Source: Candidatus Zhuqueibacterota bacterium (GTDB taxonomy: Bacteria; Zhuqueibacterota; Zhuqueibacteria; Residuimicrobiales; Residuimicrobiaceae). Taken from it: a stretch of DNA of 58,887 nt. Of this stretch, positions 1 to 58,887 are shown in pieces. Numbering within the stretch: the first letter of the stretch is position 1; each line of letters starts with the position of its first letter. The notes under the pieces were generated by a model, which was given only the letters and a program-made list of their open reading frames with translations, had not been told where the DNA came from and did not search any database. The stretch covers positions 1 to 58,887 of the forward strand of contig CAUJEL010000135.1 of NCBI GenBank assembly GCA_963169875.1, given 5' to 3'. The position numbers were made by a program, and so were the translations under genes.

Positions 1-1233
1 ATCAAAAGCGAGGAACCCGATATTCTCCTCACCGATTTGAAACTCAAAGACGGGACGGGTCTGGAGCTGCTTGATTTTGTTCAGGAACACAAGCCGTACA
101 TTCCCGTCATCATCATGACCGCCTATGGCTCCATCGAATCCACACGCACCGCCCTGCGCAGCGGAGCGTATGATTATCTCTCCAAGCCGTTCAGCCTGGC
201 TGACCTGAAGCGGACGCTGGGCAAGCTCAGAGAAATTTTGGAATTGAAAAGAGAAAACGAACAGCTTAAAAGTCTGCTCAACAAGGAGGATCTGGATGCC
301 GTCGTCATTGGCAACAGCCCCTCCTTTCGCCAGGTGCTGGATTTGGTGCAGCAGGTGGCACCCTCGCGCAGCACGGTTTTGCTGACCGGCGAGACCGGCA
401 CCGGCAAAGAGGTCATCGCCTCGACAATCCACCGCTCCAGTCCGCGCAAACACAAGCCGTTCGTAAAAATAAACTGCGGCGCCATTCCGGAGAACCTCCT
501 CGAAGCGGAACTATTCGGCTATGAACGCGGCGCGTTCACAGGCGCCATGAAACAAAAATTGGGCAAGGTGGAACTGGCGCATGAAGGAACGTTGTTCCTG
601 GATGAAATCGGCGATCTTGCGTCCCCCATGCAGGTCAAACTGCTCCGCGTTCTGCAAAACGGCGAGTTCGAGCGCCTCGGCGGCACCTCCACACACCGCG
701 TCGACGTCCGGCTCATCGCTGCCACCAACCTCGATCTTGAACAAAGAGTCGCACAGAACGTTTTTCGTGAAGATCTCTACTACCGCCTTAACGTCATCAC
801 CATAAAAATACCACCCTTGCGCGATCGCCCCGAAGACATACGGCAGCTTGCCTATTACTTTATGGAAAAATATAATCAGATTAATGATAAACGCATCGAG
901 AACATCGATGAAGAAGTTCTCAATCAGATGCTGGTTTACCCGTGGCGCGGCAATGTGCGCGAACTCGAAAACATGATGGAACGTGCGGTGGTTCTGGCCA
1001 AGAGCAAGGAGCTGAAAATGGGGCAGTTTCCAGCCCTGGTGGCCGGGATGCAAGGGTTCGCACTGGGCCTGGGCCCCCTGGCCGGCATGTCTCTGGCGGA
1101 AATTGAAAAATTAGCCATTCAGCAGACGCTGAGATACCACAATTTCGACAAACAGAAAACCGCCATGACCCTGCAAATCGGGCTGGCCACACTGTATCGC
1201 AAGATAAAAGAGTACCAAATTGATGAGATTTGA
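1..1233 (+). CDS. Sigma-54-dependent response regulator, NtrC family (5' end missing)
   Basis: This is the C-terminal part of a two-component response regulator that activates sigma-54 RNA polymerase. The frame is open from the first base, so the true start lies outside the window. The fragment opens inside the receiver domain: the strand PDILLTDL carries the likely phospho-accepting Asp at about codon 12, and a Lys in YLSKPF follows. The AAA+ domain has Walker A GETGTGKE (about codon 130), the sigma-54 contact loop GAFTGA (about 177), Walker B LFLDEIGD and an arginine-rich sensor region. The C-terminus is a Fis-type helix-turn-helix ending in LATLYRKIKEY. The partner histidine kinase is probably upstream. 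A sigma-54 promoter lies about 210 bp downstream, which suggests a local target. Family assignment is secure; the signal is unknown. Confidence 0.97.
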   Translation: MKSEEPDILLTDLKLKDGTGLELLDFVQEHKPYIPVIIMTAYGSIESTRTALRSGAYDYLSKPFSLADLKRTLGKLREILELKRENEQLKSLLNKEDLDAVVIGNSPSFRQVLDLVQQVAPSRSTVLLTGETGTGKEVIASTIHRSSPRKHKPFVKINCGAIPENLLEAELFGYERGAFTGAMKQKLGKVELAHEGTLFLDEIGDLASPMQVKLLRVLQNGEFERLGGTSTHRVDVRLIAATNLDLEQRVAQNVFREDLYYRLNVITIKIPPLRDRPEDIRQLAYYFMEKYNQINDKRIENIDEEVLNQMLVYPWRGNVRELENMMERAVVLAKSKELKMGQFPALVAGMQGFALGLGPLAGMSLAEIEKLAIQQTLRYHNFDKQKTAMTLQIGLATLYRKIKEYQIDEI

Positions 1234-1538
1234 GGCTTGCAGGTGAAACCTCCGCTGATTTATCATTTTAAGAAGTGACATTGCAGGCGGTTTCAGGCAA
1301 TTTCTCAAATTGATAATTGTTTGTTTAGAGAACGCTGCAATTTTATCATATCGAAAAAAACAGGGACGAAAGATCTTTTTTTCACTTGATATTTGCATTA
1401 TTTATTTATATTATTTATAATAATTTATAAATTATCATGTTCTTTGGCACTGTTCTTGTTTAGAAACTGTCCATAAAGAGTAAACCGTGCTTTCCCAGAC
1501 GGTTGCAGGCTATGCAATCTCGACAGGTTGTTCAGACG
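1234..1538. other. AT-rich intergenic region with sigma-54 promoter
   Basis: This gap holds no convincing gene. The stretch 1390-1440 is almost pure A/T and contains the perfect 12-base palindrome AATTTATAAATT (1422-1433). It sits immediately upstream of the sigma-54 promoter at 1445-1459. An activator-binding or DNA-bending site is the simplest reading of its position, but this is inference. Confidence 0.5.
1445..1459 (+). promoter_or_regulatory. Candidate sigma-54 (-24/-12) promoter
   Basis: The sequence TGGCAC-N5-TTGT matches the sigma-54 consensus TGGCAC-N5-TTGC at all but the last position. The GG and the -12 element keep the required ten-base spacing. It lies 80 bp before the preferred start of the GNAT gene and downstream of an NtrC-type activator gene. 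Motif and spacing are seen directly; activity is inferred. Confidence 0.65.
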
Positions 1539-2018
1539 ATGAAATTACATATACGCGACATGGTCTCCAAAGATCGGGAAGCTCTGTATGAGATGATGCA
1601 GAAAACCGGTGTTTTCACCATGCAGGCGCTCAGTCTGGCCATGGAGTTGATCGATCATTTTCTCTTCGATAATGAGCAACAGGAGTACCAGGTTGTCATC
1701 GGCGAAGAGGACAATCAGGAGGTCATTGCTTTTGCCTGTTTCGGGCCGACAGCAGGAACCGAGGGAACTTGCAAGCTGCACCTGCTGGTGGTGACGCCCG
1801 CCTGGCAGCACCGGGGAATCGGCAGAGAGCTGCTTGATTATACGGAAAAACGCATCCATGATCAGGGTGGCCGCATGATCGTCATTGAAATCTCTTCTCA
1901 GGAAGAGTATGCGATCTTTGTCCGTTTCTTCAGCAAACAGGGGTACAAATCCGTAGGCCGCATCAAATCCTATTACCGTTCCGGTGAGGATATGCTTTTC
2001 CTGGTAAAATATCTATAA
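1539..2018 (+). CDS. GNAT-family N-acetyltransferase
   Basis: This is a small acetyltransferase of the GCN5-related (GNAT) fold, which moves an acetyl group from acetyl-CoA to an amine. The acetyl-CoA binding loop is visible as QHRGIG within VTPAWQHRGIGRELL, followed by the helix of motif A. The C-terminal FVRFFSKQGYKSVGRIKSYY is typical of motif B. I prefer the ATG at 1539 because the protein then begins MKLHIRDM, as GNAT proteins usually do. An in-frame ATG at 1512 and a TTG at 1503 are possible; none has a strong ribosome-binding site. The substrate cannot be deduced. The upstream sigma-54 promoter suggests control by a two-component system, perhaps by the neighbouring regulator. Confidence 0.88.
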   Translation: MKLHIRDMVSKDREALYEMMQKTGVFTMQALSLAMELIDHFLFDNEQQEYQVVIGEEDNQEVIAFACFGPTAGTEGTCKLHLLVVTPAWQHRGIGRELLDYTEKRIHDQGGRMIVIEISSQEEYAIFVRFFSKQGYKSVGRIKSYYRSGEDMLFLVKYL

Positions 2019-2168
2019 TCCCCCTCCTTGCCTTTGAAATTCGCACGCCTGCCTATCCCTTCAGCATGGAGACGCATGCCCTGTCCGCTTTTCCGCAGCC
2101 AATGATTCAAGAACATGCCAGCCTGAGTGCATCCGCACACCGGTATTTCAAATCAACAGAGGATCGTA

Positions 2169-3101
2169 ATGGTCAGTGAACCAACCCTGTTTTTTGTCTT
2201 CATCCTCATGATTTTGCTCTTTTTGACGCTCGATCTGATGGTCTTTCATCGCAAAAATAAAGAAGTGCGCGTAAAAGAAGCCCTGTTGTGGAGTCTTTTC
2301 TGGATTCTTTTGGCATTTGCCTTCAATATTCTGGTCTACTATTTGTATGGTTCAGAAAAAGCGCTCAGTTTTCTCACAGGCTATCTCATCGAGAAGGCGC
2401 TGAGTGTCGATAATCTCTTTGTTTTCATCATGATTTTTCAATTCTTCGGCATCAAACAGGCGTATCAGCATAAGGTGCTCTTCTGGGGTATTCTTGGCGC
2501 CTTGCTCATGCGCGCCCTTTTCATCGCCATGGGTATAACCCTGATTTCCAAATTTCACTGGATCATCTATCTCTTCGGCGGTTTTCTCATTTTCACCGGT
2601 TACAAAATGATCTCAAAAAACAACGAGAATGTGCATCCGGAACGCAATGTCATCCTCAGACTCTTCACGCGCTTTTTCCCGGTCAGCAACAAGTTGGATG
2701 AGAGCCGCTTCTTCGTGCGCGAAGACAACCGCCGCAAAGCCACGGCGCTCTTCGTGGTGCTGCTCGTGGTCGAGACCACCGATGTCATTTTCGCCATGGA
2801 TTCCATCCCCGCCATCCTGGCCATCACAACTGATCCCTTCATCGTCTACACCTCCAACGTCTTCGCCATCCTCGGGCTGCGCTCCATCTATTTCGCCCTG
2901 GCCGGGGTCATGCAGCTGTTTCACTATCTTCACTATGGACTATCCGCCATCCTCATTTTTGTCGGTTTAAAGATGATAATCAGTGAATTTTACAAATTCC
3001 CGGTTTTTGCGGCGCTGGGTCTGGTGGCGGGCATTCTGATCATATCCATCATTGCTTCGATCCTTTTTCCACCAAAAGATGAAAATATAAAACGGATCTA
3101 A
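2169..3101 (+). CDS. alx: TerC/Alx family integral membrane protein
   Basis: This polytopic inner-membrane protein belongs to the TerC family. Its length (about 310 residues) and sequence are closest to E. coli Alx, linked to manganese and pH homeostasis. About nine hydrophobic segments are visible. The two family signatures are SVDNLFVF near residue 80 and VETTDVIFAMDSIPA near residue 205, whose acidic residues are thought to bind metal. The start at 2169 is chosen because AGAGGA (2158-2163) lies five bases upstream; an earlier GTG at 2127 lacks this. No yybP-ykoY manganese riboswitch was recognised upstream. A repeat element begins right after the stop codon. Family certain; ion specificity inferred. 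Confidence 0.92.
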   Translation: MVSEPTLFFVFILMILLFLTLDLMVFHRKNKEVRVKEALLWSLFWILLAFAFNILVYYLYGSEKALSFLTGYLIEKALSVDNLFVFIMIFQFFGIKQAYQHKVLFWGILGALLMRALFIAMGITLISKFHWIIYLFGGFLIFTGYKMISKNNENVHPERNVILRLFTRFFPVSNKLDESRFFVREDNRRKATALFVVLLVVETTDVIFAMDSIPAILAITTDPFIVYTSNVFAILGLRSIYFALAGVMQLFHYLHYGLSAILIFVGLKMIISEFYKFPVFAALGLVAGILIISIIASILFPPKDENIKRI

Positions 3102-3104
3102 CCT

Positions 3105-3272
3105 GAGTTATTCACCGCCGAGAACGCAGAGACGCGAAAAGAAAAGAAAAACATTAAAATAGCATCGGTAGCAACTTTTATGACTGAAATGAAATTCAAG
3201 TCAGAACTTTTTGGTAATTCCAACAACAACAGCTCGGCGGCTTTGGCGCGCTCGGCGGTTTATGAATAGAAC
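3105..3272 (+). repeat. Interspersed repeat family 1, copy A
   Basis: First of four copies of an intergenic element of about 165 bp. It starts TTATTCACCGCCGAG and ends GCTCGGCGGTTTATGAATAG, so CCGCCGAG at one end pairs with CTCGGCGG at the other. The interior carries ACTTTTATGACTGA, also present in copy B. This copy reads in the opposite orientation to copies B, C and D. It fills the gap between alx and the DUF4432 gene and codes for nothing recognisable. Confidence 0.85.
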
Positions 3273-3297
3273 CAGCTAACAAGCAGAAGAGGTTACT

Positions 3298-4404
3298 GTG
3301 GCCACATTACATGGAAAATCATACACCCGGCAGGAGCTCTTGCAGCGTGCCGGTGATATCGCGCAAATCGCTTCGGTCCGGCCTGTGGAGCTGGTCAATG
3401 GCAACGAACGCGGCGTGCGCGCCCTGGAATTCAAAACCGGTTCCGGCTTCACTTTTACCCTGCTGCAGGACAGGGCTCTGGACATTTTCGATGCCAGTTA
3501 CAAGGGCTGTGCCCTGCACTGGCAATCCCCCGCGGGCGCCGTGGCGCCGGCCTTTCACGATCCCCACGATATTGGCTATCTCTACTCCATGGCGGGCGGA
3601 CTGTTGAACACCTGCGGCCTGACCCATGTGGGTCCGCCGGAAATTGACGAAGAGCTGAACGAAGAGTTGGGCATGAATGGCCGCATCGGCGCCATGCCGG
3701 CAAAGAATGTCGGTTTTGGCGCTGAATGGGAGGAGGACGAATATGTGCTCTGGGCCACAGCGGAAGTGCGCGAGACCAGTCTCTTCGGTCCCAACCTGCT
3801 GCTGCGGCGCAGCCTGTACACGCGACTCGGGCAATCCCGGTTGTGGATCAAGGATGTGATCGAAAACCAGGGTTTTGAAGCGGCGCCGTTGATGCTTCTC
3901 TATCAGTGCAACATCGGTTTTCCCGTGGTTGATGAAGGCGCTGAACTGCGCGCGGTCATCAACAGCGTTGAACCGCGCGACAAAGAGGCTGATCCGTACG
4001 TGGAGACGTTCGAACAAGTCGATGCACCAACCGCTCATTTCGACGAGCAGGTCTTTTATGTGGATCACGATCCCGATGCCAAGGGCATGGTCAATGTCGC
4101 CCTGGTCAATCCCGCCCATGATGATGGCACCGGACTGGGCGTCTATCTTTGCTACCCCAAGTCGGAGATGTCCTTTTACACGCACTGGAAAATGATGGGG
4201 CAGGGCACCTATCTGGTCGGCATGGCGCCCGGCAACTGTCTGCCGGAAGGACGCAGCAGCGCCCGTAAAAATGACCGCTTAAAGTTCATCGACCCCGGTG
4301 AGTCGGTCACCATGCACCTCGAAATCGGCGTGCTCGGCAATCAGCAGGATATGGCCGCCTTTGAAGCGCGCTTGCAGGAACCACAGCCGGAACCAGGATT
4401 GTGA
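3298..4404 (+). CDS. DUF4432 / aldose-1-epimerase-like protein
   Basis: This 368-residue cytoplasmic protein resembles the DUF4432 branch of the galactose mutarotase superfamily. Such proteins have a beta-sandwich fold and bind sugars. Recognisable segments are the N-terminal LEFKTGSGFTFTLLQDRALDI, the glycine-rich turn AGGLLNTCGLTHVGPP at about residue 100, and the LEIGVL strand near the end. There is no signal peptide. Translation starts at GTG 3298, preceded by AGAAGAGG. The reaction is not established; interconversion of sugar anomers or a sugar-phosphate epimerase role is plausible. It stands alone between a repeat copy and a non-coding gap, so context does not identify a substrate. Confidence 0.8.
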   Translation: MATLHGKSYTRQELLQRAGDIAQIASVRPVELVNGNERGVRALEFKTGSGFTFTLLQDRALDIFDASYKGCALHWQSPAGAVAPAFHDPHDIGYLYSMAGGLLNTCGLTHVGPPEIDEELNEELGMNGRIGAMPAKNVGFGAEWEEDEYVLWATAEVRETSLFGPNLLLRRSLYTRLGQSRLWIKDVIENQGFEAAPLMLLYQCNIGFPVVDEGAELRAVINSVEPRDKEADPYVETFEQVDAPTAHFDEQVFYVDHDPDAKGMVNVALVNPAHDDGTGLGVYLCYPKSEMSFYTHWKMMGQGTYLVGMAPGNCLPEGRSSARKNDRLKFIDPGESVTMHLEIGVLGNQQDMAAFEARLQEPQPEPGL

Positions 4405-4417
4405 CTTTTATAAAAAC

Positions 4418-4441
4418 CGTGCCTGGTACGCGCCAGGCACG
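4418..4441 (+). terminator. Hairpin after the DUF4432 gene, possible terminator
   Basis: CGTGCCTGG and CCAGGCACG form a perfect nine-base-pair stem around a six-base loop, 13 bases after the stop codon. No T-run follows at once; the nearest is CTTTTT about 16 bases on. A factor-dependent terminator or a dispersed palindrome are alternatives. Confidence 0.45.
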
Positions 4442-4619
4442 ATGCCATTCAAGGCCTTTTTGCCGGCCCGTCCCATCAATTAATTATTCGTCGCGATCAT
4501 ACTCCTCGCCGCAGATTTATGCCTGGCATGGATGAGCCCGTTTCATGCAGGAACTCTTTCCCGTCGCTTGCGTATGAATTACATGGATATACGGAATAGC
4601 CCTTCGTGCCGCACTGTTT

Positions 4620-4632
4620 GATACAGTGTATC
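4620..4632. promoter_or_regulatory. Palindrome GATAC-AGT-GTATC, operator candidate
   Basis: A perfect inverted repeat, GATACA-G-TGTATC, about 125 bp before the peptidase/propeller gene. It resembles the palindrome AGATAC-AA-GTATCT at 53392-53405, which sits just downstream of a promoter-like sequence. A shared regulator is possible but speculative. Confidence 0.3.
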
Positions 4633-4757
4633 GGGCGTTGAAAAATGTCCCGAATGTAAGATGTTGCGACAGTTTTCTGCAGCAAGGGGGTTTAAAAATA
4701 TATGTGCAGGGCATTGCGTAAAAATCGCCCACGCTTCAAGTTCATGCAGGAGTCATT

Positions 4758-7700
4758 ATGAAAAGATCATTCCTTTTGACCATCACCGGCCTCTTGTTCG
4801 CTGCCTGGATGGCGCCCGCGCAAGCGCAGTATTTTGGCAAGAATAAAGTCCAGTATGGTCATTTCAACTGGCACTATCTGCAGTCCGAGCACTTTGATGT
4901 CTACTTCACCGACGGCGGCGATAAAATCGCCGCCTATGTCGCCCAGACAGCGGAGGAGAGCTACCGCTCGCTGCAAAAATCCTTTCGCTATTCGCTGGTG
5001 GATCGCATCAAGATCATTCTCCACAACAGCCACAACGATTTCCAGCAGACCAATGTGGACCTCTCGGTCCCTGAGGAATCGGTGGGCGGATTCACCGAAT
5101 TCTTCAAGAACCGCGTCGTCATCCCCTATGATGGCGAATGGGAGAAATTCCGTCACGTCATCCATCACGAATTAACCCATGCGGTCATGCTGCAGATGCT
5201 ATATGGCTCCGGCGTGCAGTCGATCATCACCGGTCTGACGCAATTGTCCCTGCCGCTGTGGTTCATCGAAGGCCTCGCTGAATACGAAAGCCGTGGCTGG
5301 GACATCGAAAGCGACATGTACATGCGCGACGCCACCGTGAACGGCTATGTACCGGACATACCCTTTCTCTATGGATTTCTCGCCTATAAGGGCGGACAGT
5401 CGGTGTGGAATTACATCACCGAACGCTATGGCACGGAAAAAGCCGGCGAGCTGATCGGCAAAGTCAAGGTGACGAAAAATTTCGAACGCGGTCTGAAACA
5501 GGCGATCGGGCTGGAAGAAAAAGATCTCACCAAGCGCTGGCACCGCTATCTCAAACGCAAATACTGGCCGGATGTGGAAAATCGCAAAGAGCCTGAAGAG
5601 ATCGCCAAACGTCTCACCGAACATCTCAAGGATGGCAGCTTTGTCAACACCAGTCCCATTCTCAGCAATCGCGGCGACAAACTGGTCTTCAAATCGGACA
5701 AGAGCGATTACTTTGATATCTATTTAATGAGCGCCATCGATGGCAAGGTCATCCGCCGCCTGGTGAAGGGCCAGCGCGCCGGAAATCTCGAAGAGCTGCA
5801 GTGGCTCAAAGGACCGGGCATGAGCTGGAGCCCCGATGACAAACGCGTCGTCTTCACCGCCGCGGCCGCCGGCCGGGACGCCATCTATATTGTCAACGTG
5901 AAAAAAGGCAAAATCGAACAGGATTTCAAACTGGATTTGGATGGCATCTATAATCCTGCCTGGAGCCCCAAGGGGGATGAAATAGCCTTCTCCGGACTGA
6001 AAAATGGCCAGAGCGATATTTATGTCTTTAATTTGAAAAGCAAACAACTGCGCAAATTAACCGATGATATTTTCAGCGAGGTTGAACCCTCGTGGTCGCC
6101 CGATGGAGAGCGGCTGCTCTTCGCCAGTGACCGCGGCGCCTGGGATGCGAACAATCTGCCCGAAGGATTTTCAACCCACGCCTATAGCATGAAAAATTTC
6201 GATATCTATGAAATCAGAGCCACTGGCGACAGTTTGCAGAGTGTTGTATCCTCGCCGTTCATCGAACGCGTGCCGGTCTATGCGCCCGATGGCAAGACCA
6301 TCGCCTTTTCCAGCGACCGCCAGGGCGTCAGCAATATCTGGCTTAAAAATCTGACCAGTCAGGAAGAATGGCCCATCACCAATGTGCTCACCGGCGCTTT
6401 CCAGCCGAGCTGGGGCGGCGTCGCCGAACGCATGGTCTTTGTCTCTTTTTATTATGCGGGATACGACCTCTATCTGCTCAAAAATCCATTGGACATAAAG
6501 CCGGGCGATGTCACCGTTCCGGAGACCAAATATGTGCAGCAGCTGCGCCAAGGCACCAAAGAGACCTTTGAAGAGGAGGAGTTGGCCGAAACAGAGTTCA
6601 AGTCGCCGGAAGTAGAGGAGGAAACGCGGCAGTATCGCAACTTTGTCTTCGATGATAAATTCGCCCAGGGTGAAATCAGCCAGGCAAATCTGGCAACCAG
6701 GGTTTTTCTCGATTCGACCGAATACGCCCTTCCGACCGGCGAATTCAAGGTGAATAAATACAAAGTCAAGCTGACCCCGGACCTCGTTTACGGCGCCGTG
6801 GGTTACAGCCAATTCTTCGGCACCCAGGGCATGACCAACATCATGCTCTCGGACGTCCTGGGCGATCACCGTCTCAATGTCGCCCTGGGATTGTTCGGCG
6901 ACTTTCGCAATGCGGATTATGCGCTGACCTATTTTTACCTGCCGAAAAAGCTGGATGTCGGCGCAGGCATGTTCCACAATGCCTATTATTATTATTCGGA
7001 CTATACCGGCTGGGTGCGCGACCGCAATTACGGCCTCAGCATGTTGTTGAGCAGGCCGTTCAACCGCTTCGAACGCATCGACTATGGCCTCAGCGCCATG
7101 GGCATCAACCGCTCGTATCTCGAAATACCGGATGATGACGTCGACTATTTGATCGATGTCGGATACCTCTCGCCCCGGGATCGTTTCTTCCTGCTCAACA
7201 GCCTCTCCTATACCCGGGACACCAGCGTCTGGGGTTATACCGGCCCCATCAACGGCACCGGCATGTCCCTGGGCATCACCTACAGCCCGGGTATCGGCAA
7301 ATCGGGCATCGATTTCGCCACCGTGCGCATGGACTGGCGCCATTACAGCCGCCTGGCGCGCGATTACACCTTTGCCACCCGCTTTGCCGGCGGCTTCAGC
7401 GAGGGCAAAAACAAACAAAAGTTTTTCCTGGGTGGTCTGCCCAACTGGCTCAACCGCGAATTCTTCGGCGGCATCCGCGTGCAGCACATCGAAGACATTT
7501 ACTTTGCCTCCTTCGAAATGCCGTTGCGCGGCGCGGGCTATTATGCCCTCGAGGGCAATCGCTTCATTCTCACCAATTTCGAATTTCGCTTCCCTCTGGT
7601 GCGGCGTCTGTCCATGGGATTCCCGCTGCCGCTGGAGTTGGGCAATATCGGTGGCGCCCTGTTCACGGACCTGGGACTGGCGTGGGATAGCGGTGAAAAG

Positions 7701-7886
7701 GTAAAACCGTTTGTCAAGAGCCCCAATGGCCTCATTCAGACCAGAGACATCTTTGCCAGCATGGGATTTGGCGCGCGCATCAATCTCGGCATCTTTTTGT
7801 TGCGCATGGATTTGGCGTGGCCGACCAATTTCTACAGCACAGCCAAATCACCCCAGGTTTTATGGTCCCTGGGCGCGGATTTCTAG
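4758..7886 (+). CDS. Secreted peptidase-MA / TolB-like propeller / outer-membrane barrel fusion
   Basis: This 1042-residue protein begins with a clear signal peptide ending in ...APAQA. Residues about 25-260 resemble the peptidase-MA family: HHELTHAV at about 136-143 contains the zinc-binding HExxH, and FIEGLAEYES about 40 residues later supplies the likely third ligand. Residues about 290-600 hold PD40/TolB-type propeller blades, seen as repeated SWSPDDKRVVF, AWSPKGDEIAF and SWSPDGERLLFASDRG. An acidic linker follows. The last 350-400 residues have alternating beta-strand character like a surface-antigen/Omp85-type barrel, including GGALFTDLGLAW. This predicts a protease domain and propeller displayed by an outer-membrane anchor. 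The start at 4758 has AGGAG nine bases upstream. The methyltransferase gene begins 12 bases after the stop, suggesting co-transcription. The target is unknown. Confidence 0.85.
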   Translation: MKRSFLLTITGLLFAAWMAPAQAQYFGKNKVQYGHFNWHYLQSEHFDVYFTDGGDKIAAYVAQTAEESYRSLQKSFRYSLVDRIKIILHNSHNDFQQTNVDLSVPEESVGGFTEFFKNRVVIPYDGEWEKFRHVIHHELTHAVMLQMLYGSGVQSIITGLTQLSLPLWFIEGLAEYESRGWDIESDMYMRDATVNGYVPDIPFLYGFLAYKGGQSVWNYITERYGTEKAGELIGKVKVTKNFERGLKQAIGLEEKDLTKRWHRYLKRKYWPDVENRKEPEEIAKRLTEHLKDGSFVNTSPILSNRGDKLVFKSDKSDYFDIYLMSAIDGKVIRRLVKGQRAGNLEELQWLKGPGMSWSPDDKRVVFTAAAAGRDAIYIVNVKKGKIEQDFKLDLDGIYNPAWSPKGDEIAFSGLKNGQSDIYVFNLKSKQLRKLTDDIFSEVEPSWSPDGERLLFASDRGAWDANNLPEGFSTHAYSMKNFDIYEIRATGDSLQSVVSSPFIERVPVYAPDGKTIAFSSDRQGVSNIWLKNLTSQEEWPITNVLTGAFQPSWGGVAERMVFVSFYYAGYDLYLLKNPLDIKPGDVTVPETKYVQQLRQGTKETFEEEELAETEFKSPEVEEETRQYRNFVFDDKFAQGEISQANLATRVFLDSTEYALPTGEFKVNKYKVKLTPDLVYGAVGYSQFFGTQGMTNIMLSDVLGDHRLNVALGLFGDFRNADYALTYFYLPKKLDVGAGMFHNAYYYYSDYTGWVRDRNYGLSMLLSRPFNRFERIDYGLSAMGINRSYLEIPDDDVDYLIDVGYLSPRDRFFLLNSLSYTRDTSVWGYTGPINGTGMSLGITYSPGIGKSGIDFATVRMDWRHYSRLARDYTFATRFAGGFSEGKNKQKFFLGGLPNWLNREFFGGIRVQHIEDIYFASFEMPLRGAGYYALEGNRFILTNFEFRFPLVRRLSMGFPLPLELGNIGGALFTDLGLAWDSGEKVKPFVKSPNGLIQTRDIFASMGFGARINLGIFLLRMDLAWPTNFYSTAKSPQVLWSLGADF

Positions 7887-7898
7887 ACGGGAGCCCTT

Positions 7899-9743
7899 GT
7901 GTCCAAAGATACCTTTCTGCAGCGTTTGCAAGAAACCGTCCTGGTGGGCGATGGCGCCATGGGCACCATGATTTACAGCCGCGGTGTATTCATCAACCGT
8001 TGTTTTGATGAATTGAATTTGTCCAATCCCGATCTGGTGTTGGATATTCACAAGGCCTATGTCCACGCCAAAGCCGATATCATCGAGACCAACACCTATG
8101 GGGCCAACCGCATCAAATTGAAGGCGCACGGGTTTGAGGAGCAGGTTGGACTGATCAACCGCCGCGGCGCCGAGCTGGCGCGTCAGGCGGCGGGCCCCGA
8201 GATTTTTGTGGCCGGTTCCATGGGCCCCACCGGCATGCGCATCGCGCCCATCGGCACGCTCGCTCAGGATCAAGTCCTGGATCTTTATCGTGAGCAGGCC
8301 CAGGGTCTTGTTGAGGGCGGTGTCGATCTCTTCATCCTCGAGACGTTCAGTGATCTCAACGAAATAGCCCTGGCCGTACGCGGTGTGCGTCAGATTTCAA
8401 CCCTCCCCATCATTGCGCAGATGACCTATACGGAGGAGGGCAAAACCACACTGGGTGTCGAACCCGAGACGGTGGTGGAGCTGCTCCTGGCTGAAGGTGC
8501 CAGTGTCATTGGCGCCAATTGTTCGGTCGGACCTCAGGCCATGCTGGAAGTGATCGCACGACTGGCAAAAGCGGGGGCGCCGTACATCTCCGCGCAGCCC
8601 AATGCCGGCAACCCGCGCGTGTATGAAGGCCGCGTGCTGTACATGTCCACGCCCGAGTACCACGCCGAGTTCGCGCGGCGGTTCATCACGGCCGGCGCCA
8701 ACATCGTCGGGGGGTGCTGCGGAACAACCCCGGAGCACATCAAGGCGATTGCAGCGTCTGTGCGCGCCATGCAGCCCCGCAAAACAGCGAGCAGCGTCGT
8801 TTTCAAGAGCGCCGAAGAGATCACCGTGCAGCCGCTTCCCCGCCAAGAAAAATCCGCGCTGGCGGCCCGGCTCGGTAAAAAATTCGTCGTCTCGGTGGAG
8901 GTTCTGTCGCCGCGCGGCATCGACGTGCAATCGGTTTTATCCGGCGTGCGCAAACTGGTGGGATTCGGTATCGATGCGGTCAACATACCCGATGGGCCAC
9001 GCGCTTCATCGCGGATGTCGCCCATGGCCATGGCGCAGCTCATCGAACGTTCTTCGCCGGTGGAGACCATTCTGCACTACTGTTGCCGCGACCGCAACCT
9101 GCTCGGCATGCAATCGGATCTGCTGGGAAATTATGCCCTCGGATTGCGCAATATTCTGATTATTACCGGGGATCCGCCCAAATTGGGCGATTATCCCGAG
9201 GCGACCGCTGTCTTTGATGTCGATTCGATTGGATTGACGCGCATCGTCAGAGGCCTCAATCATGGCCATGATGTGGCCGGAAATCCGATCGGCGCGCCCA
9301 CCGGCTGGCACATCGGCGTCGGCGCCAATCCGGGTGCCATCGATCTCGACATGGAAGTGGAGCGTTTGCTGCAAAAAGTGGAAGCGGGCGCGGAATACAT
9401 TCTCACCCAACCCGTGTTCGATGTGAAGAAGCTGGAGCATTTTTTCAGGCGCATCGAGACGGTGCAAATCCCCGTGTTGGCCGGGATCATGCCGCTGGTC
9501 AGTTACCGGACGGTGGAATTCCTCAACAACGAAGTGCCCGGTGTCGAGGTGCCAGACAGCATCGCCCGGCAGCTGGCCGCTGCTGCGGACGCGGAAGAAG
9601 CCAAGACCACGGGCATTCACATCGCCCAGCAGGCCATCCAGGAGAGCCGGCAATTCAATCAAGTCAAAGGACTCTACCTGATGCCGCCTTTCACCAAAGA
9701 CAAGTATGATGTGGCCATTCACGTGCTGGAAGTCATTCGCTAA
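7899..9743 (+). CDS. Bifunctional homocysteine S-methyltransferase / methylenetetrahydrofolate reductase
   Basis: This is a fusion of two methionine-pathway enzymes, as in Bacillus YitJ. Residues 1 to about 300 form the homocysteine methyltransferase barrel. GDGAMGTMIYSRG marks the start, and GANCSVGP (about 207) with GGCCGTTPEHI (about 272) give the three zinc-binding cysteines. Residues from about 320 to 614 are a MetF-type reductase: VSVEVLSPRG, NIPDGPRASSRM, ITGDPPK, GVGANPGA and ILTQPVFDV are family motifs for folate and FAD binding. It probably makes 5-methyltetrahydrofolate and methylates homocysteine. GTG 7899 follows GGGAG. It lies in a close run between a secreted peptidase and a GWxTD protein, an unexpected setting. 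No riboswitch fits in the 12-base gap upstream. Confidence 0.93.
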   Translation: MSKDTFLQRLQETVLVGDGAMGTMIYSRGVFINRCFDELNLSNPDLVLDIHKAYVHAKADIIETNTYGANRIKLKAHGFEEQVGLINRRGAELARQAAGPEIFVAGSMGPTGMRIAPIGTLAQDQVLDLYREQAQGLVEGGVDLFILETFSDLNEIALAVRGVRQISTLPIIAQMTYTEEGKTTLGVEPETVVELLLAEGASVIGANCSVGPQAMLEVIARLAKAGAPYISAQPNAGNPRVYEGRVLYMSTPEYHAEFARRFITAGANIVGGCCGTTPEHIKAIAASVRAMQPRKTASSVVFKSAEEITVQPLPRQEKSALAARLGKKFVVSVEVLSPRGIDVQSVLSGVRKLVGFGIDAVNIPDGPRASSRMSPMAMAQLIERSSPVETILHYCCRDRNLLGMQSDLLGNYALGLRNILIITGDPPKLGDYPEATAVFDVDSIGLTRIVRGLNHGHDVAGNPIGAPTGWHIGVGANPGAIDLDMEVERLLQKVEAGAEYILTQPVFDVKKLEHFFRRIETVQIPVLAGIMPLVSYRTVEFLNNEVPGVEVPDSIARQLAAAADAEEAKTTGIHIAQQAIQESRQFNQVKGLYLMPPFTKDKYDVAIHVLEVIR

Positions 9744-9761
9744 CCATAGGATTCAAGATAT

Positions 9762-11021
9762 ATGCGTAAACATTTCTATTGGATCGTCCTGACAGTAACA
9801 CTCGGTGTCAGTTCCGTGTTCGCCCAACTGGGCATGCAGCGCCCCGGGCGTGGCATGTTCGCCAGGGATTTATTCAACTACCGCATCCTCAATTTCGCCG
9901 ATCTCGAGGACCGCACCAGGAGTCTGGCGCAAGTCCATGTTCAACTGGTGAACGATGTCCTGACCTTTGTCAAGGCCGATGATGGCAGCTATTCCGCCAA
10001 ATACGAACTTGAAATGATATTTTACAATGAAAAAAATGAAGTGGCTGGTTATGTCATGCAACGTGACACGGTCACGGTGAAGCAATTCAGCGAGACCAAT
10101 CAGCGCAGCAATCCGGTGCGCAAGAAAATGGCTTTTTCTCTGCCGCCCGGCAAATACCAGTACGTACTCAAACTGCAAAGCAGCGATGGCCAGGTTCTCA
10201 TCGAGGACCGCAACAGCGTAAAGCTGACCGATTTTTCGCCCGCCAGCCTGCAAATGAGTAATCTGATCCTGGCAGATGAAGTCAATTGTGAAGACGGCAG
10301 CTTCCTGGTGAATTTGCGCAACGCCTTTGATCAGCAGAAATCAGATTTCGGGTTTCTCTTCGAGCTCTACGCCCCGCAGGATGCGGACTCCATACGGCTG
10401 CAGGTGGAAGTGCGCGATCTGTTCGGCACCACGCTGTTTGCGCAGAATCAAACCAGGGCCGCGCAAACAATCCTTGGCGCTTGTTACACTCTGAAAGACG
10501 CCATCAAAAAGCCTGGACAATATGTTGTACGGGTACAGGCGGCCACCGGTTCGCGGACTATCAAATCCGAGGAAAATTTCGCGGTATACTGGGGGGATGT
10601 CTCTTCACAACTCAGCAGCCTCGATCTCGCCATTGAGCAGCTGGCGTTGATCGCCAAGGGCAGCACCATCCGTGAAATGCGCGCAGCCAGCGCGGACGAA
10701 CGCGAAAAAATCTATGAAACCTTTTGGCAAAAGCGTGATCCCAATCCCGCCACGGCGGAGAACGAGCTGAAGGAGGAATTTTTCTTCCGCATCGACCTGG
10801 CGAACCGGCAGTTTGCCGAAGCAGCGGTGAACCGGGAAGGGTGGCGCACGGATCGCGGCCGCATCCTCATCCAGTATGGTCAGCCGGACGATATTGAGAG
10901 ACAGTCCGCCGAGATGTATTCGCCCGCTGTGGAAATCTGGTCCTACAGCAAGCAGCACCGGCGCTTTATCTTCGTGGATCGCAGCGGCAACGGCGAATAC
11001 CGTTTGGTAAAAAATGAATAA
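9762..11021 (+). CDS. GWxTD domain-containing secreted protein
   Basis: This 419-residue exported protein has a signal peptide (MRKHFYWIVLTVTLGVSSVFA). The C-terminal 120 residues carry the GWxTD domain, with GWRTDRGRILIQYGQPDDIE at about residue 360 and a final strand EIWSYSK. The middle is rich in beta strands and may form an Ig-like or similar sandwich. GWxTD proteins are found mainly in FCB-group bacteria and their function is not known. The gene starts 18 bases after the methyltransferase stop, so it probably shares a transcript with the two genes before it. A promoter for the next gene follows its stop codon. Confidence 0.88.
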   Translation: MRKHFYWIVLTVTLGVSSVFAQLGMQRPGRGMFARDLFNYRILNFADLEDRTRSLAQVHVQLVNDVLTFVKADDGSYSAKYELEMIFYNEKNEVAGYVMQRDTVTVKQFSETNQRSNPVRKKMAFSLPPGKYQYVLKLQSSDGQVLIEDRNSVKLTDFSPASLQMSNLILADEVNCEDGSFLVNLRNAFDQQKSDFGFLFELYAPQDADSIRLQVEVRDLFGTTLFAQNQTRAAQTILGACYTLKDAIKKPGQYVVRVQAATGSRTIKSEENFAVYWGDVSSQLSSLDLAIEQLALIAKGSTIREMRAASADEREKIYETFWQKRDPNPATAENELKEEFFFRIDLANRQFAEAAVNREGWRTDRGRILIQYGQPDDIERQSAEMYSPAVEIWSYSKQHRRFIFVDRSGNGEYRLVKNE

Positions 11022-11037
11022 AATCGCCATTATTTGC

Positions 11038-11067
11038 TTGATATGAACAAGCGCTTTTTTGTATATT
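11038..11067 (+). promoter_or_regulatory. Candidate sigma-70-type promoter
   Basis: TTGATA (11038-11043) and TATATT (11062-11067) are separated by 18 bases, 40 bases before the start of the small membrane protein gene. The -10 TATATT recurs in the promoter-like sequence at 53352-53380. Confidence 0.5.
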
Positions 11068-11106
11068 GGAAAGTAAATCAAGCCATAAATGAGGAGTTGA
11101 TTGGGC

Positions 11107-11730
11107 ATGAAATTGTGGCATCGCAGTAAAGGGGAAAATTTCGGCAAGACTTTATTGGCATGGCGTCATCAATCCACCGGCCGCTTTGTCAACAAGATTG
11201 GCAGCTGGCTGTTGGGCGGTTTTGTCATGGGCATCCTGGCGTCGATTTTACTGAATACCATGGGCTTGCCCGATTCGGGAAAATATGCCGGCCGCATCGT
11301 CTTTTTTCTGGTGTTCTTTTTCGGCGTCGTCAGCGCCTTTTTCAGAAACGTCGTATACGGATTACACTATCGCATCACGGAAAAAGCGCTGATTCACATT
11401 CAACCGTTCTGCGGTTTGGAAAAACTGCTGCAGCCCAATGCCGAAGGTGTACGTCTGCGCTGGGACCGCGTGGTCTATCTGACCTGGGAAGAGATCAAAG
11501 CGGTGCAGGATGCGGAAGGCTCTATCACGCTTAACCTCAAGAGCGACGATGCGGTTCAGCTGCAGGTCGCACCTGTGCGTTCCTTGAGCGTGGTATCCGG
11601 CGGCAACGCTTTGGAAGAAAGAACGCACGCCAGGGGCCTCTTCGGGCACGATCCGGTCTTTGACAAAGAAGCCGTCAAACTGATCGTGCAGCGCATTCGC
11701 GAGATCAAAAAACAGGCCACCGGCAAATAG
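11107..11730 (+). CDS. Membrane protein with two transmembrane helices, function unknown
   Basis: I do not recognise a family with certainty. The N-terminal 30 residues are basic and hydrophilic. Two hydrophobic helices follow (about residues 36-56 and 66-84). The remaining 110 residues are soluble and of mixed alpha/beta character; the position after two helices is reminiscent of bacterial PH-like domains. The ATG at 11107 is preferred over the TTG at 11101; GAGGAG lies ten bases upstream. A promoter candidate is at 11038-11067. The downstream SWIM-domain gene is in the same direction 83 bases on, but no functional link is evident. Confidence 0.7.
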   Translation: MKLWHRSKGENFGKTLLAWRHQSTGRFVNKIGSWLLGGFVMGILASILLNTMGLPDSGKYAGRIVFFLVFFFGVVSAFFRNVVYGLHYRITEKALIHIQPFCGLEKLLQPNAEGVRLRWDRVVYLTWEEIKAVQDAEGSITLNLKSDDAVQLQVAPVRSLSVVSGGNALEERTHARGLFGHDPVFDKEAVKLIVQRIREIKKQATGK

Positions 11731-11813
11731 TTGATTTGCGCTGTTGGCAGGCGCCACGTTCCACACCCGTCAGCCATACTCCGGCGCACTTGGAATAACG
11801 AAGGGACCATAAA

Positions 11814-12611
11814 ATGCCTTCTCGTATAACTCCACTCGATGTATCCGCCTATGCCAGCCACGACATTTACCGCATGGGTGAACAAATATATGAAAATGGC
11901 TGGGTGCGCCATCGTTTTCAGACCAATTACGGCCTGCAAGCCACGGTTCGCAGCAAAGGAAATTATCGCGTCGAGATGGTGGTCGATGGCGAGCAGCTCT
12001 TCGGACGTTGTTCTTGTCCTGTGGGCAGCACCCATTGCGAACACCAGATTGCGCTGCTGTTGACCTGGCTGAACGAGCCGCAGACGTTCATCAGCTATCA
12101 GGATCTGCGCCGCGCCATACGCCTCAAAGAAAAGAATACGCTGGTGGATATCCTCGTCAATCTGGTGGAGGTCTTTCCGGAGTTGAGTCAATTTTTCATC
12201 ACCGCCGGCGACAAGAATGAAAATGAAGCCATCCAGGAAGAGGTGGCCAACATATTTGATTTTCCGCAGGCGCAGAAAATCGATCCGCAGCAGATTGTCG
12301 AAGCCTGCCAGCTCCTCTTTGTCCGTTCAAAAATTCTCCGCAATGACGGCCTCTGGGATCAAGCCCGCACGGTCTATTATGAGATCCTCAACCGCTGTCT
12401 AGCCCTGATCGATCGTTTGCAGACCAGCAAGCCGTTCCGGGAAAATTTCATCGCCGAGATCGCGGATGATTATGAAGATCTGGCCTTGAACCATCCCGAT
12501 TTTGATGCGATCCGGGAAGTGATCGCCGGCGAAGTTACCGTCATAATGGAACATGAATCCGCGGAGGCGGAGGGCGTGTTTCTGGATTTGTTGCAGCAGA
12601 AATTGAAATGA
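11814..12611 (+). CDS. SWIM zinc-finger protein
   Basis: This 265-residue cytoplasmic protein carries a SWIM-type zinc finger: GRCSCPVGSTHCEH at about residues 65-78 gives the CxC...CxH ligands. The region before it has the usual strands (VRHRFQTNYGLQATV, YRVEMVVDG). The C-terminal 180 residues are helical with no recognised domain. SWIM domains mediate DNA or protein binding and often sit next to or inside SNF2-type helicases. Here no helicase is nearby and the protein is short, so it is a stand-alone member. Its partner and role are unknown. Confidence 0.85.
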   Translation: MPSRITPLDVSAYASHDIYRMGEQIYENGWVRHRFQTNYGLQATVRSKGNYRVEMVVDGEQLFGRCSCPVGSTHCEHQIALLLTWLNEPQTFISYQDLRRAIRLKEKNTLVDILVNLVEVFPELSQFFITAGDKNENEAIQEEVANIFDFPQAQKIDPQQIVEACQLLFVRSKILRNDGLWDQARTVYYEILNRCLALIDRLQTSKPFRENFIAEIADDYEDLALNHPDFDAIREVIAGEVTVIMEHESAEAEGVFLDLLQQKLK

Positions 12612-12710
12612 TTTTTAAGGGCGCCCTCTCCACAGGGCGATTTATCTGCCAAACCCATACCCAAGATGTGCCCCAGCAAAAACAGGTGGAGGTCACCCGT
12701 CATACTTTTC

Positions 12711-12777
12711 TCGTTCCCAAGTTGCGGTTCGGGAACGAATGTCCATCCTTGCAAGGATTATCAACCTTCGCAGGGTT
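12711..12777. repeat. Cluster of palindromes before the DUF4412 gene (repeat family 2 relative)
   Basis: Three short inverted repeats follow each other: TCGTTCCC...GGGAACGA (12711-12738), the perfect palindrome ATCCTTGCAAGGAT (12745-12758), and an imperfect AACCTTCGCAGGGTT (12763-12777). The last two resemble the CCTTGCGAAGGTT/AACCTTCGCAAGG elements at 14575 and 37037. They lie in the 5' region of the DUF4412 gene. Confidence 0.6.
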
Positions 12778-12804
12778 TCATAATTATCATTCAGGAGGTT
12801 ATAC

Positions 12805-13524
12805 ATGAAAACAAAGATGATCGCTGCTGTGGTGGCACTTGGGCTGCTGTTGAGTATCTGCGGAGCGCAAGCGGACGTCTTTATGAAACAAAAAGAACAC
12901 ACCGATGCCATCTCCATGATGGGGCAAACACAACCGGCCAGAGATGAAATCTCCACGACCTGGCTCACAACCGATAAAGTACGTCATGATGCGGGCAAGA
13001 CCTCGGTCATCATGCTGCTGGAACAGAGCATGCTCTACATCCTGCAACACGACAAAAAGTCCTACATGGCCATGCCGTTAAAATTTGACCTCAAAGCAAC
13101 TGAACAGCCAAAAAACGATATGGGCATGACCTTTGCCGTCACCCCCAGTAATGAGAACAAAAAAATCAACACCTGGAACTGCAAAAAATATGAGATGAAG
13201 ATGACCATGGGCGGCATGGGCATGTCAGTGACGACTGAAATCTGGGCCACGGAAGATCTCAAGATAGATCAGGTTATATACAGCAAATTCGCCAGCGCCG
13301 CCATGGGTGCCAATCCGATGCTTGCATCGATGATGGACAAGATGGTCAGCGAAATGAAAAAGATCAAAGGCGTTCAGGTCCTATCCACCACCACAACGCA
13401 GATGATGGGCCAATCGATGAAATCGTCATCCGAATTGTTAGAGTTCAAGGAAGGCACCGCGCCGGCCGGCATCTTCAAATTGCCGGATGGCTATAAAAAA
13501 GAATCCTTCATGGGCATGGAATGA
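12805..13524 (+). CDS. Secreted DUF4412 domain protein
   Basis: This 239-residue exported protein has a signal peptide ending ...CGAQA. The mature part is methionine- and lysine-rich and matches the layout of DUF4412 proteins: an early strand MKQKEHTDAISMMG, then VIMLLEQSMLYILQHDKKSYMAM, an NTWNCKKYEM strand and a WATEDLKID strand. A lone Cys lies at about residue 127. Family function is unknown; a periplasmic or lipocalin-like binding role is guesswork. The ribosome-binding site AGGAGG before 12805 is excellent. Its last four bases overlap the dapF start (ATGA), so the two are translationally coupled although their functions are unrelated. Confidence 0.82.
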   Translation: MKTKMIAAVVALGLLLSICGAQADVFMKQKEHTDAISMMGQTQPARDEISTTWLTTDKVRHDAGKTSVIMLLEQSMLYILQHDKKSYMAMPLKFDLKATEQPKNDMGMTFAVTPSNENKKINTWNCKKYEMKMTMGGMGMSVTTEIWATEDLKIDQVIYSKFASAAMGANPMLASMMDKMVSEMKKIKGVQVLSTTTTQMMGQSMKSSSELLEFKEGTAPAGIFKLPDGYKKESFMGME

Positions 13525-14342
13525 GTTCACGTCCCTGCGGCGCCCGTTTCATAAAGATTTCAGCCACGGGCAATGATTTTATCCTGTTGGACAATCGCCA
13601 CGGCGGCTGGGATGCAAAACGGGACGCGGACTATTTCACTTCACTCTGCAGGCGCCGGCTACGTGTCGGCGCCGACGGGGTCATTCTGCTGGAAAAGAGC
13701 ACAACCGCCGACCTGCGTTATGTGCACATCAACAGCGACGGCAGTCTGGCGGAGATGTGCGGCAATGGATCGCGCGCCATCGCCTGGTATGCGCGCCAGC
13801 TCGGACTCGGCAGCGATGGGCTCGTAACCTTCGAAATCATGGAAAAACACTACAGCGCCCGCGTAGACGGACGCCATGTCACCACCACCTTCGTCCCTCC
13901 CGGCCCCGCAAATCTGGATTTAAATATTCTCACGGAAGAATTTCTGCAAACAGGCGGTTTCATCAACACCGGCGTGCCCCATTTTGTCATCTTCGTCAAC
14001 GATTTGGCGAAAACAGATGTGGCGGGCCTGGGCGCATTTTACCGCCGGCATCCCGCTTTCCCGCGCGGCGCCAACATCGACTTTGTCGCAGTGGATTCCC
14101 CTCATTCGCTCCATGTGCGCACCTTTGAACGGGGCGTGGAGGCGGAAACCCTGGCCTGTGGCACCGGCGCGGTCGCTTCTGCCGTGATCAGCCACCTGCG
14201 CCAGGGCGTGGCATCACCGGTGGACATCCATTTCCCGGGCGGCGATGTGACGGTGGGCTTTAGTGACGATTTCAGCCGCGTCACCCTGGCCGGAACCGTC
14301 ACGCCGGTCTATGAGGGCCAATTGATCGAGCAGGTGAAGTGA
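13521..14342 (+). CDS. dapF: Diaminopimelate epimerase
   Basis: DapF converts LL-diaminopimelate to the meso form for lysine and peptidoglycan synthesis. The two catalytic cysteines are visible in EMCGNGSRAIAWYAR (about residue 80) and ETLACGTGAV (about residue 212). FIKISATGNDFILLDNR is the usual N-terminus, and the duplicated half-domain architecture and 273-residue length fit the family. The start overlaps the stop of the DUF4412 gene by four bases. No other lysine-pathway gene is in the window. Confidence 0.96.
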   Translation: MSSRPCGARFIKISATGNDFILLDNRHGGWDAKRDADYFTSLCRRRLRVGADGVILLEKSTTADLRYVHINSDGSLAEMCGNGSRAIAWYARQLGLGSDGLVTFEIMEKHYSARVDGRHVTTTFVPPGPANLDLNILTEEFLQTGGFINTGVPHFVIFVNDLAKTDVAGLGAFYRRHPAFPRGANIDFVAVDSPHSLHVRTFERGVEAETLACGTGAVASAVISHLRQGVASPVDIHFPGGDVTVGFSDDFSRVTLAGTVTPVYEGQLIEQVK

Positions 14343-14710
14343 CTCTGCACAGCTGTTTTCTGCTTGCTTTTTTCCCCGGAACCATCTATAATAAAACCAT
14401 TCAAACCAATAGCGATCTTTTTCCTTGAGGAGAACCTCCCCCATGACAGATGGGGGTAGCTGCCGGCAGATCAGACCGGTTAACGCAGATGAGATATTCT
14501 GAGCCTGTTGCGGGTCAACTCTAAAAACAAGCATTTATGATAACCTGACTTGAGCGATTGGTGCACAAACGGCAACCTTGCGAAGGTTGGGAACCTTCGC
14601 AAGGTCAAGGCAATGGCTCAGTTTAGGTATAAATTGCCGCAAAGCGCCCTATTGGATGCATTCATATCCATTCCCGCGGCATTGCACAGCACCCAGCCAC
14701 GAGGTCATTC
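14343..14710. other. Intergenic region with hairpin and palindromic repeat
   Basis: No convincing gene is seen. CCCCCAT (14438-14444) and ATGGGGG (14450-14456) form a seven-base-pair hairpin with a five-base loop, about 95 bases after dapF and without a T-run. A strong palindromic repeat follows at 14575-14605. Confidence 0.5.
14575..14605. repeat. Repeat family 2, perfect inverted repeat
   Basis: ACCTTGCGAAGGTT and AACCTTCGCAAGGT are perfect 14-base arms around GGG. The related copy at 37037-37067 has the same core, and both are preceded by GCGATTGG within 30 bases. It is probably a dispersed palindromic element rather than a gene-specific site. Confidence 0.75.
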
Positions 14711-17341
14711 ATGAAAACGTCCCTGTTCCTGCTGTTTTTTGCCATTACCATCATTCAGGCACAAGAGCTGCCGTATCAGAACCCCGACTTGCCCATCCCG
14801 GTGCGCGTGCACGACCTGCTGCAGCGCATGACCCTCGAGGAAAAAGTCGCGCAGATGCAGCACAGCGCCGCGGCCATCCCGCGCCTCGGCATCCCCGAAT
14901 ACAACTGGTGGAACGAGTGTTTGCACGGTGTCGCCCGCGCCGGCGTCGCCACGGTTTTTCCGCAGGCCATCGCACTGGGGGCCACCTGGGACGAGGCGCT
15001 CATCCACCGCGTCGCCAGCGTCATCAGCGATGAAGCCCGCGCCAAACACCACGAATTCGCCCGTCAGGGCCAGCGCGGCATGTATCAGGGACTCACCTTC
15101 TGGTCGCCCAATATCAACATTTTCCGCGATCCACGCTGGGGCCGCGGCCAGGAGACCTATGGCGAAGATCCCTGGCTCAGCGGCCGCCTCGGCGCTGCCT
15201 TTGTCCGCGGTCTGCAGGGCGATGATCCGAAATATTTTAAAACCATCTCCACCCCCAAACATTACGCCGTGCACAGCGGCCCCGAACCCTCGCGCCATAC
15301 TTTCGATGCCCTGGCTGCGCAACAGGATCTGCGCGGCACCTATTTGCCCGCTTTCGAAACTTGTGTCCGCGACGCCGGCGCCTTCTCCATCATGTGCGCC
15401 TACAACCGCTATGAGGGCGAACCCTGCTGCAGCAGCACCTATCTGATGACCGATATATTACGCAAGCAATGGGGCTTTTCCGGGTATGTCGTCTCCGACT
15501 GCGGCGCCATCGCCGACATCTACGCCGGCCATAAGGTGGAGCCGGATGCGGCGGCGGCCTCGGCCCGGGCCGTGCGCGCCGGATGCGACCTGAGCTGCGG
15601 CGAGGAATATGGCGCCCTCGTGGATGCGGCGGAAAAAGGCTTGATCTCTGCAGCGGAGATCGACACCGCCGTGGCCCGGCTCTTCACCGCGCGATTCCGC
15701 CTTGGCATGTTCGACCCGCCCGAACGCGTGCCCTACGCGCAAATCCCCTACAGCGTCAACGACGCCCCGGCGCACGATCAGCTCGCCCTCGAGACGACCC
15801 GGGCCTCCATGGTGCTCCTGAAAAATAATCCGCCTGTTCTGCCGCTGGCCAAAAACCTGAAAAAAGTGGCGGTGATCGGACCCAATGCCGATAACGTCGA
15901 ACTCCTCCTCGGAAACTATAACGGCCAACCCTCCCATCCGGTCACGCCGCTGCAAGGAATTCGTGAAAAGCTGGGGGCAGATGCGGAAGTCGTGTTCGCC
16001 GAAGGCTCTGCGCTTTGCGAAGGCATCCCGGCCGTGCAAATCATTCCCGCTGATGTACTTTGGACCGCGAAAGACCGCAAACAGCCCGGTCTCCGCGCCG
16101 AGTTCTACAACAACATGGAATTGAATGGCGAACCCGCCCTGGTGCGCACAGACAGGACTATCAATTTCACCTGGGATGAGAATGCCCCGGCGCCGGGCAT
16201 CCAGAGGGATGGATTCTCGGCGCGCTGGAGCGGTTTCATGGTACCACGGTGTTCGGGTTTGCATCAGATCGGTGTCACCAGCGACGACGGCTTCCGGCTA
16301 TTCCTCGATGACGAACTCGTGGCCGAGGATTGGAGCCGCCATGGCCCCTATGCGCACGTCAAGCCGCTGCAGCTCACCGCCGGGAAAATGTATAAAATCC
16401 GCGTCGAGTATTTTGAAAGCCGCTGGGGCGCGACCATGCAGCTGGTGTGGCAGGAACCGGACCAGGATTTGACCGCAGAGGCGGTGCAAATCGCCCAATC
16501 CGCTGAAGCGGTCATTTTGTGTCTGGGATTGTCGCCGCGCCTGGAGGGCGAAGAGATGAACGTCCAGGTGCCCGGTTTCAGCGGCGGCGACCGCACCAGC
16601 CTCGATCTGCCCAAACCCCAGCAAGTTTTGCTGGAAAAGATTATGGCGCTGAATAAGCCTACGGTCCTGGTGCTGCTCAACGGCAGTGCCTTGTCGGTCA
16701 ATTGGGCGGCTGAACAGGTGCCCGCCATCGTCGAAGCCTGGTACCCGGGGCAGCGCGCCGGCACAGCCCTGGCGGATATCCTTTTCGGCGATTACAATCC
16801 CGCCGGCCGGCTCCCGGTCACTTTTTATAAATCCTTGGAACAACTGCCGCCCTTTGAGGATTACCGCATGGCCGGCCGCACCTACCGCTACTTTGACGGC
16901 GAGGTGCTCTTCCCCTTTGGACATGGCCTCTCATACACAACATTTGCCTACCGTGATCTGCAGCTGCCCGACAGCATCCAAGCCGGTCGCGACGTGCCTG
17001 TGCAGGTAAAAGTCACCAACAGCGGCGCCAGGGACGGTGACGAAGTGGTGCAGTTGTACGTAGCTGATGTGGAGGCATCGGTTTCCGTGCCGCTGCGCAG
17101 CCTGCAGGGCTGCAAACGCGTGCATCTCAAGGCGGGGGAAACGCAGACCGTCGCTTTCTCCTTAACGCCCCGGCAGCTGGCGATCATTAAAGACCATGGT
17201 CAGCGCGTGGAGGAGCCCGGCCTGTTCAATATCTGGGTGGGTGGCAAGCAGCCGGGATTCCCGGGGGTGGCGGATAATCCAAACACCATGGTGTTGCCGG
17301 CGAAATTTCAGATCACCGGCGAAGAATGGCCCGTTCCTTGA
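14711..17341 (+). CDS. Secreted GH3 glycoside hydrolase with PA14 insert
   Basis: This 876-residue protein has a short signal peptide (MKTSLFLLFFAITIIQA). It has the three-part GH3 fold. The catalytic nucleophile Asp is in GYVVSDCGA at about residue 262; WWNECLHGVAR and KHYAVHSGPEPSRH match beta-xylosidase/beta-glucosidase members. A PA14 domain (about residues 460-582, with VTSDDGFRLFLDD) interrupts the second GH3 domain, as in several bacterial and fungal beta-glucosidases. GLSPRLEGEEM probably supplies the acid/base region. A fibronectin III-like domain closes the protein (GDEVVQLYVAD near residue 780). It likely releases terminal beta-linked xylose or glucose in the periplasm or outside. 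There is no T9SS sorting domain, unlike the large proteins further on. Confidence 0.93.
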   Translation: MKTSLFLLFFAITIIQAQELPYQNPDLPIPVRVHDLLQRMTLEEKVAQMQHSAAAIPRLGIPEYNWWNECLHGVARAGVATVFPQAIALGATWDEALIHRVASVISDEARAKHHEFARQGQRGMYQGLTFWSPNINIFRDPRWGRGQETYGEDPWLSGRLGAAFVRGLQGDDPKYFKTISTPKHYAVHSGPEPSRHTFDALAAQQDLRGTYLPAFETCVRDAGAFSIMCAYNRYEGEPCCSSTYLMTDILRKQWGFSGYVVSDCGAIADIYAGHKVEPDAAAASARAVRAGCDLSCGEEYGALVDAAEKGLISAAEIDTAVARLFTARFRLGMFDPPERVPYAQIPYSVNDAPAHDQLALETTRASMVLLKNNPPVLPLAKNLKKVAVIGPNADNVELLLGNYNGQPSHPVTPLQGIREKLGADAEVVFAEGSALCEGIPAVQIIPADVLWTAKDRKQPGLRAEFYNNMELNGEPALVRTDRTINFTWDENAPAPGIQRDGFSARWSGFMVPRCSGLHQIGVTSDDGFRLFLDDELVAEDWSRHGPYAHVKPLQLTAGKMYKIRVEYFESRWGATMQLVWQEPDQDLTAEAVQIAQSAEAVILCLGLSPRLEGEEMNVQVPGFSGGDRTSLDLPKPQQVLLEKIMALNKPTVLVLLNGSALSVNWAAEQVPAIVEAWYPGQRAGTALADILFGDYNPAGRLPVTFYKSLEQLPPFEDYRMAGRTYRYFDGEVLFPFGHGLSYTTFAYRDLQLPDSIQAGRDVPVQVKVTNSGARDGDEVVQLYVADVEASVSVPLRSLQGCKRVHLKAGETQTVAFSLTPRQLAIIKDHGQRVEEPGLFNIWVGGKQPGFPGVADNPNTMVLPAKFQITGEEWPVP

Positions 17342-17665
17342 GGAGGATGATTCAAGTGCACGCAAAAACCGACTCTGGCCAGCGCCACGGTTGTCTGGAA
17401 CACCATAATAAACAAGCACAAATACCTTATATCAAAAATTTGCCCTTGCATCTCTGGGTATTTTTCTTTAGTTTGATTGACGAATACAATCCTGATCCGG
17501 CGTCAACAATCGGCGTAATCCTGATGTAATTCACCCATGAGGTGCGGGCATGCAATCGTTGCGGGCAAGTTGACACAGAATTCGGGTTCAATTCCACAAG
17601 CTGATAAAATCAGTAGAATCAATGACCAGGGAAGACATTTATCTCATTTTGAATGGACCGGTGAC
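17342..17665. other. Intergenic region, little recognisable
   Basis: No gene is supported. A TTGACA at 17570-17575 could be a -35 element, but no -10 sits at normal spacing; GATAAAAT lies about ten bases too far. The reading frame of the following glycosyltransferase is open back to 17537, but those extra 43 codons do not resemble the family. Confidence 0.4.
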
Positions 17666-18625
17666 ATGCCCCTGAAAGCCAGAAAAACATCCCCAAAAGG
17701 GCTCATTTCCATTGTCGTGCCCATGTTCAACGAGGCGGAATCGCTGCAGCAGTTTTATGAACGGCTGCTGGCGCAGCTCGTCACATTGCCCCATGACTAT
17801 GAAATCATTTTTGTGGATGACGGCAGCAGCGACGCCACCGCGGCGCTGCTGGAAAAAATCGCTGCCGCAAATCCCCGCGTCCAGGCCATCAGCTTTTCGC
17901 GCAATTTCGGCCATCAGATGGCTCTGACCGCCGGACTGCATCACACCCGCGGCGACGCGGTCATCGTCATGGACGGCGACTTGCAGCACCCGCCTGAACT
18001 GATCGGCACCCTGCTGGCGCGCTGGCAGGAAGGCAATGAAGTCGTCTACACGGTGCGCGAAGATGCGGCGGATACGTCTCTGTTCAAACGCGTCACCTCC
18101 CATTTTTTCTACGCGATCATCAACAAACTGACCAGGGTGCAGATCCGCCCCAATGCCGCCGATTTCCGCCTCATGGACCGCAAAGCGGTCGATGTCATGA
18201 ACCAGTGTCCGGAGCGGTTCCGGTTTCTGCGCGGCCTGACCAGCTGGATAGGCTTTCAACAGACATCGGTGACCTTCAAGGCCGAACCCCGTTTCGCCGG
18301 CACATCGAAATACTCCATCCGCAAGATGGCCGCCTTCGGACTGGATGCCGTCACCTCATTTTCCATTACGCCCCTGCGCCTGGTCTTTTACCTCGGCTGG
18401 ATGACCTCTTTTGTGAGTTTTCTCTATATATTGTATGCCCTGTACATCAAGCTCTTCACCGACCGCGCCATCGCCGGCTGGACTTCGGTCATCATCCTGA
18501 TCCTCTTCCTCGGCGGCATTCAGCTCCTCTTCATGGGCATCATCGGCGAATATATCGGCCGCATCTACGAAGAGATCAAGGGCCGGCCGCCTTATATCAT
18601 CAAAAAACATGTCAATAAAAAATGA
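17666..18625 (+). CDS. GT2 polyprenyl-phosphate sugar transferase (GtrB/DPM1-like)
   Basis: This is an inner-membrane family 2 glycosyltransferase that attaches a sugar from a nucleotide sugar to polyprenyl phosphate. The N-terminal catalytic domain shows SIVVPMFNEAESL, FVDDGSSD (about residue 50) and the metal-binding DGDLQHPP (about residue 101). Two transmembrane helices follow (about 235-258 and 275-295), ending in GEYIGRIYEEIKGRPPYI, a hallmark of GtrB-type enzymes. I place the start at ATG 17666 because the protein then begins as relatives do; an in-frame ATG at 17537 adds 43 unrelated residues. Its stop overlaps the next start (ATGA). The next gene is a GT-C-like membrane protein, so the pair probably makes and uses one lipid-linked sugar. 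Confidence 0.9.
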   Translation: MPLKARKTSPKGLISIVVPMFNEAESLQQFYERLLAQLVTLPHDYEIIFVDDGSSDATAALLEKIAAANPRVQAISFSRNFGHQMALTAGLHHTRGDAVIVMDGDLQHPPELIGTLLARWQEGNEVVYTVREDAADTSLFKRVTSHFFYAIINKLTRVQIRPNAADFRLMDRKAVDVMNQCPERFRFLRGLTSWIGFQQTSVTFKAEPRFAGTSKYSIRKMAAFGLDAVTSFSITPLRLVFYLGWMTSFVSFLYILYALYIKLFTDRAIAGWTSVIILILFLGGIQLLFMGIIGEYIGRIYEEIKGRPPYIIKKHVNKK

Positions 18626-20304
18626 CCCAATCGGATGGAAGAAAGATGTCTGAAAAATTGCAGACCATACCCGTGAAGACCGTTGACAGGGGATCGCTCC
18701 TCCTTTTGCTCCTCGTCACCTTTGTTTTCATCATGGGCTACTATAACATTTATTATGTGCCGGATTCCGATTTCTTTGATTATTCGCTGCGCGGCGCTGA
18801 CCTGCTCAAAGGCGAGGAGTTATCCAATTACAAAAGGCTCCCTCTGTACTCCATCGCCATGACCGGACTGGGCCGTTTCATGCCGGGGCCCTTTGCCGAT
18901 CTCCAGGCCGCCCAGGTCATCAATCTGACCTTTTTGCTGCTCTCCGTGGTTTTCCTCTATCTCTTCACCAGACAATATATTAAAGAATTCGCGTTACTGC
19001 TGCTGCTCGCGTATGTGCTCAATTTTATCACCCCCAATCTGACCATCCAGCCCCGCACCGAGCTGCCGGCTGTGGTCTTTGCGCTCATGGCGTTTTATTA
19101 CCTCCGCCGCGCGCCCTGGGCCGCCTGCGCAGCCGCGTTTCTGGGCGCCCTGCTGCGCTACGAATCAATCCTTATCATCCCCATCCTCTTCTTCATGGAG
19201 ATCGCCCACACCAGAAAATGGATCAAGCCGTTTGTGCATGCACTGCTGGCGGGATCGGGGATTCTCTACTGGATCATCCTCAATTATGTCAAGACGGGAA
19301 AGATCAATCCTTATCACATGCATTTCGCCAATGATTCGCCGCCCGCGGGCTATGAGTTCATCGAGCGCGTCATTGAGAATCTCTACAGCTTTCTGGCGCC
19401 ATCCCTCTTCCCCGTCATGACAGCCCTGACGCTGCTCTTCCTGATCGCGGGTTTCTACCTGCTCATCGCACAGGATAAAATCATCGGCTGGGGATTGCTG
19501 GCGTTTTATGTGCAGTTCACCGCCATCAATCTGATTTTTTTCTCGCCCACCCATGCGCATACCTTCATGGCGCAGTGGATCTATCTGCTATGCATCTTGA
19601 TCGTGCTGCGCAAAGCCTTTGACCGGTTTCTGCAAAAAAGATCATTATCCAGTGTAACCGCAATTCCTGTCCGCGAATTTATGAAACTCTTCATCGCGAT
19701 CTTTATCATCTCATGTTTACTGCAAATAATCGCCCATGTCGCGCTGAACAAAGACTTTTCCATCTACATGATTCTGTTTGACGCTGTTTTCGCCGGCAGT
19801 CTGGCCCTGATTCTGAGCGCGGTAAAACCCTTCCGCACAGCCCTCGCGGCTGGCGCCTTGCTGGCGGCGCTGATCTCCGTCTTTGTCCTCAAGCAGATCA
19901 ATTACAACGATTATCTGATGTCCACGGTGAAATACAACAAGGCGGATTTGCGCGCCATCGGCGAGTGGTACGATGCCAACGCCAGCGGCGCGAAAATGGC
20001 GGTGACGGAAAAGCTGGTGGCGGCCTATTATGTGGCCCCGCAACACCGCGCGCAACTGATCAATCTCAACGAACTGGATATCGCAGGGAAAGAGCAGCTC
20101 TGGAGCAAGATGAGGGCTGAAGGCATTGACTATGTCGCCTGGGACACCTCCCACGGCGGCCGCAAAAAAGGCAGCTACGGCCACAAGCGCATGCGCGCGG
20201 ATTTGATCGAGGATTTGGCCGCAGGAAAATCGACGGCGCATTTTTCTTATGTTGCGACTGTGGGATATGGGCCCAGGATCGCTCATATTTTTCGGATTCA
20301 GTAA
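18622..20304 (+). CDS. Multi-pass GT-C-like glycosyltransferase
   Basis: This 560-residue protein has about ten to twelve membrane segments. The first periplasmic loop carries acidic residues (VPDSDFFDYSLRGADLLKGE) of the kind that form the catalytic site in GT-C enzymes, which use polyprenyl-phosphate sugars. Detailed family (GT39/ArnT-like or other) cannot be fixed. The last 130 residues form a soluble domain with DYVAWDTSHGG. The start at 18622 overlaps the GT2 gene by four bases. An in-frame ATG at 18646, preceded by GGAAG, is an alternative start. The pairing with a GtrB-like enzyme supports transfer of a lipid-linked sugar to a surface polymer or protein. Confidence 0.8.
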   Translation: MTQSDGRKMSEKLQTIPVKTVDRGSLLLLLLVTFVFIMGYYNIYYVPDSDFFDYSLRGADLLKGEELSNYKRLPLYSIAMTGLGRFMPGPFADLQAAQVINLTFLLLSVVFLYLFTRQYIKEFALLLLLAYVLNFITPNLTIQPRTELPAVVFALMAFYYLRRAPWAACAAAFLGALLRYESILIIPILFFMEIAHTRKWIKPFVHALLAGSGILYWIILNYVKTGKINPYHMHFANDSPPAGYEFIERVIENLYSFLAPSLFPVMTALTLLFLIAGFYLLIAQDKIIGWGLLAFYVQFTAINLIFFSPTHAHTFMAQWIYLLCILIVLRKAFDRFLQKRSLSSVTAIPVREFMKLFIAIFIISCLLQIIAHVALNKDFSIYMILFDAVFAGSLALILSAVKPFRTALAAGALLAALISVFVLKQINYNDYLMSTVKYNKADLRAIGEWYDANASGAKMAVTEKLVAAYYVAPQHRAQLINLNELDIAGKEQLWSKMRAEGIDYVAWDTSHGGRKKGSYGHKRMRADLIEDLAAGKSTAHFSYVATVGYGPRIAHIFRIQ

Positions 20305-20338
20305 GTTACGGATAGAAAACAGGTTTGCCCAATAACCA

Positions 20339-20358
20339 ACTCAAACTCATATTTGAGT
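20339..20358. promoter_or_regulatory. Inverted repeat at promoter of the small nucleotidyltransferase module
   Basis: ACTCAAA and TTTGAGT form perfect seven-base arms separated by six bases. The right arm overlaps a -35-like TTGAGT (20353-20358), followed 16 bases later by TAAAAT (20375-20380). This is the layout of an autoregulated promoter, though no binding protein is proven. Confidence 0.5.
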
Positions 20359-20397
20359 AAAACATTTGATATTCTAAAATGTGAGAAACGGCACCAC

Positions 20398-20583
20398 ATG
20401 GAAATAAAAATGATCACAAAAATAAAAAAGGGTGCAAATCGTTCAGATTTCCACTTTTGGCAATCCCAGCCATTCGAAAAAAGACTGGAAACTCTGGAAT
20501 GCATCAGACAAGAATTCATAGGCTGGAAATATGCTCATAAACCAGGATTTCAAAGAGTTTTTACAATCATTAAACGCAAATAA
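20398..20583 (+). CDS. Small protein paired with nucleotidyltransferase, antitoxin-like
   Basis: This 61-residue basic protein begins MEIKMITKIKKG and contains FWQSQPFEKRLETLE and a C-terminal QRVFTIIKRK. Small proteins of this pattern are commonly seen directly upstream of AbiEii-like nucleotidyltransferases. The start is uncertain: ATG 20398 is preferred, with ATG 20410 and TTG 20353 in frame. The last 53 bases overlap the next gene in another frame, which implies tight coupling. The surrounding DNA is clearly more AT-rich than the flanks, suggesting transfer. An antitoxin role is inference only. Confidence 0.6.
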   Translation: MEIKMITKIKKGANRSDFHFWQSQPFEKRLETLECIRQEFIGWKYAHKPGFQRVFTIIKRK

Positions 20584-20971
20584 GGTCGAGTACCTTATTA
20601 TTGGCGGGTATGCCGTTGCCTTTCATGGTCATCCCCGCTATACAAAAGATATTGATATTTGGATAAATCCGACAAACCCAAACATCAATAATCTTCTTCA
20701 AGCCTTGAAGGATTTCGGCTTTGCATCCCCGGAGTTGAAGATAGACGACTTTCTTGATCCGGATCAGATCATTCAATTGGGGTACCCTCCCAATAGAATT
20801 GATTTGCTGACCAATCTGGCCGGGGTTGATTTTAAGACCTGCTACAGCAGTAAAATTGAGGTATCTATCGAAGGAATTTCTGTTATTTTCATCGATCTGG
20901 AAAATCTGAAAAAAAATAAAAAAGCGACCGGGCGTCATCAAGACCTGGCTGATTTGGAAAATTTGGAATGA
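20531..20971 (+). CDS. Nucleotidyltransferase, AbiEii/DUF6036-like
   Basis: This 146-residue protein has the minimal nucleotidyltransferase fold. The GG...DxD signature is seen as IIGGYAVAFHGHPRYTKDID at about residues 22-41. GYPPNRIDLLTNLAG provides the third acidic position, and DLENLKKNKKATGRHQDLADLE is a typical C-terminus. Homologues include putative toxins that nucleotidylate cellular targets as well as solitary orphans. ATG 20531 lies inside the upstream small gene, overlapping it by 53 bases. The AT-rich base composition differs from the neighbours on both sides. It could be a two-gene toxin-antitoxin or phage-defence module; sequence alone does not show activity. Confidence 0.85.
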   Translation: MLINQDFKEFLQSLNANKVEYLIIGGYAVAFHGHPRYTKDIDIWINPTNPNINNLLQALKDFGFASPELKIDDFLDPDQIIQLGYPPNRIDLLTNLAGVDFKTCYSSKIEVSIEGISVIFIDLENLKKNKKATGRHQDLADLENLE

Positions 20972-21004
20972 TTTATGATAGCAAGTGAGCATATAGGAGC
21001 AGTC

Positions 21005-22000
21005 ATGAAAACGCTACAGGGGTGCGCGAAACGTTTGCTGCTTTTTGCGGCTGTGCTTTCTTTCGAAATGCTCTCTGCCTCCAATCCCCTGGCGGCAGAC
21101 AAACCGGTCGCCACCTTTTCGATCGCCGCCCGGGACTCGGTGTCCGGCGAACTGGGCGTGGCCGTGGCGTCGCGGTTTTTCGCGGTCGGCGCCGTGGTGC
21201 CATGGGCCCGCGCGGATGTGGGCGCCGTGGCCACCCAATCCTTCATGAACACCACCTTCGGCCCGCGCGGACTCGAGCTGCTGGCGCAGGGCGTCCATCC
21301 TGCGGAGGCACTGCAGATCATGCTGCGCAGCGATGACGATCCGCTGCGGCGCCAGGTCGGCATCGTCGCCGCCGATGGCCAATCCGCCACCTACACCGGC
21401 GCCAATTGCCTCGCCTGGGCGGGTGGACGCTCCGGCAGAAATTACGCCATCCAGGGCAACATCCTCACCGGCGAAAGTGTGGTGGTGGCCACGGAACGCG
21501 CTTTCCTGCAAACCAGGGGGACTCTGGCGGACCGGCTTTACGCGGCCCTGGCCGCCGGCGATGCCGAGGGCGGCGACAGCCGCGGCAAACAGTCAGCCGC
21601 CCTGATCGTCGTCAAGGCGGGCGCCGGATACGGCGGCTATACCGACCGCGCCATCGACATCCGCGTCGACGATCATCCAGAGCCCTTTCTGGAATTGAAA
21701 CGGCTGCTGGATTACGCGCAGATGAATTACGCCTGGAACGAGGCCTGGACCCTGTTCACGCAAAAACAGGCGGAAAAAGCCATCGCACCGCTGTTGCGCG
21801 CCTTGAAAATCGCCCCCGAAAATCCGGAACTCCTTTACGATGCCTGCGTGATCTATACCGCGGCGGCACAACCACAGCAGGGCCTGGCCTATTTGCACAA
21901 AGCCATCGCCCTCAATCCCAAGCTGGCGAAACAAGCGGCCGTGGATGGCGACCTGCACAGCCTGCGCGATCTGGATGACTTCAAAAAGCTGATCCGTTAA
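21005..22000 (+). CDS. Secreted DUF1028 (Ntn-hydrolase-like) protein with C-terminal repeat region
   Basis: This 331-residue protein has a signal peptide of about 31 residues. The DUF1028 domain spans about residues 34-245: ATFSIAARDSVSGELGVAVAS at its start, then GAVATQSF, QVGIVAADGQSATYTG and YAIQGNILTG. Removal of the leader would place a conserved residue at the new N-terminus in Ntn-hydrolase style, but the activity of the family is not established. The C-terminal 80 residues resemble a TPR pair (AIAPLLRALKIAPENPELLYDACVIY). ATG 21005 is chosen because AGGAG lies eight bases upstream; the in-frame ATG at 20975 has none and would spoil the signal peptide. Confidence 0.87.
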   Translation: MKTLQGCAKRLLLFAAVLSFEMLSASNPLAADKPVATFSIAARDSVSGELGVAVASRFFAVGAVVPWARADVGAVATQSFMNTTFGPRGLELLAQGVHPAEALQIMLRSDDDPLRRQVGIVAADGQSATYTGANCLAWAGGRSGRNYAIQGNILTGESVVVATERAFLQTRGTLADRLYAALAAGDAEGGDSRGKQSAALIVVKAGAGYGGYTDRAIDIRVDDHPEPFLELKRLLDYAQMNYAWNEAWTLFTQKQAEKAIAPLLRALKIAPENPELLYDACVIYTAAAQPQQGLAYLHKAIALNPKLAKQAAVDGDLHSLRDLDDFKKLIR

Positions 22001-22440
22001 ACCCACACCTGTCATCCAGTAGGGAACTTGTCGTAAATACGCCCCGGTTGTCCGTCCATTACTGCGACCGCGATGACGCGTATTAGTACCGTAGATGCAA
22101 TAAGATGCTTACAGCATTACAGAACCGCTAATAAAGCCCCCCATGTCCTCTGTGCCTCTGTGACCCAGTGGTTCATCTTTTTCACCTCCGAGGCACCGAG
22201 GCACAGAGAATCACTGAACAAATCCGCATAGAGGAGAGAATCGGATAAGACAAGGCATCCACCGCGCTCATCCACCTGGCATTTCAGGCAGCGTTCCAGG
22301 GCCAGGGGTTCCAGTCAGGGCCAGACATCTTCTTCCCGCCGCATTTTTTACCTGAATATTGTTACTTTTACCAAAATTTTGCGTTTCTTATAGGTGATTG
22401 ATCATGTGACTTAATTTTATTAACAATGAGAGAGGTCCTC
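22001..22440. other. Intergenic region with a large inverted repeat
   Basis: No gene is supported. The region contains the inverted repeat at 22148-22208 and, towards its right end, AT-rich DNA (22340-22420) that probably includes the promoter of the outer-membrane protein gene. No clear -35/-10 pair was identified. Confidence 0.45.
22148..22208. repeat. Inverted repeat element with 15-base arms
   Basis: CTCTGTGCCTCTGTG (22148-22162) pairs with CACCGAGGCACAGAG (22194-22208), 14 of 15 positions, around a 31-base loop containing GTGGTTCATCTTTTTCACC. The repeated GAGGCAC units recall the ends of repeat family 1, but the interior differs, so it is a separate or distantly related element. Confidence 0.6.
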
Positions 22441-23034
22441 ATGCGTCACTTCATTACGCTTTTCCTGCTTTCGCTGGCCGTCATCTCCTCCGCGCAAGAT
22501 AAAAATCTGCAAGATATTTATTCGGAAATCACCACCAAAATCAACTCCGCCCTGCTGACCCGGCAATCCGCATGGGAAGTCTCCGGATTTTCCTCTTTTA
22601 ATTATTGTAAAACCGGCTACAAAGAGGGTGAGACGCTACGTCAGTTCACGCTGCACATCGAACCCGTGCTCGCCTATTTCATCGTGGACGATCTCGCCTT
22701 GGGCATGAATTTGCTCTATGCCTATGATAAAACCGAGCGGGATTCAGGCAACGATGCTGCTGCCCTGCAACAGACATTTATAGGCCCTATCGCCAAATAC
22801 TATTTCGGCGACGATAACGTCCGTCCCTTTCTCCTGAGCGACTATCTTTTTGGTATGGGTGATCAATTCGAGGGCCGCGAGCTGGGCGCCGGCGCCGGCA
22901 TCATGTTTCATATATCCGGTAATCTTGGCTTGAACCTGCAAGCGAAATACAGCTTCATTTGGTCAGATGATAAAACGATTGACCATCAAAGCAAAATCAT
23001 GGCGGGAATTGGACTGTCTAATTATATTTTTTAG
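22441..23034 (+). CDS. Outer-membrane beta-barrel protein, porin-like
   Basis: This 197-residue protein has a signal peptide (MRHFITLFLLSLAVISSA) and a short helical start. It then shows about eight alternating strands typical of small outer-membrane beta-barrel domains, such as LALGMNLLYAYDKTE, FIGPIAKYYF and GLNLQAKYSFIWS. The protein ends in an aromatic residue (YIF), as barrels inserted by the BAM machinery often do. ATG 22441 is chosen over ATG 22426 because GAGAGG lies six bases upstream. Function within the barrel family cannot be told. Confidence 0.78.
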   Translation: MRHFITLFLLSLAVISSAQDKNLQDIYSEITTKINSALLTRQSAWEVSGFSSFNYCKTGYKEGETLRQFTLHIEPVLAYFIVDDLALGMNLLYAYDKTERDSGNDAAALQQTFIGPIAKYYFGDDNVRPFLLSDYLFGMGDQFEGRELGAGAGIMFHISGNLGLNLQAKYSFIWSDDKTIDHQSKIMAGIGLSNYIF

Positions 23035-23117
23035 TCCTTTTTTGCCAGCCCTATCAAGCCTGAAGCGCCGGGCTGCACTGATGACCTTGTGGTGTAATGA
23101 CAAGATTTGGAGATCCA

Positions 23118-24263
23118 ATGAGGCAAATACTATTACTTTTGGCTATTTTTTTAGCGTTCATAACCGCTGCCTGCGACAAGTCCAGCACCAGTCCCGTAAA
23201 AAAAGAGCCCCCGGCGCCGACGCTGTATGACTCCCCCCTGGCTACGATCCTCGATTCGCTGCGCTATGCAAACGATCTGCCCGCTTTGGCCGGCGCCATC
23301 GTCTCGGATACAAGCATCATCGATGCCCAGGCTGTCGGCTGCCGGCGCTGGTGCGGCCAGGCCAACGTGACCAACGACGATCTATTCCACCTCGGCTCGG
23401 ATACCAAAGCGTTAACCGCGGTTCTGATCGGCGTACTCATCGACGATGGCCTGCTGACTTGGGATAGCACATTGCCGGTCATTTTTCCCGAATATAGCCA
23501 GACCATGCGCAGCGAATACAAATCGGTCACCGTACGCGATATACTCTGTCATGGCGGCGGGCTGGTTGGCGATCCGACGCTCACGCTGAAGAAAACCAAC
23601 TTGATCGAACAACGCCAAGAGGTCACAGCCTGGGCATTGCAGCAAGCACCCACCAATGCGAAGGGGACATTCAACTATAGCAACACAGGTTATATCATGG
23701 CGGCAGCCATGGTTGACAAACTGACCAGCCGCAGCTATGAGGATCTCCTTTTTGAGCGGGTATTGCATCCACTCGGCATAACCAGCGCCGGTTTCGGCCC
23801 CATGGGCACCCCCGGCCGCGAAGATCAACCCCTGCAGCACACCGCCCGTTATCTGGCCGTCGAACCGGGGCCGAGTGCGGACAATCCCCCCATCTACAAC
23901 TCTGCCGGGCGGCTGCATATGTCCATCGGCGATTGGGCGCGCTACATCCACTGGGTCCTGGCCTGTGAAGCCGGTCACCCCACCCTGGTCCGCTCCGAAA
24001 CCGCGCAAATACTCACCACCGGCGTGACGGCCATGCCCGGCGAGGGCGTTTATGCCATGGGCTGGGCGATCGTGGACCGTCCCTGGGCCAACGGCAAGGC
24101 CATCACCCACAGCGGCAGCAACACCATGAATCTCGCCGTCGCCTGGCTGGCGCCCAACCGCACATTTGCGGTGATTGCCGCAACCAATATCTATGCGGAT
24201 AAAACAGCAGCCGCCATGGATATCGTCATCTGGAGGCTGATCTCCACGTATCTACAGCCCTAA
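23118..24263 (+). CDS. Class C beta-lactamase-like serine hydrolase, lipoprotein
   Basis: This 381-residue serine hydrolase belongs to the beta-lactamase/penicillin-binding (class C, AmpC/EstB) superfamily. All three active-site motifs are present: SDTK (SxxK, about residue 94), YSN (YxN, about 188) and HSG (about 331). The N-terminus is a lipoprotein signal with lipobox FITAAC, so the mature protein is lipid-anchored in the cell envelope. Substrate could be a beta-lactam, a D-amino peptide of peptidoglycan or an ester; the family is broad. ATG 23118 is preferred, with GGAG seven bases upstream; an in-frame TTG or similar start at 23097 would disrupt the lipobox spacing. Confidence 0.93.
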   Translation: MRQILLLLAIFLAFITAACDKSSTSPVKKEPPAPTLYDSPLATILDSLRYANDLPALAGAIVSDTSIIDAQAVGCRRWCGQANVTNDDLFHLGSDTKALTAVLIGVLIDDGLLTWDSTLPVIFPEYSQTMRSEYKSVTVRDILCHGGGLVGDPTLTLKKTNLIEQRQEVTAWALQQAPTNAKGTFNYSNTGYIMAAAMVDKLTSRSYEDLLFERVLHPLGITSAGFGPMGTPGREDQPLQHTARYLAVEPGPSADNPPIYNSAGRLHMSIGDWARYIHWVLACEAGHPTLVRSETAQILTTGVTAMPGEGVYAMGWAIVDRPWANGKAITHSGSNTMNLAVAWLAPNRTFAVIAATNIYADKTAAAMDIVIWRLISTYLQP

Positions 24264-24389
24264 ATCCCACTTTGCACGCGTCTGCTGACGTTGAGCACGG
24301 CTGATCTCTTCCTGCTGCAGCCTTGTGCCGTGGCCCCTCCTTTAAACGCTTATCGTCCGTTTCATCAGAAACGAGAACGCCGTCTGGTC

Positions 24390-27300
24390 TTATTTGATCA
24401 GCAGCATCTTGTGCGTCGCCGTGAACGAGCCCTCGCCTTCCGCCAGCGGTTTCGCCTCGATGCGGTAAAAGTACATGCCTGAAGGCATCCCGCGCCCCGT
24501 CTCATTTGTTGCATCCCAGAGGACGCGATGCGCGCCCGCCTGCTTGCGTTCATCGACCAACACACGCATGCACTGCCCCGTCACATCATAGACGGTCAGC
24601 CGCACCCTGGCCGCACGCGGCAGATCGTAGGAAATGGTGGTGCGGGGATTGAAGGGATTGGGATAATTGGCGTGCAGGGCGAACTGCTGCGGCGCCTCTG
24701 CGGGCTTTTGCGCGACCGACGTCGATAGCGGCACCGAAAATACAGACGTATTGCCATCCGCATCCGTGGCCGTGGCGGTGATGAACTTGCTGATCACAGA
24801 ACCGGACCAGGTGAACTGTCCGGACGCATCCGCGGTCACCGTCGCTTCATAATACCTGCCTTCCTCATCTGCGCCGGAGTAGATTTCCACCGTGGCAAAG
24901 GGCGCGGCGGTGCCCATCACCGGATTATTGCCGGTCAGCAGCGGCGGCTGGATATCGGCGTTGGCCTGATCCTGTATTAAAATACCCTGCATTTCATTCC
25001 CATAAATCTGGTTTCTGGTGATCGTATTATTCGCCGTACTGGGATTATACAGCAGTATGCCATTGGTCGGATGATAGGCGATGATGTTGTTGGGGCCGAT
25101 TTGCTGATGATGGGCGCCATTATGAATTCGGATACCCACATAACGGTTAGGCAAAGGCTGGATGCCGGTGATGTCGGTGCCTATATAATTCCCGGTAATT
25201 TGATTGTACTGAACATCGGACCCTTCGATGCTGATCCCGGTAGGATTGGCAGCGATGATATTGCGATCCGCCTCGGTCTCTCCACCCACGACATTGTGAC
25301 TGGGACCTCCGGAAAAGTAGATCCCTACGGTTTTGTTGCCCAAAGCCAGGGTTCCTGTGGCATCGGTGCCGATCAGGTTGCCGATGACCCGGTTGCTGTC
25401 GGCCTTGTCGCCAAAGAAATTGATGCCAATGCTGGTGCCGCTGATGACATTGCCCGGACCAATGGTGTTAGCGGAACAGGTCACACTGATATTGTAGGAC
25501 TTGTTGCCAAGGGTGTCCGTCCCCGACGCAGTAAGTCCGATGTAATTGCCAATCACCGCGTTGCCACGAGCCAGGCCGCTGATCCCGATGCCGATGTTCG
25601 ACAAGCCTGAAATCACATTGCGCTGCCCGGGCGCCGGTCCGCCAATGATATTGCCATGGCCTTCCTGAATGAAAATCCCGCCGCCGGAACGCGGCGTTCG
25701 TTCCCGGCCCGTCGCATCGATGCCGATATAGCAGCCGCTGATTTCACACTCAGTCCCAAAGATATACAGTTGTGCGTAATCAAAATTATGGATGGCCATT
25801 CCGCGGACTGCCAGATGGTCCCCGGAGAGGCCGATCCCGGCAGAGGAATAGGGGCAATCGCTGCCGTCCATGGCAATTTCGGGACCTGAGGGATTGCTAT
25901 CAAATCCCAGGAAAGCGGCCTGCGAGTGGCCATCGATGAGTAGTCCGCTTTGTGAAATATAATACCCTTCCAAAGGACGGATGGTCCAGACGCCTGTTTC
26001 CGCATCATAGCCGGCGTCGGTGAGCGGAATCTGAAAGACGACCGTGTCGGAGCCGGCATGAAACTGTGCTTCGAGTAATGCCTGACGCAGCGAACCCGGC
26101 CCATCATTGTTGGTGTTGGTCACCACATAACTGGTTGTGGTCGAAACGGGAACGGAAAACGGTGATGTATTGCCGGCCGCATCGGTGGCCGTGGCCGTCA
26201 CATAAGCGCCGTTGGCCGGGCCATTCCAGGAGAATTGACCGCTGCCATCTGCTGTCACCGTACCCAGCCAGGTTTCGCCCTGGGCATCGCGGCCGCAGAA
26301 AATCTCCACCGTGGCATGGGCCGCCGCCATGCCGCTGACCGGCTGCAACGTCGCCACGATTGGGGCGGGCATGTCGAGATTGCCGCCCAACAGGAGGATG
26401 CCGCCATTCACATTGCCATAAATGCTGTTCTGGGTGATCCGGTTCGAAGAGGACCATAAAATCCGGATGCCCGCGTCTGCATTGAAGGCGATGAGGTTCC
26501 CGGGTCCGAGGATGTTATCATGCGCCTCGCTGATGTTATGACTGACAAAAATGCCATCGAGCAAATTACCCAGATTCAGCGTGCCGTCGCGGTTGGTGCC
26601 GATGATATTGCTTGCAACCGTCGTGCTGCGCGCATCATCCAGAAGAATGCCCTCCCTGCCGTTGCCGCCGATCACATTTCCGTGCGCTGTGGTTGCGCCG
26701 CCAATCACGGTATGCACCGCACTGTTCACGGAGACACCGATATCACGGTTGCCGATCACGGCCGCACCGCTGACATCGACACCGATATGGTTGCCGATGA
26801 TTTGATTATATTCACTCTCTGCATCATAAATCTGAATGCCGTACTGATTGCCGCAAATATAGTTGCGCTCTTCATCGATGCTGCCGCCGACGATGGTGTG
26901 CGACGCGCCCTGACTGATCATGATGCCAAACCCGTGATTGCCCCAGTTGAGCGTCCCGGACGGATCCAGACCGATATAATTGCCGATCACCCTGTTGCTG
27001 TCGCATTTGGAGATGCGTATCCCATGATTGCTGTTGCCGGCAATGAGGTTGCCCGGGCCGATCGTATTACTGTTACACTTATCGTACAAGGTAACACCGG
27101 TCGAGTTGGCCAGGGTGTCGCTGCCGGCGCTGTTGACGCCAATATAGTTGTTTCGTATCATATTGTGGCACGCGCCATTGAACAGCTCGATGGCATCCCA
27201 GGTTAGTCCCGAGACGATATTGCGCTGGCCTGGCAAGGCGCCGCCGATCTCGTTGTAATCACCTTTTTCAATGGAAATGCCAATGCCCCCCAGCCGCTCG

Positions 27301-29906
27301 CTGTGCAGGCCGGTGTAATCGGTGCCAATATAGCAGCTGTAAACGTGATTTTCATGTCCCGTCATGTAAATCTGCACCGTGTTGAATCCTCGGATGGTCA
27401 ATCCGGTGACCACATTTCGCGAACTGCCAAGGGTCAATCCCTGTGCTGTCGACAGGGTTCCCTGAAGCACAATGACCGGATGGGCCGAAGTGAGTCCGAG
27501 ATATTTTTTTTGCGTGGTGCCATCGATGATGGTCTCATCATCCGTGATCTGGAGATCGGGAGATTCTACCCGGATGGTCCACATGCCCGTCCCAGGATCA
27601 TAGCCGGGATCCGACACCGGGATGTTAAAGTGAATGAGATCGCGTTCGGCATGCATATTGGCATCATGGATGGCCTGGCGCAATGAACCCGGCCCGATAT
27701 TATTTGTATTGGTGACCAGAATGGCTTCGGGAATTGTATCGGGTTCAGCGGCGGTGGCCAGCACCAGATCGCCCATGCTCTCGGCCGCCTCCCAGACGAA
27801 TCCGTACGGCCATTCGCCCGGATAGCCAGAGTGCTCGAAATAGTGATTGCCCGGATCGCTGATCCACAGGGAGGCGCCCAGGGTGGCGCCAGCTTTTGCC
27901 TTGATGGGGCTGATTTTGAAATCCAGACTCATTTCATATTGGACATGACCGCTCAAGGTGGTTATCGCCTTGACAATGCCGGTGGCGGCCCTGGCGGCAT
28001 CCGCGCCGAGGGAGGCAGGATAGGCTCCCCAGGCGCCCGCGAACAGGGCATTGGCTGTCGAAATCTGCAGAAATCCCTCCTTGCTGGGACTTGCGGCATC
28101 CCACCGGCCGCTATGATCGAGATCAAAGGCCAGATTGAAGGTGTTGGCAGGATCAACGGCCACATCATTGGGATCATCCACCGCAAGGTAAAGGTGGGTT
28201 GAATCATTTTTTACATAGAGCTGCACAGGTTGTGGCACAAATGGACAGGTGATCTCTATCATCGCCGCGTCGCTCCATTCAGCGGCGTTGATGACGCCGT
28301 CGATGGCGGGCGCCGACGTATTCCATGTACTGCGCAGCACGTGGCCCGAGTCGGAAGGCGTCGCCCGAACCCAGGCGGACGGTCCCTGGCTGTCGGGATC
28401 GTCGGCCTCAATGCGGTAAAGATAGGTTTGACCATTGATGGCTGTGAAATCGATATAGTCGCGCATGGTATAACCAGCCGCACCGCGCGCCGACAGATCG
28501 ACCGTGGCGATCTGGGTGATGGGCGCGCCGAGTCCGGTGCTGCGCCATATTTTATAGATCTTGGTTCGTTCTTTGCCGTAAAGATGATCCCACGATAGCG
28601 GCACGCGGTTATAAAAACCGCTGCCCGCGACCACATTATTGGGGACGCGGAGTCCGCGCCAGTTGCCGTAGACATCCGGGTTGCCGTTACGATCATCCTG
28701 CCAGACCGCCAATAGCAATCCCCTGCCGCTGATAGCCAGCGAGCCAAAGGTTTGCTGCCCCGGCGACTCGTTCACGACAAGGTGCTCCCCCACTTGCGCG
28801 CCAGCCGCGGTGAACATTTTCACATAGATATTGCTGTCACCTGTCTTTTCGCTTTCCCAAAGCACCGCATAGCCGGATCCGGGGCTGATGCCTACATCAG
28901 GACGCTGGTGCGGGCCGACGGGCTCGACGACCCCCAGGGCGCTGAGTATAAAATCGCCTTTGATGGTATTCCTGCTGGCGTCATACAGATGCCCATAGAC
29001 GTCCGAGGGCGAGCCATAACTCCAGCAAACAAAAAAGTGTCCGTTTGGCTGCAGGGCGATGGCGGGATCCCTGGGAAAAAGAGTTCCGCCGGGATGACTG
29101 CTCACTTTGAAATTGCCTCCGACTGAAGCGCCCGTGCTGTCGTAAACATGCGCAAAGATATAATACTGTGGCGGCGATTGATGGACATCACGCCCATCCT
29201 CCCAGACGATGACGAAACTGCCGTTGCGGCGTATGGCTACATCGGGCCGGTCTTGGGGTCCCGCGGTTTGAGAAGGAACCACAAAATTGCCACCCACCCT
29301 TTCACCCGCGCGATCGAAGCGCTGCGCGAATACATCACCTGCCATATCCGTACGGCGTCCCACCCAGGTGACGACAAACTCACCGCTGCCGTTCATGGCC
29401 ACCCGGGGACTGGCCGTTGCGCTGCTGACGTGCGCCCTGTCGTTCACCTTTATCCATGACGTCAGAGCGACGGCATTGGCGCCGTAAATGCGAGCGTAGA
29501 CATTGGCGGAGTCTTTTTTCTCCGTCCACACGACCACAAAATGGCCGAGATCGTCGATGGCAATATCCGGGGTCAATTGATCGCTGTTGGCGTCAAAGGG
29601 TGCCACAGCGAAATTTTTCTGCACCGGGATGCCGCGCTGGCCAAAACGCTGGCCATAGACACGCGGTTTTCCAGTACGGTTATCCTGCCAGCAACTGACT
29701 GCATAGTTGTTGGCGCTGATCGCGACGCGCGGTGCATATTGAACGGCTGTCCCGATATCGTCGTTGATGCGGCCATCCGCGGCCGCGCTTTGATTCGCAA
29801 GAGAAAGGGTGCCCTGATCGGCGAATACAAACAGCGGGATGGCCAGAATAACAAGAATTACAACAGCAACGGGTACTAACACGTCTTTCTTCGGGAAACG
29901 CCCCAT
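24390..29906 (-). CDS. Giant beta-helix surface protein with T9SS-type sorting domain
   Basis: This 1838-residue protein begins with a signal sequence. Residues about 45-415 form propeller-like repeats (GHFVVVWTE, GEFVVTWVG, GSFVIVWEDGRD). An Fn3-like segment and a DOMON/CBM9-like segment (TSAPAIDGVINAAEWSDA, about 530-715) follow. Two tandem modules then each start NTNN-GPGSLRQA (about 734 and 1264) and continue into right-handed beta-helix repeats (NxIGGN..., VIGNYIGLD) and an Ig-like segment. The C-terminus has NYPNPFNPRTTISYDL and ends KMLLIK, the pattern of T9SS type A sorting domains. The start at 29906 follows GGAGG by five bases; an ATG 12 bases earlier overlaps that site. It is a paralogue of the 39423-43433 protein with one module duplicated. 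A polysaccharide-binding or lyase-like role is inferred only. Confidence 0.88.
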   Translation of the reverse strand: MGRFPKKDVLVPVAVVILVILAIPLFVFADQGTLSLANQSAAADGRINDDIGTAVQYAPRVAISANNYAVSCWQDNRTGKPRVYGQRFGQRGIPVQKNFAVAPFDANSDQLTPDIAIDDLGHFVVVWTEKKDSANVYARIYGANAVALTSWIKVNDRAHVSSATASPRVAMNGSGEFVVTWVGRRTDMAGDVFAQRFDRAGERVGGNFVVPSQTAGPQDRPDVAIRRNGSFVIVWEDGRDVHQSPPQYYIFAHVYDSTGASVGGNFKVSSHPGGTLFPRDPAIALQPNGHFFVCWSYGSPSDVYGHLYDASRNTIKGDFILSALGVVEPVGPHQRPDVGISPGSGYAVLWESEKTGDSNIYVKMFTAAGAQVGEHLVVNESPGQQTFGSLAISGRGLLLAVWQDDRNGNPDVYGNWRGLRVPNNVVAGSGFYNRVPLSWDHLYGKERTKIYKIWRSTGLGAPITQIATVDLSARGAAGYTMRDYIDFTAINGQTYLYRIEADDPDSQGPSAWVRATPSDSGHVLRSTWNTSAPAIDGVINAAEWSDAAMIEITCPFVPQPVQLYVKNDSTHLYLAVDDPNDVAVDPANTFNLAFDLDHSGRWDAASPSKEGFLQISTANALFAGAWGAYPASLGADAARAATGIVKAITTLSGHVQYEMSLDFKISPIKAKAGATLGASLWISDPGNHYFEHSGYPGEWPYGFVWEAAESMGDLVLATAAEPDTIPEAILVTNTNNIGPGSLRQAIHDANMHAERDLIHFNIPVSDPGYDPGTGMWTIRVESPDLQITDDETIIDGTTQKKYLGLTSAHPVIVLQGTLSTAQGLTLGSSRNVVTGLTIRGFNTVQIYMTGHENHVYSCYIGTDYTGLHSERLGGIGISIEKGDYNEIGGALPGQRNIVSGLTWDAIELFNGACHNMIRNNYIGVNSAGSDTLANSTGVTLYDKCNSNTIGPGNLIAGNSNHGIRISKCDSNRVIGNYIGLDPSGTLNWGNHGFGIMISQGASHTIVGGSIDEERNYICGNQYGIQIYDAESEYNQIIGNHIGVDVSGAAVIGNRDIGVSVNSAVHTVIGGATTAHGNVIGGNGREGILLDDARSTTVASNIIGTNRDGTLNLGNLLDGIFVSHNISEAHDNILGPGNLIAFNADAGIRILWSSSNRITQNSIYGNVNGGILLLGGNLDMPAPIVATLQPVSGMAAAHATVEIFCGRDAQGETWLGTVTADGSGQFSWNGPANGAYVTATATDAAGNTSPFSVPVSTTTSYVVTNTNNDGPGSLRQALLEAQFHAGSDTVVFQIPLTDAGYDAETGVWTIRPLEGYYISQSGLLIDGHSQAAFLGFDSNPSGPEIAMDGSDCPYSSAGIGLSGDHLAVRGMAIHNFDYAQLYIFGTECEISGCYIGIDATGRERTPRSGGGIFIQEGHGNIIGGPAPGQRNVISGLSNIGIGISGLARGNAVIGNYIGLTASGTDTLGNKSYNISVTCSANTIGPGNVISGTSIGINFFGDKADSNRVIGNLIGTDATGTLALGNKTVGIYFSGGPSHNVVGGETEADRNIIAANPTGISIEGSDVQYNQITGNYIGTDITGIQPLPNRYVGIRIHNGAHHQQIGPNNIIAYHPTNGILLYNPSTANNTITRNQIYGNEMQGILIQDQANADIQPPLLTGNNPVMGTAAPFATVEIYSGADEEGRYYEATVTADASGQFTWSGSVISKFITATATDADGNTSVFSVPLSTSVAQKPAEAPQQFALHANYPNPFNPRTTISYDLPRAARVRLTVYDVTGQCMRVLVDERKQAGAHRVLWDATNETGRGMPSGMYFYRIEAKPLAEGEGSFTATHKMLLIK

Positions 29907-30013
29907 GTTGTCCTCCATTGAAAAGGATGAGTACCTATATGCATGTATCTGTTCGTTCTGCCCGGCCGGAAGGAAGGATGGTATCGGTGAGATTGTGGCA
30001 GGGATTCTATCCT

Positions 30014-30186
30014 GTTCTATTCATAAACCGCCGAGCGCGCCGAGGCCGCCGAGCTAATTTTATTATGATGATCGAACTAGTTTAGATTCAAATTTCATCT
30101 CAGTCATAAAAGTTGTTATCGATGCCATTTTTTGTTTTTCTTTACTTTGCGTACCTCTGCGTCCTCAGCGGTGAATAATTCAGGCT
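30014..30186 (-). repeat. Interspersed repeat family 1, copy B
   Basis: On the minus strand it starts CCTGAATTATTCACCGCTGAG and ends GCTCGGCGGTTTATGAATAG. The arms ACCGCTGAG and CTCGGCGGT pair with one G-U wobble where copy A has a C-G pair, which is compatible with a conserved RNA stem. The interior shares ACTTTTATGACTGA with copy A. It lies between the cytochrome gene and the giant beta-helix gene, both on the minus strand. Confidence 0.85.
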
Positions 30187-30367
30187 ATATTTTAAAATAC
30201 ATTATTTTCTGTAAAAAAAACAAAAAAAATCAGCTTTTTTGATGTATTTCACATCCGGCGCGGACGCTATTGATTGATTCGTACTCCTGAAAAGGCCTGT
30301 CTGCACTGCCAAAGCAATCGTATTCGCGCCCAAAAACTTGATCCGGGTTGATCGCCATTCCTCCGAA

Positions 30368-30417
30368 AGCAGCAGCGGCCAGCGCGCCCTGTGCTGCCGG
30401 CGTTGGCCGCTGCTGCT
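30368..30417 (-). terminator. Long hairpin after the cytochrome gene
   Basis: AGCAGCAGCGGCCA (30368-30381) and TGGCCGCTGCTGCT (30404-30417) form a perfect 14-base-pair stem with a 22-base loop that can pair further. It begins 16 bases beyond the stop codon on the minus strand. No T-run follows, so it is either a factor-dependent terminator or an mRNA-stabilising structure. Confidence 0.5.
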
Positions 30418-30432
30418 CGCGGATTTCACCCC

Positions 30433-33081
30433 TTAAAAATCAAACTGGTTGCGCATCATGCGCAGCATGTTGTCGTGATGCACCGGATCCTGCATGGGCT
30501 TTTTATGACACACGGCGCAATCCTTGTCCGAGCCAATGGGATTTGAAGTGCCCATATACTGGCGCGGCTGCAGATTGTCGCGATACAGGCCCACCGGGTT
30601 ATCCGCCGGATAGAGCGCATGCGTGGCGCTGTGACACGCTTCGCAGCGGATGCCCGCATTATCCGTGCGCACCCGGTATAAATCCGCAAATCCCGGCGTC
30701 CACTTGTTAAAGCTGGCAATATCTTGCGGCGCATTGAAATCAACGTGACAGTTAAGACAGTCCGGCTGTTGCAGCCAGGGCGTGCGCGCATGCACCTCCG
30801 CTACAGATGCCACCTGATCCGATCGGAGATGACGCAACAGACGCCGGGCGCCCGGTTTGGCCTCCTCGCTGCGCAGCAGTCCCATGGCGTGTTCCTCGAG
30901 GGTGCCATGGCATTCGGCGCAGGTGACGCCGATCTCCTTGTGAAAATCGCGGGCGCACCGGGTCGCGCCATCGGGCTTGGCCGGATGGCACGAGGCGCAG
31001 GCTTCGGCGCCCTCCAGGTGCACATAGTTGGCATGCCAGCCATGCATGGCCGCGGAAAAATTCAAGCGCACGCCATCCCCGGGGGCATTCACCGCCGGAT
31101 CGGCGTGGCAGCTTTGACACAGAACCGGCTTGCCCTGTTTCGCGCTCTGCAGAAGCGCCGTACGGCTGTTGCGGTCGTGCGCTGACAGAATGTTCATCGC
31201 GGTCTCATCGGAAACCCCGGCGACCCCTTTTTTCCAACCGCCGCCGTGACAGGAGCGGCAACCCATTTCCGAAGAAACCGGCGCCACAACCATGGTAGTG
31301 GCCAAAACCCGGCCGCTGACGGCCTCTTGTGCCTGCAGCGTGAATTTGGGATAGGCATTGAAAGAGCCATCCCCGGCATACGGCGCAACCGGGATCTGTT
31401 CGGCGACAAAACTGGCAAACTCATCTTTGAACGCCATCCCGCCGCTCATTCCATTTCCCGCCAGGCCGACATTGGGCGCCAGTTCGACGCCAAAAGTAGT
31501 TTTAGCGTAATCCCAGAAAGGCATTTGACTGGCGGGATTTTCAAAACCTGGTTCCACTGCATAATGCAGGGTGACGCCCTCCGTCACCAGGGCCGGCGGA
31601 TCGCCGCGGCGGATGAGCTGCGCGTGCAGCGAATTGGCGGGCGGCAAAATCACAAACCAGGCATCACAATCGGTCATGCAGTGCATGCCGAGATCATTCC
31701 AGGCCAGCAGGATATATTCATCCGTGCGGCGGTCAAAGGCGGGGATGTTCTCGGTTCTTTTCTCCGGCAACGCCGGACTGCCGTTACTCTCTGCCTCTTT
31801 TTTATGCAACCCCTGAACGATATAAGCGGCCAGCGCTTCGCGCTCATCGGATGTGCCCACAATTCGGGGCATGTAGCTGTTGATTTTGCCCTGACCGTGC
31901 AAAAAGGAGATCATGCCCTGATCCGGAAAACTGGCCGTGCGCGGCAGGATGTCGTTGCGCACCCCGCCCACGGTGTGACAGGGCAGACATTGGATTTCAA
32001 AAAGCGTCTTGCCGGCTTGCATCTTGTTCCCGTCCGCCACTTCGTGATGCTGCGTCCACTTGGCATGGGCCAGCACCCCTTCCTCGTTGAGCCGCGCCTC
32101 ATCCGCCACCAGAATGGAGGTGCTGTACATGTAATCGCTGATGATGTACGGCTTGCGCGCGATCTCGCGCAGATATTCAAATCCGCCGTAAAAACCCAGA
32201 CCGATGAAGACCAGAAGGATTGCCAGCGCTTGCTGCAACCGTCGCGGCGATTTCAGCAGATAGTACAGCGCCAGCAGGAAAATGCCAACAACCGCAGCGG
32301 CGCCGATTTGCACAAACGGCGCGCTCTGCGGGTTGAGAGAGAACGCCACGTCGCGCGTTTCGACGGGGATGCTGTAATAGTACCAGATGCCGGTCACCGC
32401 CATCCACGGCAGGGCCAGCAGCAGCCAGCGGCTGCAGTAGCGCAGAATCGTAGTCCGCGTTTCGCTGTCGGGCAAACGCACGGCCGTGAAAATGCCAAAA
32501 AGCCCGGCGATCATGACGGCCACACCGGTGCGGAAAAAGGTGGAGGCAAAATAGGTCGGATTGAGAAACCCATGCCAGAAATTGCCCGTTTGCAGCCATT
32601 GGCCCGGCGTCAGCATGAAGGCCAGTATGCCGTTGATGACCACCAGGCTGAGCCAGGCGAACAGGGCGTAAAAGAAGGCGATGCGGAGGCGGTCCGTGCG
32701 CTGCAAATTTTGAAAATGATAGTGATAAATCAACAAGGCGATGATCTCGCCGAGGAAGAAAACCCATTCAATCGCCCAGCCAAAGACAAAGGTGTGTATC
32801 AGGGCGGACGTCGCCGCCGGCTGCACCAGGGCGATGACGAACCAGATGCCGACACCGGTGATGCCGCCAAAGACCATGGTGAGCAGCAGGAAAAACCAGG
32901 TGTGCTTGCGCACATAAAGATGTATATCGGGATTATTTCCGCGGAATCCTTTCCAATCCATCAACCAGATGAAGATGCCGCCGCCAACAGCCAGATGCGA
33001 TATGTAAGCGTGCAGAACGGCGATCAGGGCGATCATCGAACTGCCGCCAAACCAGGTCAGTTCCCAAATCGGATAGTTCAT
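30433..33081 (-). CDS. Cytochrome bd-like membrane domain fused to eight c-type haem sites
   Basis: Residues 1 to about 310 hold eight or nine membrane helices resembling cytochrome bd subunit I: VLHAYISHLAVGGG in helix 1 (His24 aligns with the CydA haem ligand His19), GGITGVGIWFV, AIEWVFFLGEIIA with two Glu, and ARKPY matching the GRQPW end of CydA. A monohaem cytochrome c domain follows (CLPCH, about residue 364). Next is a domain with AWNDLGMHCM (about 465-600), seen in other c-type cytochromes, and then seven more CxxCH sites (about 608, 654, 694, 719, 773, 812, 854). The C-terminal part probably faces the periplasm. It overlaps the upstream membrane-subunit gene by four bases (ATGA). The likely role is passing electrons from quinol to the haem chain or oxygen. 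The exact partner is unknown. Confidence 0.85.
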   Translation of the reverse strand: MNYPIWELTWFGGSSMIALIAVLHAYISHLAVGGGIFIWLMDWKGFRGNNPDIHLYVRKHTWFFLLLTMVFGGITGVGIWFVIALVQPAATSALIHTFVFGWAIEWVFFLGEIIALLIYHYHFQNLQRTDRLRIAFFYALFAWLSLVVINGILAFMLTPGQWLQTGNFWHGFLNPTYFASTFFRTGVAVMIAGLFGIFTAVRLPDSETRTTILRYCSRWLLLALPWMAVTGIWYYYSIPVETRDVAFSLNPQSAPFVQIGAAAVVGIFLLALYYLLKSPRRLQQALAILLVFIGLGFYGGFEYLREIARKPYIISDYMYSTSILVADEARLNEEGVLAHAKWTQHHEVADGNKMQAGKTLFEIQCLPCHTVGGVRNDILPRTASFPDQGMISFLHGQGKINSYMPRIVGTSDEREALAAYIVQGLHKKEAESNGSPALPEKRTENIPAFDRRTDEYILLAWNDLGMHCMTDCDAWFVILPPANSLHAQLIRRGDPPALVTEGVTLHYAVEPGFENPASQMPFWDYAKTTFGVELAPNVGLAGNGMSGGMAFKDEFASFVAEQIPVAPYAGDGSFNAYPKFTLQAQEAVSGRVLATTMVVAPVSSEMGCRSCHGGGWKKGVAGVSDETAMNILSAHDRNSRTALLQSAKQGKPVLCQSCHADPAVNAPGDGVRLNFSAAMHGWHANYVHLEGAEACASCHPAKPDGATRCARDFHKEIGVTCAECHGTLEEHAMGLLRSEEAKPGARRLLRHLRSDQVASVAEVHARTPWLQQPDCLNCHVDFNAPQDIASFNKWTPGFADLYRVRTDNAGIRCEACHSATHALYPADNPVGLYRDNLQPRQYMGTSNPIGSDKDCAVCHKKPMQDPVHHDNMLRMMRNQFDF

Positions 33082-34139
33082 GATTTTTCCCTCCTCTCTG
33101 CCGCAGCCACCATGATGCGCACCATATACCAGACCACTCCCAAACCAGCCGCCAGGATAATCAGAAAAAGGATCATGACATCGTATTGCGGTTTGAGCGT
33201 CAGTTCAGAGACTTTAAAAAACCGGCTGATGTAGAGATCGCGCACCGCCAGACGGCTGAGGGCCATGACCAGCATCAGAGCCAGCAGATGATAAAAGGTG
33301 GGCCAGAACTTGTCCCGAAACGCCATGATCAGAGCTCCCGCTGCAAGAGCCAGACCGAGCACCAGGAGGATGGTGTAGTAGAGATTGCGTCCCATGAAAG
33401 CCAGCATGAATTCGCGCGGCAGGGCGAGTAGAAACCAGATTCCGATGACCACCTGCACCGAGGTGGCGACGGCAAAGACGCGCAGACCTTTTTTGACGGC
33501 TCCGTCCGCCTCCGTACGGCCCTTTTTGCCGCGAAATTGCCACATCAGGCTGCTGAACAGTCCGGCGACGGCGATGGAGGCCAATACGAAATGCAGGTAG
33601 CGGGGCCACAGCGCGGGATCGGAAAGATTAAGAATCGTCCCCCCGCGCTGCACAAAATAGGCATCCCATTTCTCGGGCTGCAGCATCAGGGTCATGTTGT
33701 TGGTGTAGATGAAGCCAGTATAAAGGAAAATGCAGACCGCGAGGCCAATAGCGCTGCGGCCGAGCCAGCGCACGCCCGTGTGCGCGTGCACATAGGTGCT
33801 GTAATAGGCGATGATGAGCAGGGGGATGATGAGAAGCCAGTAAAAAGCCATGAGCACCGAACTGGCATAGATGAGATGACCATAGAGCACCTGCAGAAAA
33901 AGCAGGGGCGCGATACCGAAGGTGACGCCCAAGGCCACTGCGGATGGTATTTTTTTCACCAGCACGGCGACCACACAGTCCTCCTTCGGCTTGCGGCTGA
34001 ACAGGGCCAGCAGCGATCCGCCGAGGACTAGGTTGATGAACAGGATGTGCACAATAAAGAGCAGTACGCCGAGGATTTCAAATACCGGCCAGGGCGCCGG
34101 AATGGTTTCGGGATTGGGGACAAGAGGCATGGTATCCAT
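33078..34139 (-). CDS. Second bd-like membrane subunit of the cytochrome module
   Basis: This 353-residue protein has about nine membrane helices and no haem c site. Its first helix reads LLFIVHILFINLVLGGS, closely resembling VLHAYISHLAVGGG of the partner, and ends similarly. Later helices carry His and aromatic residues (YGHLIYASS, YSTYVHAHTG) suited to haem b ligands. It therefore looks like a homologous, shorter partner of the fused cytochrome, giving a heterodimer like CydA with a CydA-like second subunit. I place the start at ATG 34139, with AAAGGAGG about nine bases upstream; an earlier frame opening at 34178 lacks such a site. The last four bases overlap the cytochrome gene, so the two are made together. 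Confidence 0.78.
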   Translation of the reverse strand: MDTMPLVPNPETIPAPWPVFEILGVLLFIVHILFINLVLGGSLLALFSRKPKEDCVVAVLVKKIPSAVALGVTFGIAPLLFLQVLYGHLIYASSVLMAFYWLLIIPLLIIAYYSTYVHAHTGVRWLGRSAIGLAVCIFLYTGFIYTNNMTLMLQPEKWDAYFVQRGGTILNLSDPALWPRYLHFVLASIAVAGLFSSLMWQFRGKKGRTEADGAVKKGLRVFAVATSVQVVIGIWFLLALPREFMLAFMGRNLYYTILLVLGLALAAGALIMAFRDKFWPTFYHLLALMLVMALSRLAVRDLYISRFFKVSELTLKPQYDVMILFLIILAAGLGVVWYMVRIMVAAAERREKS

Positions 34140-34252
34140 GCATGAACCTCCTTTCCATCGGGGTGAGGAATTCAACAAATCGGGCGTGATTGTTTGCGTT
34201 CGTCTTCAGGCTGGAGGCGAAGAGCTCACTTCTTCGCAAACAGATGCAAGTC

Positions 34253-34289
34253 ATTGCCCTGGCCACTGCCTTGCAGCGGCCAGGGCAAT
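34253..34289 (-). promoter_or_regulatory. Hairpin in the 5' region of the cytochrome module
   Basis: ATTGCCCTGGCC (34253-34264) and GGCCAGGGCAAT (34278-34289) form a perfect 12-base-pair stem around a 13-base loop. It lies about 114 bp upstream of the start codon at 34139 and so may be part of a structured leader, or a terminator for upstream transcription. No T-run accompanies it. Confidence 0.4.
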
Positions 34290-34368
34290 TTCCCGCCTGC
34301 AGCTGAAAATAGCCAAAGAAAAAAACAGAATCAAGCAAATAGTATAATTGCATATGCGGATGTGAATC

Positions 34369-34531
34369 TGTTTTATTCATAAAGCGCTGAGCGCGCCGAG
34401 CCGTTTTTATGAGGACGATCGAAAATTTTTTGATTGGAATTCCATCTCAGTCATCAAAGCGGCTATCGATGACAGTTTTATGTTTTTCTTTTCTTTGCGT
34501 ACCCCTGCGCCCCCTGGTGGTGAAAAATACC
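34369..34531 (-). repeat. Interspersed repeat family 1, copy C
   Basis: The most diverged copy. On the minus strand it runs from TTTTTCACCACCAGG through GTACGCAAAGAAAAGAAAAAC and TGACTGAGATGGAATT to GCTCAGCGCTTTATGAAT. The terminal pairing is weaker than in copies A and B. It separates two minus-strand genes, in the same orientation relative to transcription as copies A and B. Confidence 0.75.
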
Positions 34532-34581
34532 GGTGAAGTCATGCCATATTCATGGCAGAAACAGGCCTGCCAAGCGCTTGA

Positions 34582-35901
34582 TCAAAGGAGGGATTTTTCC
34601 CTGATCCGCTGCAATTGGTTCGCAAACAGAAGGGCCAGCGCTTCGCTGTTGCGCTCGAGATCGAACAGCTGTTCGACTGCACTGCGACCGTTTTTCCCCA
34701 AGGCGTTTCGCAAGCGCGTATTAGAGAGCAGCTCCTGCAGGGCATCCGCCAGACCTTCATAATCAGCCGGCTCGAGCATATAGCCGTTGACACGGTGCTG
34801 CAGGACTTCGGGAATGGCGGAAATATTCGTGGACACCACCGGCAGTCCCATGGCCATGGCCTCCAGCATCACATTGGGGATGCCATCCCGGTCCCCTTTC
34901 TCATCGATGATGCAGGGAAGTACAAAAACAGCCGCTTGTTCGTAAAAGGAGCGCATCTGACTGTTTGGCACGGTTCCGAAGAATTTCATCACATCTTTGA
35001 GATGGTTGACCGTGCTCTGCAACTCCAGATGGGCGCGTTCCGGACCATCACCGGCGATCCAGCATTGGAATTTTACGCCGCGCTCTTTGAGAATGCTGCA
35101 GGATTTCAGCAGCACAGCCCCGCCCTTTTTCTTGACCAGCCGTCCCACCAGCAGAACAATCGGGTTCTCGGACGTCTTGCGCTTTCCGGTCATGGTGAAT
35201 TTGGGCAAATCCAGGCCGTGATAGAGCACGTGTACCTTGTCCGGCTCGGCGTGATAGTGTTCCCGCAGATACTGGCCATTATACCCCGTGCAGGTGATGA
35301 TAAATTCCGCCTGATCAATTTTTTCAGCCATCAAGGTCTGTTCCACGAACAGATCAACCGCATGCGTGGTGAAACTGAAAGGAATACGCGTCATCCGCGA
35401 GATGATCAGGGCAAACGTCGTCGCCGCATCGGCAAAATGGGCATGCAGCAGATCATAGCGCTCGTCTATCATCACGCGCGCAAAGGGGACAGCGAGGAAA
35501 AAGTGCAGCAGCGGATTTTGCCGCTCATCCTGACTCGCATTTTTTCTGCCGCGTAAAACCGCCCGGAAAAGCTGCCAGAAGGCGCGCACATAGGAAACCT
35601 TTTGTTTGACGACGCAGTAGCGGAGGACTCCCAGATAGCGCAGGGGAAAATGGAAAAAGAAATAGGCGTGCGCGTTCAACAGGGTTTTAAAAACCGTGAG
35701 CGCTGAAAGAAACCGGGTGTTTTGCAATAGATCATCAACCTCGAGATTTGCTTCCTGGCCCTGGGCTTTGAACAGGGCGTACAAATCTATCTCCATGTCG
35801 CGTTGCTGCAGCGCGCGAATTTCATTGATGATAAAGGTCTCGGAAAGTTTGGGAAAAACATTGAGAATATAGGCGATGCGTAGCGCAGATTTATCAGACA
35901 T
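34582..35901 (-). CDS. GT4-family glycosyltransferase
   Basis: This protein of about 439 residues is a retaining glycosyltransferase with GT-B fold. The N-terminal LRIAYILNVFPKLSETFI is typical of GT4 enzymes that build exopolysaccharide or lipopolysaccharide. The donor-binding domain shows VGRLVKKKGG, a QCWIAGDGPE strand and the E-x7-E motif region in EAMAMGLPVVSTNISAIPEV. It is cytoplasmic or peripheral. The upstream GT2 gene stops at 35903 and the sequence TAATATG suggests reinitiation at ATG 35901; an in-frame ATG at 35913 overlaps the upstream gene. The sugar and acceptor are unknown. Confidence 0.9.
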   Translation of the reverse strand: MSDKSALRIAYILNVFPKLSETFIINEIRALQQRDMEIDLYALFKAQGQEANLEVDDLLQNTRFLSALTVFKTLLNAHAYFFFHFPLRYLGVLRYCVVKQKVSYVRAFWQLFRAVLRGRKNASQDERQNPLLHFFLAVPFARVMIDERYDLLHAHFADAATTFALIISRMTRIPFSFTTHAVDLFVEQTLMAEKIDQAEFIITCTGYNGQYLREHYHAEPDKVHVLYHGLDLPKFTMTGKRKTSENPIVLLVGRLVKKKGGAVLLKSCSILKERGVKFQCWIAGDGPERAHLELQSTVNHLKDVMKFFGTVPNSQMRSFYEQAAVFVLPCIIDEKGDRDGIPNVMLEAMAMGLPVVSTNISAIPEVLQHRVNGYMLEPADYEGLADALQELLSNTRLRNALGKNGRSAVEQLFDLERNSEALALLFANQLQRIREKSLL

Positions 35902-35902
35902 A

Positions 35903-36799
35903 TTAATTCTCATGGATTGGGGGTAACGGCTGTTTGACGCCGTGAAAAAAACCAGCGGTAAAAACAACCAGTCCTGGCAATATCAGCCAGTAGAGCAGTA
36001 CGAACTTGATGAAATTCTCCGGACTCCAGCGCAGCAGCCGCAGGCTGATGGCGCCGGTTCTGAGAATGGGAATGAAAATGCCCAGCAGCGGAAACTTTAG
36101 CAAATTGGAGCCGGATATGGTGAGGATTTTACGTGTCTGCGCGGAACCGATCCCCAGATTATATTGATTGCGAAAAAATTTGCGCCAGCCGGTACGATTG
36201 CGATGAATCATGCGAATCCGGGGATCGAGATAAACCGGAATACCGGCTTGCGCGATCTTGCGGCTGAAAATCGAATCGCTCCCCTTGATGGTGGCGAGAA
36301 AAAGACCATACTGATCAAACAGATCCCTGCGGTAAGAGATATTGCACGTCGGCAGCACGCTGACCTGGCGCAGGCGCCTGCCAAGAAAACTGTTGAATTC
36401 CAGCAGAAATTCCGCCGTGCCCACCGGATGCCAGGGCGTGCCATTTCCGACCGGACCACCCGCCACGCGCTGCCCGGCGTGTTGATTCTCGATCATATTC
36501 TGCAGCCAATCCGGGTCCACGATGCAATCGCAGTCGGTGAACGCCAGAATCTCACCCTGCGCAATCTTGATGGCTGCATTCCGGGCCGCTCCCGGGAAGG
36601 TGCGCTGCTGCAAACGCAACAGCACGATCTGCGGATAACGCCCGGCGAGCCACTCCCCGGTGCCATCGTCCGAACTATCGACGACAATAATTTCATAGTT
36701 GAATTCCGTCTTCTGCGCCAGCACCGAATCGAGACAATCGCCGATCATGGAACGCATATTATAAGAGGGAATAATCACAGAAGCGATTATTTCAGCCAA
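35903..36799 (-). CDS. GT2-family glycosyltransferase
   Basis: This 298-residue inverting glycosyltransferase has the GT-A fold: ASVIIPSYNMRSMIGDCLDS, IIVVDSSDDGTGEW, FPGAARNAAIKIAQGEI and the metal-binding FTDCDCIVDPDW near residue 90. The C-terminus has one or two hydrophobic helices that may tie it to the membrane. It starts at TTG 36799, preceded by AGGGGGGA; no ATG or GTG lies between that codon and the nearest upstream stop in frame. The downstream GT4 gene follows after one base, so the two probably act in one surface-polysaccharide pathway. A 27-codon reading frame overlaps its start. Confidence 0.9.
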   Translation of the reverse strand: MAEIIASVIIPSYNMRSMIGDCLDSVLAQKTEFNYEIIVVDSSDDGTGEWLAGRYPQIVLLRLQQRTFPGAARNAAIKIAQGEILAFTDCDCIVDPDWLQNMIENQHAGQRVAGGPVGNGTPWHPVGTAEFLLEFNSFLGRRLRQVSVLPTCNISYRRDLFDQYGLFLATIKGSDSIFSRKIAQAGIPVYLDPRIRMIHRNRTGWRKFFRNQYNLGIGSAQTRKILTISGSNLLKFPLLGIFIPILRTGAISLRLLRWSPENFIKFVLLYWLILPGLVVFTAGFFHGVKQPLPPIHEN

Positions 36800-36870
36800 T
36801 GCATCCCCCCTGCCATTCCGTGATCATGACAGATCGAGGCGTGCTTGCCGCCACGTTTGCTGTCCTTCAT
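36787..36870 (-). CDS. Possible 27-codon leader ORF upstream of the GT2 gene
   Basis: An ATG at 36870 follows AGGAGAG by about seven bases, a better ribosome-binding site than that of the TTG-started glycosyltransferase. The predicted peptide is basic and His/Gly-rich (MKDSKRGGKHASICHDHGMA at its start). Its stop lies 13 bases inside the next gene, so ribosomes ending here could reinitiate at the TTG. It may be only a chance frame. Confidence 0.3.
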   Translation of the reverse strand: MKDSKRGGKHASICHDHGMAGGMHWLK

Positions 36871-37230
36871 ACTTTACTCTCCTGCACATCTGATTTTCAG
36901 GCTTGGTCATAGCGCTGATCGTGCGGTCCACATCGAGGGCCATCCCCATAGTGCCATTCATATTTGATGAATAAATTAGACATTCAGGACGCGAAAATCA
37001 AGCATAAATTATCACTTCAACCAGGCGATTGGCTTAGCCTTGCGAAGGTTTAAAACCCTCGCAAGGCTGTCAAAAAAATATGAGTTGCAAACCAATTCTT
37101 TTAATCCTATTTTCCATTAAACAGGGGAACGGGCATACCGCGGCTGGCGCGGCAGCCTCACCTGCCACATTCACGTTTGTCACCCCGTGGCGTATACAAA
37201 AGCCATGCAAGAATCCATCGGAGAATGACC
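36800..37230. other. Divergent intergenic region
   Basis: This gap separates the minus-strand glycosyltransferase pair from the plus-strand ABC transporter. It contains the small leader frame, the inverted repeat ATTCAT-ATTTG-ATGAAT near 36957, and the family 2 palindrome at 37037-37067. No other gene is supported. Confidence 0.45.
37037..37067. repeat. Repeat family 2, second palindrome
   Basis: GCCTTGCGAAGGTTT and AAACCCTCGCAAGGC pair at 14 of 15 positions around one base. The core matches the element at 14575-14605, and GCGATTGG precedes both. Confidence 0.7.
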
Positions 37231-39165
37231 ATGATGAGGATGCACGGCGGTCTGCGCAGCATCATCAACGCGCCCGACGAAAAACCGACCATAACCTGGC
37301 CCCTGCTGAAACGCGTGTTTCATTACGCCAAACCGTACCGCTGGCTGATCCTGGGCATATTGCTCCTGATCCTGACGCACACAGGCCTGATGCTGCTCTC
37401 CCCGCTCATTTTGCGCGATCTGCTCGACAACACCATCCCATCGGCCGATCGCGGGCGGTTACTATGGACCGCCCTGGCCCTGGTGCTGCTGCCGGTCGCA
37501 AACGGCCTCATCAACGTCCTGCAGCGCCGCCTCAATGTGCGGGTGGGTGAAGGCATCATCCACGATTTGCGCCTGGTTACCTACAGCAGCCTGCAGCGCA
37601 TGTCGCTGCGGTTTTTCACCAACACCAAAGTGGGCGAGCTGATGAGCCGCCTCAACAACGATGTGGTCGGCGCGCAGAATGCCATCAGCAGCACCATCAT
37701 CGGCATCATTACACAGATATTCCAAAGCGCGGCTATTTTATCGGTCCTGCTATCCCTGGAATGGCGTTTGACCCTCATCAGCGTCCTCATTCTGCCACTG
37801 TTCATCCTGGCGGCACGGCTGCTCGGCAACCGGCTGCGCGATATGGCGCGCCGGCAAATGGAAGCCAATGCGCAGATGAACGCCATGATGAACGAAACCC
37901 TCAACATCGGCGGCGCCCTGCTGGTGAAACTCTTCGGCCGCCGCCAGCTGGAAGTCGATCGTTTTGACGAACGCGCCGTAGAAGTGCGCGACCTCGGTGT
38001 GCAGCGGGCAGTCATCGGTTCAGTTTTCATGGCCATCATCGGACTGATCAGCGGCGTCGGCACCGCGCTGGTGTATGGTCTGGGCGGCCTTTTCGTGATC
38101 CAGGGTCTTTTCACGGTGGGCACCATTGTGGCCTTTGGCGCCTACCTCGGCCATCTATACGGCGCCTTGCAGGGCCTCGCCAACGCACCGGTGGAATTTG
38201 CCACCTCCATGGTCAGTTTCGAGCGCGTCTTTGAGGTGATCGACCTGCCCGCGGATATCGATGAAAAGCCTCAAGCCAGGAAACTCGGCAATAGCCGCGG
38301 CGAGATCCTATTCGAGGATGTCTATTTCAGCTATGATTCAGGCGACGACCATCTCCTCAGCGACGTGCGCCGCTACGGCAGCATGGATGATGTAACCGCG
38401 GTGCTCTCTGGCAAAAAAGCCGCCGCTGCTGAAGAAGAGCCCCCCTCGCGCACCCAGGCGCGCAAAAATGCGCTGGAGCAAATCACCTTCCGCGCGGATC
38501 CCGGACAGATCGTGGCCCTGGTCGGACCCAGCGGTTCGGGCAAAACCACCCTCACTTATCTCATCCCCCGGCTGTATGATCCAACCTCCGGCGTGGTGCG
38601 CCTCGATGGACACGACTTGCGCGATCTGGCGCTGGAATCCCTGTCAGCCCAGATCGGCATGGTGACCCAGGAGACCTATCTGTTCCACGACAGCATCCGC
38701 ACCAATCTGCAATACGCCCGGCTGGATGCGACGCCAAAAGAACTGGAAGCCGCCTGCCGCATCGCCAACATCCATGACTTTGTCCAAGCGCTGCCGGATG
38801 GCTATGATACCATCGTCGGCGAACGCGGCTTTCGCCTCAGCGGCGGGGAGAAGCAGCGCATCGCGCTGGCGCGCGTGATCCTCAAAAATCCGCGCATTCT
38901 CATCCTCGACGAAGCCACCAGCAGCCTGGACAGCGAATCCGAAGCCCTGATTCAGGATGCACTGGAAAAAGTGATGGCCGACCGCACCAATATCGTCATC
39001 GCACACCGTCTCAGCACCATCCTGGCGGCGGATCAGATCCTCGTCCTGAACCGCGGCCGCATCGAGGAACAAGGCACGCACGACTGGCTGCTGCAGCAGG
39101 GCGGCCTCTACGCCTTGCTCTATCAGACGCAGTTTGAAAAGTCCAATAACACCTCCGGCGTCTAG
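37231..39165 (+). CDS. ABC exporter, fused permease and ATPase (MsbA-like)
   Basis: This 644-residue half-transporter has six membrane helices followed by a nucleotide-binding domain, as in lipid or drug exporters such as MsbA. Walker A is GPSGSGKTT (about residue 432), the Q-loop is MVTQETYLF, the signature is LSGGEKQR, Walker B is ILILDEATSSLD and the switch His is in IAHRLST. An insertion of about 45 residues (nucleotides 38335-38470, Ala/Glu-rich) lies between the first strand FSYD and the next strand ALEQITF of the ATPase domain, where most relatives have a few residues. The start is uncertain among ATGs at 37225, 37231 and 37234; GGAG near 37218 favours 37231. Substrate unknown; it may export a lipid or glycolipid. 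Confidence 0.92.
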   Translation: MMRMHGGLRSIINAPDEKPTITWPLLKRVFHYAKPYRWLILGILLLILTHTGLMLLSPLILRDLLDNTIPSADRGRLLWTALALVLLPVANGLINVLQRRLNVRVGEGIIHDLRLVTYSSLQRMSLRFFTNTKVGELMSRLNNDVVGAQNAISSTIIGIITQIFQSAAILSVLLSLEWRLTLISVLILPLFILAARLLGNRLRDMARRQMEANAQMNAMMNETLNIGGALLVKLFGRRQLEVDRFDERAVEVRDLGVQRAVIGSVFMAIIGLISGVGTALVYGLGGLFVIQGLFTVGTIVAFGAYLGHLYGALQGLANAPVEFATSMVSFERVFEVIDLPADIDEKPQARKLGNSRGEILFEDVYFSYDSGDDHLLSDVRRYGSMDDVTAVLSGKKAAAAEEEPPSRTQARKNALEQITFRADPGQIVALVGPSGSGKTTLTYLIPRLYDPTSGVVRLDGHDLRDLALESLSAQIGMVTQETYLFHDSIRTNLQYARLDATPKELEAACRIANIHDFVQALPDGYDTIVGERGFRLSGGEKQRIALARVILKNPRILILDEATSSLDSESEALIQDALEKVMADRTNIVIAHRLSTILAADQILVLNRGRIEEQGTHDWLLQQGGLYALLYQTQFEKSNNTSGV

Positions 39166-39422
39166 GCGACGTGTTATTTCCTCTTCATTTTGTGATGGAT
39201 GTCAAAAAAAGCCACCTGCATGCGGGCTATATTAAATCATGACTCAGGGGACCCATATCCTGAAACACCGCTGGAAGTATTTCATTATGCCACCGGCAAC
39301 CGCCCCCTGGCTGGGGTCATCCTGTTATTCCGTAACCCCACTTGTCCTCTTAACATTTCCACACACAGCCTGACTAAATCTGGACACTCATTTTGCCAGT
39401 CTCTTACAAAAAGGAGATGACG

Positions 39423-42400
39423 ATGATGAACCACCGCTGCATTTCATCCCGCCGTGCTGCTTTTTTCATGCTTCTCCTCAGCCTTCTGTCTCTGACAGCA
39501 TGGTGCATTGCTGAAGATCGCAAAATCAACGATGACACCGGCGCCGTGACGCAGAAAAATCCCGCCATGGCAGCCAGCTACAACGGTTATGGCATCGCCT
39601 GCTGGGAGGATTATCGCAACGGCAATGCGGACATCTATGGCCAGGTCTTCAATCAGAAAGGGCAATTGGTCGGTGCCAATTTCATGCTCAATGATGCGCC
39701 AGGCAGCGGTGTACAGGTGCGTCCGGCTGTGGCCGTGAACAGCCGCGGCCAGTTCGTCGTGGTCTGGGAGGACAGCGGCGATGGCGGCGACGTGGTCCTC
39801 TACGCGCGCTGGTTCGCCGCCAACATGAAACCGCTCGGCGACCGCGTCCGCATCAATTCCGTCGACGCCCGCGGCAGATTGCATGCAGCGGTGGCCATGG
39901 ACTATAATGGTAATGCCGTGGTGTGCTGGGCTGACGGCCGCGAACGCGAGACCCTGGAAATCTACATGCAGCGCTACGACCATCAAGGCCGTCCCATTGG
40001 CGGCAACCGCCGCGTCAATGATGCCATAAGCGGCATTCAGCAATTTCCCGCCGTTGCCATGAATGCGCACGGCGAGTTCGTCATTACTTGGACGGATGGC
40101 CGCACTGCGCCTGGTTACGGGATTTATGGCCAGCGCTTCTCCGCGTTCGGTACCCCGCTGGGCACAAACCGTCTGTTGAGCCCCGGCAGCGAACAATATA
40201 ATGCGCCGGCTATTCCTTCCGTGGCTTTGCAGAAAAATGGCGATTTCATGACAGCCTGGCATTATGGGTCGCCACCGCAGGTGTACGGCTGCTTCATTTC
40301 CAATGCGGACTCTACGGCCAATAAAACGTTTTGTCTGGACAATGCCGGCGGCGGTGCGACGTTCATCGCCGGATTGAATCCGTGCGTCTATCCACGCCTC
40401 GAAAACGGATTTGTGATCTCTTTCGCAGCCTCTCCCAGTTTTGCCGGCAGCCACGTCTATACGCAGTCATTCGATCCACAGGGCAATCCGGAAGTGGATC
40501 CCATTCAGTGTAGTGAATCCGCCGGCAGCAAAGGGCTCAACTGCCTGGTCATCGGCTGGCAGGGCCTGTTCACGGTCATCTGGGAACAGACCACCGGCAC
40601 CGACAAGGATATTTATGGCCAGTGCCGTGGCGCGCAGATTCCGATGAATGTCACCGCCGGCACCCAATTTAACAGCCGCGTGCCCATCAGCTGGGATCCG
40701 CCCTTTGGCATGGAGAGCGCCAAAAAATATTCCATCCACCGCAGCACCGACATGAATGGCCCCTTTTCGCCGCTGGCCTCCATCAACCTGACGGATCGCG
40801 GCGCAGCCGGCGCGCTCATGCGCGATTATCTCGACGCCGCCATCACACCCGGGACGACCTATTACTATCGGGTGACTTGCGATGAAACCGGCGCGGACGG
40901 TCCCTCCCAGATTGTCAAAGCGACGCCCATGCCGGGCAGCCAAAGCCATACACTCCATTCAGCCTGGACTGACCGGGCGCCCACCATCGATGGCGTCATC
41001 AAGGAGGCGGAATGGAACGATGCGCGCAAAATCAACATCGCCGTGCCCTGCAGCGACCATCCCGTGGAACTCTATGTAAAAAATAACGGCACAAAACTGT
41101 TCATCGCAGCGGATGATCCTTTGGACACCATTATCGATCCCGTCAATCAGCTCTGCATGCTCTCGGATCTGGATTACAACCATCTATGGCCGGCAGGGCC
41201 GTCCAGCAATGAAGGTTTGTTATATATAAACTCGACAGGCGCCCGTTTCATAGGCTATTATGGAACCTACCCTGATCATCTGGGCGCCAATGGCGCCGCC
41301 TTGGCGGCGAATGTGACCTCGCTAATTACCACCAACAGCGGTCATGTGCAGTACGAAGCAGCCATAACCATTGCCCACACGGCCGGCCAGGAGATCGGCT
41401 TTGCGGCATGGGTCCAGGATCCGGGCAGCATCTACGCCATGCACTATGGCTGGGCGGGCGAATGGCCCTATGGTCATCTCTGGGAATGCGCCAGCGCGCT
41501 GGGCAAATTGATTTTTGCCGGCCCGCAGGCAGCACCGGGCAAATATATCGTGTCCAATACCAACGACAGCGGTCCCGGTTCCCTGCGCCAGGCCATGGAG
41601 GATGCGGACAGCCATGCCGGTCCGGACAGCGTCCTGTTCAACATCCCCGCCAGCGATCCCAATTATGATGCTGCCAGCGGCGTCTGGACCATCAAACCGG
41701 TTTCGGTATTACGCCTCACCAACCAGGCTACGGTTGTAGACGGCACCTCGCAAGCGCGTTTCATCGGCACAGACACCAATCCGCTCGGACCGGAAATTGC
41801 CATCGATGGTTCTGAATCACCCAATCCTTATGGCATCACCATCTCCGGCTCGCATAATCATGTCAAGGGTCTTTGCGTCTATAGCTTTACGCAAACGCTC
41901 TTTTCAATCTCGGACGACAGCAACCGCGTCACCGGCTGCTATGTGGGCACTGATGCTACCGGCATGCGCCGCATGGACAAACAAGGCTATGGTATCACGG
42001 TCATGTACTGCGGTTTCAATATCATCGGCGGGATGGGACGGGACCGCAACGTAATCAGCGGTCTCCAAGCGAATGGTATCTTTCTCGGTCCAGGCGCGAA
42101 TGATAACCAGGTTGTTGGCAATTATATCGGTATCAACAGCGCCGGCAGTGACACCATCAAAAATGCAAATGGTATTCTCATCTCGGCCACAAGCAGTCAC
42201 AATACCCTTGGGCCCGGGAATGTGGTGAGCGGGAACAAAAACTATGGCATCATTTTAGTCTCTGCGACCTGCGACAGCAACCGCGTCATCGGCAATTTCA
42301 TCGGCACGGATGCGAATGGCGTGGTGGCCTTGGGCAATGGCGCGCATGGGATTTATATCGAAGAAGCGGGGTTTAACGTCATCGGCGGCGATGAGGCCCA

Positions 42401-43433
42401 TGAACGCAATATCATCTCAGGAAACAACGCAAATGGCGTCTATATCGTGCGGGGCTCCGCCCAGGGCAACGTGATTCAGGGCAACTATATCGGCGTCAAT
42501 GCCTCCGGCAATGCCACACTGCCCAACGGAACGCACGGCATCTATTTGATTCATGGCGCTGACCACACGCAGATCGGTGGAGAAAATCCGGGAGAGGGCA
42601 ACACTATTTCCGGCAATGTCGGCGAAGGCATCATGCTGGAAAGCAGCAACGCCAACCAGGTCCGTGGCAATTTTATCGGCACCGACTCAGCGGGCGAACT
42701 TGATTTGGGGAATGGCGGCAACGGCCTCTTTTTCTATGGGACTTCCTGCAATAATATCATTGGCAGCAACAATGTCATCGCCTATAATCAGCAAAATGGC
42801 ATTATGGTACAGAGCGGCAACGCGGATTATAACCAGATCACGCAGAATCGCATCTATCAGAACGCTGGCGGCGGCATCCGGCTGGGCAGCGGCGCCAATC
42901 AGGACGTCCCTGCTCCGCACCTTACAGAAATGAACCCGCTGCGCGGAGAGTCCTTCCCTTATGCGACCGTTGAAATTTACGCCACCAGCGGCTCGCAAGC
43001 GGACACCTATGAAGGTACCACCATTGCAGGCTCTGACGGCCGTTTCAGTTGGAATGGCAGCGTCTCCGGCCATTTTGTCACCGCCACGGCCACGGATGCG
43101 GCGTATAACACCTCCGCACTGTCACAGCCTCTCGAGACTGCCATCGCGGAAAAACCCATCACCCAACCGTTGGCATTCAAACTGGAACAGAATTATCCCA
43201 ATCCGTTCAACCCGAGTACGCAAATTCGCTTCTGTGTCCAGGAGCGCTGCCGGGTGCAGTTGACGCTTTACGATCTCATGGGCCGGCAGATCGCCACACT
43301 GGCCGATCAGCTCTACGCACCCGGCTGGCATGTGAAGAGCGTCGCCCTGAGTGCGTATGCTTCGGGCGTCTATTTTTATCGCATCCGCATGAAAGATTTT
43401 AATGAGTGCAAGAAGATGATATTGGTCAAATAA
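39423..43433 (+). CDS. Beta-helix surface protein with T9SS-type sorting domain
   Basis: This 1336-residue exported protein has the same domain order as the 24390-29906 protein but with only one beta-helix module. After the signal peptide (ending near WCIA) come propeller-like repeats (GQFVVVWEDSGDG, GEFVITWTDGR), an Fn3-like segment, a CBM9/DOMON-like segment (APTIDGVIKEAEWNDA), then NTNDSGPGSLRQAMEDA and parallel beta-helix repeats (NYIGINSAGS, GNFIGTDANG). An Ig-like segment and the C-terminal NYPNPFNPSTQI...KMILVK sorting domain end it. AGGAG at 39411-39415 favours ATG 39423; two further ATGs (39417, 39426) are in frame. A sugar-binding or scaffold role on the cell surface is inferred. 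Confidence 0.88.
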   Translation: MMNHRCISSRRAAFFMLLLSLLSLTAWCIAEDRKINDDTGAVTQKNPAMAASYNGYGIACWEDYRNGNADIYGQVFNQKGQLVGANFMLNDAPGSGVQVRPAVAVNSRGQFVVVWEDSGDGGDVVLYARWFAANMKPLGDRVRINSVDARGRLHAAVAMDYNGNAVVCWADGRERETLEIYMQRYDHQGRPIGGNRRVNDAISGIQQFPAVAMNAHGEFVITWTDGRTAPGYGIYGQRFSAFGTPLGTNRLLSPGSEQYNAPAIPSVALQKNGDFMTAWHYGSPPQVYGCFISNADSTANKTFCLDNAGGGATFIAGLNPCVYPRLENGFVISFAASPSFAGSHVYTQSFDPQGNPEVDPIQCSESAGSKGLNCLVIGWQGLFTVIWEQTTGTDKDIYGQCRGAQIPMNVTAGTQFNSRVPISWDPPFGMESAKKYSIHRSTDMNGPFSPLASINLTDRGAAGALMRDYLDAAITPGTTYYYRVTCDETGADGPSQIVKATPMPGSQSHTLHSAWTDRAPTIDGVIKEAEWNDARKINIAVPCSDHPVELYVKNNGTKLFIAADDPLDTIIDPVNQLCMLSDLDYNHLWPAGPSSNEGLLYINSTGARFIGYYGTYPDHLGANGAALAANVTSLITTNSGHVQYEAAITIAHTAGQEIGFAAWVQDPGSIYAMHYGWAGEWPYGHLWECASALGKLIFAGPQAAPGKYIVSNTNDSGPGSLRQAMEDADSHAGPDSVLFNIPASDPNYDAASGVWTIKPVSVLRLTNQATVVDGTSQARFIGTDTNPLGPEIAIDGSESPNPYGITISGSHNHVKGLCVYSFTQTLFSISDDSNRVTGCYVGTDATGMRRMDKQGYGITVMYCGFNIIGGMGRDRNVISGLQANGIFLGPGANDNQVVGNYIGINSAGSDTIKNANGILISATSSHNTLGPGNVVSGNKNYGIILVSATCDSNRVIGNFIGTDANGVVALGNGAHGIYIEEAGFNVIGGDEAHERNIISGNNANGVYIVRGSAQGNVIQGNYIGVNASGNATLPNGTHGIYLIHGADHTQIGGENPGEGNTISGNVGEGIMLESSNANQVRGNFIGTDSAGELDLGNGGNGLFFYGTSCNNIIGSNNVIAYNQQNGIMVQSGNADYNQITQNRIYQNAGGGIRLGSGANQDVPAPHLTEMNPLRGESFPYATVEIYATSGSQADTYEGTTIAGSDGRFSWNGSVSGHFVTATATDAAYNTSALSQPLETAIAEKPITQPLAFKLEQNYPNPFNPSTQIRFCVQERCRVQLTLYDLMGRQIATLADQLYAPGWHVKSVALSAYASGVYFYRIRMKDFNECKKMILVK

Positions 43434-43462
43434 GGAAAATTTTCCGGTAGGTATTGGTGAAA

Positions 43463-43503
43463 TTCCGGCTATTTCGTATAATTATTTTATGAAGTAGCCG
43501 GAA
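43463..43503 (+). terminator. Hairpin terminator candidate after the beta-helix gene
   Basis: TTCCGGCTATTTC (43463-43475) and GAAGTAGCCGGAA (43491-43503) form a 13-base-pair stem with one G-U pair and a 15-base AT-rich loop, 30 bases after the stop codon. Only a weak AT-rich tail follows, so termination is likely but not certain. Confidence 0.5.
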
Positions 43504-43530
43504 ATAAATAGTGCAAACTTACCGGAGGAT

Positions 43531-43674
43531 TTAAACTGACAGGTAATGTGATGTTGCTGAGGTTAAAAAAACCGAGAAAATCATCGTTTATCAACTGCCT
43601 GCTATGCCATTTTCAGAGCGCCAAGCCGTATCCGGCTCTTTCGTCGCTTTGACCGGAAAAAAATTAGTCATAAG
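43531..43674 (+). repeat. Left diverged direct repeat flanking the flavoprotein gene
   Basis: This segment contains AACTGACAGG, then TTGCTGAGGTT...GAAAATCAT, TGCCATTTTC and AAAAAATTAGTCA. All recur in the same order at 45252-45419 on the other side of the gene. Spacing is similar and the orientation is direct. Confidence 0.6.
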
Positions 43675-43748
43675 CTGATCCTCAAAACGTCCAAACCTAA
43701 AACCCTCTGAATTTCAGCACGTCGACGCATCCATACGTCTATACGTCT

Positions 43749-45167
43749 TTATTTCGTATAGCCCTTTTCGAAATATTCTTTTTCGGCGCCCACCGTTTCG
43801 ATGTCGTATTTTTTCGAGTCTATCACGCTTCTGGCAGAGAGTATGCCCATTTCGAGGGCGTGGTCCTGGTTGTTGTAACGGAAAAGGCCTGACCTGCCGG
43901 CCAAGATGAGGTTCTCGTATCCGGCAAGGTGCATTTTTAGCGGATCGAGGTTAGATCTGTAATCGACGTCGTAAACCGGGTAGGCGTATTTTTCCCTGTG
44001 GACGAAGGAACCGGATATCTCTGCCTTTTTCAGACCGAATATCTTCTCCAGGTGAGGGAGCGCGGCGTTTACGAGCTCTTCCCTGGAAGCGTTCCAGACG
44101 TTGTCGTTCTCCCAGCAGAAAAACTCTATGAGGAGGGACGTCTTGCCCGGAGGGCAAAGATCCGCGCTGAAGTTCCCCGGTTCCATGATCCGGCCGAAGG
44201 GTATTTTCCTGTCCGGGAAATATATCCACTGGTCGCTGAAAACCTTCGGCCTGTCCAGGGACAAGAACAGGGAGACGTGGGACCTGAAAATGAGCTTCGC
44301 GGCCGCCTTTACGGCTTCGTGTTCGACGCCGAGCCCCAGCATGTTCACCAGTTCTGTGATGGGTATGGTTGAGATCACCTTTTCCGCTTCCACCTCGAAT
44401 TCCCCGTCGCCGCCCCGGCAGAGAACCTTCGTTATCTTTTTTCCATCATGGTAAAATTTGCGTGGTTCGCAACCCAGGAATATCTTTCCGCAATTTCCTT
44501 TTTCTATCCTGGCCATTATGGCATCATAGATCATTGAGGAGCCGTACCTGGGATAATAGAACTGGTCCACGAGCGTTTTCGGGGCATTCCTGTCCTTGAA
44601 GACCATTTTTTTGACCACGTCCACGAGGGACAGGTCCTTTATGCGCTGGCTGGCCCAGTCCGGGGAAATACTGGAGCAGGGCAGGCCCCAGATCTTTTCC
44701 GTGTAGTTCAGCATATTGAGCTCGGCCAGGCTCCTTCCGAAATCCGAGACAATTTTCTCCTCGAAGGAGGCCGGCTCTCTCCTGCCGGGGAGGGCTTTGA
44801 GCCTTTCCCAGAAATAATCCCGCAGGATATTGACGCTGTACGCGAACCCGACGTTTTTGAGCGCGTCCTTAATCTCCACCGGATATATGAGGAAGCGGCC
44901 TCTTACGTGGAACCTGGTGAACCTGTTCACCTTTATCCAGTCCTCACCCAGAAGGTCCGCTATGAGATCGTAGAGGTAGCGGTTCTTGCTGAAGAACCTG
45001 TGGGGTCCGATGTCGGTTTTGAACCCGCCGAAGGAAATGGTCCTGGAAAGACCGCCCACAGCCTGATTTTTTTCCACCAGGATAAAAGGGATTCCGGCTT
45101 TGTTGAGCTCAAGGCATGCGGCCAAGCCGCTTGGGCCGGCGCCGAGTATCAGAACTTTGGTTTTCAT
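43749..45167 (-). CDS. FAD-dependent oxidoreductase, UDP-galactopyranose mutase/amine-oxidase-like
   Basis: This 472-residue flavoprotein begins with the Rossmann motif VLILGAGPSGLAACLE, followed by VEKNQAVGGLSRT, which binds FAD. The FGGFKTDIGPHRFFSKN segment and the later central EKIWGLPCSSISPDWASQRI resemble the UDP-galactopyranose mutase/protoporphyrinogen-oxidase-like group often found in polysaccharide loci. The C-terminal LAGRSGLFRYNNQDHALEMG is the second FAD-contact motif. Codon use stands apart: arginine is often AGG and isoleucine often ATA, whereas neighbours prefer CGC and ATC/ATT. The gene sits between two diverged direct repeats. Both signs suggest acquisition from another lineage. 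The substrate is unknown. Confidence 0.85.
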   Translation of the reverse strand: MKTKVLILGAGPSGLAACLELNKAGIPFILVEKNQAVGGLSRTISFGGFKTDIGPHRFFSKNRYLYDLIADLLGEDWIKVNRFTRFHVRGRFLIYPVEIKDALKNVGFAYSVNILRDYFWERLKALPGRREPASFEEKIVSDFGRSLAELNMLNYTEKIWGLPCSSISPDWASQRIKDLSLVDVVKKMVFKDRNAPKTLVDQFYYPRYGSSMIYDAIMARIEKGNCGKIFLGCEPRKFYHDGKKITKVLCRGGDGEFEVEAEKVISTIPITELVNMLGLGVEHEAVKAAAKLIFRSHVSLFLSLDRPKVFSDQWIYFPDRKIPFGRIMEPGNFSADLCPPGKTSLLIEFFCWENDNVWNASREELVNAALPHLEKIFGLKKAEISGSFVHREKYAYPVYDVDYRSNLDPLKMHLAGYENLILAGRSGLFRYNNQDHALEMGILSARSVIDSKKYDIETVGAEKEYFEKGYTK

Positions 45168-45251
45168 CCAGAAACCTCATTTATCGCAGTACCATTGAAA
45201 TCCTCGCGGCTAATACTTAAAGGCCACATGTGTGATGGTGTCTACTGTTAG

Positions 45252-45419
45252 GAACTGACAGGAAAACTGATGAAAACTTGTTATTGCTGGGGTTTACAAA
45301 AATCGGGGAAATCATGATCCGGCAAGCGCCCGATGCCGCGCCATTTCTCCTTTTTCTGCACGCTGAGCCTTCTCCGTCCCCCCCCGTACCGTTTCTTCCT
45401 GCCAAAAAATTAGTCAATA
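45252..45419 (+). repeat. Right diverged direct repeat flanking the flavoprotein gene
   Basis: It carries AACTGACAGG (45253-45262), TTGCTGGGGTT...GGAAATCAT (45284-45315), GCCATTTCTCC and AAAAAATTAGTCA in the same order as the left copy. Conserved blocks are separated by diverged spacers, as expected for an old duplication. Confidence 0.6.
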
Positions 45420-45610
45420 GAAACCTGCAATGCAAGCAAATTTTCTTATAAAGTCCCGCCTCATCCTGCCATACGGGGATGCGTTCTTGACAATCAGATG
45501 CAGCCTATTGATGCGCCGACCGGGAGATCATCTCATCAAACTCACTCACCTCTTTGAGAGTTGTGGTTGCCTAAAACCGTATTTAAAATAATCAAAATCG
45601 TTCGCTTGAA

Positions 45611-45637
45611 GGCAGGCCGCACAGAAGGCGGCCTGCC
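45611..45637 (-). terminator. Hairpin after the SdrD/GH-like cargo gene
   Basis: GGCAGGCCGC and GCGGCCTGCC form a perfect ten-base-pair stem with a seven-base loop, 22 bases after the stop codon on the minus strand. No immediate T-run follows; TTTT occurs about 14 bases beyond. Confidence 0.55.
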
Positions 45638-45658
45638 TCATACGCAACTCCTCAGATC

Positions 45659-48600
45659 TTATTTCAGCAGCAACATATGCCCGGACCGTTCGAGCTCTCC
45701 GGCGCGCAGGCGATAAAAATACAATCCGCTCGCCATAGCGCTGCTATCCCACACCACCCGGTGCTCGCCGGCGTTCTGAGCTCCATTCACTAAATTTGCC
45801 ACCTCCCGGCCCCGGACATCATACACCGTCAGGCTTACGTATCCATCCTCGGGCAGCTGATAGGCAATGGTCGTTTGCGCATTGAACGGATTCGGATAAT
45901 TATATGCCTTGAATTCCTCCAGCACCTGCGCCAGGGACAAACCATCCTGCTCCCCAGCTGGACGCGCGCCCTTTTTATCTCCGTTATCGACTCCAAACTC
46001 TACCATCTGACGCCAACCACCGCTGGTCCATTTCGGTTCATGGATCAGGAGCTTGACGTAGCGGGCTTTGACCCTGGCATTCAGACGATAGTATCCTGTC
46101 AGGTTGTTATCGCGCACCTTGATCGTGCCGGCGGAGATAAAATCTTCCGTCTTGGTGCCGCTCTGCGACACCAGCACCTCCACGCGGCTGGCCTGGCGCT
46201 CCGGATGCTGGTTATCATCCGTGCCATTGTCTTTTATGATTCTCACATACTCAAATTCATAACATCCCATGTCCGCAAACCGGAACATGCCCCAGGCGGT
46301 TCCATCCATAATATCCCCCTCCGGCTTGGTCGTCACAGTCCCGTCCCAACCCTGGAGATCGCCGTCCACCGCGTTATCCCAGCCCTGTCCCGGATGCGTC
46401 GGACTCCCCTTCACGAACACCAGTTTATTGCCCAGCTTCTGTCCCTCCACATAACTCGCCTGTCCCATCTCCAGGATCGAACAAGCCGTCGAAAAATCGC
46501 GCCGGAAAAAAGCATCCAGGGCATTTTCGATCACATCTTCGGGCAACGGCAACTTGCAGCCATTGTACAAACGCTCAGCGAATGTCAAACCCATGTCACT
46601 GAGGCCTCGCGCGCAAGGCCGACCGCCCTTCCAGGCCATGCCCAAGTCCCGCGTCAGCTTGTAATAGAAATCCTTATACATTTCGGATATATGCACGTGG
46701 CTGCCGCGGTTAAAATCGTTCCAGCTGTGTATCAACAGCATCTCCGCATCCTGCGCCCGCGCCATGTCCCACGTCTGACGGTAAACCTCGCCTCCCTGAC
46801 GATCCATCCAGTGGCCGTTGCCTGCCACCCACTGACGTGCGTCATAGCCGGGCCAGACGCCAGCCACCACCTGTTCCAGGACCATGGTTTGCGCAGCCGC
46901 ATAAAAGTCTTCCAGATAATCCTCGCCCCACTCCATGCCCCCCACATCATCCCAGTGGATCTCCGCTGCCTCGTGATACGGATAGATCCCCTCCACCAGG
47001 CCGGACAAATAACCACTCTCTTTGTCCCAGTTCCACACCAGCTCGACATCAGCCGGCATGATCCGGTCCCGCTCCGCATCGAATACCACCGCATCCAGCC
47101 TGTGTGCCGGACTGTAGACATACAACGGCCGCGGATACTCAGGCCAATCCATCAGTGGCAGGCCCTCGCGGCCATGATAGTAGGCCGGATGCATCAGCAC
47201 CGAATCGGCCAGAAAACGCAGGTTGTCCGGCAATGAACCCGCCGCATTCTCATCATAAGCCACAATGAGTCGGAAATCGAATCCCTGGTTGCCGTATTCC
47301 TGGTACAGCGCTTCGGCTGCATCCAGCAGGCCTTTGACCACGCCCTGCTCATAACTCGCCGGACCATACCATGGCACCACAAACGCGTCGATCTCGGCGC
47401 TCCAGGCGGCGATGATGTGGTGTTTCCACACATCAGCGTCCTGGGCGTGGTACAGCGCCGGACGATTCACTTCGTTCACAGCGGCATAGTCCGCATAGAG
47501 ATCGAATTTCGCCGTGTCAGATATGCCGCCGTGATTCTCCGTGGACCAGTTGCGCAACCGATCCGATGACAGGGAATCCTTGTAAGAGGCCGCGTACCAG
47601 GCCAGAACCGGCTTGCCGCAGCTGAGTTCAACATTGCGGGCGAAGCCGAAATCCACATAGACGATGTTGTCGCCGCCGCTTATGGTGACTTCCCAGTGAT
47701 TATGGCCGCTGGTCATATAAAAACCCGTCGGCAGCGTCGTGGAATCGACCGCCACATAAAAAGTGCCAGCCGGGATGGTTTTGAACAGATATTTGCCATT
47801 GGCATCGGTGCGGACTTTGGAGACGGGATAGCCAAGATCATTATACAGACGCAGAATCACATTGGGCAAGGGTGGTTCATCCGGATCCTGTTCGCCGTCC
47901 TTGTCAACATCATGCCAGAGATAGTCGCCGATGGAGGCCAAAATTTCCGGTGGATAAATGACGCCTCTAATTGGATTGCCGTTGAGATCCTGGCCAAGTA
48001 CATCTTGAAAAAATTTCCAAAAATTAAAATTGCTCAAATCTACACCATGCAACAAAACTGTATATATTCCGGCAGGGAGTTCATCAGCGTGATAGTCCAT
48101 CAGACTGCGGTCAAAGGGCGCCGTGTCGATGCGGAACCGTTCCCATTCTTGATTACCCGAAGGATTTGCGTTGACGTAATGGTTGCCGTTCGGATCTACT
48201 ATTTCATAAAAGATAGAAGGAGGTCTTAAAATGAGCGGAGATGAATGATCATCATTAGGATTGCTGGTCGTATTCCCGTAGCCAATGGCAACACCTTCAT
48301 TGCGCATGCCAGTAGTTGGCGACCAGGGTGGAAAAGAGTCATTGGGTGTATCTGGATCATCCGTGTCTCTGATTGTCCCCGTATAATTGCCATAATCGAA
48401 ATCGCCATCCCATATTTCCAAATACACGACTGGTTTGGGAAGGTAGAGATAAATTTTCCATTCCCCATCATAATTAGTAGGAGTAAGTGTGGGATAATTG
48501 GGATAGATAATGACTCTGTCTTTTACAGATCCCAACATGCCGTTAAAGCCGAGAATCGAATCGGTCAGATGCAGATAACCCTTGACGCGAATTTTAAAAT

Positions 48601-49093
48601 TATTTGTGTTACCAGGATTGTTGGGCACGAGACTTTGCACGACCAGACGATAACAATAATTTCCATTGATCATGCGTGCAATAGCAGGTTGTGGTATCTT
48701 GATGTCGTACCAGGCATTATCAGGCATACTGTCTCCCGGCCACTCCCCAAGGAAGGTCATGCCTGTCCCATTTCCAGAAGCATCCGCGTAGACCTTAAAC
48801 GTAATCGAATAGGGTGGCATACTGTAATGATCACTATCCCAGCAGCCATTTCCCCAATTCCCAAAATGATCCCCATCAAAGATGCCGATTTCCGCCTCAG
48901 GAAGTCCCTGGGCGACCTCGAAACTGATTTGTAAATCCTGACCCGTAATGCTGCTCAGATTGCCACCCGCCATAATGAGCATCTTGCCATCGGTCACATT
49001 GCCCGTAGGCAGATAGGCATAGGACTGGGCGTCAATCGTATTCCAGTTCGCCGCAATAAATAGACACAGCAACGCACACCGTAGCATTCTCAT
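45659..49093 (-). CDS. Secreted protein: SdrD-B domain, GH99/GH71-like barrel, discoidin-like domain, T9SS-type sorting signal
   Basis: This 1144-residue protein has a signal peptide (MRMLRCALLCLFIAANWNTI...A). The first 370 residues are beta-rich and unassigned. An SdrD B-like domain follows (GDYLWHDVDKDGEQDPDEPPLPNV minus its ends, about residues 395-480). Residues about 490-860 read like an endo-mannosidase-type barrel: PVLAWYAASYKDS, FVVPWYGPASYEQG, LIVAYDENAAG and HSWNDFNRGSHVH, where related proteins have a WNEW-type motif. An F5/8-like segment (about 900-1035) precedes NYPNPFNAQTTIAYQLPE and a terminal MLLLK. AGGAGGAG before ATG 49093 fixes the start over ATG 49129. A surface glycosidase is the best guess; the hydrolase assignment is weak. 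Confidence 0.75.
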   Translation of the reverse strand: MRMLRCALLCLFIAANWNTIDAQSYAYLPTGNVTDGKMLIMAGGNLSSITGQDLQISFEVAQGLPEAEIGIFDGDHFGNWGNGCWDSDHYSMPPYSITFKVYADASGNGTGMTFLGEWPGDSMPDNAWYDIKIPQPAIARMINGNYCYRLVVQSLVPNNPGNTNNFKIRVKGYLHLTDSILGFNGMLGSVKDRVIIYPNYPTLTPTNYDGEWKIYLYLPKPVVYLEIWDGDFDYGNYTGTIRDTDDPDTPNDSFPPWSPTTGMRNEGVAIGYGNTTSNPNDDHSSPLILRPPSIFYEIVDPNGNHYVNANPSGNQEWERFRIDTAPFDRSLMDYHADELPAGIYTVLLHGVDLSNFNFWKFFQDVLGQDLNGNPIRGVIYPPEILASIGDYLWHDVDKDGEQDPDEPPLPNVILRLYNDLGYPVSKVRTDANGKYLFKTIPAGTFYVAVDSTTLPTGFYMTSGHNHWEVTISGGDNIVYVDFGFARNVELSCGKPVLAWYAASYKDSLSSDRLRNWSTENHGGISDTAKFDLYADYAAVNEVNRPALYHAQDADVWKHHIIAAWSAEIDAFVVPWYGPASYEQGVVKGLLDAAEALYQEYGNQGFDFRLIVAYDENAAGSLPDNLRFLADSVLMHPAYYHGREGLPLMDWPEYPRPLYVYSPAHRLDAVVFDAERDRIMPADVELVWNWDKESGYLSGLVEGIYPYHEAAEIHWDDVGGMEWGEDYLEDFYAAAQTMVLEQVVAGVWPGYDARQWVAGNGHWMDRQGGEVYRQTWDMARAQDAEMLLIHSWNDFNRGSHVHISEMYKDFYYKLTRDLGMAWKGGRPCARGLSDMGLTFAERLYNGCKLPLPEDVIENALDAFFRRDFSTACSILEMGQASYVEGQKLGNKLVFVKGSPTHPGQGWDNAVDGDLQGWDGTVTTKPEGDIMDGTAWGMFRFADMGCYEFEYVRIIKDNGTDDNQHPERQASRVEVLVSQSGTKTEDFISAGTIKVRDNNLTGYYRLNARVKARYVKLLIHEPKWTSGGWRQMVEFGVDNGDKKGARPAGEQDGLSLAQVLEEFKAYNYPNPFNAQTTIAYQLPEDGYVSLTVYDVRGREVANLVNGAQNAGEHRVVWDSSAMASGLYFYRLRAGELERSGHMLLLK

Positions 49094-49261
49094 GGCCGAT
49101 CTCCTCCTCATGAGAAATCTTGGTACCACTTAATTATTTCTTCCGGGATGCAGACAGGGAACCCGGCCGTCTCACTCACATAGATGGGAATTTAGCAACT
49201 GTAACGCAAAAAGTATACCAAAATTACGATTAGCATCTCAAAGAAAAGCGCACTCTAAGCT

Positions 49262-49284
49262 ATTGTAATAAAATATATTACAAT
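49262..49284. promoter_or_regulatory. Perfect palindrome, operator candidate upstream of the SdrD/GH-like gene
   Basis: ATTGTAATA and TATTACAAT are perfect nine-base arms around the five-base spacer AAATA, about 170-190 bp upstream of the start codon at 49093. Size and symmetry fit a dimeric repressor site. The regulator is not in the window as far as can be told. Confidence 0.5.
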
Positions 49285-49470
49285 TTCCCGTACGCCCGGA
49301 ATCATGGTCTATTGACGAGATGATGACAAAATGTAGTTCCAGGTGTAACTTTTTTGCGACAAATTCACCACCTGGCGCAATAACCACCCAGTTGGCTTTA
49401 TTGTCCACACTCTTTTAAGAGCGCTTCTGAGGTTCTGCAGCTTCAGTGCTTTGTGCCAGACTGCAGCACC

Positions 49471-49506
49471 AATAAAAAAAGCCAGAGGAATATTCCTCTG
49501 GCTTTT
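49471..49506 (-). terminator. Rho-independent terminator (bidirectional)
   Basis: AAAAGCCAGAGGAA and TTCCTCTGGCTTTT form a near-perfect stem. On the minus strand it is followed by a run of T (A-run at 49473-49480 on the plus strand), 26 bases after the stop of the LamG cargo gene. This is the clearest intrinsic terminator in the window. Confidence 0.85.
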
Positions 49507-49531
49507 CGGGTATCAGCAAGTCCGACAGGGG

Positions 49532-52500
49532 CTATTTGAGCATCACCAGCCGCTTGACTTCCGTAAATGAGCCCGCCTGCAGCCGGTAAAAGTACAATCC
49601 GGAAGTGACAGGTTGGCCGCTGTTGTCGTAGCCATCCCAAATCACCCGATGGCTGCCCGCCTCAGCGGGACTGTTCGCCAGCGTTTTAATCAGCCGTCCT
49701 TTTACGTCATATATGTCCAACCTGACCTGGTTGCCGGCCGAACCGGCGGGTACCAGATAGGCAATGGTGGTCGTGGCGTTGAAGGGATTGGGATAATTTT
49801 GTGATAGCGTAAATTGATCAGGCACCGGCTCCAGTTCGGTCAATTCCTCGACGGACAACGGCGCCTTGGTCAGCCGCGCCACCGCGTTCATGGCAACCGG
49901 ACGCTCACAGGCGTACCACAACGGATCCGCATCATCGGGATCAACACTTTTGCCGAGGCGGCCGTTATTGAGCAGCGGCGTGGCATCGTTAGCCACTTGC
50001 CCCGCGCCTTCATCAAAGGTGTAATAAGCCACCAGGCCCGGCGTGTCGAATTTCAGCCGCATGAACATATTGTCGGTGATCTCTTCCAGGGTGCGCGGGA
50101 TATTCCAGATGCGCAGTTCATCGATGAGGCCGGAGTAGTGATATTCATAGATGGTGCCATGCAGTGCGCCGCCGATGATCAAATCGCCGAGGAGATTGCG
50201 CGGCGCGGTCTTGACGTCCTGTGTCGACTCCAGTTCGCCATTGATATACATTTTGGCGCTGACGCCGTCATAGGTGGCAGCCACATGCACCCAGGCATCC
50301 GTGGAAAGCAGCGACGTAGTGGGTCCAAACACATTGCTCCAGCGCGAGCCGCCGGGAATGGCCGTTCGCATGGAGCCGCTGAGGCGGCCGGTATCGCCAT
50401 AGAAGGTCAGGCTGTACTCATCGAACGTGCCTTTTTCGATAAGGCGCCCCCATCCCTGGCTCAATTTGTCCGTCCGCATCCAGAATTCAATGGTCATGGA
50501 TTTGCTGACGTTCAGACTCGCATGGTTGGGCACCTGCACCAGATCATCGACGCCGTCGAACATCAGGGCATAGTTTTCGGGCAAATCGGTGATCTCGAAA
50601 ACCGCATCATTCAGATCAACCGGGATGCCGCTCAGGGTTTCCACGACTTTGATGAAACACTTTTTCGAAGGTGCATCCGGAATGACCCAGGCATACTCAC
50701 CCTCGACCGGAAGGCCCGTCGCAACCGGCGTCCAGGTGAGACCGCTGTCGTTGGAGAAGAACAGATCAACGGAGGTGCCGAAATACTGCGAATTCCAGCG
50801 GATCATCTCCGTCTGTCCCACTTCCCAGATCTCGCCGCCGTTGGGCGCGGTTATGGTGATGCCGGGGAACTCGTCAGCGGGCCGGACGATGGCAAAGAGC
50901 GAATCGCTGACATCGGCCGGGGAACCGGTTGCGGCATCCGCCACCTTGATGAGACACGAATCCGACAGGGTTTTGGGGATCACCCAGTGGAACTTGCCGA
51001 TATCGGGGATGTTATCGGCGATCTGCAGCCAGTTGGCACCGTTGTCATAGCTGCAAAAGACCGAGACATTGCCGTTGTACCAGCCGCTGGTCCAGGTGAT
51101 TTCGGTCGTATCCCTGGCCACCAGCGTCTCCCCGCCATTGGGCGCGGTCACGGTGATCTGCGGCGGCGGATTGGTGATCGAGAAAACCTGAAAATTTTCA
51201 TCCATGGGACAGGTGGTGCCCGTCTCATAGATGCGCACTTTGGCATGGTCGACCAGCGTATCGGGCACCTGCCACATCAGGCTGCCGTCATTTTCAGCTT
51301 GTTTTTGAATGGATGAAAATGTGGCGCCAGCATCCAGCGAATATTCCAGATTGACAAAAGCCCCCACATTCCGGGATTCCCATTTTATTTCATAGAGGCT
51401 GCTGCGCACGAGGTTCACCGGATTATCAGCGACCATCGGCTGGGTAATCTGAATCCATTTATTGGGCTCCGGCTGGTAAAAATTGGGGCGCGGATCATTG
51501 GTGATCGCGACGCGGTCCACGTGCGCAAAGCGCTCGCGGCCACGCAGATGCAGGGTATGCGCGCCCGCGGTGATGGCAAAAGCCGCCGGCACCGCACTGC
51601 CGCGGCTCGACATCGCCTGGGTCCAGTGCCAGCGAATGTCGGCCGGGACTTCGAGCACAAATTCGGGACCGTCATCGATGCGGACAAAGATAGAGTTGCG
51701 CGTTTCGCCGTAGCCCAGCATGCGCGCCCAGATGAAATAGGTCCCGGCATTGGCCACATTGATCGGGATGGAACCGGTGCCTTCGCCGCCGCCGGTGTTT
51801 TTGCTCGAATAGATGAATTGACAGCCAAAGGCTTTGCCGTTGACGCCGGCGAACATGTTCTTGCTCAGCGCCGCCAGCTCAGCCTCGTATTCAGTGACAA
51901 CCGGCACAAAACCGGCACCGGTCCAGGCGATGGGATTATCGCTGGCGTCGAATTGCGCGGCATCCCCCGCCTTGTTAACCCGATACCTGGCCGTGGTCGT
52001 TTCAATGATGGGCACCAGATCATTTTGGCTGCCGATGGCATTGGCGGGATTGGCCAGATTGAGGGCGATGGGCTGCCAGGTGGCGCCGCCGTCCGGACTG
52101 CGATAGAGATCGACATTGGTGATCAGGGGATTGACCGACCACTGCAAATTGACATTGGTGGCCCAGGTGTAGGTGCCGCTGTTGGGCTGCAGCAGATTGT
52201 AGCCGATCGGCGCCGTGGAAACCACCCAGGCCGCATTGGTCGCGCTGACATTGCCATGCAGACCATTGGCAGACTCGGTGGCGAGGGCGCCGCTGCCGTC
52301 ATTCAATTTCCACAAGAACTTTAAACTGCTTTCGCTGCCGGCCATGGGCACACCGCGATTATTACTGATCTGTGAAGCGGAGCGACGAATCGACCAGACG
52401 CGCACCTCATCGATGAGCCCGTTAAAAAATCCGGAATTGGCCCAGGATACGCCGATGTTAAAATTCCGGTCAGTGTTGGCCGGATTAAGCAATCCAAACG

Positions 52501-52966
52501 CGGCGTTGGTGGCTGAGCCCGCCTGAACACCATCAATATACAAAACAGCTGCATAACTCGCACCCGACGGCTGCACCGCCACCGCCACATGGTGCCAGGC
52601 GTTGAGATTGGATACATTGATTACACTGGCGACGGCCACGCTGCCAGAACCCAGAGGATATGCCAGGAACCACAGCCTGAACGCTCCGTAACTGGCATTG
52701 GGAGCAATGTACAGGGCAAAATACCCTTGCCGGTCGACAATACGCCACGATCCAGAGGGCAGGGTTGCGCCTTCCCATTTGATCCAGGCTTCGATGGTAT
52801 AGTTTGTATTCACGGTATTTAAAGCCGCATTGTAGGGGACTATCACCGAATTGCCAGGTCCAGCACCCGCAAAATCGATGCAATGCCCGGCATCGCCCAC
52901 AGCCTGAACCGCTGCCGGCAACATGAGAACAATCGCGATGATCACTGACAATAACACTCTTTTCAT
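49532..52966 (-). CDS. Secreted multi-domain protein: two LamG domains, CBM6-like and Ig-like repeats, T9SS-type sorting signal
   Basis: After a signal peptide (MKRVLLSVIIAIVLMLPAAV...A) comes a LamG/concanavalin-like domain (about residues 25-240; YTIEAWIKWEG, GLIDEVRVWSI). Next are an Ig-like segment (SPDGGATWQPIA), a CBM6-like carbohydrate-binding segment (about 360-500; NAGTYFIWARMLGYG, AGAHTLHLRGRERFAHVDRV in parts), and related Ig-like repeats beginning ITVTAPNGGETL and ITITAPNGGEIW. A second LamG domain (MTIEFWMRTDKL, GLIDELRIWNI) and NYPNPFNATTTIAYLVP...RLVMLK end it. ATG 52966 follows GGAG; the longer frame from 53023 has no leader-like start. A terminator follows the stop. It is probably a surface adhesin or glycan-binding protein; no catalytic domain is evident. 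Confidence 0.88.
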   Translation of the reverse strand: MKRVLLSVIIAIVLMLPAAVQAVGDAGHCIDFAGAGPGNSVIVPYNAALNTVNTNYTIEAWIKWEGATLPSGSWRIVDRQGYFALYIAPNASYGAFRLWFLAYPLGSGSVAVASVINVSNLNAWHHVAVAVQPSGASYAAVLYIDGVQAGSATNAAFGLLNPANTDRNFNIGVSWANSGFFNGLIDEVRVWSIRRSASQISNNRGVPMAGSESSLKFLWKLNDGSGALATESANGLHGNVSATNAAWVVSTAPIGYNLLQPNSGTYTWATNVNLQWSVNPLITNVDLYRSPDGGATWQPIALNLANPANAIGSQNDLVPIIETTTARYRVNKAGDAAQFDASDNPIAWTGAGFVPVVTEYEAELAALSKNMFAGVNGKAFGCQFIYSSKNTGGGEGTGSIPINVANAGTYFIWARMLGYGETRNSIFVRIDDGPEFVLEVPADIRWHWTQAMSSRGSAVPAAFAITAGAHTLHLRGRERFAHVDRVAITNDPRPNFYQPEPNKWIQITQPMVADNPVNLVRSSLYEIKWESRNVGAFVNLEYSLDAGATFSSIQKQAENDGSLMWQVPDTLVDHAKVRIYETGTTCPMDENFQVFSITNPPPQITVTAPNGGETLVARDTTEITWTSGWYNGNVSVFCSYDNGANWLQIADNIPDIGKFHWVIPKTLSDSCLIKVADAATGSPADVSDSLFAIVRPADEFPGITITAPNGGEIWEVGQTEMIRWNSQYFGTSVDLFFSNDSGLTWTPVATGLPVEGEYAWVIPDAPSKKCFIKVVETLSGIPVDLNDAVFEITDLPENYALMFDGVDDLVQVPNHASLNVSKSMTIEFWMRTDKLSQGWGRLIEKGTFDEYSLTFYGDTGRLSGSMRTAIPGGSRWSNVFGPTTSLLSTDAWVHVAATYDGVSAKMYINGELESTQDVKTAPRNLLGDLIIGGALHGTIYEYHYSGLIDELRIWNIPRTLEEITDNMFMRLKFDTPGLVAYYTFDEGAGQVANDATPLLNNGRLGKSVDPDDADPLWYACERPVAMNAVARLTKAPLSVEELTELEPVPDQFTLSQNYPNPFNATTTIAYLVPAGSAGNQVRLDIYDVKGRLIKTLANSPAEAGSHRVIWDGYDNSGQPVTSGLYFYRLQAGSFTEVKRLVMLK

Positions 52967-53351
52967 AACTGCTCCGAATTTGGTTGTGTAGGATGGCACA
53001 CGCCTTTGCACAATACGTAGCAATGCATTTTGCTGAACAGCTCACCTCCACAAATTAGGTTTTTATTCATACAAAAAAGCCATCAAAATATATTCTGATG
53101 AAGAAAAGAAGATAGGATTGGATGGGAATAGCGTTTTTTTGCAGCGCATTCAATACCATGAGGCATGCTAATTTTTCGTTACAGGCCGTTTCCAGGGCAT
53201 AGAGGCTACTTCTGATAGGCTGCCAGGCAGATGAAACGAAGCTTTTTGCGTAAAGGATCAACCCCTGTCAATTTTATTAAATATACGCCATCTTTTTTGG
53301 AAAATCAATAAAAAAATGACAGTATTCATGTGCGTTAACATCATATTTTTC

Positions 53352-53380
53352 TTGCTTTCATGGCTAATAACCTGTATATT
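53352..53380 (+). promoter_or_regulatory. Candidate sigma-70-type promoter of the GxGYxYP gene
   Basis: TTGCTT (53352-53357) and TATATT (53375-53380) are 17 bases apart, about 80 bases before the start codon. A palindrome begins 12 bases after the -10 element, the usual position for a repressor site. Confidence 0.55.
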
Positions 53381-53391
53381 TTTTAATCAAT

Positions 53392-53405
53392 AGATACAAG
53401 TATCT
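53392..53405. promoter_or_regulatory. Palindrome AGATAC-AA-GTATCT, operator candidate
   Basis: A perfect inverted repeat with six-base arms at the expected transcription start of the GxGYxYP gene. A similar GATAC...GTATC element precedes the peptidase/propeller gene at 4620. Confidence 0.45.
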
Positions 53406-53462
53406 ACAGAGAAGACTTGTCATTCATCTTCGCGTGGACTTTTTTTTCCTGGGAACCGAATC

Positions 53463-55517
53463 ATGCTCAGATCATTGCGTCACCTTTTCACAATCACCTG
53501 TTTATTAATCGCCCCCGCTTTTTCGTACGATGCCGTCTTGTTCGACGGCAAAAATGCCGCCGAACCCTACCGGCTCGCAGCCATGACCCTGGCCGGCATC
53601 GTCAATCGCGGCGGCGCCACCCTGTACCTCGCCAACGTGCGCGAAGCCTGGAGCTACGCCTCCACCGACGAGCAGTGGGAGACGATCTACCGCGAACGCG
53701 GTCAGGTCCATTTCGAGCGCATCACCGATTTCAGCCAGTTGGTCAACCGCTATCGCGACCGCATCCAGGGCGTCATCACCTACGAACAGCGGCGCTGGGG
53801 CAATTTCAGCGGACAGTCGTTCTTCTGGCAAGGCGAATACGCGGCCCTCATCGGCGGACTCACAAACTGCCTGCCGCTGCCCGAAACCACGGCCCGCGCC
53901 CTCGGCTTCACCCTGTCCGATTCCGTCCTGATTGAAGATGCGTTCGACGGCGACACCGCCGTCCGCGTGCCCGCCCGGCTCGAGGCGAAAAACCTGCCCT
54001 GGAACGACACCAGCCTGGACGAAGAAAAACGCTATCTGACGCTGGCCGATTGGGGTCTGCGCACGCTGCTGCCGCTGTGCAATCCGAACCAGTGCTACGT
54101 CCGTGAGATCACCGATTTCACCATTCTGCAACGCATGTTTCAGCTCAATCTGGCGGGCAATCCGCCGGGCGGCGTCAATTTTTACGCCCTGCCCACAGCC
54201 CGGGCCGATCTCCTCGACCGCCTCTTCACCTTCATGCACGATGTAAATCCGCAACGCCTCTTTCATGTCTACGGCTGGATCGATCCCGAACCCCTGGTGC
54301 AATGGATCGCCACCTTTGGCGGCGCCTTTCACGAAACGCTGCAAAACAATATCTCGTGGCACGCCACCTTTCCCGTTGAACAACGCCCGCTCATCCCGCC
54401 GGCGCAGGTGACGCCGGAGCAGGTGCAACTGGAAAATAAATATTATGTGCTTTTCATCGGCTCCGAGGGCGATGCCTCCAACTGGGCGCTCACTTTCCAG
54501 GCCGGCGCCTGGCTCTCGCCCAAACGCGGCAGCGTGCCCATCAGCTGGGGCTGGAACCTGCATCTCTTCGACCTCTGCCCCTTCATCGCACAATATTATT
54601 ACGACACCGCCACCCCAAACGATGGCTTTGTCAGCGTCATGTCGCCTCTGGGCTACGTCTACCCCGATCTCTGGGACGAAGATGTCTGGGCCGACGCCGT
54701 CAGCGGGGCGCGGCATCTGATGGCGCGCTTCGGCATCCACGATTTTTACGCCTATAAGCATTATGCGCCCAACGGCCATCTCTTCTTCCGCGGCGTCGAC
54801 ATTTATAACAGCTTTGACTTTCCCCGCCTCGGCCGCTACCTCAGCGATGTCAATGCGGAATTGACCCTGCTCTTCGATCCGCAGTTGGCCACCCAGCGCG
54901 TCTATACCCAGTATGGCGCGATGATGTATAACCACGTCAACGACGGCACCTTCTATGGCGACAGCGGCGACCTCAACGCCATGGCGCAGCGCATCCTCAA
55001 CAGCCTCAAAGGCAAATCAAAACCCAATTTCCTCCTCGCCGGCTATCAGCGCTTCTTCCGCGACGACTATGGCAGCTGGCCGGCCGGCACCGCGGATATC
55101 TCCGTGGAACGTCTGGAGCAGGTGGTGCAAAAACTGCAGGCCGATCCCGGCATGGGCGTGGATATCGAGGTGGTCACCGTGGAAAAATTTTCAGCGCTGC
55201 TGCGTAAAAGATACAACTGGAGTACCGTCGCCGCGGGATCCGGCCATACGGTAATTGACTGCAACCTGCTCACGGGGTATCCCAATCCGTTCAACGGCCG
55301 CGCACACGTGGCCTTCAAGCTGCAGAAATCAGAACGCGTGCGTTTGACTGTTCATAATCTGCGCGGTGAGGAGATGGCTGCGCTGATCGACGGCATCATC
55401 CAGGCGGGATCGCATTCGTACGCGCTGGAAGCAGGAACCTGGCCCAGCGGCATCTATCTGGTCCGGCTGACTTCCCCCACGCTGAACAAAACGTTGAAAC
55501 TCAGCCTCATCCGCTGA
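53463..55517 (+). CDS. GxGYxYP-like putative glycoside hydrolase with T9SS-type sorting signal
   Basis: This 684-residue exported protein has a signal peptide (MLRSLRHLFTITCLLIAPAFS) and resembles the GxGYxYP family, putative hydrolases of FCB and PVC bacteria. Supporting features are an N-terminal domain with AAMTLAGIVNRGGATLYL, ITYEQRRWGNF, a central HVYGWIDPEPLVQW and the motif SPLGYVYPDLWDED (about residue 395), in which the first G of the family motif is replaced by P. The C-terminus has GYPNPFNGRAHVAF and ends LKLSLIR, a shorter version of the T9SS sorting domain. A promoter and palindrome lie upstream, and the DUF5009 gene follows 10 bases after its stop. Substrate unknown; catalytic residues not known. 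Confidence 0.75.
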   Translation: MLRSLRHLFTITCLLIAPAFSYDAVLFDGKNAAEPYRLAAMTLAGIVNRGGATLYLANVREAWSYASTDEQWETIYRERGQVHFERITDFSQLVNRYRDRIQGVITYEQRRWGNFSGQSFFWQGEYAALIGGLTNCLPLPETTARALGFTLSDSVLIEDAFDGDTAVRVPARLEAKNLPWNDTSLDEEKRYLTLADWGLRTLLPLCNPNQCYVREITDFTILQRMFQLNLAGNPPGGVNFYALPTARADLLDRLFTFMHDVNPQRLFHVYGWIDPEPLVQWIATFGGAFHETLQNNISWHATFPVEQRPLIPPAQVTPEQVQLENKYYVLFIGSEGDASNWALTFQAGAWLSPKRGSVPISWGWNLHLFDLCPFIAQYYYDTATPNDGFVSVMSPLGYVYPDLWDEDVWADAVSGARHLMARFGIHDFYAYKHYAPNGHLFFRGVDIYNSFDFPRLGRYLSDVNAELTLLFDPQLATQRVYTQYGAMMYNHVNDGTFYGDSGDLNAMAQRILNSLKGKSKPNFLLAGYQRFFRDDYGSWPAGTADISVERLEQVVQKLQADPGMGVDIEVVTVEKFSALLRKRYNWSTVAAGSGHTVIDCNLLTGYPNPFNGRAHVAFKLQKSERVRLTVHNLRGEEMAALIDGIIQAGSHSYALEAGTWPSGIYLVRLTSPTLNKTLKLSLIR

Positions 55518-55527
55518 AGGAGTGCTT

Positions 55528-56937
55528 ATGGAAAAACGTGCCGACGCCCTGGATGCCTTGCGCGGATTCGCGATCATCGCCATGATCCTCTCCGGCAGCA
55601 TCCCCTTTTCGGGTGCGGCCGCGCTCCCCGGCTGGATGTATCACGCCCAGCTGCCGCCGCCCGATCACATTTTCAATCCAAAAATCCCGGGCATCACCTG
55701 GGTCGATCTGGTCTTCCCCTTTTTCCTCTTCTCCATGGGCGCGGCTTTTCCGTTCGCGCTGCGCAGGCGCCTGGCCGCCGGGGCGTCACTGGGGAAGTTG
55801 ATGCTGCAATCGCTGCAGCGCGGCTTTACACTGGTTCTGTTTGCCCTGCTGCTGCAGCACACCAAACCGTTCGCCCTGAGCGCCACGCCCGGCTGGCCGC
55901 AGTGGAGCATCGGGCTGGCCGGATTCGCCCTCCTGTTCATCCTCTTTTTCCGCTATCCCAAAACCTGGCGCGCTCCCTGGATACTGGCCGCCAAAACCAT
56001 CGCCCTCGCCGTCGCCTGGCTGCTCATCTCCCAACTCGACTACAGCAAAGGGCATGGGTTCCAGATCGGCCGCAGCGATATCATCATCATCGTGCTCGCC
56101 AATGTGGCTTTCTTCGGTTCCGTCATCTGGCTGCTGACCCGGGAGAATCTCACCGGCCGGCTGGCGGTTCTCGGTTTCCTGTTGGCCTTTCGCATCACCC
56201 ATGGCATCGAGGGCAGCTGGACCGCCTGGGTGTGGAACGCCTCGCCGCTGCCGCAGGTTTACACGTTCTATTTCCTGCAGTATCTCTTCATTGTCCTGCC
56301 CGGCACCATCGCCGGCGACCTCTACCATCGCTGGATGCACGCCGCTGAAGCCACGGCGCACCCCGAGAAGAAAAAAGTCATGGGGCCGCTGCTCCTGCTC
56401 TGCGCCGCTTTGATCCTCTGGAATCTCTATGGACTCTACACGCGGCAGCTGCTTCTCAATCTCTTCGGCACACTGACGCTGGCCGGCACCCTGATATGGC
56501 TGCTGAGGAATCCAGCCAACTCCTATCAACGGCTGCTAAAAGATCTGTGTCATTGGGGTTTGTTATGGCTGCTGCTGGGCCTTTGTTTTGAAGCTTTCGA
56601 AGGGGGCATCAAAAAAGATCCTTCCACGCTGAGCTATTATCTGGTCACGGCCGGTCTGGCGCACGTGGCCTTGTGCGCCTTCTCCATAGTGTTTGAATAT
56701 TTTCAGTCGAAAAAGGGATTTGGGCTCTTATTGGACAATGGCAAAAATCCGATGATCGCCTACGTCTCCGCCAGCAATCTGGTACAGCCGCTGCTGGGAT
56801 TGACCTCGCTCGGCCTGGTTTTAAACCATCTGCTCATCAATCCCTGGCTGGGATTTCTCAAAGGCGTCATCCTGACCCTGCTGGCCGCCTGGGCGACCAG
56901 CCTGTTAACGCGTAAAAACATTTTTTGGCGCAGCTGA
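55528..56937 (+). CDS. DUF5009/acyltransferase-like membrane protein (NagX-type)
   Basis: This 469-residue protein has about ten to twelve membrane helices. Its N-terminus RADALDALRGFAIIAMILSG is the signature of the DUF5009/heparan-alpha-glucosaminide N-acetyltransferase-like group, whose members may acetylate sugars across the membrane. A conserved-looking WVDLVFPFFLFSMGAAFPFA and a late NGKNPMIAYVSASN segment follow. ATG 55528 is favoured by AAGGAG five bases upstream; a GTG at 55522 is also in frame. It lies 10 bases after the GxGYxYP gene, so the two are likely co-transcribed. Acyl donor and sugar are unknown. Confidence 0.87.
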   Translation: MEKRADALDALRGFAIIAMILSGSIPFSGAAALPGWMYHAQLPPPDHIFNPKIPGITWVDLVFPFFLFSMGAAFPFALRRRLAAGASLGKLMLQSLQRGFTLVLFALLLQHTKPFALSATPGWPQWSIGLAGFALLFILFFRYPKTWRAPWILAAKTIALAVAWLLISQLDYSKGHGFQIGRSDIIIIVLANVAFFGSVIWLLTRENLTGRLAVLGFLLAFRITHGIEGSWTAWVWNASPLPQVYTFYFLQYLFIVLPGTIAGDLYHRWMHAAEATAHPEKKKVMGPLLLLCAALILWNLYGLYTRQLLLNLFGTLTLAGTLIWLLRNPANSYQRLLKDLCHWGLLWLLLGLCFEAFEGGIKKDPSTLSYYLVTAGLAHVALCAFSIVFEYFQSKKGFGLLLDNGKNPMIAYVSASNLVQPLLGLTSLGLVLNHLLINPWLGFLKGVILTLLAAWATSLLTRKNIFWRS

Positions 56938-57329
56938 ATCGGTCTGCCACACTTAACCCTTGATTTCAAGGCGGAATTTGTGTACACTATTTCACCGCGC
57001 AATTGGCAGCATTCACGGACCTAAATTGCACGATTCGTAGTCACAGAGAAGACGTGCGAAAATCTTTAGCCTTTGCAAGGATAAAATCATAACTCTACAA
57101 GTTTGAAAAACTTACCGCCAAGAGATAAAAAAACGATAACCGCCGAGTACGCCAAGGTCGCCGAGTTGGTTTTGTTGGGATTAGAGAACAAGTTTTGATT
57201 TGAATTTTATCACAGTCGTGAAAATTGCGATCGATGCTATTGTTATATTTTTTCTTTGCGTATCTCAGCGTCCTTGGCGGTGAATAGTTCAGGCCAAACT
57301 CTTATAAATTATTGGACCCATGATCGATC
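56938..57329. other. Intergenic region with possible promoter and repeat copy D
   Basis: No gene is supported. TTGATT (56960-56965) and TACACT (56983-56988) are 17 bases apart and could be a promoter, though the next gene is over 300 bases away with repeat copy D between. The first part also overlaps a small palindrome, CCTTGA-TT-TCAAGG. Confidence 0.45.
57131..57295 (-). repeat. Interspersed repeat family 1, copy D
   Basis: On the plus strand it runs from CGATAACCGCCGAGTACGCC to GTCCTTGGCGGTGAATAGTTC. ACCGCCAAG on the minus strand can pair with CTCGGCGGT apart from one mismatch. It reads in the same direction as copies B and C in window coordinates but opposite relative to its neighbouring genes' transcription. 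Confidence 0.85.
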
Positions 57330-58887
57330 ATGCGGACCGGCTCTGCAAAAATAATTGAAAGCGATATTTGCATCAGTGGCGGCGGCTTAGGCGGCTGCGC
57401 CGCGGCCCTGCGCGCGGCCGCATGGGGCTGCCGGGTCGCCCTGTTCGAGCCATGCGACTGGATCGGCGGTCAGGTCACCAGCCAGGGCGTCTCGGCACTG
57501 GATGAACACCGCTGGATTGAACAATTCGGCGCCACGGCCAATTACTACCGCTTCCGTGAGCTGATCCGCAGCCATTATCAGAACCTGGCCCCAAAAGGCC
57601 ATGAGGACCCGCAGTTCAATCCCGGTCTGTGCTGGGTCAGCCGTCTCGCCTTTGAGCCGCGCGTCGCGCTGACGGTTCTCGAGTCCATGCTGGCGCCCCA
57701 TGTACGCAGTGGATCGCTGCGCCTCTTCACCGGACACACCCCGCAGACGGCTAAAGTCCGGGATGCCCGCCTGCACTCGGTCACCTTCACCTCCCGCGAT
57801 GGCGCGACGCTACAGTGCCGGGCGCGCTGTTTCATCGACGCCAGCGAACTCGGCGACTTGCTGCCCCTGGCCGGCGCGCCCTATCGGATTGGCGCCGAAG
57901 CCCAAAGCGAGACCGCAGAACCGCACGCGCCGCAGCAGGCGCAGCCTCATTGGGTGCAATCTTTCACCTTTCCCTTCATCGTCGAATTCCGTCCCGGCGA
58001 GCACCATGTCATCGCCAAACCCGCAAATTATGAAAAGAACCGCGCGCAGCAACCCTACACCCTCAATGCCAGCAAGGGCGCCCACGGTCATGCGGTGATC
58101 TATAAAATGTTCGCCCAGACTGCGGAGACCCCGGGCAGTTTTTGGGCCTACCGCCGTCTCGTGGCCGCGGAGCAGTTTCCGCCGCAGCTCTATCCCAATG
58201 ACCTGAGCATGATCAACTGGCACAGCAACGATTACCGCAGCGGTTCCATTCTGGATGTCCCAACAGAAGCGTACCAACGCTCGATCGCTGAGGCCAAGGC
58301 GCTCAGCCTCGGATTCCTCTACTGGCTGCAGACCGAAGCGCCCCGCGATGAGGGTGGCAGCGGATATCCAGAGCTGAAATTACGGCCCGATCTCATGGGC
58401 ACCGTGGATGGTTTGTCGCAGCAGCCCTATATCCGCGAATCGCGCCGCATCCGGCCGCTGCAGCAGATTTGCGAGCAGGACATCATCGCGGCGCTGCAGC
58501 CGGGAGCGCGCGCCCGCCACTTCCCGGACAGCGTCGCCATCGGCCACTACTGGCTCGACATTCACAAAAGCCTCGGCGAAAGCGAAGATTTCTTCGCCGA
58601 GACGCGGCCCTTTCAGGTGCCGCTGGGCGCGCTGATTCCAACTGCCCCAATCAATTTAATCGCGGGCGCCAAAAACATCGGCACCACCCATCTCAGCAAC
58701 GGCGCCTGCCGCCTGCATCCCATCGAATGGGCCATCGGTGAAGCGGCCGGCGCGCTGGCCGCGGAATCGTTGCGGCGTGCGTGTTTCCCCCAACAAATCC
58801 ACGCCTCCGCCTCTGCAACCCGTCTGCTGCAGCTGCATCTGGCCGAAGCGGGCGCGCCGCTATTCTGGTTCACCGATGTGCCGCTCG
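57330..58887 (+). CDS. FAD-dependent oxidoreductase (FAD_oxidored family), 3' end missing
   Basis: The frame starts at ATG 57330 and stays open to the end of the window, so 519 codons are seen and the C-terminus is lacking. The N-terminal Rossmann motif SDICISGGGLGGCAAALRAA binds FAD, followed by FEPCDWIGGQVTSQGVSALDEH, characteristic of the FAD_oxidored family common in glycan-related loci of FCB and PVC bacteria. Later FIDASELGDLLPLAG, RESRRI and AGAKNIGTTHLSNGACRLHP are further family motifs near the flavin. There is no signal peptide. It lies after repeat copy D, 390 bases from the DUF5009 gene. Reaction unknown; oxidation of a sugar or aglycone is plausible. Confidence 0.88.
   Translation, partial: MRTGSAKIIESDICISGGGLGGCAAALRAAAWGCRVALFEPCDWIGGQVTSQGVSALDEHRWIEQFGATANYYRFRELIRSHYQNLAPKGHEDPQFNPGLCWVSRLAFEPRVALTVLESMLAPHVRSGSLRLFTGHTPQTAKVRDARLHSVTFTSRDGATLQCRARCFIDASELGDLLPLAGAPYRIGAEAQSETAEPHAPQQAQPHWVQSFTFPFIVEFRPGEHHVIAKPANYEKNRAQQPYTLNASKGAHGHAVIYKMFAQTAETPGSFWAYRRLVAAEQFPPQLYPNDLSMINWHSNDYRSGSILDVPTEAYQRSIAEAKALSLGFLYWLQTEAPRDEGGSGYPELKLRPDLMGTVDGLSQQPYIRESRRIRPLQQICEQDIIAALQPGARARHFPDSVAIGHYWLDIHKSLGESEDFFAETRPFQVPLGALIPTAPINLIAGAKNIGTTHLSNGACRLHPIEWAIGEAAGALAAESLRRACFPQQIHASASATRLLQLHLAEAGAPLFWFTDVPL

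What the first reader, a model, noticed from the sequence alone, without database searches (positions are those of the whole stretch)
30433..34139. Two-gene quinol-type module: bd-like membrane domain fused to eight c-type haems
One 882-residue protein combines a CydA-like membrane domain (His in helix 1, AIEW...GE helix, ARKPY end), a monohaem cytochrome c domain, an AWNDLGMHCM domain and seven further CxxCH sites. Its coupled partner is a shorter homologous membrane protein without haem c. Known cytochrome bd oxidases have a long Q-loop subunit and a smaller second subunit. Here the subunit is shortened and carries a multihaem tail, so electrons may go to a periplasmic or outer acceptor instead of, or besides, oxygen. 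The architecture could be an uncharacterised respiratory complex.
Basis: partly seen in the sequence, partly recalled or inferred. Interest (0 to 1): 0.75.

Follow-up and report, generated by a model that had tools for sequence, protein, structure and literature searches.

The report
Oxygen-reductase-like membrane protein with octahaem tail
Two neighbouring genes appear to encode an oxygen-consuming membrane enzyme related to cytochrome bd that has lost the usual site for its quinol fuel and instead carries a built-in chain of eight haems outside the membrane, so it probably takes electrons from outside the inner membrane; if shown, it would be a bd enzyme not fed by quinol, of which none had been characterised as of a 2021 review.

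Summary
A translationally coupled gene pair encodes P0002 (353 aa, no haem c) and P0001 (882 aa: eight-helix membrane domain, one class-I cytochrome c, a beta domain with AWNDLGMHC, seven more CxxCH). The pair is conserved across many bacterial phyla with all eight motifs.

The membrane domain belongs to the cytochrome bd superfamily (profile hit to CydA 5DOQ, E 8e-11; Foldseek top hits all bd subunits). It keeps the active-site residues of E. coli CydA (H19, E99, E107, E445 equivalents) but lacks the Q-loop and has no conserved His or Met in helices 5-8, so no b558. P0002 is a paralogue keeping two invariant His and a Met. The tail carries exactly seven invariant distal His for its seven haems.

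Best reading: a bd-type O2 reductase fed from the periplasm through its own haem wire (inward flow), not quinol-to-acceptor. Four Nitrospirota copies sit beside an O2-sensor ODP-MCP pair. Non-quinol bd families are already proposed (OR-C/OR-N, Murali 2021, not readable here); octahaem members form one clade sister to dihaem forms. Verdict: new variant of a known kind, function unproven; whether the fusion was already catalogued could not be checked.

The parts
33078..34139 (-). P0002: partner subunit A-prime, 353 aa, about 9 TM helices, no haem c; invariant H31, H183, M292
   Evidence: no Pfam family; AF2 pTM 0.86; top 20 Foldseek matches are all bd subunits, best E 2e-3
34147..34154 (-). Shine-Dalgarno AAAGGAGG, 7 nt before the P0002 start
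   Evidence: sequence
33078..33081 (-). ATGA overlap: stop of P0002 and start of P0001 (translational coupling)
30433..33081 (-). P0001: 882-aa catalytic subunit with octahaem tail (stop included)
32122..33081 (-). P0001 residues 1-320: bd-superfamily membrane domain, 8 TM, N and C ends periplasmic by positive-inside rule; H24, E105, E112, E306 = E. coli CydA H19, E99, E107, E445
31798..32049 (-). P0001 residues 345-428: monohaem class-I cytochrome c, CLPCH 365-369, distal Met M404 invariant
   Evidence: Pfam PF13442 E 1.5e-7
31279..31740 (-). P0001 residues 448-601: beta-rich AWNDLGMHC domain, no Pfam family
30436..31278 (-). P0001 residues 602-882: heptahaem cytochrome, 7 CxxCH and 7 invariant distal His (635, 680, 683, 714, 821, 868, 869)

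Best explanation
P0001-P0002 form a heterodimeric bd-type oxygen reductase of the non-quinol branch of the cytochrome bd superfamily. P0001 holds the two-haem O2-reducing site (H24, E105, E306) and the cytoplasmic proton path (E112). Quinol oxidation has been lost with the Q-loop and haem b558. Electrons enter from the periplasmic side: a donor docks on the beta domain/heptahaem wire, electrons pass along seven bis-His haems to the His/Met haem c fixed at the outer face of the membrane, then into the active site. P0002 is a catalytically degenerate CydA paralogue (A-prime, in place of CydB) that probably holds one further b haem through its invariant H31/H183/M292. Electrons from outside and protons from inside would make O2 reduction electrogenic. 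Physiological use: microaerobic respiration or O2 scavenging by anaerobes and facultative anaerobes. Shown: domain make-up, superfamily membership, which residues are kept or lost, ligand counts, conservation. Inferred: complex formation, haem content, direction of flow, O2 as substrate, donor.
For: Superfamily: A3 profile hits 5DOQ_A (CydA) E 8e-11; Foldseek top 19 are bd CydA/CydB, 5doq_A E 2e-6; the Thermodesulfobacterium orthologue passes the PF01654 cut-off. Residues: H19/E99/E107/E445 equivalents kept, H186/M393/K252/E257 gone; no His/Met conserved in TM5-8. Literature: haem d ligand H19 or E99, E107 in the proton path, only one of three bd families has a quinol site (PMC8509429). Topology: positive charges on the four cytoplasmic loops put the C-terminus outside. 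Seven invariant distal His for seven haems, invariant Met for the eighth. Monohaem and dihaem relatives share the same core, so haem c next to the core looks ancestral and the heptahaem an addition. Same tail independently placed on the A-prime partner of another bd-like pair in G031. Context: in four Nitrospirota loci the module is followed by ODP-MCP-GGDEF/EAL; ODP is an O2 sensor coupled to an MCP without sensing domain (PMC7666581). Own genome has cytochrome c maturation genes.
Against: No enzymology of any member was found. Haem placement was not modelled and the heterodimer was not predicted. Context beyond the pair is not conserved outside Nitrospirota, so donor and acceptor are open. 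The window genome also has a canonical CydA and a haem-copper oxidase, so the role may be a side path. One relative (L143) lacks the tail and one (L172) has no adjacent partner, so neither is strictly essential.
Confidence: 0.65

Rival explanations
1. Outward flow: the membrane pair oxidises quinol at a new site and the octahaem tail passes electrons to a periplasmic or outer acceptor.
For: Multihaem tails on membrane quinol dehydrogenases are common in general (established knowledge); P0002 keeps H31, H183, M292 and could hold an electron-transfer haem; standalone forms of the tail look exported, one with a sorting-like C-terminus.
Against: Q-loop and quinol residues deleted, no conserved His/Met in TM5-8 of P0001; the whole O2 active-site set is retained for no obvious reason in a pure quinol dehydrogenase; relatives with only one or two c haems share the same core; O2-sensor neighbours.
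Confidence: 0.12
2. Same inward wiring, but the substrate at the bd-like site is not mainly O2 (for example nitric oxide): a detoxifying reductase.
For: Many hosts are anaerobes or sulfate reducers (titles); bd enzymes bind NO at haem d (PMC8509429).
Against: Nothing recurrent in the neighbourhoods points to nitrogen oxides; bd enzymes are best known as O2 reductases; ODP context.
Confidence: 0.15
3. A non-turnover redox sensor or electron-storage protein.
For: Linked to signalling genes in Nitrospirota.
Against: Catalytic and proton-path Glu/His are invariant in 28 sequences; signalling link confined to one phylum.
Confidence: 0.04

Closest known systems
Canonical cytochrome bd quinol oxidase (CydAB, qOR family)
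   Same: Membrane fold, H19/E99/E107/E445 equivalents, GRQPW-like ARKPY loop after TM8
   Different: No Q-loop, no b558 ligands, no TM9 in P0001, CydA-like paralogue instead of CydB, eight c haems
Non-quinol bd families OR-C and OR-N (Murali, Gennis, Hemp 2021; known here only through citing papers)
   Same: Two-haem core without quinol site, proposed cytochrome c donors, CydA/CydA-prime pairs; c-type haem domain at the CydA C-terminus (the latter from memory for OR-C)
   Different: Octahaem tail with AWNDLGMHC domain; whether an OR-C subfamily with this tail is already catalogued could not be checked
CydAA-prime of Archaea (Caldivirga)
   Same: Two CydA paralogues as the heterodimer
   Different: The archaeal enzyme is a quinol oxidase without haem c (recalled from the abstract; not tested)
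bd-like oxidase of Nitrospina/Nitrospira/Kuenenia (PMC3578206)
   Same: CydA-like haem ligands kept, quinol-binding residues gone
   Different: 14 TM helices in one protein, extra helices in place of the Q-loop, no octahaem tail
cbb3 oxidase (fused CcoNOP of Nitrospina, PMC3578206)
   Same: O2 reductase with its own haem c domains
   Different: Haem-copper superfamily, unrelated fold; analogy only

Membership tests
cytochrome bd superfamily | CydA-like fold and sequence profile | tested here: met
   P0001 itself misses PF01654
cytochrome bd superfamily | ligands of the two active-site haems (H19, E99, E445) and E107 of the proton path | tested here: met
   H24, E105, E306, E112 invariant
cytochrome bd superfamily | actual O2 reduction | not testable with these tools
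   needs protein
qOR (quinol) family | Q-loop with K252/E257 between TM6 and TM7 | tested here: not met
   deleted in all members aligned
qOR (quinol) family | b558 ligands H186 and M393 | tested here: not met
   no conserved His/Met in TM5-8
OR-C family of Murali 2021 | falls in the OR-C clade / hits the OR-C HMM | not tested
   reference HMMs and paper not held; our tree shows a c-haem clade far from qOR
OR-C family of Murali 2021 | haem c domain at the CydA C-terminus, no quinol site (definition partly from memory) | tested here: met
CydAA-prime type pair | second subunit is a CydA paralogue | tested here: met
   hhalign E 1.7e-5, bridging pairs L046-L048; fold match only marginal, E 2e-3
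CydAA-prime type pair | the two proteins form one complex | not testable with these tools
   heterodimer not predicted; adjacency and coupling only

The most novel reading that the evidence does not exclude
A bd-type oxygen reductase that draws electrons from outer-membrane or extracellular carriers through its own eight-haem wire, with the third (b-type) haem moved from the catalytic subunit to the paralogous partner (H31/H183/M292): a non-quinol bd oxidase with relocated electron entry.
Probability: 0.25. Interest if true: 0.75.

Novelty: new variant of a known kind. Interest (0 to 1): 0.55.

Why it matters
A 2021 review states that all biochemically characterised bd enzymes are quinol oxidases and that one using another donor still has to be obtained (PMC8509429). 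This module is a compact, two-gene, widely conserved candidate with an explicit wiring diagram, present in a cultured species (Thermodesulfobacterium hveragerdense). It would show how anaerobes burn O2 with periplasmic electrons. Related monohaem forms occur in many Desulfobacterota (39 of 198 sampled genomes have some member). Cable bacteria, where only lone CydA homologues are reported (PMC10030654), are worth checking for them; this was not done here.

Tried and rejected
Quinol-type reading: rejected on the missing Q-loop and b558 ligands. Assembly artefact or chance fusion: rejected, same fusion on large single contigs (G172, G135, G267; G355 and G377) and across phyla. P0002 as CydB: not favoured; hhalign relates it to the P0001 membrane domain and bridging pairs link both to CydA, though the fold search matches CydA and CydB about equally. 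Tail split into a separate gene in L143: rejected, ordinary stop and no tail remnant nearby. Pfam for the beta domain: nothing; no credible structural match for it in the PDB search. Sequence search of P0002 in the PDB: nothing meaningful. Reading Murali 2021: not held. Haem-ligand numbering in two other papers: not found.

Full report
Observation. The two genes are present as described. P0002 (window 33078-34139, minus) and P0001 (30433-33081, minus) overlap by ATGA and each has a clear Shine-Dalgarno. P0001 has CxxCH at 365, 608, 655, 695, 721, 775, 813 and 855. A scan of GTDB genomes found 28 relatives, 44-77% identical; 27 are recovered over most of their length and one (L025) begins at a contig edge. 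They come from records titled KSB1, Calditrichaeota, Bacteroidetes, Ignavibacteria, Kapabacteria, Glassbacteria, Gemmatimonadales, Verrucomicrobia, Nitrospiraceae/Thermodesulfovibrio, Deltaproteobacteria, Desulfohalobiaceae and the cultured Thermodesulfobacterium hveragerdense DSM 12571. In every locus not cut by a contig end the P0002 homologue lies directly upstream; P0001 homologues carry 8 CxxCH and P0002 homologues none. The unit is otherwise free-standing: no other neighbour family recurs in more than 6 of 29 loci.

Membrane domain. P0001 alone misses the Pfam CydA model, but the profile of 20 membrane domains hits G. thermodenitrificans CydA 5DOQ_A at E 8e-11, the T. hveragerdense orthologue passes the PF01654 cut-off (36 against 26.2 bits), and Foldseek with the AF2 model (pLDDT 80, pTM 0.71) returns bd subunits as its first 19 matches, 5doq_A at E 2e-6. 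An alignment with E. coli CydA and 12 CydA from the phylum shows H24, E105, E112, E306 of P0001 at the places of H19, E99, E107, E445. The place of H186 is Phe followed by an invariant Arg (R184); M393 and the Q-loop residues K252 and E257 have no counterpart. Independently of alignment with CydA, no His or Met is conserved in helices 5-8, and the H186-E445 span is 123 residues against 192-203 in short-loop CydA and 259 in E. coli. Roles of these residues: H19 or E99 as haem d ligand and E107 in the proton path are from PMC8509429; H186/M393 for b558, E445 for b595 and K252/E257 for quinol are established knowledge, not re-read here.

Topology. AF2 gives eight TM helices; positive charges concentrate in the loops between helices 1-2, 3-4, 5-6 and 7-8, so both ends lie outside and the tail starts right after the periplasmic ARKPY loop. 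The haem c domain is thus fixed at the side where the bd active-site haems lie (inference from bd structures).

Tail. Residues 345-428 form a class-I cytochrome c with invariant M404. Residues 448-601 are a beta-rich domain (AWNDLGMHC) with no Pfam family. Residues 602-882 hold seven CxxCH; exactly seven further His are invariant in all sequences that reach them (H635, 680, 683, 714, 821, 868, 869), with H731 in 93%. This fits seven bis-His haems and one His/Met haem. The tail module also occurs elsewhere: on the A-prime subunit of a different bd-like pair in G031 (contig-truncated), as an apparently exported pentahaem protein with a sorting-like C-terminus in G035, and as several standalone proteins in Nitrospirota. 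Reuse of the same tail on either subunit of bd-like pairs supports a functional link between the two modules.

Partner. P0002 has no Pfam family. Its model (pTM 0.86) matches bd subunits first, but only at E 2e-3 or worse and to CydA and CydB about equally. Profile comparison with the P0001 membrane domain gives E 1.7e-5, and two-gene pairs L046-L048 are hit by both profiles and by PF01654, so it is best read as a CydA paralogue. E99, E107, E445 and M393 equivalents are lost, but H31 (=H19), H183 (=H186) and M292 are invariant in 16 of 16 partners from octa-, di-, monohaem and OR-N-like pairs. I read this as a possible relocated electron-transfer haem; no structure supports it yet.

Phylogeny and distribution. 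In a tree of 78 membrane domains all octahaem proteins fall in one clade (97/91) that also contains one tail-less member (L143), sister to a dihaem clade (98/91), inside a c-haem clade well apart from qOR CydA (branches between the deepest groups are long and their order is unsure). Sampling: 19 of 82 genomes in the own phylum, 39 of 198 in the phylum of T. hveragerdense and 49 of 118 in the Nitrospirota sample (full-length profile, so tail-only and distant OR-N-like hits included) carry some related protein; full-length octahaem forms are a minority in each (5, about 8 and about 8).

Context. In the Nitrospirota loci L014, L016, L018, L028 the pair is followed by an ODP protein (PF19583, E 2e-74 in L014), a small MCP and a PAS-GGDEF-EAL protein. 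ODP is an O2 sensor for chemotaxis in Treponema denticola, genetically coupled to an MCP without sensing module (PMC7666581). This is the only contextual pointer to O2. The own genome encodes a canonical CydA, a haem-copper oxidase and cytochrome c maturation proteins.

Mechanism. Shown: domains, conservation, residue loss and retention, ligand counts. Inferred: inward electron flow periplasm -> heptahaem -> His/Met haem c -> bd site -> O2, protons from the cytoplasm, hence charge separation. The substrate could be other than O2; the donor is unknown.

Known or new. Non-quinol bd families (OR-C, OR-N) were proposed by Murali et al. 2021, cited; a 2021 review says none had been characterised biochemically. 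I recall, but could not verify, that OR-C proteins carry haem c domains. So the kind is known by sequence; the octahaem tail, its seven-His ligand set and the conserved A-prime ligands are the new points, subject to that unread paper. Exceptions seen: L143 without the tail, L172 without an adjacent partner.

Noticed in passing
window 30012-30164 and 34368-34512; also 3250-3267: A dispersed repeat of about 130-150 bp (GCGCTCGGCGGTTTATGAAT...) lies on both sides of the two-gene module in the same orientation, with part of it again near 3250.
   Followed up: partly
window 24390-29918 (-) and 39393-43433 (+): Two very long related secreted proteins with repetitive sequence and a YPNPFNP sorting-like C-terminus flank the region.
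   Followed up: no
L106 3938-6031 (-) and L108 3230-5038 (-): 600-700-residue CydA-like proteins that, in the one aligned (L108), lack the E99 and E445 equivalents, each followed by dihaem, monohaem and dihaem cytochrome genes: another unassigned bd-like cluster.
   Followed up: no
L175 1345-7072 and L176 629-6996: Bd-like A/A-prime pairs in the phylum of T. hveragerdense next to separate dihaem and 4-7-haem cytochromes, an unfused counterpart of the octahaem arrangement.
   Followed up: partly
L177 3001-6101; L174 3720-7114: Monohaem bd-like pairs lie beside what look by eye like a peroxiredoxin-type gene (L177) and a CRP-type regulator (L174), fitting O2 defence (not checked by profile).
   Followed up: no
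L100 2194-3693 (-): Standalone AWNDLGMHC-pentahaem protein with signal-like start and YPNPFN sorting-like C-terminus, possibly at the cell surface.
   Followed up: partly
L101 2-1813 (-): A-prime-type bd subunit fused to the AWNDLGMHC domain, cut by the contig end: tail moved to the other subunit.
   Followed up: partly
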